Assembly (NCBI GenBank): GCA_028684065.1
Contig: JAQUGO010000001.1
Span: forward strand, 62,001-126,000
Direction: 5' to 3'
Source: Sulfurospirillaceae bacterium
GTDB lineage: Bacteria; Campylobacterota; Campylobacteria; Campylobacterales; Sulfurospirillaceae
Length of the DNA: 64,000 bases
Part shown: piece after piece, positions 1 to 64,000 of the stretch
Layout: every line of letters begins with the position of its first letter
Position numbering within the stretch: the first letter of the stretch is position 1
Translations under genes and position numbers: made by a program
The notes under the pieces: model-generated
Told to the model about the DNA's origin: nothing
What the model saw: the letters and a program-made list of their open reading frames with translations, nothing else
Databases searched by the model: none

Positions 1-498
1 GGTGTCGCTCCACTTATTAATGCTGTCTCACAAAATCATAAATTTGTCTTGGTGATTTTAGATAACTCAACCACCGCAATGACAGGGCGACAAACAACAC
101 CAGAACGTACCAATCCAGCTCAAGTTGACATTAAACGTATCGTTGAAGGCTGTGGCATTGAATGCTTTGAATACGTATACGAGCAAGACTTAAATAAGAC
201 TGTCAATTTTATCAAATCTTTAAAAAAAGTCTATGAAACAGCGAATGCCCCTGTTGTAGCTGTAGTGCGAGAATTTTGTGTCTTGGATAAAGAACTTGTT
301 GAAGGGCGTCTTGGCAATGCTATTGTCTCGGTTGATGAAGAGAAATGCGTAGCATGTGATTCTTGTATTACCACCTATAAATGCCCACCGATGCATTACA
401 ATGACGCAGGTAAAATGGAAATAGATCCTTTCTTGTGTGCAGGTTGTTCATCGTGCTTGGATGTTGTGTGCCCAACGGATGCTTTTATCAAAAAATAA
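1..498 (+). CDS. iorA: Indolepyruvate:ferredoxin oxidoreductase alpha subunit, C-terminal part
   Basis: The frame is open from the first base (GVAPLINAVSQ...) with no start, so only the last ~165 residues of a longer gene are here. It keeps the end of a thiamine-diphosphate domain (LDNSTTAMTGRQ, like the N-x-TMTG part of the TPP motif) and two C-terminal iron-sulfur motifs, CVACDSCITTYKCP and CAGCSSCLDVVCP. In this family IorA decarboxylates arylpyruvates to arylacetyl-CoA and passes electrons to ferredoxin. The next genes (iorB, paaK, ACT protein) are the usual partners, which supports the call. Confidence 0.93.
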   Translation, partial: GVAPLINAVSQNHKFVLVILDNSTTAMTGRQTTPERTNPAQVDIKRIVEGCGIECFEYVYEQDLNKTVNFIKSLKKVYETANAPVVAVVREFCVLDKELVEGRLGNAIVSVDEEKCVACDSCITTYKCPPMHYNDAGKMEIDPFLCAGCSSCLDVVCPTDAFIKK

Positions 499-511
499 CT
501 TCCGCCCATTA

Positions 512-567
512 GACAAGCTTTAGGGCCATAGTGGCTAACGTAGAGATGAGAGCTTTGCTTTCATCTC
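512..567 (+). ncRNA. Conserved structured intercistronic RNA element, copy 1
   Basis: It lies in the 91-base iorA-iorB gap. It begins with CAAGCTTTAG (514-523). Hairpin 1 is TTA-GG-GCCA-TAG-TGGC-TAA (520-538). Hairpin 2 has a 10-bp stem (543-552 with 558-567) and a CTTTG loop. CAAGCT (514-519) can pair with AGCTTTG (551-557), allowing a pseudoknot. A second copy lies between nifH and the following gene (minus strand, 53819-53872), with the same loop and hairpin 1 but compensatory changes in stem 2. Function unknown; it could set subunit stoichiometry, stabilise mRNA or sense a ligand. I do not recognise it as a described family. Confidence 0.6.
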
Positions 568-589
568 ACATAGAAATAAAAGGAGTAAG

Positions 590-1126
590 ATGAAATACCA
601 AATTGTAATTGCAGGTATCGGTGGACAAGGTGCCGTTTTCTTGGTCAAAGTTCTCAGCATTGCCTCAGCTTTGGCCAATCAAAAATGCCTTGGAACTGAA
701 AACCATGGGATGAGTCAACGTGGTGGTTCTGTTTCGTGTTATGTCAAAATTGGTGATTTTTATGCACCGGCAATTGATGAAGGGCAAGCTGATTTACTCA
801 TAGCACTTGAAGCTAATGAAGCGTTACGCAATATCCAATACCTCAAAACAAGAGAAGGAACAATCATTGTAAATGCCACGAAAGAGTTTCCAAAACTCGC
901 TTATACGACATTTACGATTGATGCTTTTTCAAAAGCCAAAGCAAAAGAGTTTCCTATTGAAGCACTCAATGTTTACATGTTAGGAACATGCATTGCACAA
1001 GATACTCATTTTCCTTTTAGCCTTACACAAATAGAACAAGCGATCACCCAAATGAATCCGAAAGTAGCAGAAAAAAATATTGCTGTTCTTCACTTAGGCG
1101 TTAACGATTCAAGGAGTCATGTATGA
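590..1126 (+). CDS. iorB: Indolepyruvate:ferredoxin oxidoreductase beta subunit
   Basis: This 178-residue protein has the N-terminal GIGGQGAVFLVKVL motif of the 2-oxoacid:ferredoxin oxidoreductase gamma-type domain. It also has the conserved NHGMSQRGGSV segment, and its length is normal for IorB. It forms the complex with IorA that oxidises indolepyruvate and related arylpyruvates. A clear ribosome site (AAAGGAG) sits 6 bases before the ATG. Its last codons overlap the paaK start by 4 bases, so the two are translationally coupled. Confidence 0.93.
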   Translation: MKYQIVIAGIGGQGAVFLVKVLSIASALANQKCLGTENHGMSQRGGSVSCYVKIGDFYAPAIDEGQADLLIALEANEALRNIQYLKTREGTIIVNATKEFPKLAYTTFTIDAFSKAKAKEFPIEALNVYMLGTCIAQDTHFPFSLTQIEQAITQMNPKVAEKNIAVLHLGVNDSRSHV

Positions 1127-2424
1127 TTTGGAATAAAGATGAAATGCTCTCTCGCGTGGAACTCTCTGCACTTCAAACGAAACGTTTACAAGAAACCGTT
1201 GCACGTGTCTATGCGAATGTCCCTTTTTATCAACAGAAATTTAAAGAACTCAATATCACTCCTGAGGATATTGCCTCAATAGATGATATCTCAAAACTAC
1301 CTTTTACCAAAAAACAAGATTTGCGAGACAATTATCCTTTTGGACTTTTTGCTGTTAAGCAAGATGCCATTGTACGCATTCATAGCAGTAGTGGAACAAC
1401 TGGGAAACCAACCGTTGTTGGTTATACTAAGTCTGATTTAGATGTATGGAATGAGGTAATCGCCCGTGTTTACACAATGGCAGGTGTCACCTCAGAAGAT
1501 ACAGCACACAATGCTTATGGTTATGGTCTCTTTACTGGTGGATTAGGACTTCATTATGGTGCTGAAACCGTAGGGGCAACCGTTGTACCAAGTTCAGGTG
1601 GTTTTACTTCTCGACAACTCATGCTTATGAAAGATTTTGGTGCAACGGTACTGACTTCAACACCTTCTTTTGCTCTGCATATGGCCGAAACAGCCTTGGC
1701 TGAGGGCTATGATATTCAAAAAGATTTCAAACTTAAATGTGGTATCTTTGGAGCGGAACCAACCAGTTTGGGCCTTAAAGAAGAAGTTGCACGTGTTTGG
1801 GGAATTCATTATTGTGAAATATACGGCCTCTCTGAAATTATTGGACCGGGTGTTTCGAGCAACTGTTTTGAAAGTAAAGATCTCCATGTTTTTGAAGACC
1901 ATTTTTATCCTGAAATTATTGATTCAAAAACGGGTAAAGTACTTCCTTTGGGTGAAAAAGGTGAATTGGTTATCACTAGCCTTACGAAGCAAGGCTTTCC
2001 TATTATTCGTTATCGAACAGGAGATATCACCTCTTTGGATAGAACACCATGTCGCTGTGGAAGAACCCATGTACGAATGAAAAGTGTTATGGGTAGAGTT
2101 GATGATATGCTCATTGTTAACGGGGTCAATGTTTTTCCTTCACAAGTTGAACACGTTCTTTCAAACATAGAGGGCATTACACTTAATTACCAAATTATTG
2201 CGGACAAAAAAGGCTATCTTGATAAACTTGAGATTATGGTCGAAGTGACTGAAGATATGCCACTTGACAGTATTGGGTCATTAGAAAAAATCAAAAAAAC
2301 CATTCAACATGAACTCTTAAACAACCTTTATATTAATGCTGATATCAGACTTGTCGAACCAAGAAGTATTGAGAGAAGTGTTGGTAAAGCTATTCGTGTT
2401 ATCGATAAAAGGAGTCTTCAATGA
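1123..2424 (+). CDS. paaK: Phenylacetate-CoA ligase
   Basis: A 433-residue adenylate-forming enzyme of normal PaaK length that activates phenylacetate (or another aryl acid) to its CoA thioester with ATP. It shows the P-loop-like SSSGTTGKPTVVGYT, the core motif YGLSEIIGPG, and the C-terminal YRTGD segment followed by a CRCGR zinc-type pair and the hinge GRVDDMLIVNGVNVFPSQ. The start overlaps iorB (ATGA). With iorAB it converts arylpyruvate-derived products to and from aryl-CoA, either catabolically or in reverse for aromatic amino-acid synthesis. Confidence 0.95.
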   Translation: MIWNKDEMLSRVELSALQTKRLQETVARVYANVPFYQQKFKELNITPEDIASIDDISKLPFTKKQDLRDNYPFGLFAVKQDAIVRIHSSSGTTGKPTVVGYTKSDLDVWNEVIARVYTMAGVTSEDTAHNAYGYGLFTGGLGLHYGAETVGATVVPSSGGFTSRQLMLMKDFGATVLTSTPSFALHMAETALAEGYDIQKDFKLKCGIFGAEPTSLGLKEEVARVWGIHYCEIYGLSEIIGPGVSSNCFESKDLHVFEDHFYPEIIDSKTGKVLPLGEKGELVITSLTKQGFPIIRYRTGDITSLDRTPCRCGRTHVRMKSVMGRVDDMLIVNGVNVFPSQVEHVLSNIEGITLNYQIIADKKGYLDKLEIMVEVTEDMPLDSIGSLEKIKKTIQHELLNNLYINADIRLVEPRSIERSVGKAIRVIDKRSLQ

Positions 2425-2855
2425 TACATACAATTAAACAACTTTCCATTTTTTTGGAAAATAAAGCTGGTGAACTAAGCGATTTAACCAAAGCTCTTTC
2501 AACACATGGAATTTCTATCAAATCTATTCTTTTAGCTGATTCGACAGATTTTGGACTGGTTCGTACCATCGTAGATAACCCAGAAAAAGCTAAAGCTATT
2601 TTAGAAGAAGCAGGCTTTAGTGTACGTTTAAGTGATGTTTTTGGTGTTAAAATAAAAGATGTTGTTGGCAGCTTTAATCAAGTCGTAAGCACCCTAGCAG
2701 AAGCTTCTATTAACATCCTCTATACCTATAGTTTTCATGAAGCCAACACGGGAATTTTTATTTTTAGTGTTGAAAAAGAACGTTTTACGGAAGCTATAGC
2801 ACTATTACAAACTCAAAATATTGAAATAGTCCATGCCCAATACTTTTACATGTAG
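2421..2855 (+). CDS. ACT domain protein linked to paaK
   Basis: A 144-residue protein made of two ACT-like halves: HTIKQLSIFLENKAGELSDL near the N-terminus and a second repeat from about residue 72. ACT domains usually bind amino acids. This small two-ACT form commonly follows paaK/ior genes and is thought to sense an aromatic amino acid, but its exact role is unproven. It overlaps paaK by 4 bases and has its own AAAGGAG site, making it the last gene of the operon before the terminator. Confidence 0.85.
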   Translation: MIHTIKQLSIFLENKAGELSDLTKALSTHGISIKSILLADSTDFGLVRTIVDNPEKAKAILEEAGFSVRLSDVFGVKIKDVVGSFNQVVSTLAEASINILYTYSFHEANTGIFIFSVEKERFTEAIALLQTQNIEIVHAQYFYM

Positions 2856-2882
2856 AGATTTTCTCTACATGTAACTTTTTTT
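2846..2882 (+). terminator. Rho-independent terminator after the ior-paaK operon
   Basis: A perfect 13-bp stem (2846-2858 with 2862-2874) with a TTT loop is followed by a run of seven T (2876-2882). The stem contains two copies of TACATGTA and overlaps the stop codon of the ACT gene. Confidence 0.85.
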
Positions 2883-3029
2883 AACATTCTTAACATATTC
2901 TCTTTAAAAAAAACGTCATTGTTAAACTACATGTAAACATTAATATTTATTATTTTATTATTTGTCATAATACACTTTGTGATTATTTTGTTAGTTTTTT
3001 AGAATAATATGTTTTAGAATGATTTTAGA

Positions 3030-3719
3030 ATGGATGTATTAGGTATGGATAATCTTAATGAGCTAAAAAACTTAACGATTTTATTTGCAGACGATGATAC
3101 AGCCTTTAGAGAAGCAACCACTAAAACACTCGAAATGCTTTTTAAAAAAGTTTATGTCGCTTCTAATGGTCATGAAGCCCTTTCTTTGTATTCAACGCTT
3201 TTCCCGCATATCATCATGCTGGACATCCGTATGGGTGGGATGAGTGGCATTGAAGTTGCTCAAGCAATACGTAAAATTAATAAATATATTCCCCTTTTTA
3301 TCGTCTCAAGTTATACTGAAACACATGAGATGTTAGAAGCGTGTAAACTTAATTTAGTGGATTATATTATCAAACCCTTTTCCTTTCAGTCTTTATGTGT
3401 TACCTTGATAAACTGTGTAAAAATCCTTAAAACTGATGGCCATCTTCTCAATCAACTTAACACACACTCTTTTTACTCACCTCATACAAAAACCTTACTT
3501 AAAGAAAATATTTCACTACCTCTTACCAAAAAAGAAATTACCGTTTTAGAGCTTTTACTCAAATATCGGGGTCAAATAGTGTCATATGACACTTTAATCC
3601 ATACCCTAGGAAATGATATTTCAAATGCTGCTTTACAAACTTTGATGATGCGCTTACGTAAAAAAATAGGGGAAAACGCTATTCATAATCTCTCAAAAGT
3701 GGGATATTTCATCAAATGA
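3030..3719 (+). CDS. OmpR-family response regulator
   Basis: A 229-residue two-domain regulator. The receiver has acidic residues ADDD near residue 20, the phospho-acceptor Asp65 in MLDIRMGGMSG, a switch Ser in VSSYTE and Lys in DYIIKPF. The C-terminal winged helix begins at LTKKEITVLELLLKY and ends with the LSKVGYFIK wing. It overlaps the next gene, a sensor kinase, by 4 bases and is its evident partner. No strong ribosome site precedes either ATG; the in-frame ATG at 3045 is an equally possible start. The input signal is unknown. Confidence 0.88.
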   Translation: MDVLGMDNLNELKNLTILFADDDTAFREATTKTLEMLFKKVYVASNGHEALSLYSTLFPHIIMLDIRMGGMSGIEVAQAIRKINKYIPLFIVSSYTETHEMLEACKLNLVDYIIKPFSFQSLCVTLINCVKILKTDGHLLNQLNTHSFYSPHTKTLLKENISLPLTKKEITVLELLLKYRGQIVSYDTLIHTLGNDISNAALQTLMMRLRKKIGENAIHNLSKVGYFIK

Positions 3720-5641
3720 AATTCTGGATTTTATGCCTTTACATCAGTTTCTCAACTATCATTTATGCTTCTACTCTTGAAATAAAAGATACTTTTGAAT
3801 ATATAAAAGCCAGCCCTTATATGTTTTTTTACCAAGATAAAAATAATACAGTAACATACGATTCAATCCACACTATTCTCTGGAAACCAATGCTTTCTAC
3901 AAATCTTGGTGGTCATAACAACTTTGCTTCATGGACAAAACTTTCTCTTAAAAACAGCTCATCTACGCCAAAAACACTTATTTTAAAAAATCCACGTGCT
4001 AGTATGGATGAACTGGATGTATACATTGTTAGAAACAACCATGTTTCACAGCATCTCTTAGGCGATACTCGCCCTCTTTCACTTAGAGAACTACCTCATC
4101 GTTACAGTGTCTTCCCTCTTGTCAATATAGCTCCTGGAGAACAAATCGAAGTCATTACACGTCTTTTTAACCCCATTGGTTCAGCCGAAGGCGAATGGGA
4201 AATCTATACACACGCATATTTTATTCAATTCGCTTTATTAGAAAGTATCTGGTGGGGCATTTTTATTGGTATTAATTTAGCCCTTTTTTTTTATTGCATT
4301 CCTATTTTACTCATTGCAAAAGACAAAATACTTGCAAGCTTATTTGCACTTTTTACCATAAGCGCTATTGGACATCAACTCTCATCCAATGGTCTCTTTT
4401 ATGCTATGGGAATAACAGCTTTATACAATGATATCGTCATTATCTTTTTTGGTATTTTATTTATTTTATCTACTGTATTAGTTATCTTACGCTTTTTAAC
4501 AATAACCCATCACAATGGGCCCTTGCGTCTTATTTTCCGTATTATATTCTTCTTAACAAGTTTTGAGATCTGTTTTCTTATTCTCTGCTATTTTTACCCT
4601 TCTTATATGCGTGCATTATCTATCAGCGCTTTATTTGTTGGTCTTTTTGGGTTGCTTTCATGGTTTTTACTCATCAAAAATTTTATTCCTTTATTGAAAG
4701 ATAGAATCTTTAGATATATTTTTATAGGATATACCGCTATTTTTCTTACATTTCTATATCAATTGCTTATTCTCAATGGCACACTCCAAATGAATTCGTT
4801 TTCCGTATATAGTTTTTCCCTTGGAAGTATTTTTGAGATGTACTTTTTTGCTTTAGGTATTACTCAATATCTCAAGGAAATAGAAAAAGATAAAGTTAAT
4901 AAAGATAAATTACTTGATTTTCAGATGCGTTTTGCATCAATTGGCAGAGTTGTAGGTAATATTTCACATCAATGGAAAGTCCCGCTGGTTCGAGCTAGTG
5001 CTCTTTTGACGCATATTGAAGCTATTTTACATTTTAGACAAGAGTCCTATTATTCTAAAATTGAAGAGTTAGTTCCTGAAATTCGCTCTTACTTTGTATT
5101 TATGCAAAATTCTATTGATGAGTTTTACTCTCTGTACAGCCAAAATACACATAAAATAGACTTTAAACTTTTACCTATCATCAATGATGTATGGGGCATG
5201 CTCAGCTCAAAGATTCATACACTCAATGCCAAGTTATACGTTAAAGATAAATGCGATGCCACGCTGTTCAGTTATGAATACTCTTTTGCTCATATTTTAA
5301 TTATTCTTATTGACAATGCTCTAGATATGGCCAAACTTAGAAATATTAAAGAACCTCAAATCAACATTACAATCAACTCTAGTATCGAATGTGTTGATAT
5401 TATTATTGAAGATAATTGTGGTGGTATTACTCAAGAACCTATTGAATCCATTTTTGAAATCGATGTCAGTAGTAAAGATCATTCTCTAGTCAATGGTGGT
5501 CTAGGTCTCGCGATTGTTAAAACACTGGTGAATGAAAAATTTAATGGAAGTATTGTTGTTCGTAATGCAGAGCATGGTGCGTATTTTCACCTCACCCTTC
5601 CTAATGACAAACAAAAAGTATTGAGTGAAGTTCATGTTTAA
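3716..5641 (+). CDS. Sensor histidine kinase with 7TMR-DISM input module
   Basis: A 641-residue membrane kinase. A signal sequence is followed by a periplasmic domain of the 7TMR-DISM extracellular type (about residues 25-170), then seven hydrophobic segments (about 175-395), then the kinase core. The phospho-acceptor is His418 in ISHQWKVPL, a variant H-box common in this phylum. The ATPase domain shows an N-box (ILIDNALDMA) and a G-box (GGLGLAIVKTL). It is coupled to the upstream regulator and to the downstream diguanylate cyclase, so all three likely form one signalling operon. The ligand is probably a carbohydrate or other small molecule but cannot be told from sequence. Confidence 0.88.
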   Translation: MKFWILCLYISFSTIIYASTLEIKDTFEYIKASPYMFFYQDKNNTVTYDSIHTILWKPMLSTNLGGHNNFASWTKLSLKNSSSTPKTLILKNPRASMDELDVYIVRNNHVSQHLLGDTRPLSLRELPHRYSVFPLVNIAPGEQIEVITRLFNPIGSAEGEWEIYTHAYFIQFALLESIWWGIFIGINLALFFYCIPILLIAKDKILASLFALFTISAIGHQLSSNGLFYAMGITALYNDIVIIFFGILFILSTVLVILRFLTITHHNGPLRLIFRIIFFLTSFEICFLILCYFYPSYMRALSISALFVGLFGLLSWFLLIKNFIPLLKDRIFRYIFIGYTAIFLTFLYQLLILNGTLQMNSFSVYSFSLGSIFEMYFFALGITQYLKEIEKDKVNKDKLLDFQMRFASIGRVVGNISHQWKVPLVRASALLTHIEAILHFRQESYYSKIEELVPEIRSYFVFMQNSIDEFYSLYSQNTHKIDFKLLPIINDVWGMLSSKIHTLNAKLYVKDKCDATLFSYEYSFAHILIILIDNALDMAKLRNIKEPQINITINSSIECVDIIIEDNCGGITQEPIESIFEIDVSSKDHSLVNGGLGLAIVKTLVNEKFNGSIVVRNAEHGAYFHLTLPNDKQKVLSEVHV

Positions 5642-7856
5642 TCGAATGAAAACCTTAAACCTTCGTCAAATTATTTTGATTGTTTTTAGTGTGTTGATTA
5701 TCCTTACATGTGGCACATTATTTAGTATAACGACATTCCAATCCAATCAAATCTTACTCACACAGAATAACGAATCACTTTTAAAATTAGCACAACAATC
5801 CGCTCGTACCATTGATATACAACTTCAAAGCCGTTTGATACTTCTTGAGACTCTTGCAAACAACCCTATTCTTAGAGGTAAATATGGCGATAGAGTCTCA
5901 ACAATGCCAGAAAAACTTTCACTCTTATCAGGCGAATGTCAACATTTAGAGCAACTAGGGATTAAACGGCTTGGCATTATTAATAATCAAGGTATCATTC
6001 ATTATCCTGATGGGAAGACCCTTTATTTAGGTGATAGAGAGCATGTGAAAAAAGTATTAAAAGGTGAAAATATTATCACAGATATTCTCCTAAGTCGATA
6101 TGCTCAACATTTGATTTTTTCCTACCTTGTCCCTATTAGAGACTATCAAACTGGCAGTATTATAGGAGCTTTAGTTGCAGCATCAGATGCAGTAAAACTT
6201 AATGAATTTACACAATTCCATAATGAAAACACTTTAGCAACTGCGTATATTATTGATCATAATGGGACAATTATTGCCCATAAAAACTTCTCTCTCGTTA
6301 GTTCAAAGCGTTCTCACACAGAACTTTATGATACATCTTTTTCACCTATTGCCCGTGCTATGGAAAAGGGACAAACAGGCTATCAAACATTTACACAAAA
6401 CAATCATAAGCTTACCATTGCCTACGCTCCTATTAGTACAACGCATTGGAGTATTGGTTTTATTGTGCCAAATCATGATACATCCCAAAAAGCAAATCAC
6501 TTTGCTTACTCTATGATTATCGTATTTTTAGTTATTACAATCGTTGCGTTGGTACTAGCATTTCTTTTTGCTGACCGTATTAGTCGTAGACATATACACT
6601 TAAAAGAAGTTTTAGAAAAAAATAAAAATCATTTTGAGACCATTTTTAACAATAATGCAGCAGGTATTGTGATGACAGATTCGCAGTGTACTATTCTTAG
6701 CATCAATCAACGCCTCTGTGAAATATTTGGTTATACCAAAGAAGAACTCTTGCATCATAATTGTGCCGTGATTCATTGCAATCAAGGTTCTTTTGAATCT
6801 TTTAAAGAGTTATATTCACATGCCATAGAAAGAACCTCACATGTAACACTAGAATATCAATTTAAGCATAAAAAGGGTCATTATCTTTGGTGTGAATTTT
6901 TTGGCAAAAGCTTAGTCTTAGAAGATGGAACACAAGGTATTCTTTGGAGTGTTATCGATATAGATGCACGAAAATATGCTGAAGAAGAAAGTTTTAGACT
7001 TTCTCAAGCCATGGCGCAAAGCCCTGTATCGATGCTTATTACAGACTTGAACACAAACATTCTCTATGCTAATCCCATACTTTTACGCAACACAGGATAC
7101 GCTCTTGAAGATATTTATGGCAAAAGTGCACATATATTAACTTCAGAAAAAACACCTCAATCTACTTTAGACACTATGTGGTCTTACCTCAACGAAGGGC
7201 GAAATTGGAAAGGTGAATTGATTTATCAAAATAAAGATGGAAAAGAATATATTGTTGATGTCACAATAGCACCTATCTATTCCGTCAATGGAAATATCAT
7301 AAACTATCTGACTATTACAGAAGATATTACAGAAAAAAAATATGCTCAAGAACGCATCAACTACCTTGCCAATTATGACCACCTTACAGGAGTTGCTAAT
7401 CGCATGCAACTGGCAAATCACTTTAATCATTTACTTACGATCGCTAAACGCAATCAAGAGTCGTTAGCCGTACTTTTTTTAGACCTTGATGCTTTTAAAA
7501 ACGTTAATGACACTTACGGTCATACTGTCGGCGATATTCTTCTCACGATGATTGCCAAGCGTTTACAATCGTTAATGCGAGAACAAGATATCATAGCTCG
7601 AACAGGTGGAGACGAGTTTGTTATCTTGCTTCCCAATACACCTAAGACTGGTGCACAAAAAGTAGTAGAAAAAATTCTCTTAACGATTTCAAAACCTTAT
7701 GAAATCCAACAAACGACACTCACCATGTCCTTATCAATTGGGATTTCTATTTTCCCTGACGATGGCTCAACGATGGATACTCTCATTCAAAATGCAGATC
7801 ATGCTATGTATCAATCAAAATCACTTGGACGTAATACTTTTAATTTTTTTCAATAG
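5634..7856 (+). CDS. Membrane diguanylate cyclase (Cache-PAS-PAS-GGDEF)
   Basis: The N-terminus has a transmembrane helix, a periplasmic Cache-type sensor (about residues 35-285) and a second helix (about 292-315). Two PAS domains follow, then a GGDEF domain with intact GGDEF at 658-662. RxxD (REQD) lies five residues before it, the product-inhibition I-site. It should make cyclic di-GMP in response to a periplasmic ligand. The GTG at 5625 is possible, but ATG 5634 has a GAAG site at good distance and still overlaps the kinase gene by 8 bases. It is co-transcribed with the two-component pair. Confidence 0.88.
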   Translation: MFNRMKTLNLRQIILIVFSVLIILTCGTLFSITTFQSNQILLTQNNESLLKLAQQSARTIDIQLQSRLILLETLANNPILRGKYGDRVSTMPEKLSLLSGECQHLEQLGIKRLGIINNQGIIHYPDGKTLYLGDREHVKKVLKGENIITDILLSRYAQHLIFSYLVPIRDYQTGSIIGALVAASDAVKLNEFTQFHNENTLATAYIIDHNGTIIAHKNFSLVSSKRSHTELYDTSFSPIARAMEKGQTGYQTFTQNNHKLTIAYAPISTTHWSIGFIVPNHDTSQKANHFAYSMIIVFLVITIVALVLAFLFADRISRRHIHLKEVLEKNKNHFETIFNNNAAGIVMTDSQCTILSINQRLCEIFGYTKEELLHHNCAVIHCNQGSFESFKELYSHAIERTSHVTLEYQFKHKKGHYLWCEFFGKSLVLEDGTQGILWSVIDIDARKYAEEESFRLSQAMAQSPVSMLITDLNTNILYANPILLRNTGYALEDIYGKSAHILTSEKTPQSTLDTMWSYLNEGRNWKGELIYQNKDGKEYIVDVTIAPIYSVNGNIINYLTITEDITEKKYAQERINYLANYDHLTGVANRMQLANHFNHLLTIAKRNQESLAVLFLDLDAFKNVNDTYGHTVGDILLTMIAKRLQSLMREQDIIARTGGDEFVILLPNTPKTGAQKVVEKILLTISKPYEIQQTTLTMSLSIGISIFPDDGSTMDTLIQNADHAMYQSKSLGRNTFNFFQ

Positions 7857-7920
7857 ACAAAAACACTCTACTAAAAACTCACTCTTTTTCTTATGATTAT
7901 CCAAAAATAAGGAAATATAA

Positions 7921-9324
7921 ATGGATGATTTTGCCGTAGTAGGTTCTGGAATTGGCGGAGCGTGTAGTGCGCTTTTTTTATCCAAAAAATTTCAAACGAC
8001 TCTTTATGAAAAAGAATTAACCTTAGGAGGATGCGCTTCAACGTTTAAACATCAAAAAAACTTTTACAATGCAGGAGCGACTACCTTTGCAGGATATGAA
8101 AAAAATACTTACATGTACGACTTTTTTGAGCATCACCACATTAATTTTCAAAAAAAATTATTGCCCAGTGCCTTGAGCGTTTTCATAAATGGTAAAAAAA
8201 TCATCCGTTTTCAAGATATGGACGCTTTTTTAGATGAAATCAATAGTGCTTTTTACCATCAAAACAATAAAGCCTTTTATGAACTTGTTCAAACCATCAA
8301 CAAAGATTTTTTTACTATTAATGATTACTATTATTCTAATGCAAGTGCTTTTGAAAAACTCAAATCACTCAGCTCATTTAAAACTCTTTTTCTCAAATTT
8401 TATCCTTACCTTTTTACCAATGCCCAAGTATTTATCCAAAATTACTTTGGAAAAATTGATGAGCGGTACTTAGACTTTCTTGACAATCAAGTTTTAATCG
8501 TTGCTCAAGCAAAACTTCACGACGTCAATTTTCTGACTGCCGCTCTTGCCCTTTCTTATCAGTTTATGGATAATTACTATATCTTTGGAGGAATGGGTTC
8601 TATCTTTGATGCTATTTCTCTCAAAGTACCGAACATTAAAACACATACTTTTATCGAAAAAATGACACGAACATCTTCACATTTTATTTTACATACTTCA
8701 AAAGCTGAATTTGAAGCTAAAAATATCGTCCTTAATACTCCCATTTTTGATGCAAAATCACTTTTTGCGGATAGCAAAACAAAAGAATACTTAAGCCATT
8801 ACACCTCATTAAATAAAGATATTTCTGCCTTTATGGTTTATTTACAAATTGACACATCAAAAGTCTTTGACCATCACTATCAAATCATTTTAGATAAACC
8901 TATTAAATACACTACTTCTAATTCATTATTTATCTCATTTGGAGATTTAGATGATGCAAAGATGAAACAAAGTGTGACTATTTCAGTGCATACACAAACA
9001 AAGCTTTGGGAAAACGCTCAAAACCTAGAACAAAAAATGGAATTAGAAGCTATAATTAAAAAGATTATTTGTGAGCATTTAGGGCTGGAAAAGCGTGCTA
9101 TTTTAAGTTCGTTTAGTGCAACACCGCAAACCTTCAAACGCTTTATTAACCGAAGTACCTTAGGGGGCATTCCCATGCGTAAAGAAAATTTTCTCTACCG
9201 ACTTCCTTCTAATAACTCACCTATCAAAGGGCTTTACCACGTTGGCGATACAACCTTTCCCGCACAAGGTTGGCTTGGTGTGATGTTGGGCGTTCGCAAT
9301 CTTGAGAAAATTCTATGCCATTAG
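7921..9324 (+). CDS. FAD-dependent oxidoreductase of the CrtI/phytoene desaturase type
   Basis: A 467-residue flavoprotein. The Rossmann motif VVGSGIGGACSALFLSK is followed by an acidic residue at the end of beta-2 (YEKE) and the family GG-motif LGGCAS. The C-terminal FAD motif GLYHVGDTTFPAQGW is also present. These are shared by carotenoid desaturases/isomerases and related amine oxidases, so the substrate is uncertain. The ribosome site AAGGAAATATAA precedes the ATG. The stop overlaps the next gene (a LytS-like kinase) by 10 bases, which is unusual for a metabolic enzyme and suggests co-regulation. Confidence 0.75.
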   Translation: MDDFAVVGSGIGGACSALFLSKKFQTTLYEKELTLGGCASTFKHQKNFYNAGATTFAGYEKNTYMYDFFEHHHINFQKKLLPSALSVFINGKKIIRFQDMDAFLDEINSAFYHQNNKAFYELVQTINKDFFTINDYYYSNASAFEKLKSLSSFKTLFLKFYPYLFTNAQVFIQNYFGKIDERYLDFLDNQVLIVAQAKLHDVNFLTAALALSYQFMDNYYIFGGMGSIFDAISLKVPNIKTHTFIEKMTRTSSHFILHTSKAEFEAKNIVLNTPIFDAKSLFADSKTKEYLSHYTSLNKDISAFMVYLQIDTSKVFDHHYQIILDKPIKYTTSNSLFISFGDLDDAKMKQSVTISVHTQTKLWENAQNLEQKMELEAIIKKIICEHLGLEKRAILSSFSATPQTFKRFINRSTLGGIPMRKENFLYRLPSNNSPIKGLYHVGDTTFPAQGWLGVMLGVRNLEKILCH

Positions 9325-10304
9325 AAATTCGCACAAAAGAGTGTTTGTATATTTTTAGTATAGGAATCTTTTTTTCTATGACACTATGCTTATTATGTTA
9401 TAGTTTACTCCAAAATAATCTCTTTCATGGTGTAGTCTTTAGATTTATTTTAGGGAACTGTCTCTCATCTTCTGCTATTATTTTTACCTTTGTTTTAAAT
9501 CGTTATTTTTTGCCACTTCTCCCCTCACCTCATTGGGTATATTGGGCAGGATTTTTTTTATTTTTATCCGGATTATGTGGAACGCTTATAGCGTATTTTC
9601 TAAGCTATTTTCTACATGTAAAGATGTTAATGTTGTTCGCTCAACACTTTGTATGGTTTGGATTTTTTATCGGGATGATGAGTTGTGTAGTAGCTTTGCT
9701 GCTCTACCAATTCATTACGCTCAGCCATGCCAAAGAGAAACAAGAAAAACTACTTATACAAAGTCGTCTTAAATCTTTGGAGCGACAACTTAATCCTCAC
9801 TTTTTATTTAATGCCCTCAATTCCCTTGCCGAACTCTTACATGTCAACCCTTTTAAGGCAGAAAAAATACTCTTAGAACTCTCTTCTTTTTTGCGCTCCT
9901 CTATGAAAGAAGAAGCTATGATTTCACTCAGTGAAGAGATGGAAAATGTGATTCGATATATTGCCTTGGAAAATGTTCGCTTTGATGATAAAATCGTTCT
10001 TATTTGTGACATTCCAAGTTTATTGGAAAAGAAAAAAATACCAAAATTTTCAATTCAGCTCATTATTGAAAATGCTATTAAGCACGGTTTTAAAGGTGAT
10101 ACACTGACCATCATAATATCTATTGAACAAAAAGAAAAACTAGAAATTGCCATTAGCAATGATGGTTTACCTATCTCAAAACCCTCTTTTGGAATAGGAC
10201 TTCAAAACCTTCAAGAACGACTTTCTCTATTATGTGATGGGCAACTTCAACTCAAGAATGAACACAATCCAATATTTATCCTTAGCATTGGAGATACACC
10301 ATGA
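9315..10304 (+). CDS. LytS-type sensor histidine kinase
   Basis: 329 residues. Four hydrophobic segments fill the first ~140 residues. A His_kinase domain follows with His162 in LNPHFLFNALNSLAELL, an N-box IENAIKHGF and a G-box GIGLQNLQERL. This small class pairs with LytTR regulators, and the next gene is exactly that, overlapping by 4 bases. There is no recognisable extracellular sensor, so the signal may be membrane or redox state. Confidence 0.88.
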   Translation: MPLEIRTKECLYIFSIGIFFSMTLCLLCYSLLQNNLFHGVVFRFILGNCLSSSAIIFTFVLNRYFLPLLPSPHWVYWAGFFLFLSGLCGTLIAYFLSYFLHVKMLMLFAQHFVWFGFFIGMMSCVVALLLYQFITLSHAKEKQEKLLIQSRLKSLERQLNPHFLFNALNSLAELLHVNPFKAEKILLELSSFLRSSMKEEAMISLSEEMENVIRYIALENVRFDDKIVLICDIPSLLEKKKIPKFSIQLIIENAIKHGFKGDTLTIIISIEQKEKLEIAISNDGLPISKPSFGIGLQNLQERLSLLCDGQLQLKNEHNPIFILSIGDTP

Positions 10305-11002
10305 AAATTCTTGTTATGGATGATGAAAGTCTAGCCCTCTCTCGGGTAGAAAGACTTTTAAAAGAGTTAAATTATTCTTCAACATGTGTTAGTACATTAG
10401 AAAATTTTGACACTGAGTGTGCTAAAACCTCATTCAATATCTTCATCTTAGACATCAACATGCCTCAAATAAGTGGTATTGAGCTAGCTAAAAAAATACT
10501 TCTAAAGCAACCTGACGCTTTCATTATCTTCCAAACAGCTTATGAGGAATTTGCTCTTAAAGCTTACCAAATAGGGGCCATAGACTATCTGCTTAAACCT
10601 TTTGATAAAGAAACATTAGAGCGAAGTATCAACCGTGCTCTTGCGTATCGCAAAGAAAACAACATTACTTTCTTGAGTAAAAATGGAGATGAAACCTACT
10701 TAATCAATCAAAAAGATATCTTCTATATCGAGGCAAATCTGAGTGAAGTCATTATTAAAACCAAAGAACACTTTTCATATATTGATGAGAAAATATCGCA
10801 GATGGAAACACTGTTAGATTCTGAGCTTTTTTTTAGAATTCATCGCTCTTATATTGTTAATATCAATAAAATCAAATATATTAAAACCGTAGAGCAAAGT
10901 AAACTTGAATTTTTCTTTGAAGGCATCAATGATGTTGTGATATCCAGTAAAGATGGTGCTAAAAAATTTCGTGAAAAGTATAAGGAAATCCAATGCAAAT
11001 AG
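10301..11002 (+). CDS. LytTR-family response regulator
   Basis: 233 residues. The receiver has the DDE acidic cluster at residues 7-9, phospho-acceptor Asp51 (FILDINMPQISG), Thr in IFQTAYEEFALKA and Lys in DYLLKPF. The C-terminal LytTR DNA-binding domain runs from about residue 125 and includes FFRIHRSYIVNINKI. The partner kinase is immediately upstream. The stop overlaps the next gene by 10 bases. Confidence 0.92.
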   Translation: MKILVMDDESLALSRVERLLKELNYSSTCVSTLENFDTECAKTSFNIFILDINMPQISGIELAKKILLKQPDAFIIFQTAYEEFALKAYQIGAIDYLLKPFDKETLERSINRALAYRKENNITFLSKNGDETYLINQKDIFYIEANLSEVIIKTKEHFSYIDEKISQMETLLDSELFFRIHRSYIVNINKIKYIKTVEQSKLEFFFEGINDVVISSKDGAKKFREKYKEIQCK

Positions 11003-11937
11003 CTGTATCGGCTTGTCTTTTAGGTGAACCTATTCGATATGATAAAAGTGGACAAAGAGATAAATTTATCACCGACAAGCTAAGCAAATACATGACTTTT
11101 ATCCCTTTCTGTCCTGAAAATTTAGCCTTTGGAACGCCAAGGCAAACGATTCGCATTCTCCTTGAAGAAGGACACAAAAGAGTTTATACCGTTTTTTCAC
11201 ATGAAGATGTCACCCAAAAGATAAATAATGCGATGGAAGAGGAGTTATCCAAAATCATCCGTCATGAGATATGTGGCATCATTCTTAAGTCAAAATCACC
11301 AAGTTGCGGACTTGGAAGTACCAAATACTACACTAAAGAGATGGGCGAAGGTAAAAAAGATGGCCTTTTTGCTTCTACATGTAAAGCATATTTTAAAGAC
11401 TTCCCAATAGAAGAAGAAGCGCGATTGATTGATCCATGGCTTAGAGAAAATTTTGTAATGCAACTCTTTGCATACTACGACACAATGCAACTCGAAAAAA
11501 ATATTACAAAAGTTAGTGAATTAATAGCCTTTCACACGAGCTATAAATTTCTTTTACAATCCAAACATGAAAAGAACTACCGACTTTTAGGAAATATTGT
11601 CGCTAATCACGCGCAATTAGCCTTTACAGATGTTATACACGATTACCTTGCTCTCTTTCGAAAAACTATCGCCATCAAAAGTAAAATCTCAAAAACAGTA
11701 AATGTCTTAGAGCATATGGCAGGTTTTTTGAAGCACGAACTGAGTTCCATTGAAAAAATTGAGCTTCATACCCATATTAAAGCATTTCAAGAAGAAACCA
11801 TACCTTTAATTGCGGTAATGAATACCATTGAATTTTTAGCAAAAGAACACCATATTCATTACTTATTTGAGCAAAAATTTCTCAATCCTTATCCAAAATC
11901 CTTAGCCTTACGTTCAAGTATTCAAGAGGGAAAATGA
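10993..11937 (+). CDS. DUF523-DUF1722 protein (YbgA-like)
   Basis: 314 residues with two family domains. DUF523 is N-terminal (SACLLGEPIRYDKSG, later LKSKSPSCGLGS, two conserved cysteine motifs). DUF1722, the E. coli YbgA-type domain, occupies about residues 190-310 (RLLGNIVANHAQL... LNPYPKSLALR). The biochemical function is not established. In E. coli ybgA precedes the photolyase gene, and here too the photolyase gene follows with a 4-base overlap, so a DNA-repair or light-linked role is plausible. Confidence 0.88.
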   Translation: MQIAVSACLLGEPIRYDKSGQRDKFITDKLSKYMTFIPFCPENLAFGTPRQTIRILLEEGHKRVYTVFSHEDVTQKINNAMEEELSKIIRHEICGIILKSKSPSCGLGSTKYYTKEMGEGKKDGLFASTCKAYFKDFPIEEEARLIDPWLRENFVMQLFAYYDTMQLEKNITKVSELIAFHTSYKFLLQSKHEKNYRLLGNIVANHAQLAFTDVIHDYLALFRKTIAIKSKISKTVNVLEHMAGFLKHELSSIEKIELHTHIKAFQEETIPLIAVMNTIEFLAKEHHIHYLFEQKFLNPYPKSLALRSSIQEGK

Positions 11938-13295
11938 AAAAAATTCTTTGGTTTAGAAGAGATTTACGGGTTCATGACTCGATGCTTCTTGCGGAAGAAG
12001 GAGAAGTCCTGCCTATTTTCATTTTTGATAGGCATATTTTAGATAGTTTAGAAAAAAACGATAAGCGTGTCGATTTTATCTTTTGTGCTGTGATGAAACT
12101 CAAAGCTGATTTAAAAACGATGGGACTAGATTTAGCCATTTTTTATGGTTACCCTGAAGATGTTTTTGCCTATTTGAAAATTAAAGGATTTCATGATGTT
12201 TTTGCTTCAATTGATTATGATTTATATGCAAAACAAAGAGATAAAACCATTGCAAAGATACTCACATTTCATCCGTTGAATGATACTTATATTTTTGAGC
12301 CCAACGAGGTACTCAAAAAAGATGGTACACCCTATCTTGTTTTTAGCCCATATTATCGTGCATGTCAACAGATATACACAAAATATCATGCATTATCTTA
12401 CATAAAATCTTCTCATTCTTTAGCTTCTTTTACGTATGATGGCCTACTTATGTGCCAGAAGAATGAACTCTCCTCTTTACATATGAGCATTGAAAACATA
12501 GGTTTTACGCCTTTACATGTACGTTACACTATGTTAAAAGAAAAACTTGATGCATTAGCATTAAAGATACATGACTACACGGAAAATAGAGACTACCTTT
12601 TTAGAGATGCTACGTCCAACCTAAGTGTTGAATTGCGCTTTGGAACACTCTCCATTAGAGAAGTTTTGAGATATTTAATTCTACTCAAACAAGAAGGAAA
12701 ACACACGGAGCCCTTTTTTAGACAGCTTATTTTTAGAGAGTTTTACGCCTACTTACTGTATCACTTTCCATTATTAGCAACGCATAATTACCGATATAAA
12801 ACCCCTAACTCTCACAATAGTGCTTTTTATGATGCTTTTTGTACAGCCCAAACAGGTTATCCTCTCATTGATGCTGCTATCACACAGTTACTTCAAACAG
12901 GAGAAATGCACAATCGAGCACGCATGATTGTTGGTTCTTTTTTTACCAAACACTTATGTTTACCATGGCAACAGGGTGAAGCTTTTTTTGCCAAACATTT
13001 ACTCGATTATGATGCCGCATCCAACATCCTTTCATGGCAATGGTGTGCAGGAACGGGCATTGACCCACAACCTTATTTTCGCATTTTCAATCCTTATAGC
13101 CAATCCAAAAAATTTGATGCAAATGCAGTCTATATTAAGCGTTGGCTTCCAAACTTAAAGAAATTTACACCCAAAGAATTATGTCATGAAGATTTTTTGA
13201 TAGAAATCAAGATTGAAAATTATCCTAAACCCATTATTCGACATGACGTAGCACGGCAAATATTTTTGGATTTCTTTAAACAAATCAACAAATAA
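11934..13295 (+). CDS. phrB: Deoxyribodipyrimidine photolyase
   Basis: A 453-residue protein of normal length. The N-terminal antenna-binding domain starts with ILWFRRDLRVHDS. The C-terminal FAD domain shows FREFYAYLL, TGYPLIDAAITQLLQTG, MHNRARMIVGSF and WQWCAGTGIDPQPYFRIFNP. It repairs cyclobutane pyrimidine dimers using light. It is the last gene of the overlapping series starting at 7921. Confidence 0.95.
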   Translation: MKKILWFRRDLRVHDSMLLAEEGEVLPIFIFDRHILDSLEKNDKRVDFIFCAVMKLKADLKTMGLDLAIFYGYPEDVFAYLKIKGFHDVFASIDYDLYAKQRDKTIAKILTFHPLNDTYIFEPNEVLKKDGTPYLVFSPYYRACQQIYTKYHALSYIKSSHSLASFTYDGLLMCQKNELSSLHMSIENIGFTPLHVRYTMLKEKLDALALKIHDYTENRDYLFRDATSNLSVELRFGTLSIREVLRYLILLKQEGKHTEPFFRQLIFREFYAYLLYHFPLLATHNYRYKTPNSHNSAFYDAFCTAQTGYPLIDAAITQLLQTGEMHNRARMIVGSFFTKHLCLPWQQGEAFFAKHLLDYDAASNILSWQWCAGTGIDPQPYFRIFNPYSQSKKFDANAVYIKRWLPNLKKFTPKELCHEDFLIEIKIENYPKPIIRHDVARQIFLDFFKQINK

Positions 13296-13350
13296 ATACT
13301 ACCAAAAATTGAAAGAATGCACTACAATCATTAAAAATAAAGGAGAACCT

Positions 13351-13614
13351 ATGTTTAAAGAATTTTTACATGTCAGTCTCGGCAGTATGGTTTTAGTCAA
13401 AGAAAAAATTGAGGAAGAGCTCAAAGTATTACAAGAAAAAGGTAAGATTAACAGTTCAGATGCAAAAAGTTTTATCGACTCCATTGCCCAAAAAGGTGAA
13501 GAAGAAGATGCAAAAATCAAAGCCAAAATTAAAGAAATTCTCAAAGAAGTGATTGATGAGTTAGGCCTTGCCACCAAAGCAGATATTGAGGAGTTACGAT
13601 CAAAACTTTCCTAA
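13351..13614 (+). CDS. Phasin-like small helical protein
   Basis: An 87-residue, lysine- and glutamate-rich protein predicted to be almost all alpha helix or coiled coil (VKEKIEEELKVLQEKGKI ... TKADIEELRSKL). The C-terminal ATKADIEELRSKL pattern is shared with phasin/PhaF-like granule-associated proteins. The start is fixed by an AAAGGAG site 7 bases before ATG 13351. It overlaps the apparent 5' end of the AarF gene that follows. No polyhydroxyalkanoate genes are visible, so a granule role is only a family-based guess. Confidence 0.65.
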   Translation: MFKEFLHVSLGSMVLVKEKIEEELKVLQEKGKINSSDAKSFIDSIAQKGEEEDAKIKAKIKEILKEVIDELGLATKADIEELRSKLS

Positions 13615-15149
13615 ATGCATGGCGCTACACTAATCCTCAAAGGGTTTACCGTGTTTTTTCATTTTTACTAACACTTTATTTACTCTTAAAAAAGAAAGAA
13701 CATTTTCTCTACTTTAAACCCTTAACACCAGAGGCATTAAAAGCGTGTATTATCACTCTTGGCGCTAGTTTTATCAAACTGGCACAAGTGTTGGCCACAA
13801 GAGCCGACTTTTTCTCTCCTAGCTATTTAAATGAGCTCAAATCCTTACACGACCAACTACCGCCAATGCCTTCTAATGAATTTCAAATACTTTTTGAGCG
13901 TGCTTTTCCTAAGAACCCTTTTAGTAATTTTGATACCCTACCTATTGCATCAGCTTCGATTGGACAAGTTCATATTGGTTATCTTGCTGGACAAAAAGTT
14001 GCTGTGAAATTGCGACGCTTTGGTATTAAAGAGCAAGTGTTGTGGGATATTAAAATTATTTCGTTGTTTAACCGTTTATTTCGTCCTCTTTTTTCACATT
14101 ATACAAAAAACTCCATTGAAGCTGTTATTGTTGAATTTTCTGTAATGATTCAACAAGAGGTCAGCATGTTACACGAGCTTGCCAACCTACAAAAATTCTC
14201 ACACGTATATGCAACGTCTAATATCATCTTTCCAAAGCCTTTATCAGAGCATTGTAACGATGATGCTATAGTCATGAGCTATGCAGAAGGCTTTCGTTTT
14301 GATGACAAAGAGGCCCTCTTAAAAGCAAATATTGATTTTAAATCACTTATCTCTAAATTAATACATTTTTACACCGAACAAATGCTTATCAAAGGCTATT
14401 TTCACGCAGACCCTCATCCTGGAAATCTTTTAGTCACACCAGAAGGTAATCTCGTTTTACTTGATTTTGGTATGGTTAAAACTATTTCAAATGAAACGCG
14501 CATCGCTATCATAGAATTGATTAAAGCAGCCCATGAAAGAGATTATGAGTTGTATATCAGTGCAAGCAAGCGTTTAGGTACTATCGCTTATGAAGCTCCA
14601 CAGGCTGAACTGGTACTCTTGAGTGAACGGATGTTTGATATTTTTGGCAATGAAAATTTAAGCAGTGAAACAATGCAAAAACTTGCTTTTGATGTCCTCA
14701 GTTCTACTAAAGATTTGCCTTTTAAATTGCCACAAGAAGCTATTTATATCTTACGTGTCAGTGCCATTATAGAAGGTCTTGGTACAACCTATATCGAAAA
14801 TTTTAACGGTATAAAAGATATTTTACCCCTACTACAAGATAACATACCACGTGCCTTAGGAATGGATAAAGGTATTATTGAGTTTTGTATCAATGAGCTT
14901 AGTACACTGCCGTTACAGCTTAAACATGTTAAAACGACTTTAAAGAAAATCAGCAATAATGAATTGACTGTTCAGCTTTCTACACAGCAGCTCGAATGGA
15001 TAACGAAAGAGTTTAAAAGTGCCATTAAACCTTTTGTCTATGGAGCTATAATGATAATAAGTGCTTGCTTTATGCTCTTGTATGATGCAAGCCTCAAAGA
15101 GCTTTCATTACTACTCTTTGGGCTTGGAATTGCAAGGATTATTTTTTAA
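13599..15149 (+). CDS. AarF/UbiB (ABC1) atypical kinase, probable non-canonical ATC start
   Basis: The ABC1 kinase-like domain shows ASASIGQVHIG, AVKLRRFG, YFHADPHPGNLL and VLLDFGMV, with two hydrophobic C-terminal segments. The first standard start, GTG 13788, cuts into the conserved LGASFIKLAQVLATRADFFS block. The frame stays open back to 13590 and encodes plausible family sequence (NAWRYTNPQRVYRVF) but has no ATG, GTG or TTG. ATC 13599 has GAGGAG (13588-13593) 5 bases before it and may be the true start, overlapping the previous gene by 16 bases. The family acts in isoprenoid quinone metabolism, usually ubiquinone. A conventional annotation would start at 13788. Confidence 0.8.
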   Translation: MKTFLNAWRYTNPQRVYRVFSFLLTLYLLLKKKEHFLYFKPLTPEALKACIITLGASFIKLAQVLATRADFFSPSYLNELKSLHDQLPPMPSNEFQILFERAFPKNPFSNFDTLPIASASIGQVHIGYLAGQKVAVKLRRFGIKEQVLWDIKIISLFNRLFRPLFSHYTKNSIEAVIVEFSVMIQQEVSMLHELANLQKFSHVYATSNIIFPKPLSEHCNDDAIVMSYAEGFRFDDKEALLKANIDFKSLISKLIHFYTEQMLIKGYFHADPHPGNLLVTPEGNLVLLDFGMVKTISNETRIAIIELIKAAHERDYELYISASKRLGTIAYEAPQAELVLLSERMFDIFGNENLSSETMQKLAFDVLSSTKDLPFKLPQEAIYILRVSAIIEGLGTTYIENFNGIKDILPLLQDNIPRALGMDKGIIEFCINELSTLPLQLKHVKTTLKKISNNELTVQLSTQQLEWITKEFKSAIKPFVYGAIMIISACFMLLYDASLKELSLLLFGLGIARIIF

Positions 15150-15762
15150 ATTCTACGACTTCATCAAAGGATAAACGGTGTTTACTTCGTGAATCATTGG
15201 CTCGATAACCAAAAGGAAGCACTAAAGCCGTTTGAAAAATACGTGTATCTATTCCTAAAATGGCATCTACCTTCTCACTGATAAATCCTTCAATTGGACA
15301 TGAATCAATACCAATAAAAGCAGCAGCCGTCATCATATTACCTGCAGCAATATAGCACTGTTTTTCACTCCACATTTCAATCGTATGGTCATCTCGACCA
15401 TCAACCCAACCCTTGTACATGTCTACAAAACTATTAAATGCTTCAGCCGGAAGACCAAAGCGTTGTAATTGCTTTATAGTATAAGCATCACTACTTCGTA
15501 CATTTTTTCGCGCAAGAATAATCACTAAATCACTGCATGTAGAGATTTGCTGTTGATTCCATGCTACTGCCTCTATGGCTTCTTTCATGGCTTGATTTTG
15601 TATCACAACAAATTTCCATTGTTCAAGACCAAAAGAGCTAGGGCTAAGGCGACCTGCTTCTAAAATAAATTCTAAATCTTCTGGTGTAATTTTTTTATCA
15701 TTAAAAAGCTTACATGCATGACGTTCATTCATCGCGTTTAAAAATGCTTCTTTTTTATTCAT
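15139..15762 (-). CDS. NAD(P)H-dependent nitroreductase-family oxidoreductase
   Basis: A 207-residue FMN-dependent nitroreductase-type protein. The N-terminal NERHACKLFNDKKI carries the R-x-C/S-x-R flavin-phosphate motif. PSSFGLEQWKFVVIQN, the GIDSCPIEGF segment and a basic C-terminus (RSKHRLSFDEVV) match the family. It probably reduces nitro compounds or quinones with NAD(P)H. AAAGGAAATAAGA precedes the ATG. The 3' end converges on and overlaps the aarF gene by 11 bases. Confidence 0.88.
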   Translation of the reverse strand: MNKKEAFLNAMNERHACKLFNDKKITPEDLEFILEAGRLSPSSFGLEQWKFVVIQNQAMKEAIEAVAWNQQQISTCSDLVIILARKNVRSSDAYTIKQLQRFGLPAEAFNSFVDMYKGWVDGRDDHTIEMWSEKQCYIAAGNMMTAAAFIGIDSCPIEGFISEKVDAILGIDTRIFQTALVLPFGYRANDSRSKHRLSFDEVVEFKK

Positions 15763-15903
15763 TCTTATTTCCTTTAAAATTTGTCATAATTATAAGACAT
15801 ATTAACTCCTTTTAATTTGAAGCCTAATATATAATCTTATTTTTAAGAGTCTTATAAACACACTCCATAAAAATAGTGATACAATTATCCTAAAGGAAGC
15901 ACT

Positions 15904-16449
15904 ATGAAACATTTATTATTTTTTATAAGTCTTATCGTAGCACTTTGGGGAGGAGAAAAAATGTCACTTTATGATTTTGAAGTTACTACCATTGATGGTG
16001 AAAAAACTACATTAGCCCCTTATAAAGGCAAGGTTCTACTCATTGTCAATGTTGCAAGTAAATGCGGCTTTACCTATCAATACGAAGGCCTTGAAGCTTT
16101 GTATAAAAAATATAAAGATGTTGGCTTAGTCATTTTAGGTTTTCCATGTAATCAATTTTCAGAACAAGAACCAGGTAATGAAGCAGAGATTAAAAACTTT
16201 TGTAGTCTCACTTATGGCGTTGAATTTCCTATGTTTGCTAAAATCGATGTCAATGGAGAAAAAGCACATCCTTTGTATGTTTATCTCAAAAAAGAGCAAT
16301 CAGGCTTTTTAGGTAGTGAAGCCATAAAATGGAACTTTACCAAGTTTCTAGTTGACAAAAAAGGTCACGTTATCGATAGATTTGCACCTGCAACAAAGCC
16401 AGAAGCACTTGAAGAAGATATTGTGCGATTGTTAAACGAGCCACTATGA
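15904..16449 (+). CDS. Glutathione peroxidase-like thiol peroxidase, two possible starts
   Basis: The GPx fold includes the peroxidatic Cys in [11 protein letters not shown], the [12 protein letters not shown] block with catalytic Gln, and WNFTKFLVD with Trp and Asn. It is a cysteine, not selenocysteine, enzyme that probably uses thioredoxin to reduce peroxides. ATG 15904 (AAGGAAG site) adds a 19-residue signal-peptide-like leader ([17 protein letters not shown]). ATG 15961 has an equally good GGGGAGGAG site and gives a standard cytoplasmic protein of about 162 residues. Both may be used. The stop overlaps pdxH by 4 bases. Confidence 0.88.
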
Positions 16450-17087
16450 TTAACCTAACGTCCTTACGTCAAGAGTACCGTGAAAAACCTCTTAGACGAG
16501 AAGATTTACATGATAACCCTTTTAGAGAATTTGAACAATGGTTTAATCTTGCCAATGATAGTGGCATATTAGAACCTAATGCTATGAGTCTTTGCACTAT
16601 TAGCCCTGAGGGAAAACCACATATTCGAACGGTACTGTTGAAGCTCTATGATGAAAATGGTTTTGTTTTCTTTTCCAATTACCAAAGCCAAAAAGCAAAA
16701 GATATAGCAGCCAATCCAAATGTTGCTTTGCACTTTGTATGGTTAGCCTTACAAAGACAACTACGTATTGAAGGTATTATTGAAAAAATAAGTACGGCAG
16801 AATCCCTTAGCTATTTTCTCAGCCGACCAAGAGGTAGCCAGCTTGGTGCTTGGGCATCACATCAAAGCGAAATTGTCAATTCTCGTAGCATTATTGAAGC
16901 TAAATTTCACGAAGTCAAAACAAAATTTCTCCACGGAGAAGTGCCTTTGCCTGATTTTTGGGGAGGGTATCGAGTGAAGCCAACACTTTTTGAATTTTGG
17001 CAAGGTGGAAAAGATAGATTACACGACCGCTTTATTTATACACCACAAACACATGCCAAGTGGGAAATTAATCGCATTGCTCCCTAA
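16446..17087 (+). CDS. pdxH: Pyridoxamine 5'-phosphate oxidase
   Basis: 213 residues, the usual PdxH length. Characteristic segments are [61 protein letters not shown] and the C-terminal [25 protein letters not shown] with the PLP-contacting arginines. It makes pyridoxal phosphate from the pyridoxine or pyridoxamine phosphate using FMN and oxygen. The start overlaps the peroxidase gene (ATGA). Confidence 0.96.
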
Positions 17088-17182
17088 TCTTAGTTCTACT
17101 TTTTAAGATATAAAAGCTTTCTAGTTAATCTAATTAAAATGTCTTTTATACTATGATACAAGCCTTGTTTACACGTTTTTAG

Positions 17183-17209
17183 TAAAGTTTTTTAGAGTTA
17201 TACCGATAG
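17183..17209 (+). promoter_or_regulatory. FliA (sigma-28) promoter for motAB
   Basis: TAAA (17183-17186), a 15-base spacer, then ACCGATAG (17202-17209), against the flagellar consensus TAAA-N15-GCCGATAA. It lies about 49 bases before the motA ATG, as expected for a late flagellar gene. Confidence 0.65.
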
Positions 17210-17257
17210 TGTTTTGTAAGACTTTTAATAGAGTAAAGATTTTTTGGAGCAAAGCGT

Positions 17258-18031
17258 ATGGATTTAACCGTCATTTTAGGCATGTTACTTGCGATTACAA
17301 CTATTTCCGTTGGCGATATTATGGAAGGTGGAAATCCTATTCATATTCTTCATATTACATCCTTTATTATCGTTATCCCTACGGCAATGGCAGCAGCGAT
17401 GACAGCAACTCCACGAGAATATGTTATCGGTGCTTTTAAAGAGTTCAAAGTCATTTTTAAAAAATCCACGGTTGACCTACCAGAACGTATCAAACAAATT
17501 GTTGAGTTTGCGATTATTGCTCGTCGTGATGGTATCTTAGCCCTAGAATCTCATGCCAATAGTATGGAAGATGAGTTTTTTAAAAAAGGTCTGAGTATGG
17601 CTGTTGATGGTGTAGAGAGCCATGAGATTGAAGAAACTTTAGAAATTCTCATAACAGAAGTGGAAGAGTATTACCACGGTTCGGCACACTACTGGGTACA
17701 CGCGGGTGAAACATGCCCTGTTATGGGATTAATTGGTGCCGTTTTGGGACTTATCCTTGCGCTTCAAAAATTAGACAACCCTGCTGAAATGGCAATGGGA
17801 ATTGGTGGAGCATTTACCGCAACTGTTTTTGGTATCGCAGGTTCTTATATTTTTCTAGGTCCTTGGGGACATAAACTCAAGGGAAAATCTATTGATATTA
17901 TTAAAGAAAAACATATTATTCTTGCAGGTATTATGGGTATTTCACATGGAGACAATCCTCGTACATTAGAAATGAAACTCCTGAACTATCTCTCTCCGCT
18001 TGAGCCTAAAAAAAGCCAATTTGATAAATAA
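17258..18031 (+). CDS. motA: Flagellar motor stator protein MotA
   Basis: 257 residues with four hydrophobic segments (about 1-23, 28-48, 150-172, 182-205). The cytoplasmic loop has the conserved charged region around FAIIARRDGILALE. The PAEMAMGIGGAFTATVFGIAGSYI stretch matches the ion-channel helices. MotA forms the proton-conducting stator with MotB, encoded 11 bases downstream. GGAG lies 10 bases before the ATG. Confidence 0.95.
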   Translation: MDLTVILGMLLAITTISVGDIMEGGNPIHILHITSFIIVIPTAMAAAMTATPREYVIGAFKEFKVIFKKSTVDLPERIKQIVEFAIIARRDGILALESHANSMEDEFFKKGLSMAVDGVESHEIEETLEILITEVEEYYHGSAHYWVHAGETCPVMGLIGAVLGLILALQKLDNPAEMAMGIGGAFTATVFGIAGSYIFLGPWGHKLKGKSIDIIKEKHIILAGIMGISHGDNPRTLEMKLLNYLSPLEPKKSQFDK

Positions 18032-18042
18032 GAGGATTCAGC

Positions 18043-18837
18043 GTGGGCAAAAAAAAGTGTAAAAAATGTGAATGTGAAGCAGGAGAGAAATGGGCAGTAC
18101 CTTTTGCCGATTTTTTCAGTCTTCTTCTTGCTCTTTTTATCGCTCTCTTCGCTATTGCTTCAACCAATACTGAGAAAATGAAAGCCCTCAAAGAAGAATT
18201 TGTTAAGATTTATGATTACAGCTCAAAGCCTGAAGAAGCAAATCCTGTTGTGCGCATGAATGCAAAATCAGGCGATGCCGCCAAAGACAAAGACAAAGGC
18301 AATGCAGGTGGCGTTTCTCAAACGCTTGAAGAAATTTCAAGATTAGCTCAAATGATACAAAAGATGAGTGTTGGAGAAGGAGCCCTCGATCAAAAACTTG
18401 ATGGTGCAACTTTAAAATTTCCCGCAAAACTTCTTTTCATGCCTGGTTCTGCTGAAATTAACAATGATGACTCGCTACTCTTTTTAAAACGTGTTTCAGA
18501 CATTATAAAACGACTTCCTAAGAATGTAGAAATCATTGTTAAAGGCTTTACCGACGATACAGCCCTGCCAGCAAATTCAAAATTTCAAGATAATTTAGAA
18601 CTCTCGAGTGCACGAGCCAATGCCGTTGTTCGTATTCTGATGAAAAACGGTGTTTCGCCAGAGAAATTAAGTTCTGCAGGGTATGGAGAAACAAGAGCAA
18701 TTGCCTTAAATACGACTGAAGAGGGAAAAGAAAAAAATAGACGCGTAGAATTTACAATGCATATTTTTGGACCAAGTGATGCTGCTAAAAAAGAGTCTAT
18801 TTTAGATACACTTAACACTCTAAAACCCACAGAGTAA
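18043..18837 (+). CDS. motB: Flagellar motor stator protein MotB
   Basis: 264 residues from a GTG start. The N-terminus is basic and cysteine-rich (KKCKKCECEAGEKW). A single transmembrane helix contains the critical Asp in PFADFFSLLLALFIALFAIA. The C-terminal OmpA-like peptidoglycan-binding domain includes LFMPGSAEI, IIVKGFTDD and the RANAVVRILMKNGVSPEKLSSAGYGE region ending NRRVEF. It anchors the stator to the cell wall. The two CxC-type pairs at the extreme N-terminus are an oddity. Confidence 0.95.
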   Translation: MGKKKCKKCECEAGEKWAVPFADFFSLLLALFIALFAIASTNTEKMKALKEEFVKIYDYSSKPEEANPVVRMNAKSGDAAKDKDKGNAGGVSQTLEEISRLAQMIQKMSVGEGALDQKLDGATLKFPAKLLFMPGSAEINNDDSLLFLKRVSDIIKRLPKNVEIIVKGFTDDTALPANSKFQDNLELSSARANAVVRILMKNGVSPEKLSSAGYGETRAIALNTTEEGKEKNRRVEFTMHIFGPSDAAKKESILDTLNTLKPTE

Positions 18838-18876
18838 ACATCTCTGAAAATTTTATAATACCCTATAGGAATAGTA

Positions 18877-20709
18877 ATGATCCAAGTGAGTAACCTCTCT
18901 AAGCGCTTTGGTGGACAAACACTTTTTGAAAACATCAATTTTACCCTCTCTTCTGGCAACAAGATAGGTCTTGTGGGAAGAAATGGCTCTGGGAAATCAA
19001 CTCTTTTTAAAATTTTACTTGGTGAAGAAGAAGCTGATGAGGGTGAAATTCTCATACCTAAAAACTACACCATTGGTTCCTTAAAACAACATATTCATTT
19101 CACCTATCCTACGGTACGTGAAGAGTGTGCTAGTGTTCTTCGTGGTGATGAGCAATTTGATGTTTACAAGATTGAAAAGATGCTTTTTGGATTGGGTTTT
19201 GAAAATAATGATTTAGATAAAAACCCTCTTAGTTTTTCAGGTGGTTATCAAATTCGCATTAACCTTGTTAAAGCTCTTGCCACTAATCCTAGCTTACTTC
19301 TGTTAGATGAACCAACCAACTATCTTGATATTGTCTCAATGCGATGGCTTAAAAGCTTTTTAAAAGAGTTTAAAGGAGAAGTCATTCTCATCACCCATGA
19401 TAGAGAGTTTATGGATGATGTCATTACTCACACCATGGGCATTCAGCGTAAAGGTCTAAAATTTTTACAAGGCAATAGTATTAAATACTATGCAAAACTT
19501 GAAGAAGAAGATGAAAAATATCTGAAAACAAAAGCCAATTTAGATAAAAAACGTGCCGAATTAGAAGATTTTATTATTCGTCAAAAAGCACGTGCTTCTA
19601 AAGCGGTGATGGCACAAAGTAAAGCCAAACAACTCGATAAAATGGGTGAGATGGAAGACTTAGAGAATGAAACAAGCCTAAGTTTTCATTTTAATTATAA
19701 AAAAACTCCGGCTAAACTACTTTTCGAAGCTAAAAACCTCTCTTTTGGTTACAATCAAACAGAACCACTTTTTAAAAACCTTTCGTTCTCTCTCGAAAAA
19801 GGAAAATGCTTAGGCATCATCGGCAAAAATGGAAAAGGAAAATCCACTCTTTTAAATCTTCTAGCAGGAGAGCTTCCTTTGCATGAAGGCAGTATCTACT
19901 TTCATCCTGAAACCTCATTGGCCCACTTTGGACAAACGAATATCCAAAGGCTTAATGAAAAAAATACTATTATAGATGAAATATACAGTGTTGACCCTCT
20001 CTTAGGCATCGCTAAAGTTCGCTCTATTTGCGGAACAATGATGTTTAGCGGACAAAATGCTGAAAAAGAGATCAAAATCCTCTCTGGAGGCGAACGAAGC
20101 CGCGTTATGCTAGGAAAAATCATCGCAACACCTGCCAATCTACTTTTCCTAGATGAACCTACCAACCATCTTGATATGCAATCCATTGAATCACTCTGCG
20201 AAGCAATCCATACGTTTGAAGGTTCTGTAATTTTAGTCACACACTCTGAAATGCTCCTTCGTAAACTGGCACAACAACTGGTTATTTTTCACCACGGATA
20301 TGCTGAATTTTTTGATGGAAATTATGAAGAATTTTTAGAAAAAATTGGTTGGGAAGAGGAAGAAAACAATACTCCTAAAAAAGAAAATGAGTCTAGTCGA
20401 AAGGAAGCTAAAAAACTACGAACAGCCTACATACAAGAAAGAAGTGCGAAATTAAGCCCTCTTAAAAAAGAGATTGAAACATGTGAAAAAAAGATTATGC
20501 AACTTGAAGAAATGATACAATCTAAAAATACCCTACTGATTAAACATTCGGAAAATAATGACATTGGTGAACTTCAAAAACTCTCCATTGAACTCTCTTC
20601 CCATGAAAAAGAACTCGAGATATTATATGAGCGCTTTGAATCTTTGCATGAAAGCCATGATGAAATATTTGAAACTTATGAAAATAAATTGAAAAACTTA
20701 GAGAATTAG
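18877..20709 (+). CDS. ABC-F family ATP-binding protein
   Basis: 610 residues with two ABC ATPase cassettes and no membrane segment. Cassette 1 has GRNGSGKST and signature LSFSGGYQIRI, cassette 2 has GKNGKGKST and signature LSGGERSRVML; both have LLLDEPTNYLD/LFLDEPTNHLD Walker B blocks. A charged inter-domain linker (about residues 205-265) and a C-terminal coiled coil (about 505-610) fit the Uup/EttA-like translation factors. These act on the ribosome rather than in transport. The exact subfamily is not assigned. Confidence 0.9.
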   Translation: MIQVSNLSKRFGGQTLFENINFTLSSGNKIGLVGRNGSGKSTLFKILLGEEEADEGEILIPKNYTIGSLKQHIHFTYPTVREECASVLRGDEQFDVYKIEKMLFGLGFENNDLDKNPLSFSGGYQIRINLVKALATNPSLLLLDEPTNYLDIVSMRWLKSFLKEFKGEVILITHDREFMDDVITHTMGIQRKGLKFLQGNSIKYYAKLEEEDEKYLKTKANLDKKRAELEDFIIRQKARASKAVMAQSKAKQLDKMGEMEDLENETSLSFHFNYKKTPAKLLFEAKNLSFGYNQTEPLFKNLSFSLEKGKCLGIIGKNGKGKSTLLNLLAGELPLHEGSIYFHPETSLAHFGQTNIQRLNEKNTIIDEIYSVDPLLGIAKVRSICGTMMFSGQNAEKEIKILSGGERSRVMLGKIIATPANLLFLDEPTNHLDMQSIESLCEAIHTFEGSVILVTHSEMLLRKLAQQLVIFHHGYAEFFDGNYEEFLEKIGWEEEENNTPKKENESSRKEAKKLRTAYIQERSAKLSPLKKEIETCEKKIMQLEEMIQSKNTLLIKHSENNDIGELQKLSIELSSHEKELEILYERFESLHESHDEIFETYENKLKNLEN

Positions 20710-20737
20710 TGTAAAATCACAGAAAAAAAGGTATTCC

Positions 20738-21037
20738 ATGCGTGATTTACGAGAGCTACTAGATGAGAGTGGCTGTTCTACAGAATTTATACAAGATGCT
20801 ATGCGTTATGAAAGTCTTTTTGCGGGTAATGTGGATGCATTTATTGACCGTGTCGAAGATATTTTAATGAATGAAGATACTTATGAAGAAGATATCGAAG
20901 AAGATGATGATGACCTTGATGATGCAGACCCTATTTTCCAAAGTGACTATAACTATGATGGTAATGATGATGACATCTACTTTGAAGATGAAGATGGTGA
21001 TGAAGCATTTGAAGATGATAGCGAGGATGATGAGTAA
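20738..21037 (+). CDS. Highly acidic small protein of unknown function
   Basis: 99 residues. The first ~45 look folded and helical (LRELLDESGCSTEFIQDAMRYE). From about residue 47 onward the chain is almost only Asp, Glu and Asn with a few aromatics, ending EAFEDDSEDDE, and is surely disordered. AAAAAAGG sits just before the ATG. It follows the ABC-F gene by 28 bases and may share its transcript. I do not recognise a family; an RNA- or DNA-mimic or chaperone-type role is speculation. Confidence 0.7.
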   Translation: MRDLRELLDESGCSTEFIQDAMRYESLFAGNVDAFIDRVEDILMNEDTYEEDIEEDDDDLDDADPIFQSDYNYDGNDDDIYFEDEDGDEAFEDDSEDDE

Positions 21038-21046
21038 AACTCATCA
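21028..21046. terminator. Short hairpin between convergent genes
   Basis: TGATGAG (21028-21034) and CTCATCA (21040-21046) form a 7-bp stem across the 6-base gap between two convergent genes, overlapping both stop regions. There is no clear T run, so terminator function is only likely. Confidence 0.35.
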
Positions 21047-21784
21047 CACCTCTACTTTAAATCCTTGCTCAATATACGAATATTTCAACACTTTACCACT
21101 CTTCTTTAGGGGTCTCAACGTTTTACAGCTTGCGTGAACTAAAAAACCCTCTTTGACACCAATAGTATCAATATAATCCGTTGCACTTTCCCAATTAAGA
21201 TGTTTTGTATTGGCATACTGAGGTTCATAACATGCATCTAAAAAAAGATAATCTATTTTTGACTCTTTAAGATAGCTGAGTGATTCAGAAGGGATAGATG
21301 CACAATCTGTAAGATATGCCACGGTAGCTTTATCTGTTTTGATGACATACCCATTGGTTACTTTTGAGTGATGTAAAGGAACCGCTGTGATACTAATATT
21401 TTCTATATACTGTGTTTGAAACGGCTCTAAAATAGTATAAACAATCGAATCTTTATGTAAGAAAAGATCACCAAAACCTTGTGTATCATGTGGGATAAAG
21501 CACTCAATCACTGATTCTGATTTACGCAATCGAATCAAACCTAAACAGTGGTCAGCATGAAAATGTGTTAAAAACACAGCTCTTATAGTGCGGGTATTAA
21601 AAGTATCGCTTAAAAGGTCATAACCTGCATCTAAAAGGATAATACTACCATCGTCCAACTCAAGATACGCACATGTAGATCGATTACTTGTGCCTTTTTG
21701 GCGTGCTTCTTCGCAGATAGCGCACTCACAGTGATGTAAAGGAATACCACCCGTATCAGAGGTCCCTAAAAATTCAAATTTCAT
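21044..21784 (-). CDS. MBL-fold metallo-hydrolase (PhnP/tRNase Z-like)
   Basis: 246 residues with the metallo-beta-lactamase signature THFHADHCLG, an earlier GTSDTGGIPLHHCECAICEEA motif with three cysteines, and later metal-ligand candidates in VPLHHSKV, YLTDCAS and HLNWESA. The opening GTSDTGGIP...C.C..C resembles the PhnP-type phosphodiesterases. Cyclic phosphodiester hydrolysis is a reasonable guess; the substrate is not certain. Confidence 0.8.
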   Translation of the reverse strand: MKFEFLGTSDTGGIPLHHCECAICEEARQKGTSNRSTCAYLELDDGSIILLDAGYDLLSDTFNTRTIRAVFLTHFHADHCLGLIRLRKSESVIECFIPHDTQGFGDLFLHKDSIVYTILEPFQTQYIENISITAVPLHHSKVTNGYVIKTDKATVAYLTDCASIPSESLSYLKESKIDYLFLDACYEPQYANTKHLNWESATDYIDTIGVKEGFLVHASCKTLRPLKKSGKVLKYSYIEQGFKVEV

Positions 21785-21796
21785 TACACATTTTCT

Positions 21797-22891
21797 CTAA
21801 TGTTTTTTTTCTTCAAGCATTCGATTGAGTAGTTCAAAAAGCTTTTTAGATGCTTCTTCTGCTTTATTGAAAGCATTGATAACAATGGAAATATCATTGA
21901 GGCATGTTCCTTCTCTAATACATTTAATGGCTTGATTGACTGATTCGTGTACAATTTTATGAGGCTCTTCTATCGCCTTAAATGAGAGAGTATTGTGAAA
22001 TGTCTCTTTCCCAACCCCTTCATACCATTTTCCTAAACGGCAATTGGTATGATTGGATAACTCTTTATGGGCTTCATCAAAGACACTACTATAACCATCG
22101 ACTTTAAAAAGGACGTGATCGAGTTTAGCTAAAGCGGCAAAAATAGAAAAAGTAATATGGGAAGAATCTTCGTTAATTCTTTTTGCGTTTGATTGTAATG
22201 TTTCAAACTCACTTTTAAAATTTTCTATATGTTTGTTAGAATTAAGTGCAATCGTTTCAACTTCTTCATTCTGTTTAAACATAGAATTGGCATTTTGTTT
22301 AAGAACGTTAATATTCATCTCAACTTCTGCTGTTGCTTTTTGGGTACGTTCAGCAAGCTTACGGACTTCATCTGCTACAACTGCAAATCCTCGTCCATGC
22401 TCACCTGCACGGGCAGCTTCTATGGCAGCATTAAGGGCTAAAAGATTTGTTTGGTCAGATATGTCTTTAATTAGATTGATAACACTAGCTATTTCATCAA
22501 CACTTTGATGCAAATTTTCGGCAAGATGGAGTGATGCACTTGATGATTGAGTAATTTGCCCAATTAGCCTTAATAATTCATTAGATATTTCGTCTAAACT
22601 ACCTACACTACTGACAGTAGTTTGACTAAGATTGGATATCTCTTTGGATGCTTCAAGATTGATTTCAATATCATGTTGAATCTCAGAAATACTTGCTTTA
22701 CATCCTCCAAGCATTCCATTTGTTAATGTTGTTTTGAGCTTATTTTCACTCATTGCTTTTTGACTGTGCTGTTCTCTTTGGGTCAGTTGTTCTATCTCAT
22801 TTCTAAGACGTTCTATCTCATTCCTAAGTGCTTCATTTTCTTGTAGTAAGACTGTATTTTTTTCTTCAGTGAATTTATTACTGCCAAACAT
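21797..22891 (-). CDS. Cytoplasmic chemoreceptor with C-terminal CZB domain
   Basis: 364 residues with no membrane helix. An N-terminal coiled coil ([19 protein letters not shown]) leads to an MCP signalling hairpin whose tip is [36 protein letters not shown]. The C-terminus is a zinc-binding CZB domain: His in LDHVLF, the CRLGKWY motif and PHKIVHES (HxxxH). CZB receptors sense zinc changes caused by oxidants such as hypochlorous acid. The start is placed at the ATG with AAAGGGAT upstream; 13 further codons are open before it. Confidence 0.9.
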
Positions 22892-23101
22892 ATTATCCCT
22901 TTCATATTTTGTCATATTATAGTGTATCAAATAATACTCTAAGAATTCCTATGTATCAATTATTAAATCGTAAACATAAACATACTTAAAACGTATCTAC
23001 AATCCTTAAAATTCACATATATTTCTTAGATATCACTCTCTACATGTAAAGGATTTGTTAACTATAAAATAGTCACAAAAATACGAAAAATAAAGAATAA
23101 T

Positions 23102-23129
23102 GAGGAGATTTTGAGTAAAAATCTCTCTC
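23102..23129 (-). terminator. Probable terminator of the ferritin-like gene
   Basis: On the minus strand a stem pairs GAGAGAGATTTTT with AAAATCTCCTC around a short loop, 17 bases after the ferritin-like gene. It is followed by an AT-rich tract with several T runs. Confidence 0.5.
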
Positions 23130-23146
23130 ATCATATTGCTAGTATT

Positions 23147-23662
23147 TTACTTTGAATTTTTACGAATATCTAAGATAAATTCTGTAATGTCATCATGGAG
23201 TGTTTGTAAATCTTCTTCATGTTCCACTTCATCCGCTAGAATTTGTGAGACCATATCGTATGTGACAATGTCTTTATTACGGGTTAATTCAGTAATACTA
23301 GAATACGTAGCAATGGCACATTGTTCACCTTTAATTGCATCTTGTAAAATAGCTACTACATCAAAATTTTCTGGAGCATCATAACCACAATTACTCTGTT
23401 TTAACCAATCATTTGGGTGCAAAAGAGGGGTTCCACCCAATTGTAAAATTCGATCTGCTACCATTGTCGCGTGGCGTAATTCATCCGCTGCATGTTGCGT
23501 TAATTCAACAATAGCAGCATCTTTCATGAGCCCTTTAATGACTTTTGCTTCAATAAAGTATTGATAATACGCTAACCATTCATCTGCATACGCACGATTT
23601 AATGTAGCGATAACCTCCGAAATCTCTATTCCTTTAATAATTGAATTTCCTACGCGAGCCAT
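23147..23662 (-). CDS. Ferritin-like diiron protein, thioferritin (DpsL) type
   Basis: 171 residues forming a four-helix ferritin bundle. Diiron ligands are visible as DEWLAYYQYF (Glu, Tyr), ADELRH (ExxH), GEQ and DEVEHEED. Two cysteines, NCGYD and GEQC, are 23 residues apart and one sits beside a metal-ligand Glu. That arrangement matches the Dps-like (thioferritin) subfamily, which detoxifies peroxide and stores iron. It is larger than Dps and lacks the haem Met of bacterioferritin. AAAGGAG precedes the ATG; it is transcribed alone. Confidence 0.8.
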   Translation of the reverse strand: MARVGNSIIKGIEISEVIATLNRAYADEWLAYYQYFIEAKVIKGLMKDAAIVELTQHAADELRHATMVADRILQLGGTPLLHPNDWLKQSNCGYDAPENFDVVAILQDAIKGEQCAIATYSSITELTRNKDIVTYDMVSQILADEVEHEEDLQTLHDDITEFILDIRKNSK

Positions 23663-23735
23663 ATTTTCTCCTTTGAATTTGAGAAAATTCTACTCTCTAT
23701 AAACTAAATATATATTAAATAATAATTTTTACTAT

Positions 23736-24551
23736 TTAATACTCACTTATTTTTACCCTTTCTGTTATATTTTGTGGTTTGATAGCAGCAATGGCATCCA
23801 TAAGATATACTTTAAAGCTTCCTATAGCCTCTTCATTGAACTGCTTACATGTAGTCGCCACTTCACCAGCAATACTCATACATAAAATACCGCCAATAGC
23901 ACTGTAGAGTGCTTTATTGCCTGCACCTAAAAAACTTCCTATCAGAGAGCTTGTCATACAGCCTGTACCTGTCACTTTGGTTAAATTCACATGCCCATTA
24001 TCTAATAAATACGTTTTTTCTCCATCGGATACACTATCAATTTTACCGGTAATAGCAATAATACAACCCAATTTCTTAGCCAAAGTACATGCTACTTTGG
24101 CACTTTCACTCTCATCTTCTAAAGAATCAACACCTGTTCTTTTGGCATTTAATCCTGCAATCACTTTTATCTCTGCCATATTGCCCCGAATCACACTAAA
24201 CCGAATCTCTTGCATTAACTGTTCAACGGCATGAAAACGAAACGGTGTTGCCCCAATTCCTACTGGGTCTAAAATAATGGGGATATTTTTGATATTAGCC
24301 ATTTTGCCAGCTTCTATCATAGAGGCAAGCGTTCGTTCATTACATGTACCGATGTTTAACACTAAGGCATTACAAATACTCACCATATCGGCCACTTCTT
24401 TGATTTCATCTGCCATAACAGGGCTTGCCCCTATGGCTAATACGACATTTGCACAATCATTAACCGTTACATAATTGGTGATGTGATGCACAAAAGGACG
24501 TTTTTCTTTAATTTGCGCTAGAGCATAATTTACTTCTTCAATACAATCCAT
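23736..24551 (-). CDS. thiM: Hydroxyethylthiazole kinase
   Basis: 271 residues of normal length. HHITNYVTVNDCANVVLAIGASPVMADE is the family N-terminal block. NIPIILDPVGIGA and TGTGCMTSSLIGSFL supply the ribokinase-fold active site. It phosphorylates the thiamine thiazole moiety for salvage. Its start overlaps the end of cytX by 22 bases and it is the third gene of the TPP-riboswitch operon. Confidence 0.95.
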   Translation of the reverse strand: MDCIEEVNYALAQIKEKRPFVHHITNYVTVNDCANVVLAIGASPVMADEIKEVADMVSICNALVLNIGTCNERTLASMIEAGKMANIKNIPIILDPVGIGATPFRFHAVEQLMQEIRFSVIRGNMAEIKVIAGLNAKRTGVDSLEDESESAKVACTLAKKLGCIIAITGKIDSVSDGEKTYLLDNGHVNLTKVTGTGCMTSSLIGSFLGAGNKALYSAIGGILCMSIAGEVATTCKQFNEEAIGSFKVYLMDAIAAIKPQNITERVKISEY

Positions 24552-25741
24552 TTTTCTATTCCTTTTTTACAAAGCACAAACAAAAGTGCTGTTGCTATCA
24601 TCGTTGGAAGTGTTGAGCCCACAACTAAATCTAAAGTTATAAATTGATAATAAGCATAAACACCCACTGCCCATACGATGAGTGAGCCTATGTGTAACTG
24701 TAATTCTGGCATTATTGTCTCTTTTTTGAAGAAAAAATAATCACTCAATAAAATAGCAAATAACGGTGCAAAGACGGAACCAATAGCATATAAAAAGGTT
24801 TCATACTCTTCGACAGGTGTTAATAGTGCCACAGCCAAACCAATCAGTGCCATGACAAAAGCAACGTAACGCTCATTCAACTTTGGAAAAACATTGATAA
24901 AGGTTACACCTGCTGAATAGGCATCTAAAAAGGTTGTTGTCACGGTGGAGAGCATCACAATGGCCAATGCAAAAAACCCTAGATTGATAGCAACCATCAT
25001 CGCACCAATATCACCATCTTTTGCATACAAGGCTACAGCTAAACCAATGGTATACATCAAAGAACTACCTATAAAATACCCTATAAAACTGCTCATAAGC
25101 CCCGATTTTTTGGATTCAGAAAAACGCGTATAATCACTAATTAAAGGTAACCATGATAGAGGCATAATAACGCTCAATTCCAAGGCTGCACCAAAACTCA
25201 TCTCCCCTGTATTGAGAGCACTAAAAACACTCTGCTCTTGAAAAACAACTCTACACATTAAGAGTGTTAATGCAAAAAGTAATACAACAGCGATGACATT
25301 TAGCTTTTTAAAGCCATCTTTTCCTAAAAATATCCATAGTGAAATCAGCACACCTATGCCTAAAGACCAAGCAAAGATATTGTCAAAACCAAAAAGTGTT
25401 TTGCCCAAAGCATTAGCGGCACGCCCACCTGAAATAATCATCACAGCCGTCCAGCCAATCAGCTGTAAGACATTAAGCAATGAAAAAAGATACGAACCAT
25501 AGGTTCCAAAAGAGATTCGTGTTGACATCATCGAAGGCAGTTTACTCTGCGCGCCAATGTAGCCACCTAAGATAAGGATAACGCCACCAATTAAATGACC
25601 GAGAAGAATGGCCTTAAGTGCATCTGCAAAACCTAAAGGAGCTAAAAGACCACCTGTAAATATCTCTGCCAATGAAATAGCAGCTCCAAACCATAAGGCT
25701 AAAAGTTGAAAACTACTTAATTTTAATATTGACTGATTCAC
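24530..25741 (-). CDS. cytX: Cytosine/purine-family permease, probable hydroxymethylpyrimidine transporter
   Basis: 403 residues with about 12 hydrophobic segments, belonging to the nucleobase:cation symporter-1 family (LWFGAAISLAEIFTGGLLAPLG; LPSMMSTRISFGTYGSYLFSLLN). It is encoded between thiD and thiM under a TPP riboswitch, which fits the CytX group thought to import the thiamine pyrimidine precursor. GTG start; ATAGAGTGA overlaps the thiD stop by 4 bases. Confidence 0.88.
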   Translation of the reverse strand: MNQSILKLSSFQLLALWFGAAISLAEIFTGGLLAPLGFADALKAILLGHLIGGVILILGGYIGAQSKLPSMMSTRISFGTYGSYLFSLLNVLQLIGWTAVMIISGGRAANALGKTLFGFDNIFAWSLGIGVLISLWIFLGKDGFKKLNVIAVVLLFALTLLMCRVVFQEQSVFSALNTGEMSFGAALELSVIMPLSWLPLISDYTRFSESKKSGLMSSFIGYFIGSSLMYTIGLAVALYAKDGDIGAMMVAINLGFFALAIVMLSTVTTTFLDAYSAGVTFINVFPKLNERYVAFVMALIGLAVALLTPVEEYETFLYAIGSVFAPLFAILLSDYFFFKKETIMPELQLHIGSLIVWAVGVYAYYQFITLDLVVGSTLPTMIATALLFVLCKKGIEKWIVLKK

Positions 25742-26541
25742 TCTATTATCCCTGCTTTCGTATAAAGGTTGTAAAAATGATGCACTGGTCCTACCCCATG
25801 TCCTATGCTAAATCCGTGTTGAATCGCTTCGGTGATATAGGCTTTAGCTTCCGTAACTGCTTGCCTTACATGTAAGCCTTTTGCTAAATTTGCAGCAATG
25901 GCCGAAGAAAGTGTGCATCCTGTACCGTGTGTATTGACTGTCTCTAAGCGTTGTTCTTCTAAAAAATAGAACGCTTGACCATCGTATAAAACATCGGTTG
26001 CATCATTGACTAAATGCCCACCTTTAACAAGAACATACTTACATCCAAGTTGATGCAAATCAACAGCGGCTTTTTTCATATCATCCAATGTTTCAATTGT
26101 GTAGCCAACAATAACTTCAGCTTCTGGAAGGTTAGGTGTGATAATCGTAGCCATAGGAAGTAAAATCTCAATTAATGCTTTTTTAGCTTCAGGTTGTAGT
26201 AAATCATACCCGCTTTTAGATATCATCACTGGGTCAATGACTAAAGGTGGCAGTGTGTATTTTTGAAGAGTTTTAGCGATAATTTCAATAGTTTCAGGTC
26301 TGGAGACCATACCTATTTTAACGGCATCAACGTGAATATCATCAAAAATTGCCTCAATCTGATGGGCAATAACGGAAGGTGATATATCTTGTACATCAAA
26401 GACCCCTTGCGTGTTTTGCGCAGTAACAGCAGTAATAACACTCATACCAAAAGTACCATGCGCACTAAACGCTTTTAAATCTGCTTGAATCCCAGCTCCT
26501 CCACTACTATCAGAGCCTGCAATCGTTAAACAATGTTTCAT
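25738..26541 (-). CDS. thiD: Hydroxymethylpyrimidine/phosphomethylpyrimidine kinase
   Basis: 267 residues from the ATG with AAGGA six bases upstream; 12 further codons upstream are open but lack a ribosome site. Family features are LTIAGSDSSGGAGIQADLKAF, GMSVITAVTAQNT, VIDPVMISKSGYDLL and the anion-hole motif THGTGCTLSSAIAAN. It phosphorylates HMP and HMP-P for thiamine synthesis. It is the first gene after the TPP riboswitch. Confidence 0.95.
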   Translation of the reverse strand: MKHCLTIAGSDSSGGAGIQADLKAFSAHGTFGMSVITAVTAQNTQGVFDVQDISPSVIAHQIEAIFDDIHVDAVKIGMVSRPETIEIIAKTLQKYTLPPLVIDPVMISKSGYDLLQPEAKKALIEILLPMATIITPNLPEAEVIVGYTIETLDDMKKAAVDLHQLGCKYVLVKGGHLVNDATDVLYDGQAFYFLEEQRLETVNTHGTGCTLSSAIAANLAKGLHVRQAVTEAKAYITEAIQHGFSIGHGVGPVHHFYNLYTKAGIIE

Positions 26542-26618
26542 ACTATTCCTTATCATACATGTAACACTATAAAGCAATAGGAGTAGAAGATGAGAGGGAG
26601 AGTATAGTATGTTGAGTT

Positions 26619-26709
26619 GGCTTTCCTACGCTGGCATTACCCAGATCAGGTCAAGGGTCAAAGAATCACTATTCTTTATCTCAGCTGGTGATACCAGCAC
26701 TCCTAGCAC
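26619..26709 (-). promoter_or_regulatory. TPP riboswitch (THI element)
   Basis: Read on the minus strand, the element has the conserved CTGAGA, the CCTTGACCTGATCTGG core, and GTAATGCCAGCGTAGGAAA closing P1. It is 75-170 bases before the thiD ATG. No terminator hairpin with a T run follows, so control is more likely at translation start. It should repress thiD-cytX-thiM when thiamine pyrophosphate is plentiful. Confidence 0.95.
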
Positions 26710-26754
26710 TAAAAATTATAGCGGTTTTAATTGTACTCTTATCTACTGTTTTTT

Positions 26755-29712
26755 TCAAGCTCTAAGTTTTAACCACTCTTTTAAGCTTTTAACATCCATA
26801 GGCTTTGCATACATAAACCCTTGTCCTTGTTTACAATGATGCGACGCGAGGTAATGCTCCTGTTCAATACGTTCAATACCTTCGGCTAAAGAAGTAATTT
26901 TCATGGTATGAGCTAAGTTTAAAATAGAATCAACAATCGCACATGCATCTTCGTGTTCAGGAATATCTTTAACAAAAGACATATCTACTTTTAACTTATC
27001 AATAGGAAGTTTACGTAAATAACTCAATGAAGAGTACCCTGTTCCAAAATCATCAATGGCTATACTCACACCAAGATTTCGCATACTATGGAGTAGTTCA
27101 ATCCATCTTGCGGGGTCATTCATGATAAACGATTCCGTGATTTCCATTTCCAGCGAACTTGGATTGATTTTTGTTTCTGCTAAAATCATTTTTAGTGTAG
27201 ATAAAAAATCACTGTATTCAATTTGAATACCAGAAATATTGACAGAAAGCGTTGTCTCTTCTGTTAAGATATGTTCTTTTTTAAGAGATATTAAATCCAA
27301 ACAACCACGTCTTAACACAAACTCACCAATCGGTATAATCAGCCTTGCATCCTCAGCAAATTGAATAAAACGTCCTGGAGTAATAATACCATCACGAGGA
27401 TGATTCCAACGAATTAATGCTTCAAGTCCAACAACTTTTTGCGACTGCAAATTGATTTGCGGTTGATAATAGACTATAAATTGACTCTGCTCAATAGCAA
27501 CTCTTAGAGCATTTTCAATGCCAATACGTTCATACGAAGCAATCGTCATATCAAGCGTATAAAAAGCATATGTATTTTTACCTGCTTCTTTTGCTTTGTA
27601 CATGGCTGCATCAGCATTCTTAATTAACGTTTCACTATCAAGCCCATGGTCAGGATAAACACTTACTCCTATACTTGAGGTTAAGAAAAATGTTTCTCCT
27701 TTTGAAAGGAAAGGAGTATTAAAGACACTCTGGATTTTGGCAATAATAGTTGTAATTTCATGCTCAGTGTTAATATTTTCTAAAAGTAAAATAAACTCAT
27801 CTCCGCCAATGCGAGATAAGGTATCACTACTGCGTATAGATACTTCAAACCTTCGTGAAAGTTGCTTTAAAATATCATCCCCATAGGAATGTCCAAAACT
27901 ATCATTAATTCTTTTAAAGTTATCCAAATCAATAAAGCAAACAGCGATAAGTGTTCCTAAACGATTTGCATTTTTAAGAGCATGCGAAATTCGTCCATTC
28001 AAAAAAACTCGATTTGGTAACCCCGTTAGCGCATCATTATGTGCTAAAAATTCTAACTCTCGTTCAGAAGCAACGAGCTTATCTTCATACTCTTTTTTAT
28101 CTGTAATATCGCGTGCTGAAACAACATAAGCGGAAGCAGCTTTTTCAATGCCATCTTCAAAAAACGGATGATATTTACTATGTAAAAAATGCCTGCATTG
28201 TGACGTTTCAATCCAATATTCTGCCTCAAAGCTTTCACCACAAAGCACTCTATCACTGTAAGATTTAATATTCTTATTAAAATACTCTTCCCCTAAAAGC
28301 TCTGGCATGGTGTGCCCTAAAATCTCTTCTTGAGATTTATTAAAAAACTTAATGTATCCTCCACTAATAGCAAGATAGGTATAATTTTTATCAATGAGTG
28401 CCAACAAATCATCGGAACTGGAAACAATTTTTTTGTACTTCTCAAGATTTTTTGTCATTGATAGCTTGGTTTCCAACATAATATTAGCGTGACTCGCCAT
28501 CTCTTCAAATTCTCTAAATTTAAGTTTTGTGATATCTATAAAATTATCCCTATGCGATAAGTCATCAAAAAAGTTAGCGAATGTGAAAAAATCTTTTTTG
28601 ATTTTATCACTAATTTTACTGTATAAAAAGCCTAACAATATACCAAATACCACCATGAGTGCAATCATAAAAAGCACGGAACGCTGAAAACTCTGTTTCA
28701 TTTTTACTTGTAAGTGTGCTATCTCTTCGTCAATATCATCCACATAAACACCTGCTCCGACATACCACTGCCATTCAGGTATACCTATGACATAACTTAG
28801 TTTTTGCATATTGCGTTCATTTTTAAGTGCGGGCATCACATAGTCAACATAACCACCACCACTTTGTGCTTTATCAATTAATTCTTGAACGATAAATTTT
28901 CCATTCTTATCTTGTATGTTAATCATATTTTTATTTTTGGTAGGATATGTTAAAGAAACACCATCCCACGTTCCGACAAAAATATAGTTTTTATTTTGCT
29001 TATCAAAAAGCGTGCGCTCTTCATCATTAACAATGTCTTCTTTTATTTTCATTTCCCTATCATCAAGATAGAGTCCCGTTCCGATAAACCAATGATAAGG
29101 CTCAAACAGTTTTACATAAGAGATTTTTTTAAACTCTTTATCTTTTTGATTCGGTTTGCTCCACATGTATTCATAATAACCTTCTTTGATAGATGTAACT
29201 ACATCTATCATTCCTTTGACAACATTACGCCCTTCACTATTTTTAACAGAAAGCATGTTAACACCTTCCATCGTAGGCTTATCCGAAAATAATACTTCAA
29301 TGCCATCTAAACGAGTAATAAAATAGTAACCTTGTCCGTTTTCAAAACGAATAGTACGTAAAGATTCTTTGATCATCTCAGCAATCTCATCATCACTCTT
29401 AATGCCATGATACTTAGTGTATAACTGTGTTGCTAAGGTATAAGCTTCAAGTACTCGCTCTTTCGTTATTGCTTGTGTCTGAGAATAAATATGTTTTCGT
29501 TTGATATTAATAAAGTCTACAAAACGGTCTACTTCATTTTCAAGCATCTTTTTTTTGGCTTGAATATGTTCTGCTTTAAGCTCTGAGGTGCGTTGATGAA
29601 ATCGTGATTGAATATCAAAAAAGCTGGAAAGAAGAAAAAGAGTTGCAAAAGATAAAAATAAAACAAGTGAAGCAATATGAAAATAACTAAATAAGCTTGA
29701 CTTTTTTTTCAT
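26755..29712 (-). CDS. Membrane GGDEF-EAL cyclic di-GMP enzyme with Cache sensor
   Basis: About 985 residues. An N-terminal helix, a long periplasmic tandem-Cache region (about 45-340, with repeated GYYFITRLDG/GGYVDYVMPAL-type motifs), a second helix, a PAS domain (about 435-555), GGDEF and EAL domains. SRIGGDEF is intact with an RSSD I-site five residues before it. The EAL domain has GLEALIRWNHP, EITES and IDDFGTGYSSLSYL, so both activities may be present. The start chosen has AGGAT upstream. The gene ends about 45 bases before the TPP riboswitch. Confidence 0.92.
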   Translation of the reverse strand: MKKKSSLFSYFHIASLVLFLSFATLFLLSSFFDIQSRFHQRTSELKAEHIQAKKKMLENEVDRFVDFINIKRKHIYSQTQAITKERVLEAYTLATQLYTKYHGIKSDDEIAEMIKESLRTIRFENGQGYYFITRLDGIEVLFSDKPTMEGVNMLSVKNSEGRNVVKGMIDVVTSIKEGYYEYMWSKPNQKDKEFKKISYVKLFEPYHWFIGTGLYLDDREMKIKEDIVNDEERTLFDKQNKNYIFVGTWDGVSLTYPTKNKNMINIQDKNGKFIVQELIDKAQSGGGYVDYVMPALKNERNMQKLSYVIGIPEWQWYVGAGVYVDDIDEEIAHLQVKMKQSFQRSVLFMIALMVVFGILLGFLYSKISDKIKKDFFTFANFFDDLSHRDNFIDITKLKFREFEEMASHANIMLETKLSMTKNLEKYKKIVSSSDDLLALIDKNYTYLAISGGYIKFFNKSQEEILGHTMPELLGEEYFNKNIKSYSDRVLCGESFEAEYWIETSQCRHFLHSKYHPFFEDGIEKAASAYVVSARDITDKKEYEDKLVASERELEFLAHNDALTGLPNRVFLNGRISHALKNANRLGTLIAVCFIDLDNFKRINDSFGHSYGDDILKQLSRRFEVSIRSSDTLSRIGGDEFILLLENINTEHEITTIIAKIQSVFNTPFLSKGETFFLTSSIGVSVYPDHGLDSETLIKNADAAMYKAKEAGKNTYAFYTLDMTIASYERIGIENALRVAIEQSQFIVYYQPQINLQSQKVVGLEALIRWNHPRDGIITPGRFIQFAEDARLIIPIGEFVLRRGCLDLISLKKEHILTEETTLSVNISGIQIEYSDFLSTLKMILAETKINPSSLEMEITESFIMNDPARWIELLHSMRNLGVSIAIDDFGTGYSSLSYLRKLPIDKLKVDMSFVKDIPEHEDACAIVDSILNLAHTMKITSLAEGIERIEQEHYLASHHCKQGQGFMYAKPMDVKSLKEWLKLRA

Positions 29713-29747
29713 TTTTATCCTACATTTCATTAAAAAATAAATTTATT

Positions 29748-30947
29748 TTATCCAATTTGAGCATTTTTTGTGGCTTTCGTATTAAAAAAATGTAATAACA
29801 ATTGAATCATAACCATAATGACAATACCTTCTAGAAGAGCCGCAACGATAAACGATGTATATTCATTTTCACCAATTGATCCATTCTTGAGTGCAATAGT
29901 CGCGATTGCAACTAAAAATGTTAAAGGCATCGAATACGACAAAGCAAAAAGAAGAGTTCCTTTGAAACCTAAATATTTTGAATACGCTAAGAAAGAACCT
30001 ATAAGACGTATCATAACCATTGTTCCTGCAATAAAAAGAGCATTAAATAAAATCTCTTCACTAAAAATAATATTTAAATCGAGTGTTGTTCCAACATAAA
30101 TGAAAAAGGTAGGTACTAAAAATCCAAACCCAAAGATAGAGAGTTCATGCGATAACTCTCGTTTATGCCCAAAAAAGTTGGTGATAAATATACCTGCAAT
30201 AATAGCACCTAAAACCATATCAATTTCTAACCATTGCATCGTTGCAATTAAAACAAAAAAGAGTGCAATACTTATGCGAATACTTTGATGCTTAGTATCT
30301 TCACTAGGCATAATAATCTTTTTAAGCTCGGGATACCACCAAAATAAAATATTGAGCAAACGGAAAAGATAATACGACGATAAAAGAACAAGGAATAAGA
30401 TACCAATACTTTTGGCAAAGTGCAATCCAAATCCATGGGTTGAAACACCATCGAAAACAATCAATGCACAAATACTTATAAGCTCTCCCACGAGTCCAAT
30501 AATCAAACTCAGTTCTAACCACGGATGTTGCTTTCCGTGTTCATTAATCAGTGCCATCACCATGCCAAGAGACGCAAGAGGAAGTGCGATAATATAAACG
30601 GTTGAGAGTCCCAATGAAAAATAAAGGATGACTGAAGAGCCATATAAAAAGCCAAAAAAGAGAAGAGATTGTTTGAAAAAACGTGTTCGAAAACTCAAAA
30701 ATTGTTTGATTTCAATTTCAAGTCCCACTAAAAACATGAGGTAAAAAAACCCCATTTTTGCGATATTTTTAAAAACTTCATTATCGACATGTAAGAAGCC
30801 GATCCAAACAGCATAAGAACCTAGAACAATTTCTACGACAGGAGTAGGAAGCCTACAAATTCGAGAGATGATAGGAGAAAGAACCATTAGTAAAACTACA
30901 TGCGCTAAAAAAAGTAAATTTTCCAAACGATTCCTTAGTTTTGACAT
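29748..30947 (-). CDS. Kef-type cation:proton antiporter
   Basis: About 399 residues with ~12 hydrophobic segments, matching the CPA2/Na-H exchanger domain (PTPVVEIVLGSYAVW; FLVGLEIEIKQF; EIDMVLGAIIAGIFITNF). There is no TrkA-N domain. It exchanges K+ or Na+ for protons. ATG 30947 lies only 5 bases beyond the 3' end of RNase P RNA and has no ribosome site. TTG 30926 has AAGGA at 4 bases and may be the real start. The leader of this mRNA is essentially rnpB. Confidence 0.85.
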   Translation of the reverse strand: MSKLRNRLENLLFLAHVVLLMVLSPIISRICRLPTPVVEIVLGSYAVWIGFLHVDNEVFKNIAKMGFFYLMFLVGLEIEIKQFLSFRTRFFKQSLLFFGFLYGSSVILYFSLGLSTVYIIALPLASLGMVMALINEHGKQHPWLELSLIIGLVGELISICALIVFDGVSTHGFGLHFAKSIGILFLVLLSSYYLFRLLNILFWWYPELKKIIMPSEDTKHQSIRISIALFFVLIATMQWLEIDMVLGAIIAGIFITNFFGHKRELSHELSIFGFGFLVPTFFIYVGTTLDLNIIFSEEILFNALFIAGTMVMIRLIGSFLAYSKYLGFKGTLLFALSYSMPLTFLVAIATIALKNGSIGENEYTSFIVAALLEGIVIMVMIQLLLHFFNTKATKNAQIG

Positions 30948-30951
30948 GAAC

Positions 30952-31285
30952 AAAAGGTACAGCGATAAGCCGGGTTCTGTCGTGGGTGATTATTTATCTA
31001 CGATCTATCTTACAATAGACCTCTAGCGAAGGGTTTTTATATGAGACCAAAACCATCCCTTCTTGCTGCAGGTTGGGTTTACATAGCCACTTTAATTGCT
31101 TAAAGTGCTGGTGGGCTCTTACCTCACCGTTTCACCTTTACCTAGAATTTCTAGGAAGTTTACTCTCTGTTGCACTAATCCCTTAGGTTACCCTAGCCGT
31201 CCGTTAGACGGAACCATGTCTCAAATGCAGCCCGGACTTTCCTCTTGAGGATTGAGCACTCAAGCAATCACCTACTGTACCTTTT
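30952..31285 (-). ncRNA. rnpB: RNase P RNA (bacterial class A)
   Basis: About 334 nt on the minus strand. The 5' and 3' ends form an 11-bp P1 helix (AAAAGGTACAG with CTGTACCTTTT). The conserved GAGGAAAGTCCGGGCT block and the 3' ACAGAACCCGGCTTAT block (P4 partners) are both present. A GGTAAACCC-like middle domain and the GAAACGGTGAGGTAAGAGC region are visible. It is the catalytic RNA for tRNA 5' maturation. It lies 9 bases after truD and ends at the start of the antiporter gene. Confidence 0.95.
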
Positions 31286-31294
31286 GAACTTCAA

Positions 31295-32380
31295 TTATAA
31301 CGTATCTTTTATTAATTCCTCAATAATAACCGTTGCATAAGAACCTTTAGGCAAACTAAAATGCATCTCAAACCATGCCTCTTCTTCTTTATAGGTATAC
31401 TCTATTTCATCAGCAAAGCTCCACGCAAAACGGCGGCTTCCATTCATTTGAGATAAAAAGGGCTCGCTCTCACTGAACATTTTTGCTTCAATTTCACCAG
31501 CCTCTTGTTCCGCTCGAATATTTTTTCCACCCACAAGCCAACCGGTAATGGTAATATCTCGTGCTAAAAATCGTGGGAGTTCAACATCAATATTCTCACA
31601 AACAAATGCTTTACCCGCAGGATAATGGTGTAATACATCGCCATTTAAAAGTTTAAAAAATTGCTTTTGTTTTTTGAGTTCACTCACCACCTCTTTGGAA
31701 AGTTTTAAAATATTCATAGCTTCTTTAATATCAAAATCTTCCACAACACGACTGATTTCAATACGGCGAGATAGCCATTCATTGAAAAGATAACTCTGAT
31801 AGGCACTCAAGTAAAACTCATGCATTTTATGATTACGTTCTTTTCGTTTTCCTTGTAATATCTCTTTACCAAATTCATAGTTCTTGCCCGTAATCCCAAA
31901 ACGCTGATAACCAAAGAAATTAGGAAAGCCCTCTTCTTTTATTTTTTTTAGCCCATTTTTAAGCTTCATAGCATCCACTGGATTAACTTTTTTAAGGCGA
32001 ATGAAAAAGCGATTGCCTTTTAAATGTCCTGTTCGAATTTTATTGTTATGATAAATTTTATCAAGAATTTTAATTTTTTCGTGTGAAAAATTTGCTAATT
32101 TTGGCTCGAAACTTTTATGCAATGAAATGTATTGTGTTGTCATGCCATCTTTATCTTTTAACCCTGCATACCCAATATCCCGTACTTTGGCACCTGTAAC
32201 TTCGCTGATATACTGAACCATATCCCACGTTGTTAGGTCTTTTTTTCTTACATGCAAGACTAAATGTTCACCTTCACCACTAAAAGGATACAAAGGAATT
32301 TCATTGACCACAAAGTCACTGGAGTTTTTAGTAAAAAGGACATCCACAGGGGCATGGCCTAGAAAAAATTGTCTGTTCAT
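31295..32380 (-). CDS. truD: tRNA pseudouridine(13) synthase
   Basis: 361 residues. The catalytic motif GYAGLKDKDGMTTQYISL contains the active-site Asp. KGNRFFIRLK and GFPNFFGYQRFG are TruD-specific. It modifies U13 of tRNA-Glu. AAGGAAT precedes the ATG. It is immediately upstream of rnpB, so two tRNA-processing genes are neighbours. Confidence 0.96.
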   Translation of the reverse strand: MNRQFFLGHAPVDVLFTKNSSDFVVNEIPLYPFSGEGEHLVLHVRKKDLTTWDMVQYISEVTGAKVRDIGYAGLKDKDGMTTQYISLHKSFEPKLANFSHEKIKILDKIYHNNKIRTGHLKGNRFFIRLKKVNPVDAMKLKNGLKKIKEEGFPNFFGYQRFGITGKNYEFGKEILQGKRKERNHKMHEFYLSAYQSYLFNEWLSRRIEISRVVEDFDIKEAMNILKLSKEVVSELKKQKQFFKLLNGDVLHHYPAGKAFVCENIDVELPRFLARDITITGWLVGGKNIRAEQEAGEIEAKMFSESEPFLSQMNGSRRFAWSFADEIEYTYKEEEAWFEMHFSLPKGSYATVIIEELIKDTL

Positions 32381-32427
32381 TTTATTCCTTGAAATTAATA
32401 CTCATTATGTGAAATAACACTAATGTT

Positions 32428-32444
32428 TTGCCTCAACGAGGCAA
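32428..32444. other. Short perfect hairpin between thiL and truD
   Basis: TTGCCTC and GAGGCAA form a 7-bp stem with a 3-base loop in the 121-base gap between thiL and truD. No T run follows on either strand, so I do not call it a terminator; it may be an mRNA-processing or attenuating hairpin. Confidence 0.35.
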
Positions 32445-32501
32445 GGTTTAGCACCTTATTAATGTATATACCTTTCCGAGTCTAGCTTGAAACGTATAAA
32501 A

Positions 32502-33320
32502 TCAAAAATGATGCTCTTTACAAAAACAGCGATAATGTGAACGTGTTATGCGTCCAAAAATAGTCACTTTTGTACGTGTTTTACGAGCGATTTGCTCAAT
32601 TGTTTTTCGATAACGTGGTGCAAATGTAAAAAGCATCTCATACTCTTCACCACTACACAATAAACGTTTATCTAATTTTTTATAAAAGCGTACCCCAACC
32701 CCACTTGCATGGCAAAGTCTTGATAAATCTTTTGCTAACCCATCAGAAATATCCATCCCAGCGTGAACGTAGGGCGCTGCTCGATAAAAAAACTTCCCTT
32801 TTAAAACAGGTGTCACAAAACGAGAGTGTGTACTTACCTTAGCCCCACGTAAAAGCCTTGTTAATTCTTTAAAAGAGGAACCAAGTGAGCCGGTATAGGC
32901 TATCAAATCACCCATCTTAGCATTTTTACGCTGTATCGGTCGTTTAACCTCTGAAATAATAGTCACTGAAATCATCAATTTATCACCAGCCGTTGTATCC
33001 CCACCAATAATAGCAATACTATACTCTTTAGCAACTGTTTCAAAGCCCGTAGACAATTCTTTGAGTTGTGCTAATGTAAATGTTTTGGGAATGACGATTC
33101 CCAGTAATGCCAAGGTAGGTTTTGCATTCATCGCAATGGCATCCGAGATATTAACCAACATACTTTTTTGAGCAATTTTTTCCAAGCTCATCCACTCTCG
33201 CTTAAAGTGGATCCCCTCACAAAACAAGTCTTTTGAATAGACTTTATTTTCTATCACAGCACCGTCATCGCCGATATGTGGACTCGAAAATCCTGATATA
33301 AAATATGCTTCCTTACTCAT
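32502..33320 (-). CDS. thiL: Thiamine-monophosphate kinase
   Basis: 272 residues. IGDDGAVI, NISDAIAMNAKPTLALLGI, IGGDTTAGDKLMISVTI and GMDISDGLAKDLSRLCHASG are the conserved ThiL/PurM-like ATP- and Mg-binding blocks. It makes thiamine pyrophosphate from TMP. The start is set at the ATG with AAGGT upstream; eight more codons are open before it. It is somewhat shorter than the usual ~320 residues, as often in this phylum. It is not under the TPP riboswitch found here. Confidence 0.9.
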   Translation of the reverse strand: MSKEAYFISGFSSPHIGDDGAVIENKVYSKDLFCEGIHFKREWMSLEKIAQKSMLVNISDAIAMNAKPTLALLGIVIPKTFTLAQLKELSTGFETVAKEYSIAIIGGDTTAGDKLMISVTIISEVKRPIQRKNAKMGDLIAYTGSLGSSFKELTRLLRGAKVSTHSRFVTPVLKGKFFYRAAPYVHAGMDISDGLAKDLSRLCHASGVGVRFYKKLDKRLLCSGEEYEMLFTFAPRYRKTIEQIARKTRTKVTIFGRITRSHYRCFCKEHHF

Positions 33321-33470
33321 TTCCGACCTTAAAATATCATACAATTTTTATCTAATTAGTGTATCATTATGCAAATTTATGCGTGATTATACCCAGTCGC
33401 CTAAAGAAAAACAAACTTAAGTATAGTTGCGATAGAATTACCATTTACTACACACAAAGGAGTCTGCGCA

Positions 33471-34148
33471 ATGGAATGTAAACTCGAACTTAGTGTCTTT
33501 CGTTTTGACGCTAAAACAGATTTTTTACCTTACTATAAAAAGCATATTATTAAGATAGACCGCTCTAAAACTGTTAATGACCTCTTAGCTCTCATCCAAG
33601 GAATTGAACTCTCTTTTGGTTATCCAAAAGATGAATTTGCTGCTATAAAAATCAATTCAAAAGCCCTTTATACCACAGAAATCATTGATGATATAGTAAC
33701 CCATTTTGGCAAAACTTTAACTTTGGAGCCTTTGAGTACCAGACGCGTTGTACATGATATGATCATCGATGATGGTGATTTTTATGCTAGTTTTGACCTT
33801 TTAGATGCCTTTGTTGACTCAAAAGATAAAGCATTGTTTAAACAATACATTATTTACCATTATGCCTCATCTGTTTTGACACTGGAAGACAGTTTTCAAG
33901 GTGATGCACTTTTTGCCTTTGCATATGATATGATTCAAAAGCATCCTAATCAAAAAAATGCTATTTTACAGGTTGTCGCTGATTCTCAAACTGGCATATT
34001 CTTACATGTTAAACTGTGCAATAAAATCTTTCCATGTGCTGCAGACGTAGAACAAAAAATTAGTGCACTTAAAAATGAGATTATGAAACACAAACCATTT
34101 GTTAACAGCTACGTTGAGAAACTTTCCCAACGTATAGACTCTTTATAA
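33471..34148 (+). CDS. DUF5644-type protein with SdhB/FrdB-like N-terminus
   Basis: 225 residues. The opening (LSVFRFDAKTDFLPYYKKHIIKID... TVNDLLALIQGIE) resembles the 2Fe-2S ferredoxin domain of fumarate reductase/succinate dehydrogenase iron-sulfur subunits. The cluster cysteines are absent; only three Cys are present, scattered. I recall similar proteins as an epsilonproteobacterial family of unknown function (DUF5644). It is followed after 9 bases by an HdrB-like gene. AAAGGAG precedes the ATG. Confidence 0.6.
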   Translation: MECKLELSVFRFDAKTDFLPYYKKHIIKIDRSKTVNDLLALIQGIELSFGYPKDEFAAIKINSKALYTTEIIDDIVTHFGKTLTLEPLSTRRVVHDMIIDDGDFYASFDLLDAFVDSKDKALFKQYIIYHYASSVLTLEDSFQGDALFAFAYDMIQKHPNQKNAILQVVADSQTGIFLHVKLCNKIFPCAADVEQKISALKNEIMKHKPFVNSYVEKLSQRIDSL

Positions 34149-34157
34149 GGAACTCGT

Positions 34158-35003
34158 ATGAAACGTTATTTTCTCTTTGATAGCCTCATTGAATCTCAAA
34201 AAAGTACCCCTTTAATTATTGCAGCTCGAACACTTATTGACTTTTTGAAAATTGATGCAATACCCTTAAAAGGTGCTAAATCAGATCTTGGCAGTGAAAT
34301 ACTGAGTCTGCATAAAATTAAATTTCATTATAGAAATGCATGCACAATTTCATTAGCAAGTAAAGAATCCCGTGACATTTTATGTATTGAAAATGGTTCA
34401 TTTGCATCACTTTCTTTAACAAAAGATGCACTTGAAAATAATGATGAACTCGCTAATATTATCGCTGGTCATTTAAAAAATGATGGCATTGATCTTAACC
34501 TTGATGCTTCAATTGTAACATTAGAACACGTTTTACTCGAAGATATTGGTCTTGAAAGACTTCAGACATTGATTCAACATCCTTTTAATCAATTTAATAT
34601 CGCTCTTTATTTAGGAACTTCAGCATGCCAAGCGCGTAAATTTACAGATATTACAGCCAGTGAGCGCTTAATAGATTTACTAGGTGCTAAACGCATTTCT
34701 TTTGCATCTGTTTACGAAAGCGATGGCTATGAAATCCTTGATCCATCCCCTCAATTGGCAAAGAAACTAGCTTCTGATGCGATGCTCGACATGTTTGATA
34801 ATGCTGCTGATTTTGTTGTTATTAGTGATGCAAGAAGTTTTATTATGTTTGACCTTTATCAAAAAGATCTTGAGAAAATAGCACATCGTGATATAGAATT
34901 GAGCATTTTAAGCATAGCCCAGCTGATGTTATTGGCTTTTGGTATTGTGGATAAAAAAAGTACAGGACTGGAACACCATAGAGTTCCGGTTACAATGATT
35001 TAA
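34158..35003 (+). CDS. HdrB-like (CCG domain-related) protein lacking the cysteine motifs
   Basis: 281 residues. The two-repeat layout (YFLFDSLIESQK... then FNIALYLGTSACQARKF... FVVISDARSFIMFDLYQKDLEK) follows the two-domain pattern of heterodisulfide-reductase subunit B and SdhE/MfrE. The CCG cysteines that bind iron-sulfur clusters are replaced. With the upstream FrdB-like gene it looks like a metal-free copy of an MfrB-MfrE pair. Function unknown. AAGGAACTCGT precedes the ATG. Confidence 0.5.
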   Translation: MKRYFLFDSLIESQKSTPLIIAARTLIDFLKIDAIPLKGAKSDLGSEILSLHKIKFHYRNACTISLASKESRDILCIENGSFASLSLTKDALENNDELANIIAGHLKNDGIDLNLDASIVTLEHVLLEDIGLERLQTLIQHPFNQFNIALYLGTSACQARKFTDITASERLIDLLGAKRISFASVYESDGYEILDPSPQLAKKLASDAMLDMFDNAADFVVISDARSFIMFDLYQKDLEKIAHRDIELSILSIAQLMLLAFGIVDKKSTGLEHHRVPVTMI

Positions 35004-35035
35004 TTTATCTTAATAAAATATAAATAAGATAAATT
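35002..35035. other. AT-rich inverted repeat before the SORL gene
   Basis: AATTTATCTTA (35002-35012) and TAAGATAAATT (35025-35035) are perfect 11-base arms around a 12-base loop, beginning at the stop of the HdrB-like gene. It could be a weak terminator or an operator for the superoxide reductase-like gene that starts at 35107. Confidence 0.4.
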
Positions 35036-35106
35036 TAATCTCATTATTTAGTCATGTTTTTGTCATTTTGTAGTATCATTTGAAATATTAAATTTAAGGA
35101 GCAAAC

Positions 35107-35493
35107 ATGCCAAAGATTAATCGTTATGTTGACATTGATAGTGTTGAGAGAGAAGCTAAAAAAGATTACATTGATAGACACTCTCCATTCATCCATTGCG
35201 CTGCAACTGCCGCTAAAGATGTACCATTTAAAGTTACTGTCAAAGTAGGCAATGCCTATACACATCCTGATGATTTTGATCATTTTATTGCCAATATCCA
35301 ACTTTATACCGGTGAAACTTTATTAGCACGTGCTGATTTTATCGCAGGTACTCTTGGTGGACAAGATAAAAAAGGCAATGCTGAAGTAACATTCACAATC
35401 GTACCAAGTAAAAAACTAACTCTTGTTGCACAAAGTTATTGTACAAAACATGGTGTTTGGGAAAGTGATCCAGTCGAAGTGACTGTCGAATAG
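35107..35493 (+). CDS. Class II superoxide reductase-like protein
   Basis: 128 residues with the neelaredoxin fold. Iron ligands are recognisable as His in RHSPFIHC, His in YTHPDDFDHFIANIQL (two), and Cys and His in YCTKHGVWESD. The catalytic Glu-Lys of true superoxide reductases (EKHVP) is replaced by Asp-Arg (DRHSP), so SOR-like is safer than SOR. It likely handles superoxide or a sulfur species. AAGGAGC lies before the ATG. It is a single gene with a terminator. Confidence 0.85.
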   Translation: MPKINRYVDIDSVEREAKKDYIDRHSPFIHCAATAAKDVPFKVTVKVGNAYTHPDDFDHFIANIQLYTGETLLARADFIAGTLGGQDKKGNAEVTFTIVPSKKLTLVAQSYCTKHGVWESDPVEVTVE

Positions 35494-35500
35494 ATATCTA

Positions 35501-35529
35501 AAGAGTGTTCATGCCATGTGAACACTCTT
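35501..35529. terminator. Bidirectional terminator between SORL and SIR2-like genes
   Basis: AAGAGTGTTCA (35501-35511) and TGAACACTCTT (35519-35529) form a perfect 11-bp stem with a 7-base loop between two convergent genes. Moderate T content follows on the plus strand. Confidence 0.65.
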
Positions 35530-35530
35530 C

Positions 35531-36352
35531 TTAAACTGCTTCTATAAAGCTATTGATATTCATAGCAATTTTTTCTATTTTATGACTTGTTAAAAATTTT
35601 TCCTCCTTCTTCGTCAGCTCTTTATTTTGACTGACTATATACCCACCACTCATACCTAGTGTAATTTCATTAGCAACCATACGAAAAGTATCTCTGTCAA
35701 AATCAACACCTAAAAAGAGATATTTTTTCCCTTCTCGATAGTTTTTTAAAAAAGGAGCCATGGCATAGCCACCCATTGCTTCTGTTAGCCAATCTACAAA
35801 ATCAGCATCACTAATGATAAAGTTTTTATCAGGAACAATACATCCTAATGGTTTAAATATAATAGGTAACATTGAGCTTAAAAGTGTTTTATCTACGTGT
35901 TTGTATTTTTTTTCTTTTGTATCAAAGAGGTAAACTATAAATCTATCATATCCTCCCATGATTCGACTGACTCCTGTAATTAAAAAATGCTCTTCCTCTG
36001 CATAAACTTTTAATAATGAATCATCCATATTCAAATCAATAATATAACGAGGTTTTATTGTTTTAAGCCATTGATAAATAGTTGGAATGGCATACGGACT
36101 GGATGTAAAAATATGATTTGTCATTTGTTCAATAAAGGGTCTACCTTTACGTTGTTCTAAACTCATAGCTGCACGTGAATACTCATACATTAAACGAGCG
36201 GACATAGCGCGCCCATTGTTAAGGGCCAATATCATTGAATCACTATCGTAAGGTATTTGCTGACCTGCTTCTGTTTTAGTATCATAAAATACTCCCATTC
36301 CAATAAAAGGTATGAGTTCACCATTTTTTAAAGCTTGTAATATCTCAGTCAT
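35531..36352 (-). CDS. SIR2-like protein co-translated with NifA, catalytic His lost
   Basis: 273 residues. The order of blocks fits SIR2_2-type proteins: FIGMG (16-20) in place of the NAD-binding GAG loop, IIDLNMDDSLLK (105-115) for the usual TTNYDxLLE, and IFKPLGCIVPDKNFIISDADFVDWL for the usual YKLHGxxxxPxxxxIT. The KLHG histidine is Leu here (Leu169), so deacylase or NADase activity is unlikely. The start overlaps the end of nifA by 8 bases. That coupling suggests it modulates NifA, perhaps as an NAD or energy sensor (inference). Confidence 0.6.
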   Translation of the reverse strand: MTEILQALKNGELIPFIGMGVFYDTKTEAGQQIPYDSDSMILALNNGRAMSARLMYEYSRAAMSLEQRKGRPFIEQMTNHIFTSSPYAIPTIYQWLKTIKPRYIIDLNMDDSLLKVYAEEEHFLITGVSRIMGGYDRFIVYLFDTKEKKYKHVDKTLLSSMLPIIFKPLGCIVPDKNFIISDADFVDWLTEAMGGYAMAPFLKNYREGKKYLFLGVDFDRDTFRMVANEITLGMSGGYIVSQNKELTKKEEKFLTSHKIEKIAMNINSFIEAV

Positions 36353-37739
36353 TGCAACCTCCTTTAGAATTTTTACACACTAATCTTCGATTAAAAGCAG
36401 GAAGTAATAAGAGCATCTCATCAGCACTAATACCATCTTCACTTCCCATTAGTACGATTCGCTCTATAGTATTTTCAAGTTCTCTCACATTTCCAGGCCA
36501 CGAATATTCTGCTAAAATATCCATCGCTTCATCTGTAATGAGAATAGATTTTTTATGATTTTTCATCGATTTTTCAAGAAAAAAGTTAACGAGCTGTTTG
36601 ATGTCATCCCCTCGTTCTCGAAGAGGAGGTAAATCAATCGGTATAACATTTAAACGATAATACAAATCTTCTCTAAAAGTACCTGCTTTAACCATCTCTT
36701 CTAAATTACGATTGGTAGCTGCAACCAAGCGAACATTGACTTTAATCGTTTTACTCCCACCAACACGCTCAAACTCTCGCTCTTGTAAAACACGTAACAG
36801 TTTCACTTGTGCAGAAGCAGAAATATCCCCTATCTCATCTAAAAAAAGTGTGCCACCATCGGCTAATTCAAAACGTCCTTTCCGAGCCTCTTTTGCATCG
36901 GTAAAAGCCCCTTTTTCATGTCCAAAGAGTTCACTTTCAATTAATGTATCAGTAATGGCTGCGCAATTAAGCTTTACAAAAGGCTCTTCACAACGTTTGC
37001 TGCGTTTATGAATTGCTGCTGCTACGAGCTCTTTGCCTGTACCCGTTTCACCACGCACCAAAACGGTAACATTACTTCCAGCAATACGTTCAACTACATT
37101 GAACACACTTTTCATTTTAGGGCTTTCGCCGATTATGTCGCCAAAATTATGTACCTTAGAATCCCATTCCATTTTATAATAGAGTTTAAGCTCTTTAAGA
37201 CGCTCTTTTTCTTGTACATTAATATTATGAGAACGAATCGATTGCGCAAAAATTGAACTCATAATCGTTAGTGCCCTAATCGTACTTTCAAAATCTATCG
37301 CAGTACTTTTGGTGATATGAGCACCCAATACACCTACGACTTCCTTATCAGCCAACATGGGAACAGCGACGTAAGAAATAGCATTTTTATCGCGATTGCC
37401 CGATTTATTTAAAAACATCATATCATTATGTAAATTTTCAATCACCACAGGCTCTTTACTCTCTGCCGCAAAACCTGTTACACCCTCACCTAGTTTATAA
37501 CTCCCCAACTCTTTTTGATGTTTTGAATGATCAATACATGCATAGATACTTAATACCCCATCGTTGAGCGTATGAATCGTACATTTTTCCAAATGTAATT
37601 GACTTTTTAGCACCAATAACGCTTTTTCTAGGGATGAAACTAAATCTTGAGAATTTGAAACCAGCATAGCTGTTTCGTATAACGTTAATAACTCTTTTGC
37701 TGTCAAACAGTCAGAACAACGTGCATCAAGTGCAACCAT
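36345..37739 (-). CDS. nifA: NifA-type sigma-54 activator without a DNA-binding domain
   Basis: 464 residues. A GAF domain (about 20-170) precedes a sigma-54 AAA+ domain with Walker A GETGTGKE (230-237), GAFTDA (277-282, a variant of GAFTGA) and Walker B GGTLFLDE (295-302). The chain stops about 30 residues after the AAA+ domain with no helix-turn-helix; the next gene starts in its last codons. Cysteines flank the protein (RCSDC near the start, CKNSKGGC at 455-462) and may sense oxygen or iron. NifA identity rests on context: nifT upstream and nif sigma-54 promoters. AAGGAG precedes the ATG. Confidence 0.8.
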   Translation of the reverse strand: MVALDARCSDCLTAKELLTLYETAMLVSNSQDLVSSLEKALLVLKSQLHLEKCTIHTLNDGVLSIYACIDHSKHQKELGSYKLGEGVTGFAAESKEPVVIENLHNDMMFLNKSGNRDKNAISYVAVPMLADKEVVGVLGAHITKSTAIDFESTIRALTIMSSIFAQSIRSHNINVQEKERLKELKLYYKMEWDSKVHNFGDIIGESPKMKSVFNVVERIAGSNVTVLVRGETGTGKELVAAAIHKRSKRCEEPFVKLNCAAITDTLIESELFGHEKGAFTDAKEARKGRFELADGGTLFLDEIGDISASAQVKLLRVLQEREFERVGGSKTIKVNVRLVAATNRNLEEMVKAGTFREDLYYRLNVIPIDLPPLRERGDDIKQLVNFFLEKSMKNHKKSILITDEAMDILAEYSWPGNVRELENTIERIVLMGSEDGISADEMLLLLPAFNRRLVCKNSKGGCND

Positions 37740-37773
37740 CTTGCACTCCTTATGGTAGGGTAATATAATTATA

Positions 37774-37806
37774 CATCATAATGAATATTAGGCATTCATT
37801 ATGATG
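37774..37806. other. Perfect 13-bp inverted repeat between nifT and nifA
   Basis: CATCATAATGAAT (37774-37786) and ATTCATTATGATG (37794-37806) flank a 7-base loop in the 75-base nifT-nifA gap. No T run follows in either direction, so it may be an operator, a partial terminator or an mRNA-processing hairpin that lowers nifA expression relative to upstream genes. Confidence 0.6.
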
Positions 37807-37814
37807 CGTAGATT

Positions 37815-38024
37815 TTAATCATTTAATTTCTTACAGACCTCTTCTTTGGGAAGTTTCTTAGGATTTGGTTGAATCCACCATATTTCACCATTACTTAACA
37901 CTACTTCACCACCCCACTTCTCTTCACTGTTAAATTCAATCTTTTGAATTGTTTCTTCCATATCTTTTTTAGCAATATAAAAATAGATGACACCTGCATC
38001 TTCTCTTAACATGACTTTTGCCAT
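37815..38024 (-). CDS. nifT: NifT/FixU family protein
   Basis: 69 residues, the size of NifT. The pattern KVMLRED-G-YFYIAKKDMEETI followed by EEKWGGEVVLSNGEIWWI matches the family MKVM.R...L..Y..KKDLEE...E....WGG.V.L.NG. NifT is found in nif operons, but its function is unknown and it is usually dispensable. AAAAGGATAAAAG precedes the ATG. It follows the flavoprotein gene by 11 bases in the same transcript. Confidence 0.8.
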   Translation of the reverse strand: MAKVMLREDAGVIYFYIAKKDMEETIQKIEFNSEEKWGGEVVLSNGEIWWIQPNPKKLPKEEVCKKLND

Positions 38025-38035
38025 CTTTTATCCTT

Positions 38036-39673
38036 TTATGTTAATATTTTTTTGACCCATTTGGTTACTATATTATCTTCATAGGCTACTTTAAAAAACC
38101 CTTTTTGTAACTCCTTAATTAAAATATGCGTACTATCATTCTTACATGTCAGCGGAAAATCTTCGCGATGATGTGCACCGCGACTCTCTTTTCGTTTCAT
38201 AGCGCCTAATATAATGGCTTCACTGAGTTCAAGAGCATTGCGTAACTCTAAAATAGAGATAAGCTCAACATTATTGTTTTTACTCTTGTCAATACAATGC
38301 AGTGTATTTGATTCTAAACGTAGATATTTCATATAATCAAAAGCTTCTTGTAGCGTCGCTTCATCACGGAAAATCCCTGCTTTTTCAAACATTATTTTGC
38401 CTACAGAAATACGCATGGCATTAAAATTCTTCGTACAATCACCATCAAAAATGCGTTGTACCAAATCCATAGCCCTTATGACTACATTATAATCAATAGG
38501 TAAAAAATCTTTATTAAAGGCATACTCTTTAGCTTTTCTACCAGCCAACTCGCCAAAAACTGCCCCTTCTAATAAAGAATTACCACCCAATCTATTAGCA
38601 CCATGTACACCTAAAGAGGCTGCTTCACCACATACAAAAAGCCCCTTTAATTCACTACATGTGAAGCTTGCATCAATACCACCCATACTGTAATGGGCAA
38701 CAGGTTTCACTTCTAAAAGCTCTTCTGCAATATCAATACCCACTTGATTATAAGCATTTTTGTACAGTGTAGGAACGCGTGTTTCCAGAATTTCTTTAGG
38801 AATATGCCGCATATCAAGATAAACTTTTTTACCTTTTCGTATCTGCTCAAAAATGGCACGTGACAAGATATCACGTGTACCAAGTTCATCCACAAATCGC
38901 TCCCCATCACTATTGACCAAATGTCCACCTTCACCTCGTGCAGCTTCGGAGATAAGATAACTTGTTTTAGCAAATCCTGTGGGATGAAATTGCACAAACT
39001 CCATATCCTTAAGACTCATACCAGCACGAAGTGCAACACTTAACATATCACCCGTACAATCTTGAGCATTCGTGCTAAATCCTCGATAAATGCCAGCATA
39101 ACCACCACCTGCAAAAACAATGGCTTTGGCCGGATACACAACAATACTCGAATCAAATCGCTTCAATGCAACAACACCACTCACAAAATTTTCTATTTTT
39201 GTAATATCCATCACATAGTGGTTAACTAAAAATTCAATGCCTATGTGACGTGCTTTTTTAATCAATGCTTGTGTAATAGAAGCACCCGTACTATCCCCTA
39301 TAAAACAAGTACGTTGACTACTCCCTCCCCCAAAACTGCGTTGCAAAATCTTTCCATTTTCATCACGATCAAAGCTGACCCCATACGCTTCTAATTTTTT
39401 GATAATATGGGGAGCTTGTTTACAAAGATATGTGACTGCTTTTTTATCACTTATGCCTTTAGAACTAGCCATCGTATCATCAATATGTTTTTGTATTTCT
39501 ACCGTATCATTAGGATCTAGTACCGCATTGATGCCACCACTAGCGATAGCACTATTGGATTTAAATATATTGCCTTTCGTTAAAATAGCAACACTATTGT
39601 GTTCACTTTTAGCTTCAATAGCTGCCATAAGTCCTGCGATACCTGATCCTATCACTAAAACATCATATGTCAT
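38036..39673 (-). CDS. FAD-binding fumarate reductase/L-aspartate oxidase-type flavoprotein
   Basis: 545 residues. FAD motif DVLVIGSGIAGLMAAIEA, SNSAIASGGIN, substrate-side FVQFHPTG, ARGEGGHLVN, the catalytic-loop HSMGG-type segment (HYSMGGIDA) and GANRLGGNSLLEG. The C-terminal RGAHHREDFP contains the conserved Arg/His pair. Features fit both SdhA/FrdA and NadB. Position between an aldo/keto reductase and nifT behind a sigma-54 promoter suggests a nitrogen-fixation-linked redox task rather than housekeeping NAD synthesis. It starts directly at the upstream stop codon. Confidence 0.8.
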   Translation of the reverse strand: MTYDVLVIGSGIAGLMAAIEAKSEHNSVAILTKGNIFKSNSAIASGGINAVLDPNDTVEIQKHIDDTMASSKGISDKKAVTYLCKQAPHIIKKLEAYGVSFDRDENGKILQRSFGGGSSQRTCFIGDSTGASITQALIKKARHIGIEFLVNHYVMDITKIENFVSGVVALKRFDSSIVVYPAKAIVFAGGGYAGIYRGFSTNAQDCTGDMLSVALRAGMSLKDMEFVQFHPTGFAKTSYLISEAARGEGGHLVNSDGERFVDELGTRDILSRAIFEQIRKGKKVYLDMRHIPKEILETRVPTLYKNAYNQVGIDIAEELLEVKPVAHYSMGGIDASFTCSELKGLFVCGEAASLGVHGANRLGGNSLLEGAVFGELAGRKAKEYAFNKDFLPIDYNVVIRAMDLVQRIFDGDCTKNFNAMRISVGKIMFEKAGIFRDEATLQEAFDYMKYLRLESNTLHCIDKSKNNNVELISILELRNALELSEAIILGAMKRKESRGAHHREDFPLTCKNDSTHILIKELQKGFFKVAYEDNIVTKWVKKILT

Positions 39674-40792
39674 TTATCGCTCCATTTTATATAAGAGATT
39701 GTACTGATTACTATGAACTGCAGGAATTTGTGCAATTTGAGTATTGCTGATGACATGCTCGCTATTGCGCGAACTAAATAATGAACTTACAAAACCTCTT
39801 GTTGATCGCGTAAATTGCAAGGCTAATTGTATATCACTGGTTAATTTCATAGTGTTATCAAGGAGATACCCAACTTCTGGGCGAAAAGGTTTTTGAAACA
39901 AATGCATTTGAAGAAGTGAAGAACTTCCAATCACACCTAATCCTAATTTATGAGCCACTTGTAAAGGTGTATAATACTTGCCGTCACGCATTTTTTGTGT
40001 TGGTAAGCTATAGGCTTGTGTTTTTGCAATATTAAAGGGAAGTTGCACATATTTAAAATGATGCTCATCTCCGCCTACTTTACATGCTACATCATAGACC
40101 TCTTCAAGATTAATGTGCTCAGCATTACTCTCTTCATAACTAAAAGCATTCCAAACAGCAAGACCATATGTTTTAATTTTACCCTCAGCAACCAAGCTTT
40201 CAAATAAAATAAATATTGCTTCTAACTGTTCTAAAAAAGCCTTTTTACCTATTTTAGTCAGTTGCGTTTCTGGATTGTGCAAAAAATAGATATCTAAACA
40301 TTCTAGTTGCAAATTTTTCAAGGATTGTTCGCATGAATAGCGTAAAAATGCTGGTGTCATGCAATGTTGGTCTAACTCAATATCCTCTTGTGTTGCTAAT
40401 CCTTTATCAATGATATTTTCAATAATCCATTCATAAGGATTTTCAGGAAAAGGGAACGATAAAGGAATAAACCCTCCTTTGGAGCAAACAATGAGTTCTT
40501 CTCGGTTCACTTCTTTTTTACTCATCATCTCAGATAGTGCTTCACCAATCTCTTTTTCACTCTCTTGATAGCGGTAGTTGATGGCAGTATCAATCAGATT
40601 AATTCCACATGCAATAGCTGTTTTAAGCGATTCTTTATAACTGAACGTATAATTTTCTTCTTTATAAGGCTCTTTAATAAAGGTACCAAACCCTAATTTA
40701 GAGATAATAAGCCCATCAAAACGTGTAAAAAAATCTTTGTAATGCGCAAATCTTTTGGCAAAATTGTAAGTTGACGTGGGAGTCGCAAACAT
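39674..40792 (-). CDS. Aldo/keto reductase, first gene of the nifA operon
   Basis: 372 residues with a TIM-barrel AKR pattern. LGFGTFI is followed by GINLIDTAINYRYQESEKEIGEAL (Asp and Tyr of the tetrad), CSKGGFIP (Lys) and DIYFLHNPE (His). GVIGSSSLLQM is near the cofactor site. It probably uses NADPH; the substrate is unknown. AAGGAG precedes the ATG, and a sigma-54 promoter ends 24 bases upstream. No role in nitrogen fixation is established for it. Confidence 0.82.
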   Translation of the reverse strand: MFATPTSTYNFAKRFAHYKDFFTRFDGLIISKLGFGTFIKEPYKEENYTFSYKESLKTAIACGINLIDTAINYRYQESEKEIGEALSEMMSKKEVNREELIVCSKGGFIPLSFPFPENPYEWIIENIIDKGLATQEDIELDQHCMTPAFLRYSCEQSLKNLQLECLDIYFLHNPETQLTKIGKKAFLEQLEAIFILFESLVAEGKIKTYGLAVWNAFSYEESNAEHINLEEVYDVACKVGGDEHHFKYVQLPFNIAKTQAYSLPTQKMRDGKYYTPLQVAHKLGLGVIGSSSLLQMHLFQKPFRPEVGYLLDNTMKLTSDIQLALQFTRSTRGFVSSLFSSRNSEHVISNTQIAQIPAVHSNQYNLLYKMER

Positions 40793-40816
40793 AGGGCTCC
40801 TTTTTCTTCAAACTAT

Positions 40817-40832
40817 TGCAAGAAGTGTTCCG
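40817..40832 (-). promoter_or_regulatory. Sigma-54 promoter of the AKR-flavoprotein-nifT-nifA-SIR2 operon
   Basis: On the minus strand CGGAACACTTCTTGCA has GG and GC separated by exactly 10 bases, as sigma-54 needs (TGGCAC-N5-TTGCA). It lies between the cyclase stop and the AKR gene. It is strikingly similar to the nifH promoter (TGGAACACTATATGCA), which supports both. Confidence 0.75.
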
Positions 40833-40838
40833 TAAGCC

Positions 40839-42113
40839 TTACATGTAAACGATTTGATTACGTCCTTTTCCTTTTGCACGGTAGAGTAAAACATCGACTT
40901 CTTGGTAAAGTGTCTTAATATCATTGACCTTCACAGCCTCTTGGGATAGAGCACCCATCGAAACGGTGACAAAGGCACTTGCATTATTGTGCTGATGGGG
41001 AATGGCTAAAGCTTCAATATCATTTTTTAATTGTTCTGCCAATGTATAAAAAACTTCTTTACTTTTTGATATTGTTAAAACACAAAACTCTTCTCCACCC
41101 AGTCTAAAACAATAATCTCCACCACGTTGAAATCGTTTTTTCATCGCTTTCGCAATTTTCACTAAAACTTCATCACCAGCAGAATGTCCATATAAATCAT
41201 TGTATTGTTTAAAATTATCGGCATCAAGCATCAAAAGAGATACCAGCCGATTTTCTCTTTTAGCAATATTCACTAGACTTTGAAAAACCTCATCAAAATA
41301 TCTTCGATTCGAAATGCCTGTTAATCCATCCGTCATCGAGAACGTTTCATACATTTTTTTTGCTGTTATATTTTGACGAATGGCCGTGTAGCCGACTTTC
41401 TCTCCTTTGGCATCTCTTTTAGGGGAAATCGTAACAAACGCCCAATAAGGAATACCTTCTTTACTACGGCTTTTTAACTCACCTTCCCATATTTGATCAG
41501 CTAAAATTGTCTTCCATAACGTTTCAAAAACTTTTGGATCAACTTCTTTACATCGAAGAATACGATGATTTTTTCCCAGAAGCTCTTCTTTGCTGTACCC
41601 TATTACGTCACAAAATGCTTGGGAAGCGTGCGTGATATTACCTTCTAAATCGGTTTCAGAAATCATGACATACCGATTGATCAATTCCAAATGGTTTTCA
41701 ATCTCTTTTTTGCGTTTTTTTTCTTTAATTTTCTCTTCTAAATCCATTATTTCAAAGTTTTGTTGAACAGAAAAATCACGATAAACAGTCATAATCAAAT
41801 CAGTATCTAATTTGGAAATATAATTTTCTCGCCAACCAGAAATGTGGTTATCGTGGTATAACTCAAATTTTAAAGCCTCACCGTGACCTGTTTTATACAC
41901 TTTCCACACAATATCGTATAATCCAGAATCTTTGGCCAAAGGAAAAACGTCTAAGAGTTTTTGACCTACGACATCTTCTTTGGTAACTTTTTCTGTGATT
42001 TCTGCAAAATGATTCAAATCTTCAATATAAAGCACATCATCTTGTATTTTATATATAACAGCATTATTTAAAAGATTATCGATTGATATCGAATAAATAG
42101 GCTCTTTTTTCAT
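40839..42113 (-). CDS. Cytoplasmic diguanylate cyclase (PAS-PAS-GGDEF)
   Basis: 424 residues with no membrane segment. A first PAS-like domain (about 10-120), a second PAS domain (about 145-255, beginning MISETDLEGNITHASQAFCDVIGY) and a GGDEF domain with active-site RLGGEEF. RGGD lies five residues before it, a normal I-site. The second PAS resembles Aer-type energy sensors (SKEELLGKNHRILR). It lies upstream of the nifA operon on the same strand, but that operon has its own promoter. Confidence 0.9.
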   Translation of the reverse strand: MKKEPIYSISIDNLLNNAVIYKIQDDVLYIEDLNHFAEITEKVTKEDVVGQKLLDVFPLAKDSGLYDIVWKVYKTGHGEALKFELYHDNHISGWRENYISKLDTDLIMTVYRDFSVQQNFEIMDLEEKIKEKKRKKEIENHLELINRYVMISETDLEGNITHASQAFCDVIGYSKEELLGKNHRILRCKEVDPKVFETLWKTILADQIWEGELKSRSKEGIPYWAFVTISPKRDAKGEKVGYTAIRQNITAKKMYETFSMTDGLTGISNRRYFDEVFQSLVNIAKRENRLVSLLMLDADNFKQYNDLYGHSAGDEVLVKIAKAMKKRFQRGGDYCFRLGGEEFCVLTISKSKEVFYTLAEQLKNDIEALAIPHQHNNASAFVTVSMGALSQEAVKVNDIKTLYQEVDVLLYRAKGKGRNQIVYM

Positions 42114-42231
42114 AGTTAGCCTTATTTAAAGCAAATTTTTATTTAATTATACAGAATATAAGCTCTGATAAGGAATAAAAGACATTTTTATCGATAGTTT
42201 GTTATAATTTTTTAAAAAGATAAGGCATTTT

Positions 42232-43356
42232 ATGCGTTGTGAAAATATGAGTTCTTTTATCGTCATGGATATTGTCAAAGAAGCTGAAAAGTTTGAAGAT
42301 TGTATCCATTTTGAGATAGGTCAGCCTGACCTTCCACCCTCACCTAAAGTGAAAAATGCTTTGCATATCAGTATTGATGACAATCGATTTTCTTACACCC
42401 AAAGCCATGGCTTGGTCACTTTACGTGAAAAAATTGTAAAACATTATCAAAAAACGTATGGCGTCACTATCGAAAAAGAACAAATCTTCCTAACACCTGG
42501 AACCAGTGGCGCCTTTTTAATCGCTTACGCATTAACACTAAAAAACACCATGACATTAGGCTTAAGTGACCCTTCTTATCCATGCTATAAAAATTTTGCC
42601 TATTTAATGGACATCCATCCACTCTTTATGCCTATTGGTAAAGCCGATGATTTTGAGTTACATGTTAAAGATTTGGAGCAACATAAACTCGATGCTCTGC
42701 AAATTTCATCACCCTCAAATCCCACTGGTAACATTTATACAAGTGATAATCTCAAGGCACTCATTGCGTATTGTGACGCAAACCACATTGCTTTTATTTC
42801 CGATGAGTTATATCATGGCCTTACCTATGAAAAACAAGCCGATACCGCATTACAGTACAGTCAAAATGTCTTTGTTATCAATGGCTTTTCAAAATACTAC
42901 TGCATGCCAGGGCAGCGTTTAGGCTGGATCATCGTACCAAAAGAGCATATACGCCACGCCGAGATGGTTGCGCAAAACCTTTTTATCTCAGCACCAACGC
43001 TTTCTCAATATGGTGCGCTTGAAGCATTTGATGAGGCTTATTTGGCTATGATTAAGAACGAATTTAAAGCTAGACGTGACTTTTTATATACAGAGCTTTC
43101 AGAGTTATTTGAGATTGATGCCAAACCTGATGGTGCGTTTTATCTATGGGCCAATATCTCCAAATATTCCCATGATAGCTTTGCATTTGCCAAAGAGTTG
43201 CTCGAAACCGTTCACGTTGCAACCACACCGGGGATTGATTTTGGGCACAATGGCACAGAACATTACCTACGTTTTGCCTATACACGCAATATCGAACACA
43301 TGAGAGAAGGCGTTGAGCGTCTTAAAACCTATTTATCACACAAGGACACACTATGA
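42232..43356 (+). CDS. Class I/II PLP-dependent aminotransferase
   Basis: 374 residues. GQPDLPPSPKV, LTPGTSGAFLIAYAL, SSPSNPTGNIY, DELYHGLTY and the PLP-lysine block GFSKYYCMPGQRLGWII are all in order. It probably transaminates an amino acid such as aspartate or an aromatic one. The last codons overlap slyD by 4 bases. Divergent from the cyclase gene with a 118-base shared promoter region. Confidence 0.9.
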   Translation: MRCENMSSFIVMDIVKEAEKFEDCIHFEIGQPDLPPSPKVKNALHISIDDNRFSYTQSHGLVTLREKIVKHYQKTYGVTIEKEQIFLTPGTSGAFLIAYALTLKNTMTLGLSDPSYPCYKNFAYLMDIHPLFMPIGKADDFELHVKDLEQHKLDALQISSPSNPTGNIYTSDNLKALIAYCDANHIAFISDELYHGLTYEKQADTALQYSQNVFVINGFSKYYCMPGQRLGWIIVPKEHIRHAEMVAQNLFISAPTLSQYGALEAFDEAYLAMIKNEFKARRDFLYTELSELFEIDAKPDGAFYLWANISKYSHDSFAFAKELLETVHVATTPGIDFGHNGTEHYLRFAYTRNIEHMREGVERLKTYLSHKDTL

Positions 43357-43823
43357 ATATTTCTAAGAACAGCGTTGTAACGCTTGAATACACTATTAAA
43401 GATACGGAAGGACATTTACTTGATTCTGGCGCCGACCCACTTATCTATCTACATGGTGGTTATAACGATATTTTCACCAAAATTGAAAAAGAACTTGATG
43501 GCAAAAAAGTAGGCGATTCAATTGAAGTAGCCTTAAATCCTAAAGAGTCTTTTGGTGAATACGATAAATCACTTGTAAGTGTTGAAGAGCGTGGCGAATT
43601 TGACGATCAAATCTTTGTTGGTGAACAATTTGTTGAGATTATCGAAGGAGATGAGCTGGAAGATGAACAAAAAATCTCTTATACTATTAAAGAAATAACC
43701 AAAGACACGGTCACCTTAGATGGCAATCATCCCCTTGCAGGTATCGATGTCATTTTTAAAGCAACTATCTTAGCAGTACGCAAAGCAACTGCTCTTGAAA
43801 TTAAAGCTGAACATGCTCGTTAA
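43353..43823 (+). CDS. slyD: SlyD-type FKBP peptidyl-prolyl isomerase
   Basis: 156 residues. An FKBP half (SVVTLEYTIKDTEGHLLDSG) is interrupted by the chaperone IF domain (about residues 70-125) and resumes at LDGNHPLAGIDVIFKATI, the SlyD signature. The His-rich metal tail of enterobacterial SlyD is missing. It aids folding and possibly nickel-enzyme maturation. It is coupled to the aminotransferase gene upstream. Confidence 0.92.
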   Translation: MNISKNSVVTLEYTIKDTEGHLLDSGADPLIYLHGGYNDIFTKIEKELDGKKVGDSIEVALNPKESFGEYDKSLVSVEERGEFDDQIFVGEQFVEIIEGDELEDEQKISYTIKEITKDTVTLDGNHPLAGIDVIFKATILAVRKATALEIKAEHAR

Positions 43824-43843
43824 AAATACATAAGGAATTAACT

Positions 43844-44107
43844 ATGGATAGGCCTGTCATCGGTGGTTTTCTACCCGCAAAATTAGAAACAGTAGTTGGT
43901 CAAAAGTATTTGTATTGTACCTGTGGTCGTTCTAAAGATGGTGCACTGTGCGATGGTGCACATAAAGGTACCAGTCTTTCACCTAAACCTTTTACAGCAC
44001 CAAGAGAACGCAGTGTTTTGTGTACATGCAAGCGAACCAAAGAAGCGCCTTACTGTAGCGGAGCCCACCGAGGTTTAAGTGTTGAGGATGTTGGAAAATC
44101 AGTCTAA
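43844..44107 (+). CDS. Tandem CDGSH iron-sulfur protein
   Basis: 87 residues with two CDGSH motifs: YCTCGRSKDGALCDGAHKG and LCTCKRTKEAPYCSGAHRG. Each provides three Cys and one His for a redox-active 2Fe-2S cluster. Single-chain tandem forms are common in bacteria; their job is thought to be electron or cluster transfer. It follows slyD by 20 bases and probably shares its transcript. Confidence 0.92.
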   Translation: MDRPVIGGFLPAKLETVVGQKYLYCTCGRSKDGALCDGAHKGTSLSPKPFTAPRERSVLCTCKRTKEAPYCSGAHRGLSVEDVGKSV

Positions 44108-44208
44108 TTGTGACAAGTAATTCCCGCTCTCCTCTATCATATTTTTAGCATCTTTTTTCGCTAGAATTATACTAAAGTTTAGCCTTGAGCTCTTTTGAAG
44201 GAATTTGT

Positions 44209-44727
44209 GTGTCGACTCACTTTAATGAAACAGTTCTAAAAGTCATAATTATTATTGCCATTATTGTCATGTTTGGTATTCTTTATACAACGGGCATAGC
44301 TTTTGTACTGGATCATTATTCATCTTACAATCTCTTACTCCATAAAGTAGCAGCACTTGTAATTATAGGGCTTTTAGTTGGGCATGCATGGCTAAGAAGA
44401 TGTACGATTAGAAGGCTTATACAAGAATGCGTGGCTATTATCATGAACAAACATATTCGCAATGAAGACAATATAGACTTTCTGATTCACAATATCAAAA
44501 ATCAATCCTTTCAAAAACTATGCTTATTGTTTCATTTCGACGTTTCATTTCTTCAAGAAAAGCTTTTAGAACATCACATAAATATCCATAATAATGAAGA
44601 TACTTTAAAAACAATTGCTAAAAGCAATGATAAAGATATGTACCAAATATTCTTACTCATGATGAAATTACATGTAGAAAAAAATAGCCCAACTCCCAAT
44701 GATAGCCCCTCCTGCTATAAATCCTAA
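44209..44727 (+). CDS. Small membrane protein of unknown function
   Basis: About 172 residues from GTG 44209, which has AAGGA six bases upstream. Two hydrophobic helices occupy about residues 12-36 and 44-62 (VIIIIAIIVMFGILYTTGIAFVL; VAALVIIGLLVGHAWL), and the rest is a soluble helical domain. The helix pair ending GHAWLRR resembles DUF4405-type membrane helices, but I cannot assign a family with confidence. Confidence 0.6.
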   Translation: MSTHFNETVLKVIIIIAIIVMFGILYTTGIAFVLDHYSSYNLLLHKVAALVIIGLLVGHAWLRRCTIRRLIQECVAIIMNKHIRNEDNIDFLIHNIKNQSFQKLCLLFHFDVSFLQEKLLEHHINIHNNEDTLKTIAKSNDKDMYQIFLLMMKLHVEKNSPTPNDSPSCYKS

Positions 44728-44813
44728 AAATATAAAATGAATCCTTTTTTAACCATCAAGTAAAAATCCCTCTTAACCACTTTATCTTACGACTAACATG
44801 CAACTCTTTTGCA

Positions 44814-44843
44814 TTGACTTTACAAAGATAATCACGTTATAAT
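44814..44843 (+). promoter_or_regulatory. Sigma-70 promoter of the MarR-family gene
   Basis: TTGACT (44814-44819), an 18-base spacer and TATAAT (44838-44843) form a near-consensus promoter, about 40 bases before the ATG. Confidence 0.6.
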
Positions 44844-44848
44844 TTTAT

Positions 44849-44870
44849 AAGTTTAACTTACAAGTTTAAC
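44849..44870. promoter_or_regulatory. Candidate MarR operator
   Basis: AAGTTTAAC occurs twice (44849-44857 and 44862-44870) with 13-base periodicity, right after the -10 box and before the MarR-family gene. Its position suits autorepression. Confidence 0.45.
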
Positions 44871-44884
44871 GAACTAAAAGGCTA

Positions 44885-45310
44885 ATGATGGATATATTAG
44901 AGCTCTCTTCTTCCCTACAAAGAACAATCACAACACTTCATAAAGAGTTACGCAAACATATCTCTTTGGTCAGTATCTATTCTATGACCGAATTAGAAAC
45001 CATTGCCCATCTTTCACATAACCATGTTTTACTTCCTTCACAGCTCGCAACGTTAACACGCGTTAAAACACAGTCCATGTCACAAATACTGCATAAACTC
45101 GAAAATGACCAACTCATTCAACGAAAACCTTGTTCCAAAGATAAACGCAAAATCTATATTTCACTCACGGACTATGGTACACAGATGGTCGTTAAGATGA
45201 AAAAAGATAAAAGTGAATGGCTCAAAAGAACAATTGAAATGCAATTGAATAAGGAAGAAGTTTTACTTTTGGAACATGTACTCCCTGTTTTGCATAAACT
45301 CCTAGACTGA
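44885..45310 (+). CDS. MarR-family transcriptional regulator
   Basis: 141 residues. The winged helix includes LPSQLATLTRVKTQSMSQILHKLENDQLIQR followed by the basic wing KPCSKDKRKIYISLTDYG, with dimerisation helices at both ends. Such regulators respond to phenolic or antimicrobial ligands. An MFS exporter gene follows downstream, a usual target. ATG 44888 is an alternative start. Confidence 0.9.
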   Translation: MMDILELSSSLQRTITTLHKELRKHISLVSIYSMTELETIAHLSHNHVLLPSQLATLTRVKTQSMSQILHKLENDQLIQRKPCSKDKRKIYISLTDYGTQMVVKMKKDKSEWLKRTIEMQLNKEEVLLLEHVLPVLHKLLD

Positions 45311-45328
45311 TATGACTAAGGATGGACC

Positions 45329-45505
45329 ATGCACACAACTCTTGATAAACAAACCGCTCTTATTTTAATTGATTTTCAGCACGGTATCATCAATTTAACC
45401 CATATTCATATGGTATCCCTCCGTATCGGCAACATGAGAAATACAGAACGAATTGTTGTTGCAACATTCAGTCAATGGAAAGTCAGAGCTAAAAATGAAT
45501 ATTAA
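45329..45505 (+). pseudogene. Remnant of an isochorismatase-family hydrolase gene
   Basis: A 58-codon frame with an AAGGA site starts HTTLDKQTALILIDFQHGII, the typical N-terminus of isochorismatase/cysteine hydrolases including the catalytic Asp. The following ~35 residues no longer match, and the frame stops inside the MFS gene's first codons. Intact members have about 180-200 residues, so most of the gene seems deleted. MarR-isochorismatase-MFS is a common drug-response arrangement. Confidence 0.5.
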
Positions 45506-46703
45506 AACCTTCCGCGCTTTTCAAAGCCGTAATTACCGACTGTTTTTTGCAGGGCAATCCATCTCTCTTATGGGAACGTGGATGCAACGTACGGCCATTT
45601 ATTGGATTATCTATATGCAAACACACTCTGCTTTCATGTTAGGGCTGAGTGTCTTTGCAACACAATTTCCTTCTTTTTTATTTTCATTAGTAGGGGGAAC
45701 CATTGCCGATAGATACAATCGTTTTAAAGTGCTTCTTTTGACGCAGATTATATCAATGATTCAAGCTTTTATACTAACACTGATTGTTATATTTACCAAT
45801 TATTCCGTAGCTGAGTTACTATTTTTGAGTGTCTTATTAGGTATTGTTAATGCTTTTGATGTACCAGCTCGTCAATCTTTAGTCCATGTGATGGTTGATC
45901 GTAAAGAAGATGTAGGCAATGCCATCGCCCTTAATTCCTCTATGGTTAATCTTGCACGTCTTATAGGCCCTGCTGTGGCAGGTATTGTCCTTGAAACATT
46001 AGGAGCTGGAGTATGTTTTATGCTTAATGCTCTTAGTTTTATTGCGGTCATTGCTTCACTTCTTATGATGCACTTGCCTGTTTATATTCCACAAGCTCAT
46101 ACACAAAAAATGCTAAGAGACCTCAAAGATGGCCTACACTATCTTAAATCTACGCCTTCTCTTGGTGTGCTTGTTTTATTACTTTCACTGATTAGTTTAT
46201 GTGTTCTACCTTATGCAACCTTGTTTCCAATCATCGCCAAAGAAACCTTAGGAGGAGATGCTTCAATCTATGGTTATCTTAATAGCTGTGTAGGCATTGG
46301 TGCTTTTTGTGGTGCTCTTTTACTAGCTTCACTCAAAGATACATGCAATCGCAGAAAACTGCTTATTATTGCAACCGTACTTTTTGGTTCAGGTCTTCTT
46401 CTTTTTTCACTTACAGATACCTTACAATTGGCTTTTATCTTTGCAGCATTAACAGGTTTTGGCATGATGTTGCATATTACTATCATCAATACCTTACTTC
46501 AAACCACCTCATCAAGTGAGATGAGAGGAAGAGTCATTAGTTATTTTGCCATGGCTTTTTTTGGCATGCAGCCTCTTGGTGCACTTTTTATTGGAACCAT
46601 CTCACATTATATTGGTGCACCCAAAACTCTCTTTTTAGAAGGTTGTATTGCACTTATCATCATCGCACTATTTTCACCTTATTTGCTCGGAAAAAAAATC
46701 TAA
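45495..46703 (+). CDS. MFS exporter
   Basis: 402 residues with about 12 hydrophobic segments. SRNYRLFFAGQSISLMGTWMQRTAIYW and the loop motif GGTIADRYNRFKVLL between helices 2 and 3 fit the EntS/MFS_3 exporters. It likely pumps a toxic compound and is controlled by the upstream MarR protein. The frame is open 14 codons further up, but ATG 45495 aligns with the family N-terminus. Confidence 0.88.
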   Translation: MNIKTFRAFQSRNYRLFFAGQSISLMGTWMQRTAIYWIIYMQTHSAFMLGLSVFATQFPSFLFSLVGGTIADRYNRFKVLLLTQIISMIQAFILTLIVIFTNYSVAELLFLSVLLGIVNAFDVPARQSLVHVMVDRKEDVGNAIALNSSMVNLARLIGPAVAGIVLETLGAGVCFMLNALSFIAVIASLLMMHLPVYIPQAHTQKMLRDLKDGLHYLKSTPSLGVLVLLLSLISLCVLPYATLFPIIAKETLGGDASIYGYLNSCVGIGAFCGALLLASLKDTCNRRKLLIIATVLFGSGLLLFSLTDTLQLAFIFAALTGFGMMLHITIINTLLQTTSSSEMRGRVISYFAMAFFGMQPLGALFIGTISHYIGAPKTLFLEGCIALIIIALFSPYLLGKKI

Positions 46704-46730
46704 AATAGATTACTCTTTAATGTGCCTTTT

Positions 46731-47456
46731 TTACTTTTGAAAATAGTCTTTAGCGATTCGTTTTGCTTCAGCACCACTTGCACCAGTTCCTTTAAGAGTA
46801 AAAGCAAAAACGCGTGTGCTTTGAGGCTCTTCAACAAATCCCACAAACCAACCTATTCCTCCACAACTCCCTGTTTTCCCTGCAAAGGTCGATTTTTCAG
46901 TTTTTTCGAGAATAATAATCTCTTTTACGATAGTCATTGCATGCTGCGAAAAAGGGAGAGAATTTTCCATTAATTTTGCAAGAAAAATGACTTGTTCCTG
47001 TGCTGATATTTTTAAGCTCCCATCACTTAACCAAAAATCTATCAGTGTTTTGGCCGTATCGTGATTGCCATAATTGGCTTTTTCTACCCATGCTTGCATA
47101 CGTTCAGCTCCAATACGTCGTGCCAATTCTTGATAAAACCAAACCGTAGAAACAGCAATAGCTGAACGCATCGAGTGGTCTTTATTCCAAAAATCATACC
47201 TACGAATTTGTTTATCCCATGGTATGATCTCATTTTCATCTTTGATAACATGAGTATCAAGGGCAATAAGACTATTAAGAATTTTAAACGTAGAGCAAGG
47301 ATTTAAACGTTCAGTTGCAAAAGTCCCATAAATCTCCTCTTGCGAACTATTGACGTCCAAAATGACAGCAGTTCCCTCGTAAGTGCCAAAATTAGGTTCA
47401 GTCGAAAAACCTATCGTTGAGCATAGAATTACGATAAAAATTATTTTCATCATCAT
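46731..47456 (-). CDS. Class D (OXA-type) beta-lactamase
   Basis: 241 residues with a signal peptide (about 1-18). All class D motifs are present: STFK at 55-58 (nucleophile Ser, carbamylated Lys), STV at 103-105, YGN at 129-131 and KTGS at 194-197. The residue before STFK is Cys, giving NPCSTFK where Ala is usual. It should hydrolyse penicillins in the periplasm. ATGATGATG start overlaps the HD gene upstream by 4 bases. No mobile element is adjacent, so it is probably intrinsic. Confidence 0.93.
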   Translation of the reverse strand: MMMKIIFIVILCSTIGFSTEPNFGTYEGTAVILDVNSSQEEIYGTFATERLNPCSTFKILNSLIALDTHVIKDENEIIPWDKQIRRYDFWNKDHSMRSAIAVSTVWFYQELARRIGAERMQAWVEKANYGNHDTAKTLIDFWLSDGSLKISAQEQVIFLAKLMENSLPFSQHAMTIVKEIIILEKTEKSTFAGKTGSCGGIGWFVGFVEEPQSTRVFAFTLKGTGASGAEAKRIAKDYFQK

Positions 47457-48019
47457 GATGCTTTCATTTCTAAGCCTAAAGTAGGAGCAATCGCTCTCAT
47501 AGCCGCGATAACATCAACGATAAGCTCATCCATACTAACCCCTAACATTTCAGCACCGTGTTGCATAACGACCCTACTCGCCCCTGCGGCAAAGCCTTTA
47601 TCTTTGAACTTCTTTTTCGCAGATGAAAGCTCTAAATCCATCACTGATTTACTTGGGCGAACCAAGGCACAAGCGGTAATTAAACCTGTGAGTTCGTCAA
47701 CCGCATAAAGGGTTTTTTCCATTTTAGAGAGTGGCTCAACCTCGGTGCAAATTCCGAAACCATGCGACATAATTGCTCTGATAATCTCTTCAGAATAACC
47801 ACGTTCGCGCATAATTTCTGCTGTTTTATGACAATGCTGTTCAGGAAATTTTTCATAATCCAAATCATGCAATAACCCGACTAATCCCCATATCTCGACA
47901 TCTTCCCCTGCTTTTTGGGCAAAATAACGCATTGTCCCTTCAACCGCAAGTCCATGGGTAACAAGTGCTGGACCATTGTATTCTTTTAATAATGCGTAAG
48001 CTTCTTCTCTATTGGGCAT
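47453..48019 (-). CDS. HD-domain hydrolase
   Basis: 188 residues. Metal ligands of the HD fold are visible: His in VTHGLAVEG, HD in LLHDLDYEKFP, His in MSHGFG and Asp in AVDELTGL. Such small proteins are often phosphohydrolases, but the substrate is unknown. AAAGGATAGAGA precedes the ATG. Confidence 0.85.
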   Translation of the reverse strand: MPNREEAYALLKEYNGPALVTHGLAVEGTMRYFAQKAGEDVEIWGLVGLLHDLDYEKFPEQHCHKTAEIMRERGYSEEIIRAIMSHGFGICTEVEPLSKMEKTLYAVDELTGLITACALVRPSKSVMDLELSSAKKKFKDKGFAAGASRVVMQHGAEMLGVSMDELIVDVIAAMRAIAPTLGLEMKAS

Positions 48020-48221
48020 TCTCTATCCTTTAATGAATGATAAATTATCCTATAACAACGTTAAATTTTTGATAATAACACAACTTTAGTTGGAGATAAA
48101 TAAAAAGATGGCTAAAACACCAAATCTACGCTATACCACGCTTCTAAAGATTTTAGCAACTAGACATTTTAGTTAAGAGGAAAAGCTTAAACCTTTCCTC
48201 TCAATCTTTACATGTAAAGCC

Positions 48222-48686
48222 CTAAAGTCCACTTTTGCGAAGTGCTTCTCGTGAAGCACGATTTACTAACGTAAAATAATCATCCATCACATCTTTATCG
48301 CTTGAGCGTTTGTGCCCTTTGATTTTCACCAAAGTACACTTCTTCTCATCCATCATTTTATAAAAATCTTTATACAACTCGTGATTGGCAATGAGCGTCT
48401 TTTTGTGGGTTAAAAAATGATTCTTTTCCAAACGCTCTTTTCGGCTAGGCAACCCAATAATATTTTGTGAATCCGTATAAATCACTATCTCATCTTCCAA
48501 AGCTTTAAGCTCTTCTATCGCCCATAAAAGTGTTTGAAGTTCAAGCTTAGTGGAAGAGGTATTCTCAAACATTTTCACCTTTACATGTAAAGGTTTAAGC
48601 GCATTCAAATCATAGACAATAAGATACGCGCCAAAGCCTACATTGGTATTAGTATTGACACTACCATCGCTAAAAAGCCGTATCAC
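48222..48686 (-). CDS. Ribonuclease HI-like protein, last catalytic Asp replaced
   Basis: 154 residues with the RNase H fold. LFSDGSVN (Asp), SSTKLELQTLLWAIEEL (Glu) and IYTDSQNIIGL (Asp) give three of the four catalytic carboxylates. The fourth, usually Asp in the C-terminal NxxAD/VDxLA segment, appears as Asn in LVNRASREAL. It may have altered activity. GTG start directly abuts the upstream nitrilase stop. Confidence 0.75.
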   Translation of the reverse strand: MIRLFSDGSVNTNTNVGFGAYLIVYDLNALKPLHVKVKMFENTSSTKLELQTLLWAIEELKALEDEIVIYTDSQNIIGLPSRKERLEKNHFLTHKKTLIANHELYKDFYKMMDEKKCTLVKIKGHKRSSDKDVMDDYFTLVNRASREALRKSGL

Positions 48687-50252
48687 CTAGCCTTTAACCA
48701 CAACAAAATCTTCTTTATCACCTTTCCAGCGTAAAGAGTACAAATCATGACGGCGAGAACGCATATTACGTACACTTCCACGCTCACGAAGCTCTTTTAA
48801 AAGACTCATATCAAGGTCAGCCACCAGTGTCATTTCGGTATTGGGTGTCGCTTCTGCAATCGTAGCATCGTGAGGGAAGGCGAAATCAGAGGGGCTAAAA
48901 ACAGCTGATTGTGAATATTGAATATCCATATTTTCTACTTTTGGAAGCGTACCTACACTGCCGGCAATGGCAACGTAACACTCATTTTCAATAGCTCTTG
49001 CTTGGGCACAACGTCGCACCCTTAAATAGCTATTTTTGGTATCTGTCCAATAGGGAACAAAAAGAATATCAACTCCTTGATCTGCCAAAAGCCTTGGAAG
49101 TTCAGGGAACTCAACATCATAACACACCAAGATACCAACCCTGCCTACATCCGTTTCAAAAACACACAATTTTTCACCACCATGCATTCCCCAGTACGCT
49201 TCTTCATCAGGGGTAATATGCAGTTTTTTTTGTGAATCTTGCGTACCATCTCTTCGGCATAAATAGCTTGCATTGTAAAGAATATTGTCATGATATTGAG
49301 GCATACTACCAGCAATAATGTTAATGTTGTAACGTACTGCAAATTGCCCAATTTTTTCGATTAAAGTATCCGTATGTGCTGCAACGGTACGAATCGCTGT
49401 TTCAGGACTTTCATCGGTTCTCAACGCCATTAAAGGCGCATTGAAAAATTCAGGGAAAAGTACAAAATCAGCATTGTACCCTGCCATAGCATCCACAAAG
49501 AACTCGACTTGATCCAAAAATTCTTCCACGCTTTTAACACTACGCATTTGCCACTGGATAATACCCACACGAACAATGCCTCGATTAACGGTAGGATTGG
49601 TATGTGGCTCTTCATAATCCACATTACTCCATTCTAGCAAAGTGGCATACTCACGAGATGCTGTATCGCCTTTGAGATAGCCTTTTAAAATACGACGCAC
49701 ATGGAAATCATTGGCTAATTGAAAGCCTAAGACATGATCTCGAAGCTCTTTGCCTTTGACTAATTCGATGTATTTCGTAGGAGTCATTTTATCGGCATGT
49801 TCGGCATACCCAGGAATGCGCCCACCGGCAATGATGCGTTTGAGATTGAGTCGATAACACAACTCTTTTCTGGCATCATAGAGCCTTCGTCCAAGCCTTA
49901 ATCCACGGTAATCTGGGTCGACGAAAACATCCAAACCATAGAGTGTATTGCCATCTTCACTATGCGTTGAAATAAGTCCATTGCCTGTTATCTGGTTGTA
50001 CGTATGACGGTCACCAAATTTATCATAATCGACAATCAAGCTTTGCGCTACCGCGATGACTTTTCCATCATCTTCAATGCAAATTTGCCCTTCAGGAAAA
50101 GTAGTGAGCTGTGCCGTAAATTCTTCAAGTGTCCAACCACCTAGTGTTGGATAAACAATGTCCATCATTTTTTTAACGCGATCATAATCATCAAGCTGTA
50201 AATTTCGCAGTACTAATTTATTAGCGTATTTTAAGTCATCATTATTTGCCAT
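48687..50252 (-). CDS. GNAT acetyltransferase-nitrilase fusion
   Basis: 521 residues. An N-terminal GNAT domain (about 1-200; acetyl-CoA loop VDPDYRGLRLGRRLYDAR) is fused to a carbon-nitrogen hydrolase domain (about 225-515). The nitrilase triad is visible as Glu in LFPEFFNAP, Lys in QKKLHITPDE and Cys in LVCYDVEFPELPR. This two-domain architecture is widespread in bacteria, but its substrate is unknown. AAAGGGATATTTCT precedes the ATG. Confidence 0.9.
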   Translation of the reverse strand: MANNDDLKYANKLVLRNLQLDDYDRVKKMMDIVYPTLGGWTLEEFTAQLTTFPEGQICIEDDGKVIAVAQSLIVDYDKFGDRHTYNQITGNGLISTHSEDGNTLYGLDVFVDPDYRGLRLGRRLYDARKELCYRLNLKRIIAGGRIPGYAEHADKMTPTKYIELVKGKELRDHVLGFQLANDFHVRRILKGYLKGDTASREYATLLEWSNVDYEEPHTNPTVNRGIVRVGIIQWQMRSVKSVEEFLDQVEFFVDAMAGYNADFVLFPEFFNAPLMALRTDESPETAIRTVAAHTDTLIEKIGQFAVRYNINIIAGSMPQYHDNILYNASYLCRRDGTQDSQKKLHITPDEEAYWGMHGGEKLCVFETDVGRVGILVCYDVEFPELPRLLADQGVDILFVPYWTDTKNSYLRVRRCAQARAIENECYVAIAGSVGTLPKVENMDIQYSQSAVFSPSDFAFPHDATIAEATPNTEMTLVADLDMSLLKELRERGSVRNMRSRRHDLYSLRWKGDKEDFVVVKG

Positions 50253-50349
50253 AGAAATATCCCTTTAATTTTAACAAGCCTAGAATTAAAATTTGAGATT
50301 TATTTTATCACAGTTTTGTAATGTGATTGATTAGAATAGGGAAGGAATA

Positions 50350-50378
50350 AACAAAAAGAGAGAGCCGAAGCTCTCACT
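50350..50378 (-). terminator. Terminator of the nifHDK operon
   Basis: On the minus strand GAGAGC-TTCG-GCTCTC, a 6-bp stem with a stable UUCG loop, begins 3 bases after the nifK stop and is followed by TCTTTTTGTTT. Confidence 0.8.
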
Positions 50379-51929
50379 TTATCTAACACAGTCGAAGAAG
50401 AAATCTGTTGTAGCGATTCCTTTGGTCTCTTCATCCAAGGCATCAAGAACAGCATTGGTAATCCAAGTAAGAAGGTTAAGTCCACCTTCGTATCCACTGA
50501 TAGAGTATCTATGTAAGTGGTGTCTATCAAAGATTGGGAAACCGATACGAATAAGTGGTATCTTAGTATCACGATACAACTCTTTTCCATATACGTTACC
50601 AATCATGAAATCTACAGGTTCTGTGAAAAGAAGACTTCGTAAAGCCCATAAATCTTTTCCCATCCAAATATTACACTCTTCTTTCCACTGTGATTTAGCA
50701 AGAATTTCTTGCATCTCTTTTTCCCAGTTTTTACGTGGTGCATTGTGGCAAAGAATGTGTGTTGGAACAGCACCCATTTCAACTAAGAAAGAAACGATTC
50801 CTAATAAGAAGTCAGGATCACCCCAAATGGCAAACTTTTTACCGTGCATGTATGGGTAACTATCTTGCATAGCATCGACGAGTTGTCCTCTAAGAACAGT
50901 TAGTTCTTTTGGCACTGGCTTACCTGTAAGTTCACTGAGTTTCATCACAAAAGCATCTGTTCCACCAAGGCCAATTGGGTTACATGTTATGTAGTCTTGT
51001 TTCCAATTGTTTTTAATCATCTTGGCTGTTGCAATGGTTGAATATCTCTGTAAAGAGATAGTCGCTTTTGCACTACTTGCACTTCTTGCAACATCAAGAG
51101 GTGTACCACCAGCATAGAGTTTATACTCACCAGCAGGGGTATTCCATTGTTCTTCATGGTCACCAAGCATAACGATTTTGTCGCTAAACATTGCGGCCAT
51201 TTTTTTAATTTCTTTTAAACTTCCAAGGTATGGTTCAAACCCAGGAATGATGTTGATACGTTCTTCGTCTTTAACGATTTCTCGATCTTCAACAGGATTA
51301 AGCTCTTGTAAAATTGCGTTCATCATATTATCATAACCGGTAATGTGACTTCCTGCAAATGAAGGTGTATGTGCCGCAGGGATTGGTGTACCATCAAGTT
51401 CACCCTCCGCATCAGCTCTTGCACCTAATACAAACGCATTTAAGTCATCTCCGATAACCTCAGCCATACATGTCGTAGAAACCGCGATCATGTCTGGTTT
51501 GTAAAGTGCTTTACAGTTTCGTAAACCCTCTTTCATATTTGAAAGACCACCAAATACCGCAGCACTCTCACTCATAGAGTCAGATACACAAGGAGTTGGT
51601 TCTTTAAAATGTCTTGTAAAATAGCTTCTAAAGTAAGCCACACAACCGTGACTTCCATGAACATAAGGCATCGTGTTTTCAAAACCAAGTGCTGCCATAA
51701 CAGCACCTAAAGGTTGACAAGCCTTAGCAGGATTAATCGTGATATTTTCTCTTGCTAAGTTTTTTTCACGGTATTCCCAAGTGGTTGTCCATTTGGCTAT
51801 TTCGATTACTTTTTCAGGGTTTGTTGCACCTGCGTGACCTTCAAACTGCTGTTTTGTTTTAAAAACTTCTTGATACTCTGGTTTTAAAAAGAGCTTCTGC
51901 CCATTTACTATGTTTTCTACATCTTGCAT
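50379..51929 (-). CDS. nifK: Nitrogenase molybdenum-iron protein beta chain
   Basis: 516 residues. P-cluster cysteines are Cys71 (KACQPLGA), Cys96 (SHGCVAYFR) and Cys154 (STTCMAEVIGDD). It forms the alpha2-beta2 dinitrogenase with NifD, encoded 10 bases upstream. AAGGAG precedes the ATG. A hairpin with T run follows, so nifENB and other nif genes are not co-transcribed here. Confidence 0.98.
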   Translation of the reverse strand: MQDVENIVNGQKLFLKPEYQEVFKTKQQFEGHAGATNPEKVIEIAKWTTTWEYREKNLARENITINPAKACQPLGAVMAALGFENTMPYVHGSHGCVAYFRSYFTRHFKEPTPCVSDSMSESAAVFGGLSNMKEGLRNCKALYKPDMIAVSTTCMAEVIGDDLNAFVLGARADAEGELDGTPIPAAHTPSFAGSHITGYDNMMNAILQELNPVEDREIVKDEERINIIPGFEPYLGSLKEIKKMAAMFSDKIVMLGDHEEQWNTPAGEYKLYAGGTPLDVARSASSAKATISLQRYSTIATAKMIKNNWKQDYITCNPIGLGGTDAFVMKLSELTGKPVPKELTVLRGQLVDAMQDSYPYMHGKKFAIWGDPDFLLGIVSFLVEMGAVPTHILCHNAPRKNWEKEMQEILAKSQWKEECNIWMGKDLWALRSLLFTEPVDFMIGNVYGKELYRDTKIPLIRIGFPIFDRHHLHRYSISGYEGGLNLLTWITNAVLDALDEETKGIATTDFFFDCVR

Positions 51930-51939
51930 TTTGCTCTCC

Positions 51940-53394
51940 TTAGTTTGATTCCCATGGTGCTTTGGTGTGAGCCCATACTGGGGAGTTCATCGCCAAATCC
52001 ATGTCTTTTGCAAAAATTGCAAAGGCATCGTATCCATGATACGGACCACTATAATCCCATGAGTGCATTTGTCTAAATGGTAAGCCCATCTTTTGGAAGA
52101 CATATTTCTCTTTAACACCACTCGCAACCAAATCAGGTTTCAACTTTTGAACAAATTTTTCCAATTCGTACTCGTTAACATCATCATAAATTAATGTTGT
52201 ACCAACAAGTTCATCTTTCGTTCGTTTATAGTCATCTCCGTGTCCAAACTCATAACCTGTTCCAATGATTACCATACCTAAGTCTTCATATGCACCGATA
52301 ACATGTCTTGGGCGAAGTCCACCGACATAAAGCATAACGGTTTTGCCCTCTAATTTTGGGCGGTACTTTGCGATAACTTTATCTGTCATGGCTGTATATT
52401 TAGCGATGACAGCTTCTGTTTTAGCTTGAACGCTCTCATCAAAACAAGCAGCAATTTTGCGTAAACTCTCCGTTGTTTTAGTCGGTCCAAAGAAGTTATA
52501 CTCGATCCAAGGAACCCCAAATTCTTGTTCCATATGTCTTACAACATAGTTCATACTTCGGTAACAATGTAAAAGATTGAGCTTCGCTTTAGGAGCCATA
52601 GTAAGCTCTTTATAAGTCGTATCACCACTCCATTGAGCGATAACTCTTAAACCCATCTCTTCAAGCAAGATTCTTGAACTCCAAGCATCTCCACCGATGT
52701 TATAATCGCCGATGATAGCAACATCATAAGGTGTAGATTCAAAATCTTTTTTATAAGAGTTATCAGGTAAAACCTCATCACGAATCATATCGTTAGCGAT
52801 ATGGTGACCAAGACTCTGAGAAACTCCACGGAAACCTTCACAAGAAACCGCAACTGTTGGCTTGCCTGAATCTTTTTTATACGCTTTAGCTACCGCTTGG
52901 ATATCATCCCCAATCAAACCGATAGGACATTCACTTTGAATGGAAATACCATTATTAAGTGGAAAAAGACCATCAATTTCTGATAAAGCCGCTTTAAGCT
53001 TTTTATCACCACCAAATACGATGTCTTTTTCATTATAATCCGTTGAAAAGTTCATCGTTACATACGTATCAATACCTGTTGTTCCGATATAATAATTTCT
53101 TCTTCCCGCGCGGCTATATTGCCCACAACCAATTGGGCCGTGAGAGATATGAATCATATCTTTTACAGGACCCCACACAACACCCTTACTTCCAGCATAA
53201 GCACAACCACGTTGACTCATCACACCTGGAACGGTTTGTTTGTTACTTTTCGTTGCGTCACAAGCACCTTTTACGCCCTCAGGGGCATCCACACCTAAGT
53301 GTTTTGCACGACTTTTTTTTGCCTTCTCAGGGTAGGCTTCTAGAATTTCTTCAATGGCCGCTTCTTGCTGGCTCTGTAGTGTTTGTGTTGTCAT
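51940..53394 (-). CDS. nifD: Nitrogenase molybdenum-iron protein alpha chain
   Basis: 484 residues. P-cluster cysteines are Cys64 (QRGCAYAG), Cys90 ([11 protein letters not shown]) and Cys156 ([11 protein letters not shown]). FeMo-cofactor ligands are Cys277 ([10 protein letters not shown]) and His444 ([12 protein letters not shown]). This is the molybdenum-type enzyme; no delta subunit gene of V- or Fe-nitrogenase is present. AAAGGAAAAAA precedes the ATG. Confidence 0.98.
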
Positions 53395-53426
53395 TTTTTT
53401 TCCTTTATCTTTGAGGGAAAGTGCAA

Positions 53427-53786
53427 TTAAGCAACTTTAACCCTGTAGAGAAGCATATCGTCGAGTTTTTTACAAACAGCTGCTGTTACGCCACCATCGA
53501 CTGCTTTAGAAACCTCACTCATTTGATATTTATTGGTGTAAAAAATCATTTTGTATTCACCTTCGATGTCTGATTTTTTGTAGTAATCAGCCAATGCGGT
53601 GAAAAGGAATGATCCTTTTTCAACTCTTAAGTCTTCTTGTTTAATACCATCACGATTTTCGCTGGTAAGAATTGCATAACTTACATCTGAAAGATCACCT
53701 GCTTCACTGATTACTTTTTCAACAACTTGCTCATGACTAATTTTATTTCCCATAGCTGCTGGGAAGTGATATCCGCATATAAACAT
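53427..53786 (-). CDS. Unknown 119-residue protein between nifH and nifD
   Basis: A soluble alpha/beta-looking protein ([19 protein letters not shown]... [20 protein letters not shown] ... [14 protein letters not shown]). AAAAGGAGCACATT before the ATG shows it is translated. It occupies the place where archaea and clostridia have the PII-like nifI genes, but it has no PII signature or T-loop. It could assist nitrogenase assembly or regulate activity; that is inference from position only. I do not recognise a family. Confidence 0.75.
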
Positions 53787-53818
53787 AATGTGCTCCTTTT
53801 TATATTTTTCATTTATTC

Positions 53819-53872
53819 GTCAAAAGGACAAAGCTCTTCTGACTACGTTAGCCACTGTGGCACTAAAGCTTG
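53819..53872 (-). ncRNA. Conserved structured intercistronic RNA element, copy 2
   Basis: It lies in the nifH-ORF119 gap, read on the minus strand. CAAGCTTTAG is at 53863-53872; hairpin 1 is TTA-GT-GCCA-CAG-TGGC-TAA; hairpin 2 arms are 53834-53843 and 53819-53828 with loop CTTTG. Against copy 1 (512-567, plus) the loop and hairpin 1 are nearly unchanged while the stem-2 arms differ yet still pair. An extra hairpin, TGCCGA/TCGGCA (53871-53887), precedes it. It may protect nifH mRNA or reduce read-through into nifDK. Confidence 0.6.
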
Positions 53873-53903
53873 CCGAACATGTCGGCAGAGTTTTCTTCGG
53901 TTA

Positions 53904-54908
<1,005 letters not shown>

Positions 54909-54988
54909 TTATAAAGCTACATGTAAAGCCTAAATCTGCATAGCATATAATTCTGTTATAATTAATTCCATTACTATAGTAAGGATTG

Positions 54989-55456
54989 ATGATGCGTGAA
55001 CTCTTTGAAAACTACAAAACAATGATTATCTTTTTTCATATTATCTCAGCTGTTATTTGGGTAGGTGGTATGATTGCGATTAAAGTTGCAGTACATCCTG
55101 CCATTATGAGTATTGATGAGGCAAAAATTAGACTGGGGAAAAATTTACAAATCGTTGGTCGACTGTTTAACCTTGTTATGCCATTTATCGCTATTAGTGC
55201 TCTTTGCGGGGTTATTATCATTAAAGGCGCTGGTTACACCGGTATGATGATTCATCTTAAAGAAACAATTTGGACGATTATGACACTTAACTATGCCTAT
55301 ATGTATACACAACGTGCTAAAGCACAAAGACTATACACTAGTGGTGATATGGCTCAAGCAAAAAATACTATTCGTTTATTACCGACTGTTTTACTGCCTA
55401 TCAATATTGTCTTAGGAGTGATTGCCATCTTCTTAGGGGTTATGCTCAGAGGTTAA
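54989..55456 (+). CDS. CopD/HemJ-like small membrane protein
   Basis: About 155 residues with four hydrophobic helices. The first helix, IIFFHIISAVIWVGGMIAIKVAV, has the His/Trp-x-Gly pattern of CopD- and HemJ-type proteins (copper export or protoporphyrinogen oxidation). Assignment between these is not possible from this sequence alone. AAGG precedes the ATG. It is divergent from nifH. Confidence 0.6.
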   Translation: MMRELFENYKTMIIFFHIISAVIWVGGMIAIKVAVHPAIMSIDEAKIRLGKNLQIVGRLFNLVMPFIAISALCGVIIIKGAGYTGMMIHLKETIWTIMTLNYAYMYTQRAKAQRLYTSGDMAQAKNTIRLLPTVLLPINIVLGVIAIFLGVMLRG

Positions 55457-55518
55457 GATATTTTTTTATAAAATACCTTCTCAAAAAACATACAAAGAAT
55501 CTACATCAGAACAGAAAG

Positions 55519-55585
55519 ATTAACGGTTGAGTTGAGAAATATTTGAGCCGCAGGGTCAAATATTTCTCTCCAATGTTTTGTTAAC
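55519..55585 (-). repeat. attC6 (family A)
   Basis: The last site of the array. A 13-bp stem (GAGAAATATTTGA with TCAAATATTTCTC) has end cores GTTAAC and CGTTAAT. It overlaps the 3' end of cassette 6, whose last codons are encoded by the site. Confidence 0.85.
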
Positions 55586-57178
55586 TTGTCTTATAATATC
55601 TAAATAAAAATCTAATATTTTAATGGATTTATTTAATATCTCTGTAAAAACATTACTTAATGATTTGTTATCTATTCCAAACTCTTTTGCAATTTTTTGG
55701 TAATTTTTACCTTTTCTATGTGCTGAACTTGAAGATCTTAAATTTTGAACATTTCGTAAAAAAACTATAGAATTTTCATCATCAACAATTTGATTATCTT
55801 CTAATACTTTTTCTAAACGATTAATACTCCCTTTTATGTCACTTATATTACTAGATTTAATCAACTTATTTAATTCTTTTTCATTTAAAGAATCTAATAA
55901 TATTTTTGTAAGTGCTAAAACTAACTCATCAAAATTTTTTTGCTCATTTGTAGATGGAACTCTTAAGCTTGTAAAATAATGTTCATCTTCTTTAGATAAA
56001 GGTAGTAAAAAATTCCATCCAAGTATATTTTCTGAAGTTTCTAATAATAGATTATATTTATGTTTAAAAATATGTTCAGGATAATCTGATTCTGTAAAAT
56101 TTGCTAAAATTTGTTGTTCATAATATGTTTTACTAATAGAGCCTGTTGGCTCTATATTAAAAGAACGCCAATAAAGTTGTTCTTCATATGATAAACTACT
56201 CCCTAAATCTCCTAACCAAACACAAACTATATTATCTTGATGATTATCAATATACATGCTCCATAGTGAACCACAATAAAGCATAGAAGTACTTATTGAA
56301 TATTTACTTGGTTGATTATAATATTTATCTAAAACTTCTTTTTTAAAAAAAACTGGTGTTAGATAATCAGGTGTATTTTTTTCAGAAGAAAAACCATTTG
56401 ATAATAGGTCTGGATTTGATGTAAATAAAATTTCATCTCCATTATTATCTATTTCTATGATATATTCAACAAATTTATTTTCTTTTTTACTTATATCTTT
56501 TTGAAAAGGTGTTATTAACTTTTTTCCTAACAATCTACTAAAAGCATTATTTGTACTAAATCCTCCAAAATCACCATAGTTTATCCGGTAAACTAATGAA
56601 TCATCTTTATAACTATCATTTCCAGATAATTTCAATTCTTCTAGTTTTTTTAAACTGTGTTCTCTCATATCAAATTGCAATACAAGATGCATATTTTTTA
56701 CTTTTAAAAACTCTTTTATTTCCTTAAGTCGTATTTTTACTTCATCTTCATTAATATCAATAACTAAGTATTCATTACCGTCAATAATCTTATAGTATTT
56801 ATTTTCTTTAGGCTCATAATATAAATGGTGAAATAATATAAATTCTTGAGATATTTCAATATATTCATCTTTAATATCATTAAAATTTCTTGTAATAACT
56901 AAAGGTTCAAGCCCTTGATTATCTCCATAAGGAAAATATTCTATTTTCCCATCCTCTTCAAAAAACTCAGGATAACCATTATAATAATTAAAGTTCCAAG
57001 TAGTTCCAGACATTATTTTTTTTGTAATATTCTTTGGAACAAGTACAGGATAAATGCCTTTGTTAAACTGTTCTTCTACTTCTGATGAACATACAGTAAT
57101 CATTTCAGATGTCTTTGGATTGTTTTTTAAATAGTCAATCGTTTTTATCTGTTTTAATCTTTCTACTTCATTATTCAT
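55556..57178 (-). CDS. Cassette 6: large unknown protein with C-terminal HEPN-like motif
   Basis: 540 residues, very AT-rich, soluble, with no known domain that I recognise. The C-terminal ~90 residues are helical and contain RSSSSAH (481-487), an R-X5-H arrangement like the HEPN ribonuclease motif. AGGATAAAA precedes the ATG. The stop codon lies well inside attC6, so the last ~10 residues (VNKTLERNI) are read from the recombination site. Size is unusual for an integron cassette. A defence or toxin role is inference. Confidence 0.75.
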   Translation of the reverse strand: MNNEVERLKQIKTIDYLKNNPKTSEMITVCSSEVEEQFNKGIYPVLVPKNITKKIMSGTTWNFNYYNGYPEFFEEDGKIEYFPYGDNQGLEPLVITRNFNDIKDEYIEISQEFILFHHLYYEPKENKYYKIIDGNEYLVIDINEDEVKIRLKEIKEFLKVKNMHLVLQFDMREHSLKKLEELKLSGNDSYKDDSLVYRINYGDFGGFSTNNAFSRLLGKKLITPFQKDISKKENKFVEYIIEIDNNGDEILFTSNPDLLSNGFSSEKNTPDYLTPVFFKKEVLDKYYNQPSKYSISTSMLYCGSLWSMYIDNHQDNIVCVWLGDLGSSLSYEEQLYWRSFNIEPTGSISKTYYEQQILANFTESDYPEHIFKHKYNLLLETSENILGWNFLLPLSKEDEHYFTSLRVPSTNEQKNFDELVLALTKILLDSLNEKELNKLIKSSNISDIKGSINRLEKVLEDNQIVDDENSIVFLRNVQNLRSSSSAHRKGKNYQKIAKEFGIDNKSLSNVFTEILNKSIKILDFYLDIIRQVNKTLERNI

Positions 57179-57198
57179 TTTTATCCTAAAATTTGAAA

Positions 57199-57266
57199 GT
57201 TAACGTTTGAGTTGAGAAATATTTGAGCCGCAGGGTCAAATATTTCTCTCCATGTTTTGTTAGGCA
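57199..57266 (-). repeat. attC5 (family A)
   Basis: Nearly identical to attC3 and attC6: 13-bp GAGAAATATTTGA stem, R'' core TGCCTAAC and R' core CGTTAAC. The cassette-5 stop codon TAA is part of the R'' core. Confidence 0.88.
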
Positions 57267-57907
57267 TTATATGGCACTGAGACCATGTAAATACTTAATG
57301 TCACTTCTCTTGAATGCTTGTTTATATGTGAAGCATAACATCTGAAAAATGAAAAACTTCCATTATAAATATGGTAAGAATAAACCGAATATAGTTCTTC
57401 ATCACTTGTACCTTTGAGTGGTATTTTCCAATGATTTACACCAGCTTCCTTTCCATATTTTCCACAATAGAGTAACCCACCGCCACTATCTATTTTTAAT
57501 TCAATACCGTCCTGTTTTTCCTTATTGTATTTTTCTTGAAAATCTTCATTGACAATATTATCTAATGTTATCCTGTATGGTTTATGTGACCAAGGAATTT
57601 CAATATAATCTCCCTCTTTTATTATAACTTTATCTATATATTGTCTTTGTATATTTTCAGTAGATAATTCAATGTCCGCTATTGCATTGTTTTGTGTACC
57701 CTTAATATTATCTATATTTATGTCACCTACGATATTTATAGAGTTGTCTCCTGAATTTTGTTTTATAGTATTTTCAAGGTTAGAATTTGTACTGACTGTC
57801 ACCAATTTATCTGTTCTTTTATTTTTTATCATTAGAACTAAAGAAATAATTGAAATACCTATTCCACTAAATAACCATTCTTTATTTTGAATAATCCAAT
57901 CTATCAT
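57260..57907 (-). CDS. Cassette 5: membrane-anchored protein of unknown function
   Basis: 215 residues from the ATG with AAAGGACATCA upstream. A single N-terminal helix (about 9-28, WLFSGIGISIISLVLMI) is followed by an asparagine-rich linker (about 40-75, SGDNSINIVGDINIDNIKG) and a beta-rich domain. The NSI-I-GD repeat region resembles low-complexity segments seen in predicted defence proteins. No enzymatic motif is visible. Confidence 0.7.
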   Translation of the reverse strand: MIDWIIQNKEWLFSGIGISIISLVLMIKNKRTDKLVTVSTNSNLENTIKQNSGDNSINIVGDINIDNIKGTQNNAIADIELSTENIQRQYIDKVIIKEGDYIEIPWSHKPYRITLDNIVNEDFQEKYNKEKQDGIELKIDSGGGLLYCGKYGKEAGVNHWKIPLKGTSDEELYSVYSYHIYNGSFSFFRCYASHINKHSREVTLSIYMVSVPYNA

Positions 57908-57918
57908 TGATGTCCTTT

Positions 57919-57989
57919 GCCTAACGTTTAAAATGAGCAATCAAAAAGCCGCCCGCGGGTTTTTGATTGGTCTCCTTTGATTTGTTATG
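57919..57989 (-). repeat. attC4 (family B)
   Basis: A 10-bp stem (CAATCAAAAA with TTTTTGATTG) with a CCCGCGGGCGGC loop; cores CATAAC and CGTTAGG. It shares its sequence with attC1. Confidence 0.85.
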
Positions 57990-57997
57990 TTCTTTTG

Positions 57998-58657
57998 TCA
58001 TAAGTGTTCAGCTAGAAATCTTTCAACATCTCTGATCATATCTTCAACATCTCTATCTGTAAATTCTTCAGTTTTCCCATGTGCTGCTGAATTACGAATA
58101 TCTGCAAGTGCGGTAATACGTTTTTGTTGAAGTTTATTGTATTGACCAAGTTTTGCCAATTCTGCGTTCATTTTGTCAAGTTTTCCATGGGGTAAACCAA
58201 CTTGATCACATAATTCGCGCAGTGCTGTTTCAAGAATGACACCAGTTACTACAGCGGCAGGATTTTTATATCCTGCTTTGTAGAGTTCAGTAGCTTGTTC
58301 AAGTTCAGAGTCAAATACTTCAACTTGGATTAATGAACGTGTACTTTTCAAATAACCACCTACATAATCCTCTCTTGCTGCTAGAAAGATAGCTCGAAGG
58401 CGTTCAAGTACTTCAAGATAACTGTCATAGGTTCCTTTATTGTAGTTACCAATAAATGCTTTATAGTGTTCAGAATTTTCACCACAAGCTTTATTTAAAA
58501 GACTCAGAGCTTTTACTTTCCATTCAAGTAATGCATTAGCATCAATATTTTGTATATTCTTTTCTAAAAAACTATTGTAAGTTGGTTTACTAGAAGCACG
58601 TAAAAGTTCCATTTGTTCTTGAAGTTCTGAAAATCGTTGTTTGTAGATATCGGCCAT
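57998..58657 (-). CDS. Cassette 4: HEPN-like domain protein
   Basis: 219 residues from the ATG with AAGGATAAAT upstream. The N-terminal half is coiled (YKQRFSELQEQMELLRASS). The C-terminal half has AAVVTGVILETALRELCDQVG and IRNSAAHGKTEEFTDRDVEDMI, containing RNSAAH (188-193). This fits the RX4H ribonuclease motif of HEPN or DUF4145-like domains. Such domains occur in toxin-antitoxin and phage-defence proteins. No antitoxin-like partner is in the same cassette. Confidence 0.75.
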   Translation of the reverse strand: MADIYKQRFSELQEQMELLRASSKPTYNSFLEKNIQNIDANALLEWKVKALSLLNKACGENSEHYKAFIGNYNKGTYDSYLEVLERLRAIFLAAREDYVGGYLKSTRSLIQVEVFDSELEQATELYKAGYKNPAAVVTGVILETALRELCDQVGLPHGKLDKMNAELAKLGQYNKLQQKRITALADIRNSAAHGKTEEFTDRDVEDMIRDVERFLAEHL

Positions 58658-58673
58658 ATTTATCCTTCTGAAA

Positions 58674-58741
58674 CATAACGTTTGAGTTGAGAAATATTTG
58701 AGCCGCAGGGTCAAATATTTCTCTCCAATGTGTTGTTAGCT
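58674..58741 (-). repeat. attC3 (family A)
   Basis: 13-bp GAGAAATATTTGA stem; cores AGCTAAC and CGTTATG. The stop codon of cassette 3 is part of the R'' core. Confidence 0.88.
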
Positions 58742-59365
58742 TTTTATACCAAGCTCAGACATCAATTGAGTTCTACATTTATCTACTGATTTTATTGCAG
58801 ACTCATAACCCGATACCGCAGATTGGTCTACAGGATCATCTTTATTACCTGTCAAATGTAATTCCATACTTGAAAGCATGCCAATAGTTTGAGCTAATTC
58901 TGATAATGCATTTTTTGCATTATCAGTTAGATACAATCCATGAACCATTTTAATTTTATCAATTGCAACACGATAATAATGGAAATGACGTGTTTTATCT
59001 ATGGTATCTACATTACTCCAAACATAATGTTCATTTGGAGAACGTTCTGCTAGTTGTTTCCAACTATAAAGATTAATTTCGACTAGTAATTCATCAATGG
59101 CTGTTAAAGATTCCAAACTTTTAGCTTGAAAAGATTGACGTAATGCACTTTTTACATCAAGTTCAGTTTTTATTTTTTCAATATCAATAATATGATTCTT
59201 TTTAATACTTTCAATTTTTTCTGTAATTTGAGATATGTCTTCTTTAGTTGCAGTATTTTTTGCTTTTTCTTCTAAATATTTTGGGAAGTAGTTTTTCTTA
59301 AACATTGCTAAAAAAGAAATACCTATCAAAGCTAATATCTGTAATATTGTTATCAAAATTTCCAT
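58736..59365 (-). CDS. Cassette 3: membrane-anchored coiled-coil protein
   Basis: 209 residues. One N-terminal helix (about 3-22) is followed by a basic stretch and a coiled coil with the pattern EEKAKNTATKEDISQITEKIESIK. I have seen this layout in many uncharacterised small membrane proteins of accessory regions. The C-terminal helical domain is not recognisable. AAAGGAATACA precedes the ATG. Function unknown; membrane-linked defence effector is one possibility. Confidence 0.72.
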   Translation of the reverse strand: MEILITILQILALIGISFLAMFKKNYFPKYLEEKAKNTATKEDISQITEKIESIKKNHIIDIEKIKTELDVKSALRQSFQAKSLESLTAIDELLVEINLYSWKQLAERSPNEHYVWSNVDTIDKTRHFHYYRVAIDKIKMVHGLYLTDNAKNALSELAQTIGMLSSMELHLTGNKDDPVDQSAVSGYESAIKSVDKCRTQLMSELGIKS

Positions 59366-59380
59366 TGTATTCCTTTATAA

Positions 59381-59447
59381 GCTAACGTTAATCTTGAGAA
59401 ATAAGTCGCCGTTAGGCTACTTATTTCTCTCCTAGAACCTGTTATAT
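59381..59447 (-). repeat. attC2 (family C)
   Basis: An 11-bp stem (GAGAAATAAGT with ACTTATTTCTC), cores CATATAAC and CGTTAGC. Its sequence differs from the other two families, but the architecture is the same. Confidence 0.85.
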
Positions 59448-60251
59448 GTGTTTCTTGGATGTTAAGACTCCATCTGTAATTATTTTTATATCTTCTATAT
59501 CTTCAAAATTAGTATCTTGTAGAATAAATGATAATTCCTTATCTCCAAAGCCATAACCCCATAAATATAATTCAGCACCTAAAGCACTTGGGCTAACAAC
59601 GATTCCGCCTTCTTTTGCATCTGCATATTTTTTTTGAATGTACTCTACAGGACCATAATAGAATGTTTCTATCAAACTATCTTTATTTAAACCAAAAAAT
59701 GTATTGTTTAGTATTGACGTCAATTGTTCATTTTCTCTTTCATTAAATTGCATAGCGTTTAAATATATATCGAATGGAATAAATATTTCCATTTTATGAC
59801 GATCTTCTTGATTAAAAAGATATTTACTATCTTTAAATAATTTTCTAATTATTGAGTAAATAAGATAGTGAGATCTAATTTGGTAGACAGACATGTTGTC
59901 TAATATTTTTTCAATTCTTGCACCACGGTCATCTCTACCAGATTCAGTTCTTGAAGATGCCAATACACCTCCGAAGTATTCTACTGCTACTGTATCATCA
60001 CAATATGACCCTTCATCAATGATTGTTTTAAGAACTTTTGGTGGAACTTGTCCTTTTTCATCAATTTTGTTACCTAGCTTTTTTTCAGCATTCCCAAAAA
60101 TTTTCCCAACATTATCAGCCCGCTTTTGTGCAAAATCCTTTAGGCTTACACCAAGATAATCAGCAGTAGGCCCAAGTAGCTTATTTAATCCATCTTTACC
60201 TAGATAAGCTGCTACTGCACTTAATCCAATAGTTGTAACTGGTTCTGGCAT
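59442..60251 (-). CDS. Cassette 2: unknown protein, weakly Abi-alpha/DUF4393-like
   Basis: 269 residues. The N-terminus (TIGLSAVAAYLGKDGLNKLLGPTADYLGVSLKDFAQKR) and the middle block VPPKVLKTIIDEGSYCDD... YFGGVLASS resemble the layout of DUF4393 (Abi-alpha) proteins. That resemblance is from memory and weak. No membrane helix or catalytic motif is clear. AAAAGGAAAACT precedes the ATG. The stop codon forms part of attC2. Confidence 0.65.
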   Translation of the reverse strand: MPEPVTTIGLSAVAAYLGKDGLNKLLGPTADYLGVSLKDFAQKRADNVGKIFGNAEKKLGNKIDEKGQVPPKVLKTIIDEGSYCDDTVAVEYFGGVLASSRTESGRDDRGARIEKILDNMSVYQIRSHYLIYSIIRKLFKDSKYLFNQEDRHKMEIFIPFDIYLNAMQFNERENEQLTSILNNTFFGLNKDSLIETFYYGPVEYIQKKYADAKEGGIVVSPSALGAELYLWGYGFGDKELSFILQDTNFEDIEDIKIITDGVLTSKKHI

Positions 60252-60266
60252 AGTTTTCCTTTTATC

Positions 60267-60337
60267 ATATAACGTTTAAAATGAGCAATCAAAAAGCTGC
60301 CCGCGGGTTTTTGATTGGCTCCACTGATTTGTTAGCA
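60267..60337 (-). repeat. attC1 (family B)
   Basis: 10-bp CAATCAAAAA stem with CCCGCGGGCAGC loop; cores TGCTAAC and CGTTATA. The site is almost the same as attC4. The cassette-1 stop codon lies in the R'' core. Confidence 0.88.
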
Positions 60338-61135
60338 TTTTTGAGTCATATCTAGTTTTCTATGTACAAAAGATATCGTAGATAATATATCTAAAGCATC
60401 TTGTTCAGATAACGACCAATAACTTTTTGGAACATGAGCTATAGGATTTCTGATTGCACCAAATAGCCCCACCAGCATATTACTAAAGCCTTTTTGTTCA
60501 CTTTTATCTGTTTCTGATTCTAATGCATTTATACCTAGAATGGGATTTTTTACTGAAAATGCAGTGTTAACAAGTTCTGCTCCATCTAAAGAAAGCCCTG
60601 ACATATTTCTTATTCTTTGTGCTAAACCTTTTATCGCTTCCAAAACGGCATGAAAATAGTTTTCATCTAATAATTCAGCTTTACAATAATTATAAATTTC
60701 TATATGTGCTTTTCTATCCTCTAATTTTGATTTTAGTGCACCAGCTTTTTCTCTTGCCCCTCTTAGAGTTGTTTCTTTTGTGCTTTTAATAACTTTTCCA
60801 TCTTCTCTAACTTCAAGGCCTGAAAAGGACAATACAATATTTAATTCTGTTTTACGCCATTCAAATATTTCTTTATCTCTTAAGTAATTTACTGGATTCA
60901 TTGCTCTATTAATAAACATTATTAAAAAATTTCCAATCTGACGCTCATTCTGTTTATGTACCATTGCATTAAATAGACGCTTCCATTTAGTCGCAGATGG
61001 ATCTGTATCTTCTACTTTACAATCCTGTAAAATATATCCAATTTGTGTTCCCGTTAAACCATAGTTGGTATCAGCTAAAACTTTACAAATTGCTTCTAAA
61101 TTCTGTGCATTAAACGGTTTGATATGTTCTGCCAA
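60332..61135 (-). CDS. Cassette 1: TIGR02391-like protein with HEPN motif
   Basis: 267 residues from a TTG start with AGGAG seven bases upstream. The C-terminal ~120 residues (AIKGLAQRIRNMSGLSLDGAELVNTAFS... LVGLFGAIRNPIAH) match the TIGR02391/Ymh family pattern. RNPIAH (229-234) is a canonical HEPN RX4H site. It is the cassette nearest intI, hence the most recently acquired and best expressed by the usual integron rule. Likely an RNase-type toxin or defence protein (inference). Confidence 0.75.
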   Translation of the reverse strand: MAEHIKPFNAQNLEAICKVLADTNYGLTGTQIGYILQDCKVEDTDPSATKWKRLFNAMVHKQNERQIGNFLIMFINRAMNPVNYLRDKEIFEWRKTELNIVLSFSGLEVREDGKVIKSTKETTLRGAREKAGALKSKLEDRKAHIEIYNYCKAELLDENYFHAVLEAIKGLAQRIRNMSGLSLDGAELVNTAFSVKNPILGINALESETDKSEQKGFSNMLVGLFGAIRNPIAHVPKSYWSLSEQDALDILSTISFVHRKLDMTQKC

Positions 61136-61414
61136 GAGTTCTCCTATATTTTATGCTAACTATTTATTCAACGAACATTATATACAAAACAGTCTGATAT
61201 ACTTAAATAAATGAACATAAACAATGTTCGTTTATTTAATAAAAATATTTCATAATGTAATATTTTAACTATTTTTTTACTAAATCTACTAAAATTTCTA
61301 AAATTTCAATGACTATTTAAAAATATTTTTGGCGTTATTTGAACATTTTGTCGTTTAAATAGCTGAAAAAAGTGTTAAATGCTCATTGTGTCGTTTAATT
61401 GTTAGGAGCTTTTG
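61136..61414. other. attI/promoter region between cassette 1 and intI
   Basis: 279 bases, extremely AT-rich. An attI-like core, TAGTTAGCA on the minus strand (about 61153-61161), marks the cassette-1 junction. GTCGTTTAA occurs twice (61350-61358 and 61390-61398) just before intI, 40 bases apart, and could be integrase-binding repeats. An inverted repeat lies at 61204-61238. A divergent Pc and PintI pair is expected here but I cannot place them. Confidence 0.5.
61204..61238. repeat. Inverted repeat in the attI region
   Basis: TAAATAAATGAACAT (61204-61218) and ATGTTCGTTTATTTA (61224-61238) pair at 14 of 15 positions around a 5-base loop. A second longer-range repeat, AACGAACATT (61170-61179) with AATGTTCGTT (61223-61232), overlaps it. 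It may be an operator or part of attI. Confidence 0.5.
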
Positions 61415-62244
61415 ATGAAGAAAAAACTACTCGATGTAGTTCGTGATAAGATACGATTTAAACATTACAGTATTTCAACAGAAAAAACTTATATTTTTTG
61501 GATCAAGCACTATATTTTCTTTCATCAAAAGCGACATCCCGTAGATTTGGGCAAAAAAGAGATAGAAGATTTTTTGACTTTTTTAGCTGTAACAAAAAAA
61601 GTCTCACCAACAACGCAAAATCAAGCTTTTAGCGCTTTATTGTTTTTATATAGGGAAGTTTTAGGTGTCGATATCAGTACTTGGAACATTCAAGCTTTAA
61701 GAGCACAAGAGAGAAAGCATATCCCTGTGGTTCTTACGATAGATGAGGTGAAGAAGGTCATTTTCAACATGAAAGGTATCTACCAGCTTATGGTCAAGCT
61801 TATGTATGGATGCGGACTTAGGATGAGCGAGGTGTAAAAGAACTGCACGAAAAAGATTTGCAAGATGGTTTTGGTAGTGTTTACATCCCTTATGCACTAG
61901 AGCGAAAGTTTCCAAAAGCTAAATTTGAGACCAAATGGCAGTATGTTTTTCCTATGGATAGTATCTCAACAGACCCAAGAAGCGGTGAGCAAAGTAGACA
62001 CCATATGCTAGATACAACACTCAGTAGAAATATCAAGAATGCTGTTCATAAATCGCAGATAGACAAAAGAGTGACATCACACATATTTAGGCACTCGTAC
62101 GCTACCCATCTTTTACAAAATGGCACAGATATTCGCTCCATACAAGAACTTTTAGGGCATAAGTCTATTGAAACGACGATGATATATACTCACATTATCA
62201 AAGAACTCAATAGAGATGACATAAAATCTCCCTTGGATTTTTAG
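61415..62244 (+). pseudogene. intI: Integron integrase with internal deletion and frameshift
   Basis: The first part (61415-61837) is the tyrosine-recombinase N-terminus, ending at the box I arginine in [10 protein letters not shown] and then a stop. The second part resumes in another frame at about 61837 with [21 protein letters not shown] and the IntI-specific KWQYVFP...DPRSG..RHH patch. It keeps [21 protein letters not shown] and the Tyr in MIYTH. About 50-55 codons between box I and KELHEKDL, including catalytic lysines, are missing. The enzyme should be inactive. AGGAG lies before the ATG. Confidence 0.9.
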
Positions 62245-62380
62245 ACCATTAGGCTACATCCCATCATAACTTTTTTTCTTTTCAATTTTTTACATGTAAA
62301 CGGAACTTCTGCCTACTTATTGCACATATGGCTAAGAAACCTTTTGATACAATGTCATATTATTTTTTTTGGAGTCAGTA

Positions 62381-63235
62381 ATGAGCAGTATTGTTTTTTT
62401 AAACGGAGATTTTTGTAAAGAGGAAGATGCGAAAGTATCGATTTTTGATCGTGGGTATCTTTTTGGTGATGGCATCTACGAAGTGGTACCTGTTATTAAT
62501 GGAAAAGTCATTGATAAAGAGCCTTTTTTTGAACGTTTTGATGGAAGCTTAAGTAAGATTGGCCTTAAAGCACCTTTTTGTAAAACGGAGATTATGACTA
62601 TTTTAGATACGTTAATTGCTAAAAATGATTTGGTTGAAGGGGGTATTTACATGCAAGTCACACGTGGCGTTGCACCACGTGAATTTTATTTCCCTGAAAA
62701 TACACCAACAACATTTATGGCCTTTATCTTTAAAAAAGAGATTATCAACAATCCTTTGGCCACCAAAGGGGTTAAAGTCGTTAGTTGCGCCGATATCAGA
62801 TGGAAACGCCGTGATATCAAATCCATTTCTCTTTTAGGCCAAGTCTTAGCTAAAGAAGAAGTCCATCAAAAAGGTGCCTATGAAGGATGGATGATTGAAG
62901 ATGGCTTTATCACTGAGGGCACGTCTTCATCAGCATATATTGTTAAAGATGGAGTGATTATCACTCGTCCCCTTTCAAACTCAATCCTTCCGGGTATTCG
63001 CCGTAAAGTGCTTATGAGTTTGACTAAAGAGCACAATATAAAAATTGAAGAACGTCTCTTTACCCTTGAAGAAGCATTGAACGCAGATGAGGCTTTTATG
63101 TCCAGTGCAACTGTTTTTGTTTTACCTATCATTGAAATTGATGGCCAAAAAATAGGAGATGGAAAAGCAGGAAAAATGGCTACTAAACTCCGTGCCATGT
63201 ACGTCGAAGCAGCGCTTAAAGAAGCAAATGCCTAA
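62381..63235 (+). CDS. dat: D-amino acid (D-alanine) aminotransferase
   Basis: 284 residues of fold-type IV. FDRGYLFGDGIYEVVPVINGK is the family N-terminus, the PLP Lys lies in DIKSISLLGQVLAKEE, and ITEGTSSSAYIVKDG with TRPLSNSILPGIRRKVL completes it. The pattern is closer to D-alanine aminotransferase than to IlvE. It would supply D-amino acids for peptidoglycan. GGAG precedes ATG 62381; four more codons from a TTG are open before it. Confidence 0.88.
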   Translation: MSSIVFLNGDFCKEEDAKVSIFDRGYLFGDGIYEVVPVINGKVIDKEPFFERFDGSLSKIGLKAPFCKTEIMTILDTLIAKNDLVEGGIYMQVTRGVAPREFYFPENTPTTFMAFIFKKEIINNPLATKGVKVVSCADIRWKRRDIKSISLLGQVLAKEEVHQKGAYEGWMIEDGFITEGTSSSAYIVKDGVIITRPLSNSILPGIRRKVLMSLTKEHNIKIEERLFTLEEALNADEAFMSSATVFVLPIIEIDGQKIGDGKAGKMATKLRAMYVEAALKEANA

Positions 63236-63242
63236 ATTTATA

Positions 63243-63268
63243 ATGAGGCTTTACATGTAAAGCCTCAT
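63243..63268. terminator. Perfect 26-bp palindrome, bidirectional terminator
   Basis: The sequence from 63243 to 63268 is its own reverse complement, centred on TTACATGTAA, between two convergent genes. T-rich bases follow on the plus strand. Confidence 0.7.
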
Positions 63269-63282
63269 TTCTGTACTTTTAT

Positions 63283-63882
63283 TTAACTCATTTTTCGAAT
63301 CAATTCAACACTCAACACGTCCAGTGCTTCTCCTCGTTCTAATAATTTTTCTATCAGTAACGTCTTTCTCTCTTCCGTAAGATTTTGCCCCACTTTGAGT
63401 TTTAGTGAATGTGCTGTAGGTAAAAGACGAAAAAGCCCTGTTTGTTCTATCATCTTTTTATACATAGGGTTTGAAGCCTCTATGGGATCATACTTACCTT
63501 CTGGCTGAAGCTTTTGCATTAAGGCCGATAACATGGCGCATTTTTGTTCAGCATTTTCAACGATTTCGATAACTCCATCAAAATAAGCAGAAATAAAAAA
63601 TTGCGTTGCAGGAGAAGCGGAGCGTGTATTGCTAAAATAAGAAGGAATCAAGGAGAGTGCTTGAACAACACTAAAACTTGCTTTTTTATTGTGAGCTATG
63701 ACTTCCATTTTTCGTCCTTCTTTGGATCCATGAAAGCAAAGGCTCTCTTCATGCCAGACAAAATTGAGCGGAACGCCGTAAGGCTCATCACCATCTATAA
63801 GTGAAAGTGTTCCATACTCACAACGTGCTAATAATGCTTCTAATAATTTTGGATCATTTGTTTCAAATTCTGCTCGCCGCAT
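63283..63882 (-). CDS. NimA-like flavoprotein of the pyridoxamine-phosphate-oxidase fold
   Basis: 199 residues of split-barrel FMN-binding type. LLARCEYGTLSLIDGDEPYGVPLNFVW and LCFHGSKEGRKMEVIAHNKKASFSV match the family that includes nitroimidazole-resistance NimA proteins. It is unlike PdxH, encoded elsewhere in the window. It probably reduces a small molecule with FMN. AAGGGAAAATC precedes the ATG. Confidence 0.82.
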   Translation of the reverse strand: MRRAEFETNDPKLLEALLARCEYGTLSLIDGDEPYGVPLNFVWHEESLCFHGSKEGRKMEVIAHNKKASFSVVQALSLIPSYFSNTRSASPATQFFISAYFDGVIEIVENAEQKCAMLSALMQKLQPEGKYDPIEASNPMYKKMIEQTGLFRLLPTAHSLKLKVGQNLTEERKTLLIEKLLERGEALDVLSVELIRKMS

Positions 63883-63982
63883 GATTTTCCCTTGTTTTCT
63901 TTAATGTAAAAATTCTGGTATTATATCTTCAAACTGTACTCTATACAAGAGTCAGTTAATGAAATATTTATAAGGACAGTTT

Positions 63983-64000
63983 GTGTATATTTTAGATAAA
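63983..64000 (+). CDS. Start of a further gene, cut by the window edge
   Basis: GTG 63983 follows AAGGA by 8 bases and begins VYILDK before the window ends. Too short to identify. Confidence 0.4.

Follow-up and report, generated by a model that had tools for sequence, protein, structure and literature searches.

How is translation of an aarF gene initiated when the 5' part of its reading frame contains none of the codons ATG, GTG, or TTG? This question is raised by a locus in a 64,000-nucleotide stretch of DNA (the window) belonging to a Sulfurospirillum-type member of the Campylobacterales, whose nearest named relatives are Sulfurospirillum records. An earlier note on this DNA had claimed that the aarF frame holds no ATG, GTG, or TTG ahead of position 13788, and that an ATC codon five bases 3' of a GAGGAG sequence is the probable initiation codon. 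We read the frame from 13590 to 15149 and confirmed the absence of a canonical start: the frame begins GGA GTT ACG ATC AAA ACT and ends with a TAA stop codon at 15147-15149. The GAGGAG and the ATC were found where the note had placed them, with a gap of five bases, and the conserved LGASFIKLAQVLATRADFFS block does sit in the aarF frame. The peptide read from the ATC starts IKT and runs directly on to the conserved domain. The aarF frame stands in a -1 relation to that of a small upstream gene, and the proposed start lies inside the end of this gene, within a 16-base overlap. Coordinates are given in Table 1. We consider it very probable that aarF initiates at AUC 13599 through the fMet initiator tRNA, that the weak codon is rescued by a Shine-Dalgarno (SD) sequence of the form AGGA-N6 and a following AAA codon, and that initiation, to which coupling with the upstream gene may contribute, probably gives a low, IF3-limited output.

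Table 1. Features of the aarF junction in the window.
Feature	Position	Strand	Remarks
Small upstream gene, coiled-coil, phasin-like	13351..13614	+	87 aa; last 16 bases overlap aarF
Shine-Dalgarno GAGGAG	13588..13593	+	AGGA core 13589-13592, exactly 6 bases 5' of the proposed start codon
AUC, proposed aarF start codon	13599..13601	+	ATC in all Sulfurospirillum homologs sharing the junction; AUH with the same SD spacing in 68 of 130 Campylobacterales genomes
AAA, second codon of aarF, favorable after a start	13602..13604	+	AAA at codon 2 in 50/68 AUH genomes
Overlap of aarF and upstream gene	13599..13614	+	ATC AAA ACT TTC CTA A / TCA AAA CTT TCC TAA
aarF, ABC1-family kinase CDS	13599..15149	+	516 aa if AUC-started; Pfam ABC1 and COQ8A/ADCK3 fold
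KLAQ motif (UbiB-family KxGQ position)	13776..13787	+	Absent from the product if the start is GTG 13788
GTG (Val64), first canonical in-frame start-like codon	13788..13790	+	Unsupported as a real start

Within the genus the junction is strongly conserved. In 12 aligned Sulfurospirillum species, the AGGA (-10 to -7) and ATCAAAAC (0 to +7) are invariant, while most bases in between are variable. The freely varying (wobble) base is the third position of the upstream gene before the ATC and the third position of the aarF frame after it, i.e., the frame under constraint switches at the ATC. Five genomes (G002, G006, G007, G009, and G017) have an in-frame TAA as the codon directly 5' of the ATC, and because of this stop, aarF-frame translation cannot begin 5' of the ATC in those genomes. 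All Sulfurospirillum homologs sharing this junction, including those with the in-frame TAA, keep the ATC, which supports the proposal that it is the initiation codon; G010, a divergent member of the genus, has a GTG start. Of 24 genus members, ten are without a close aarF homolog, and three of these possess only a distant ABC1 relative of about 26-28% identity. The aarF frame is broken mid-gene in two Sulfurospirillum genomes, near residue 280 in G006 and near residues 240-254, with stops, in G021; these are either pseudogenes or assembly errors.

We then examined the junction across the Campylobacterales, taking one genome for each of 130 species. An AGGA-N6-AUH arrangement (AUA, AUC, or AUU) without any canonical start is present in 57 genomes, and a further 11, five of them Sulfurospirillum, combine it with a nearby NUG lacking an SD, so that in these 11 a downstream start could be used. 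NUG alone is found in 58 genomes, almost always without an SD. In two genomes (G065 and G332) NUG is absent and an AUH codon follows a weaker SD, and two (G241 and G279) were left unclassified. The 68 genomes with the motif have ATA (40), ATC (26), or ATT (2), and the comparison of the corresponding codon in homologs, which the earlier note had recommended, returned AUA, AUC, or AUU at an SD-locked position in several families. Relative to the protein alignment the AUH codon shifts (residues 4, 5, 6, 8, 10, and 11), whereas its distance to the AGGA is constant, a constancy not forced by genome selection for the 57 genomes without NUG (57/59). One expects a position locked to the SD and shifting with respect to the protein if the codon is a start, but not if it is a conserved isoleucine.

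Within gene bodies, an AGGA exactly six bases 5' of an in-frame ATH was found for only 8 of 2954 ATH codons; its occurrence at the start in 57 of the 59 genomes without a canonical start exceeds this chance level. The SD core likewise precedes the start in 57/59 of the genomes without NUG versus 3/69 of the NUG-only sequences, although in most genomes the SD shares bases with conserved codons of the upstream gene, and this adds to its conservation. AAA occupies the second codon in 50 of the 68 AUH genomes, compared with a frequency of 7% at codons 3-12. RNA folding from -25 to +25 differs little between AUH and NUG sequences (means of -5.1 and -5.6 kcal/mol, respectively). The AUA and the upstream stop codon share bases in 38 genomes, as AUAA or AUAG; the genes overlap by 16 bases in 14 genomes, as in the window, and by 13 bases in nine. 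The upstream gene ends 5' of the SD in G360, G370, G381, and G321, and no long upstream frame was found in G262 and G376, and AAAGGA-N6-AUH is still there in all six.

The aarF product matches Pfam ABC1 (PF03109) with an E value of 4e-54, and its best fold matches are COQ8A/ADCK3. Its score against the UbiB equivalog model TIGR01982 is 226 bits, below the NCBIfam cut-off of 487, and by these sequence comparisons it is a member of a UbiB-like ABC1 subfamily and not UbiB proper. The KxGQ motif itself is not found: wherever the motif pattern could be located in a sequence, it reads KLAQ (once KMAQ). The Gly to Ala change at this position runs throughout the subfamily and is nearly invariant among 35 aligned proteins. 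In the related ADCK3 the corresponding KxGQ segment is folded into the active site, and ADCK3 without it has altered activity (PMC4718504). Invariant residues encoded 5' of 13788 include R15, F20, L54, G55, S57, K60, L61, and Q63, among others. The AlphaFold2 model has confident helices from about residue 11, and the first 60 residues are ordered, including the KLAQ helix, which in the model would be cut through by a start at Val64. The small upstream protein has a weak Pfam Phasin match, obtained for 10/10 homologs (best E value 1.3e-7), and the family searches returned nothing beyond it. A small phasin-like gene adjoins aarF from Campylobacterales to Deltaproteobacteria, and its product may assist the kinase in a UbiJ/UbiK-like way.

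These data bear on three other explanations of the junction. The -1 relation between the overlapping frames is what would be needed if ribosomes on the small upstream gene slipped -1 near its end into aarF to make a fusion protein, the ATC being merely internal, and a classical heptamer (e.g., T TTA AAA) does lie right before the stop codon in more than 20 Arcobacter- and Sulfurimonas-type genomes, or 29/68 when all heptamers are counted. However, the remaining 39/68, including all Sulfurospirillum and the window, have no slippery heptamer and so lack the hallmark of the -1 frameshift class. The A of the ATC is conserved even though the upstream frame has it at a third codon position, and the codons 5' of the ATC exhibit no aarF-frame conservation. 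Furthermore, AAAGGA-N6-AUH persists in several genomes whose upstream gene is another one or stops 5' of the SD, and frameshifting from the upstream gene is therefore not a general explanation; we regard it as very unlikely. The idea that the frame relation reflects a sequencing indel near 13600, masking an ATG or fusing the two genes, has a negligible chance of being correct: the relation by itself could hint at an indel, but 12 Sulfurospirillum species sequenced independently share the same bases, and several other families have AUA, AUC, or AUU. The ATG-restoring indel near 13600-13620 that the earlier note had asked to be checked is thereby ruled out.

Alternatively, the true start could be a downstream canonical codon, GTG 13788 in the window, with the conserved upstream stretch untranslated or an old coding remnant. 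This GTG is in frame, and five Sulfurospirillum genomes have a TTG, GTG, or ATG four to five codons 3' of the ATC. A protein begun at GTG 13788 would, however, lack KLAQ as well as the invariant residues at the N-terminus, whereas residues 1-60 are predicted to form ordered helices, that of KLAQ included, and codon-position rates indicate coding constraint from the ATC onward. The position of the first downstream NUG ranges from residue 23 to residue 93, and an SD precedes it in 0/57. We consider a downstream start very improbable, and initiation at the AUC remains the preferred reading.

To follow the start codon through the order, a maximum likelihood tree of the proteins was constructed by a quick search with SH-aLRT supports. 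The start class switches about nine times on this tree. AUH has one main origin, in a 77-leaf clade (SH-aLRT 95) with 65 AUH members, two AUH members with a weaker SD, and 10 NUG members, and some deep branches within the clade are weakly supported. On the simplest reading, the NUG members inside the clade (G397, G343, G340, G214, G306, G173, and the f11 group) are reversions, and where ATG or GTG has replaced AUH at the same site the SD is disrupted. G397 reads AATGATATAAA-ATG at this site, its sister G270 AAGGATCTAAA-ATA (AATGA...ATG versus AAGGA...ATA), and in G343 a broken SD occurs together with a GTG start. An independent-pairs test of start codon against SD found only four well-supported pairs, with a mean of 3.8 concordant and 0 discordant (p 0.125); compensation between SD and start codon is clear as a sequence pattern but is not formally significant. 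Outside the 77-leaf clade, the motif of G312 is embedded in upstream coding sequence and is perhaps a separate case or a false one. Compared with its sister G357, which has a GTGA overlap, the upstream stop codon TAA in G312 turns the aarF GTG into GTA and no canonical start is left; this GTA is possibly an independent, second non-canonical start.

From this pattern we infer that ribosomes use AUC 13599 and that output is low and dependent on IF3. The normal fMet initiator tRNA would read the AUC, poorly paired at its third base, and the strong SD at optimal fixed spacing, together with the AAA second codon, would rescue the weak codon. Ribosomes would reach the AUC within the end of the upstream phasin-like gene, where independent SD binding and translational coupling could both feed initiation. 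Initiation complexes are destabilized by IF3 when the codon is not AUG, GUG, or UUG (as summarized in PMC5472188), and IF3 discrimination would cap the output, which is likely to lie between a few percent and tens of percent of that of an AUG start. The kinase would then probably be made in much smaller amounts than its small partner, similar to the sigR/rsrA pair. Relatives with NUG and no SD would arrive at low output by another route, in line with selection acting on the low output and not on the codon as such. A broader scenario, which we put forward tentatively and think somewhat less likely to be right than wrong, is that a single ancestral switch in the Campylobacterales produced an IF3-gated AUH start of aarF, often as an AUAA or AUAG stop-start overlap, and that stabilizing selection on low output has since kept SD and start codon as a compensating pair; the kinase level would track initiation-factor status and not transcription.

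Very few bacterial genes are known to hold a non-NUG start over the long term, and aarF does so in dozens of species of several families. We found no report of a non-NUG start of aarF, either for the gene or for the Campylobacterota, in the open-access literature, an incomplete sample of what has been published. Natural revertants at aarF make selection on weak initiation, and the trade-off with the SD, directly testable. Gene finders limited to ATG, GTG, and TTG must shorten the kinase and drop its N-terminal motif, and the AUAA overlap suggests searching for stop-start junctions beyond AUGA.

By its sequence features, aarF would be a newly found, widely conserved member of the class of non-NUG starts that comprises infC, pcnB, ccpN, and sigR: it has no AUG, GUG, or UUG at the N-terminus, and its AUH lies behind a well-spaced SD and is conserved in relatives. 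The pcnB gene of E. coli has an AUU start. Like infC (AUU, AUA, or AUC) and pcnB, aarF keeps AUH across species with a good SD, and low, IF3-sensitive initiation may be a further likeness. Unlike them, it is not a translation or RNA-processing gene, has no possible autoregulatory loop, and has its start inside a gene overlap. The parallel with infC drawn in the earlier note holds for the weak-start mechanism, but its autoregulatory part is rejected, as aarF does not encode IF3 and the infC start codon of this order is TTG. The TTG was found in 30/30 Campylobacterales genomes checked, usually just 3' of or overlapping the preceding stop codon, and AUH is therefore not a habit of the classic AUH gene in these genomes.

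The cvfC1 (AUU) and ccpN (AUA) genes of Staphylococcus aureus resemble aarF in their conserved AUH and strong, suitably spaced SD, and S. aureus AUU and AUA starts with a strong or extended SD reach about 10% of AUG, with ccpN attaining as much as 30% when the medium is rich (PMC13009471). These are other genes, in Firmicutes, whereas the AUH of aarF spans several Campylobacterales families, with the stop-start overlap described above. The GTC start of Streptomyces sigR is repressed by IF3, and this weak start in a cotranscribed, coupled pair makes one partner scarcer (PMC5472188), as may be the case for aarF; the GUC of sigR is on the first gene of its pair, and the AUH of aarF on the second. 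Finally, the association of weak starts with a strong SD and of strong starts with a weak SD described by Belinky et al. 2017 (PMC5622118) is also seen around aarF, but their analysis covers AUG, GUG, and UUG, whereas the trade-off at aarF sets AUH against NUG within a single gene.
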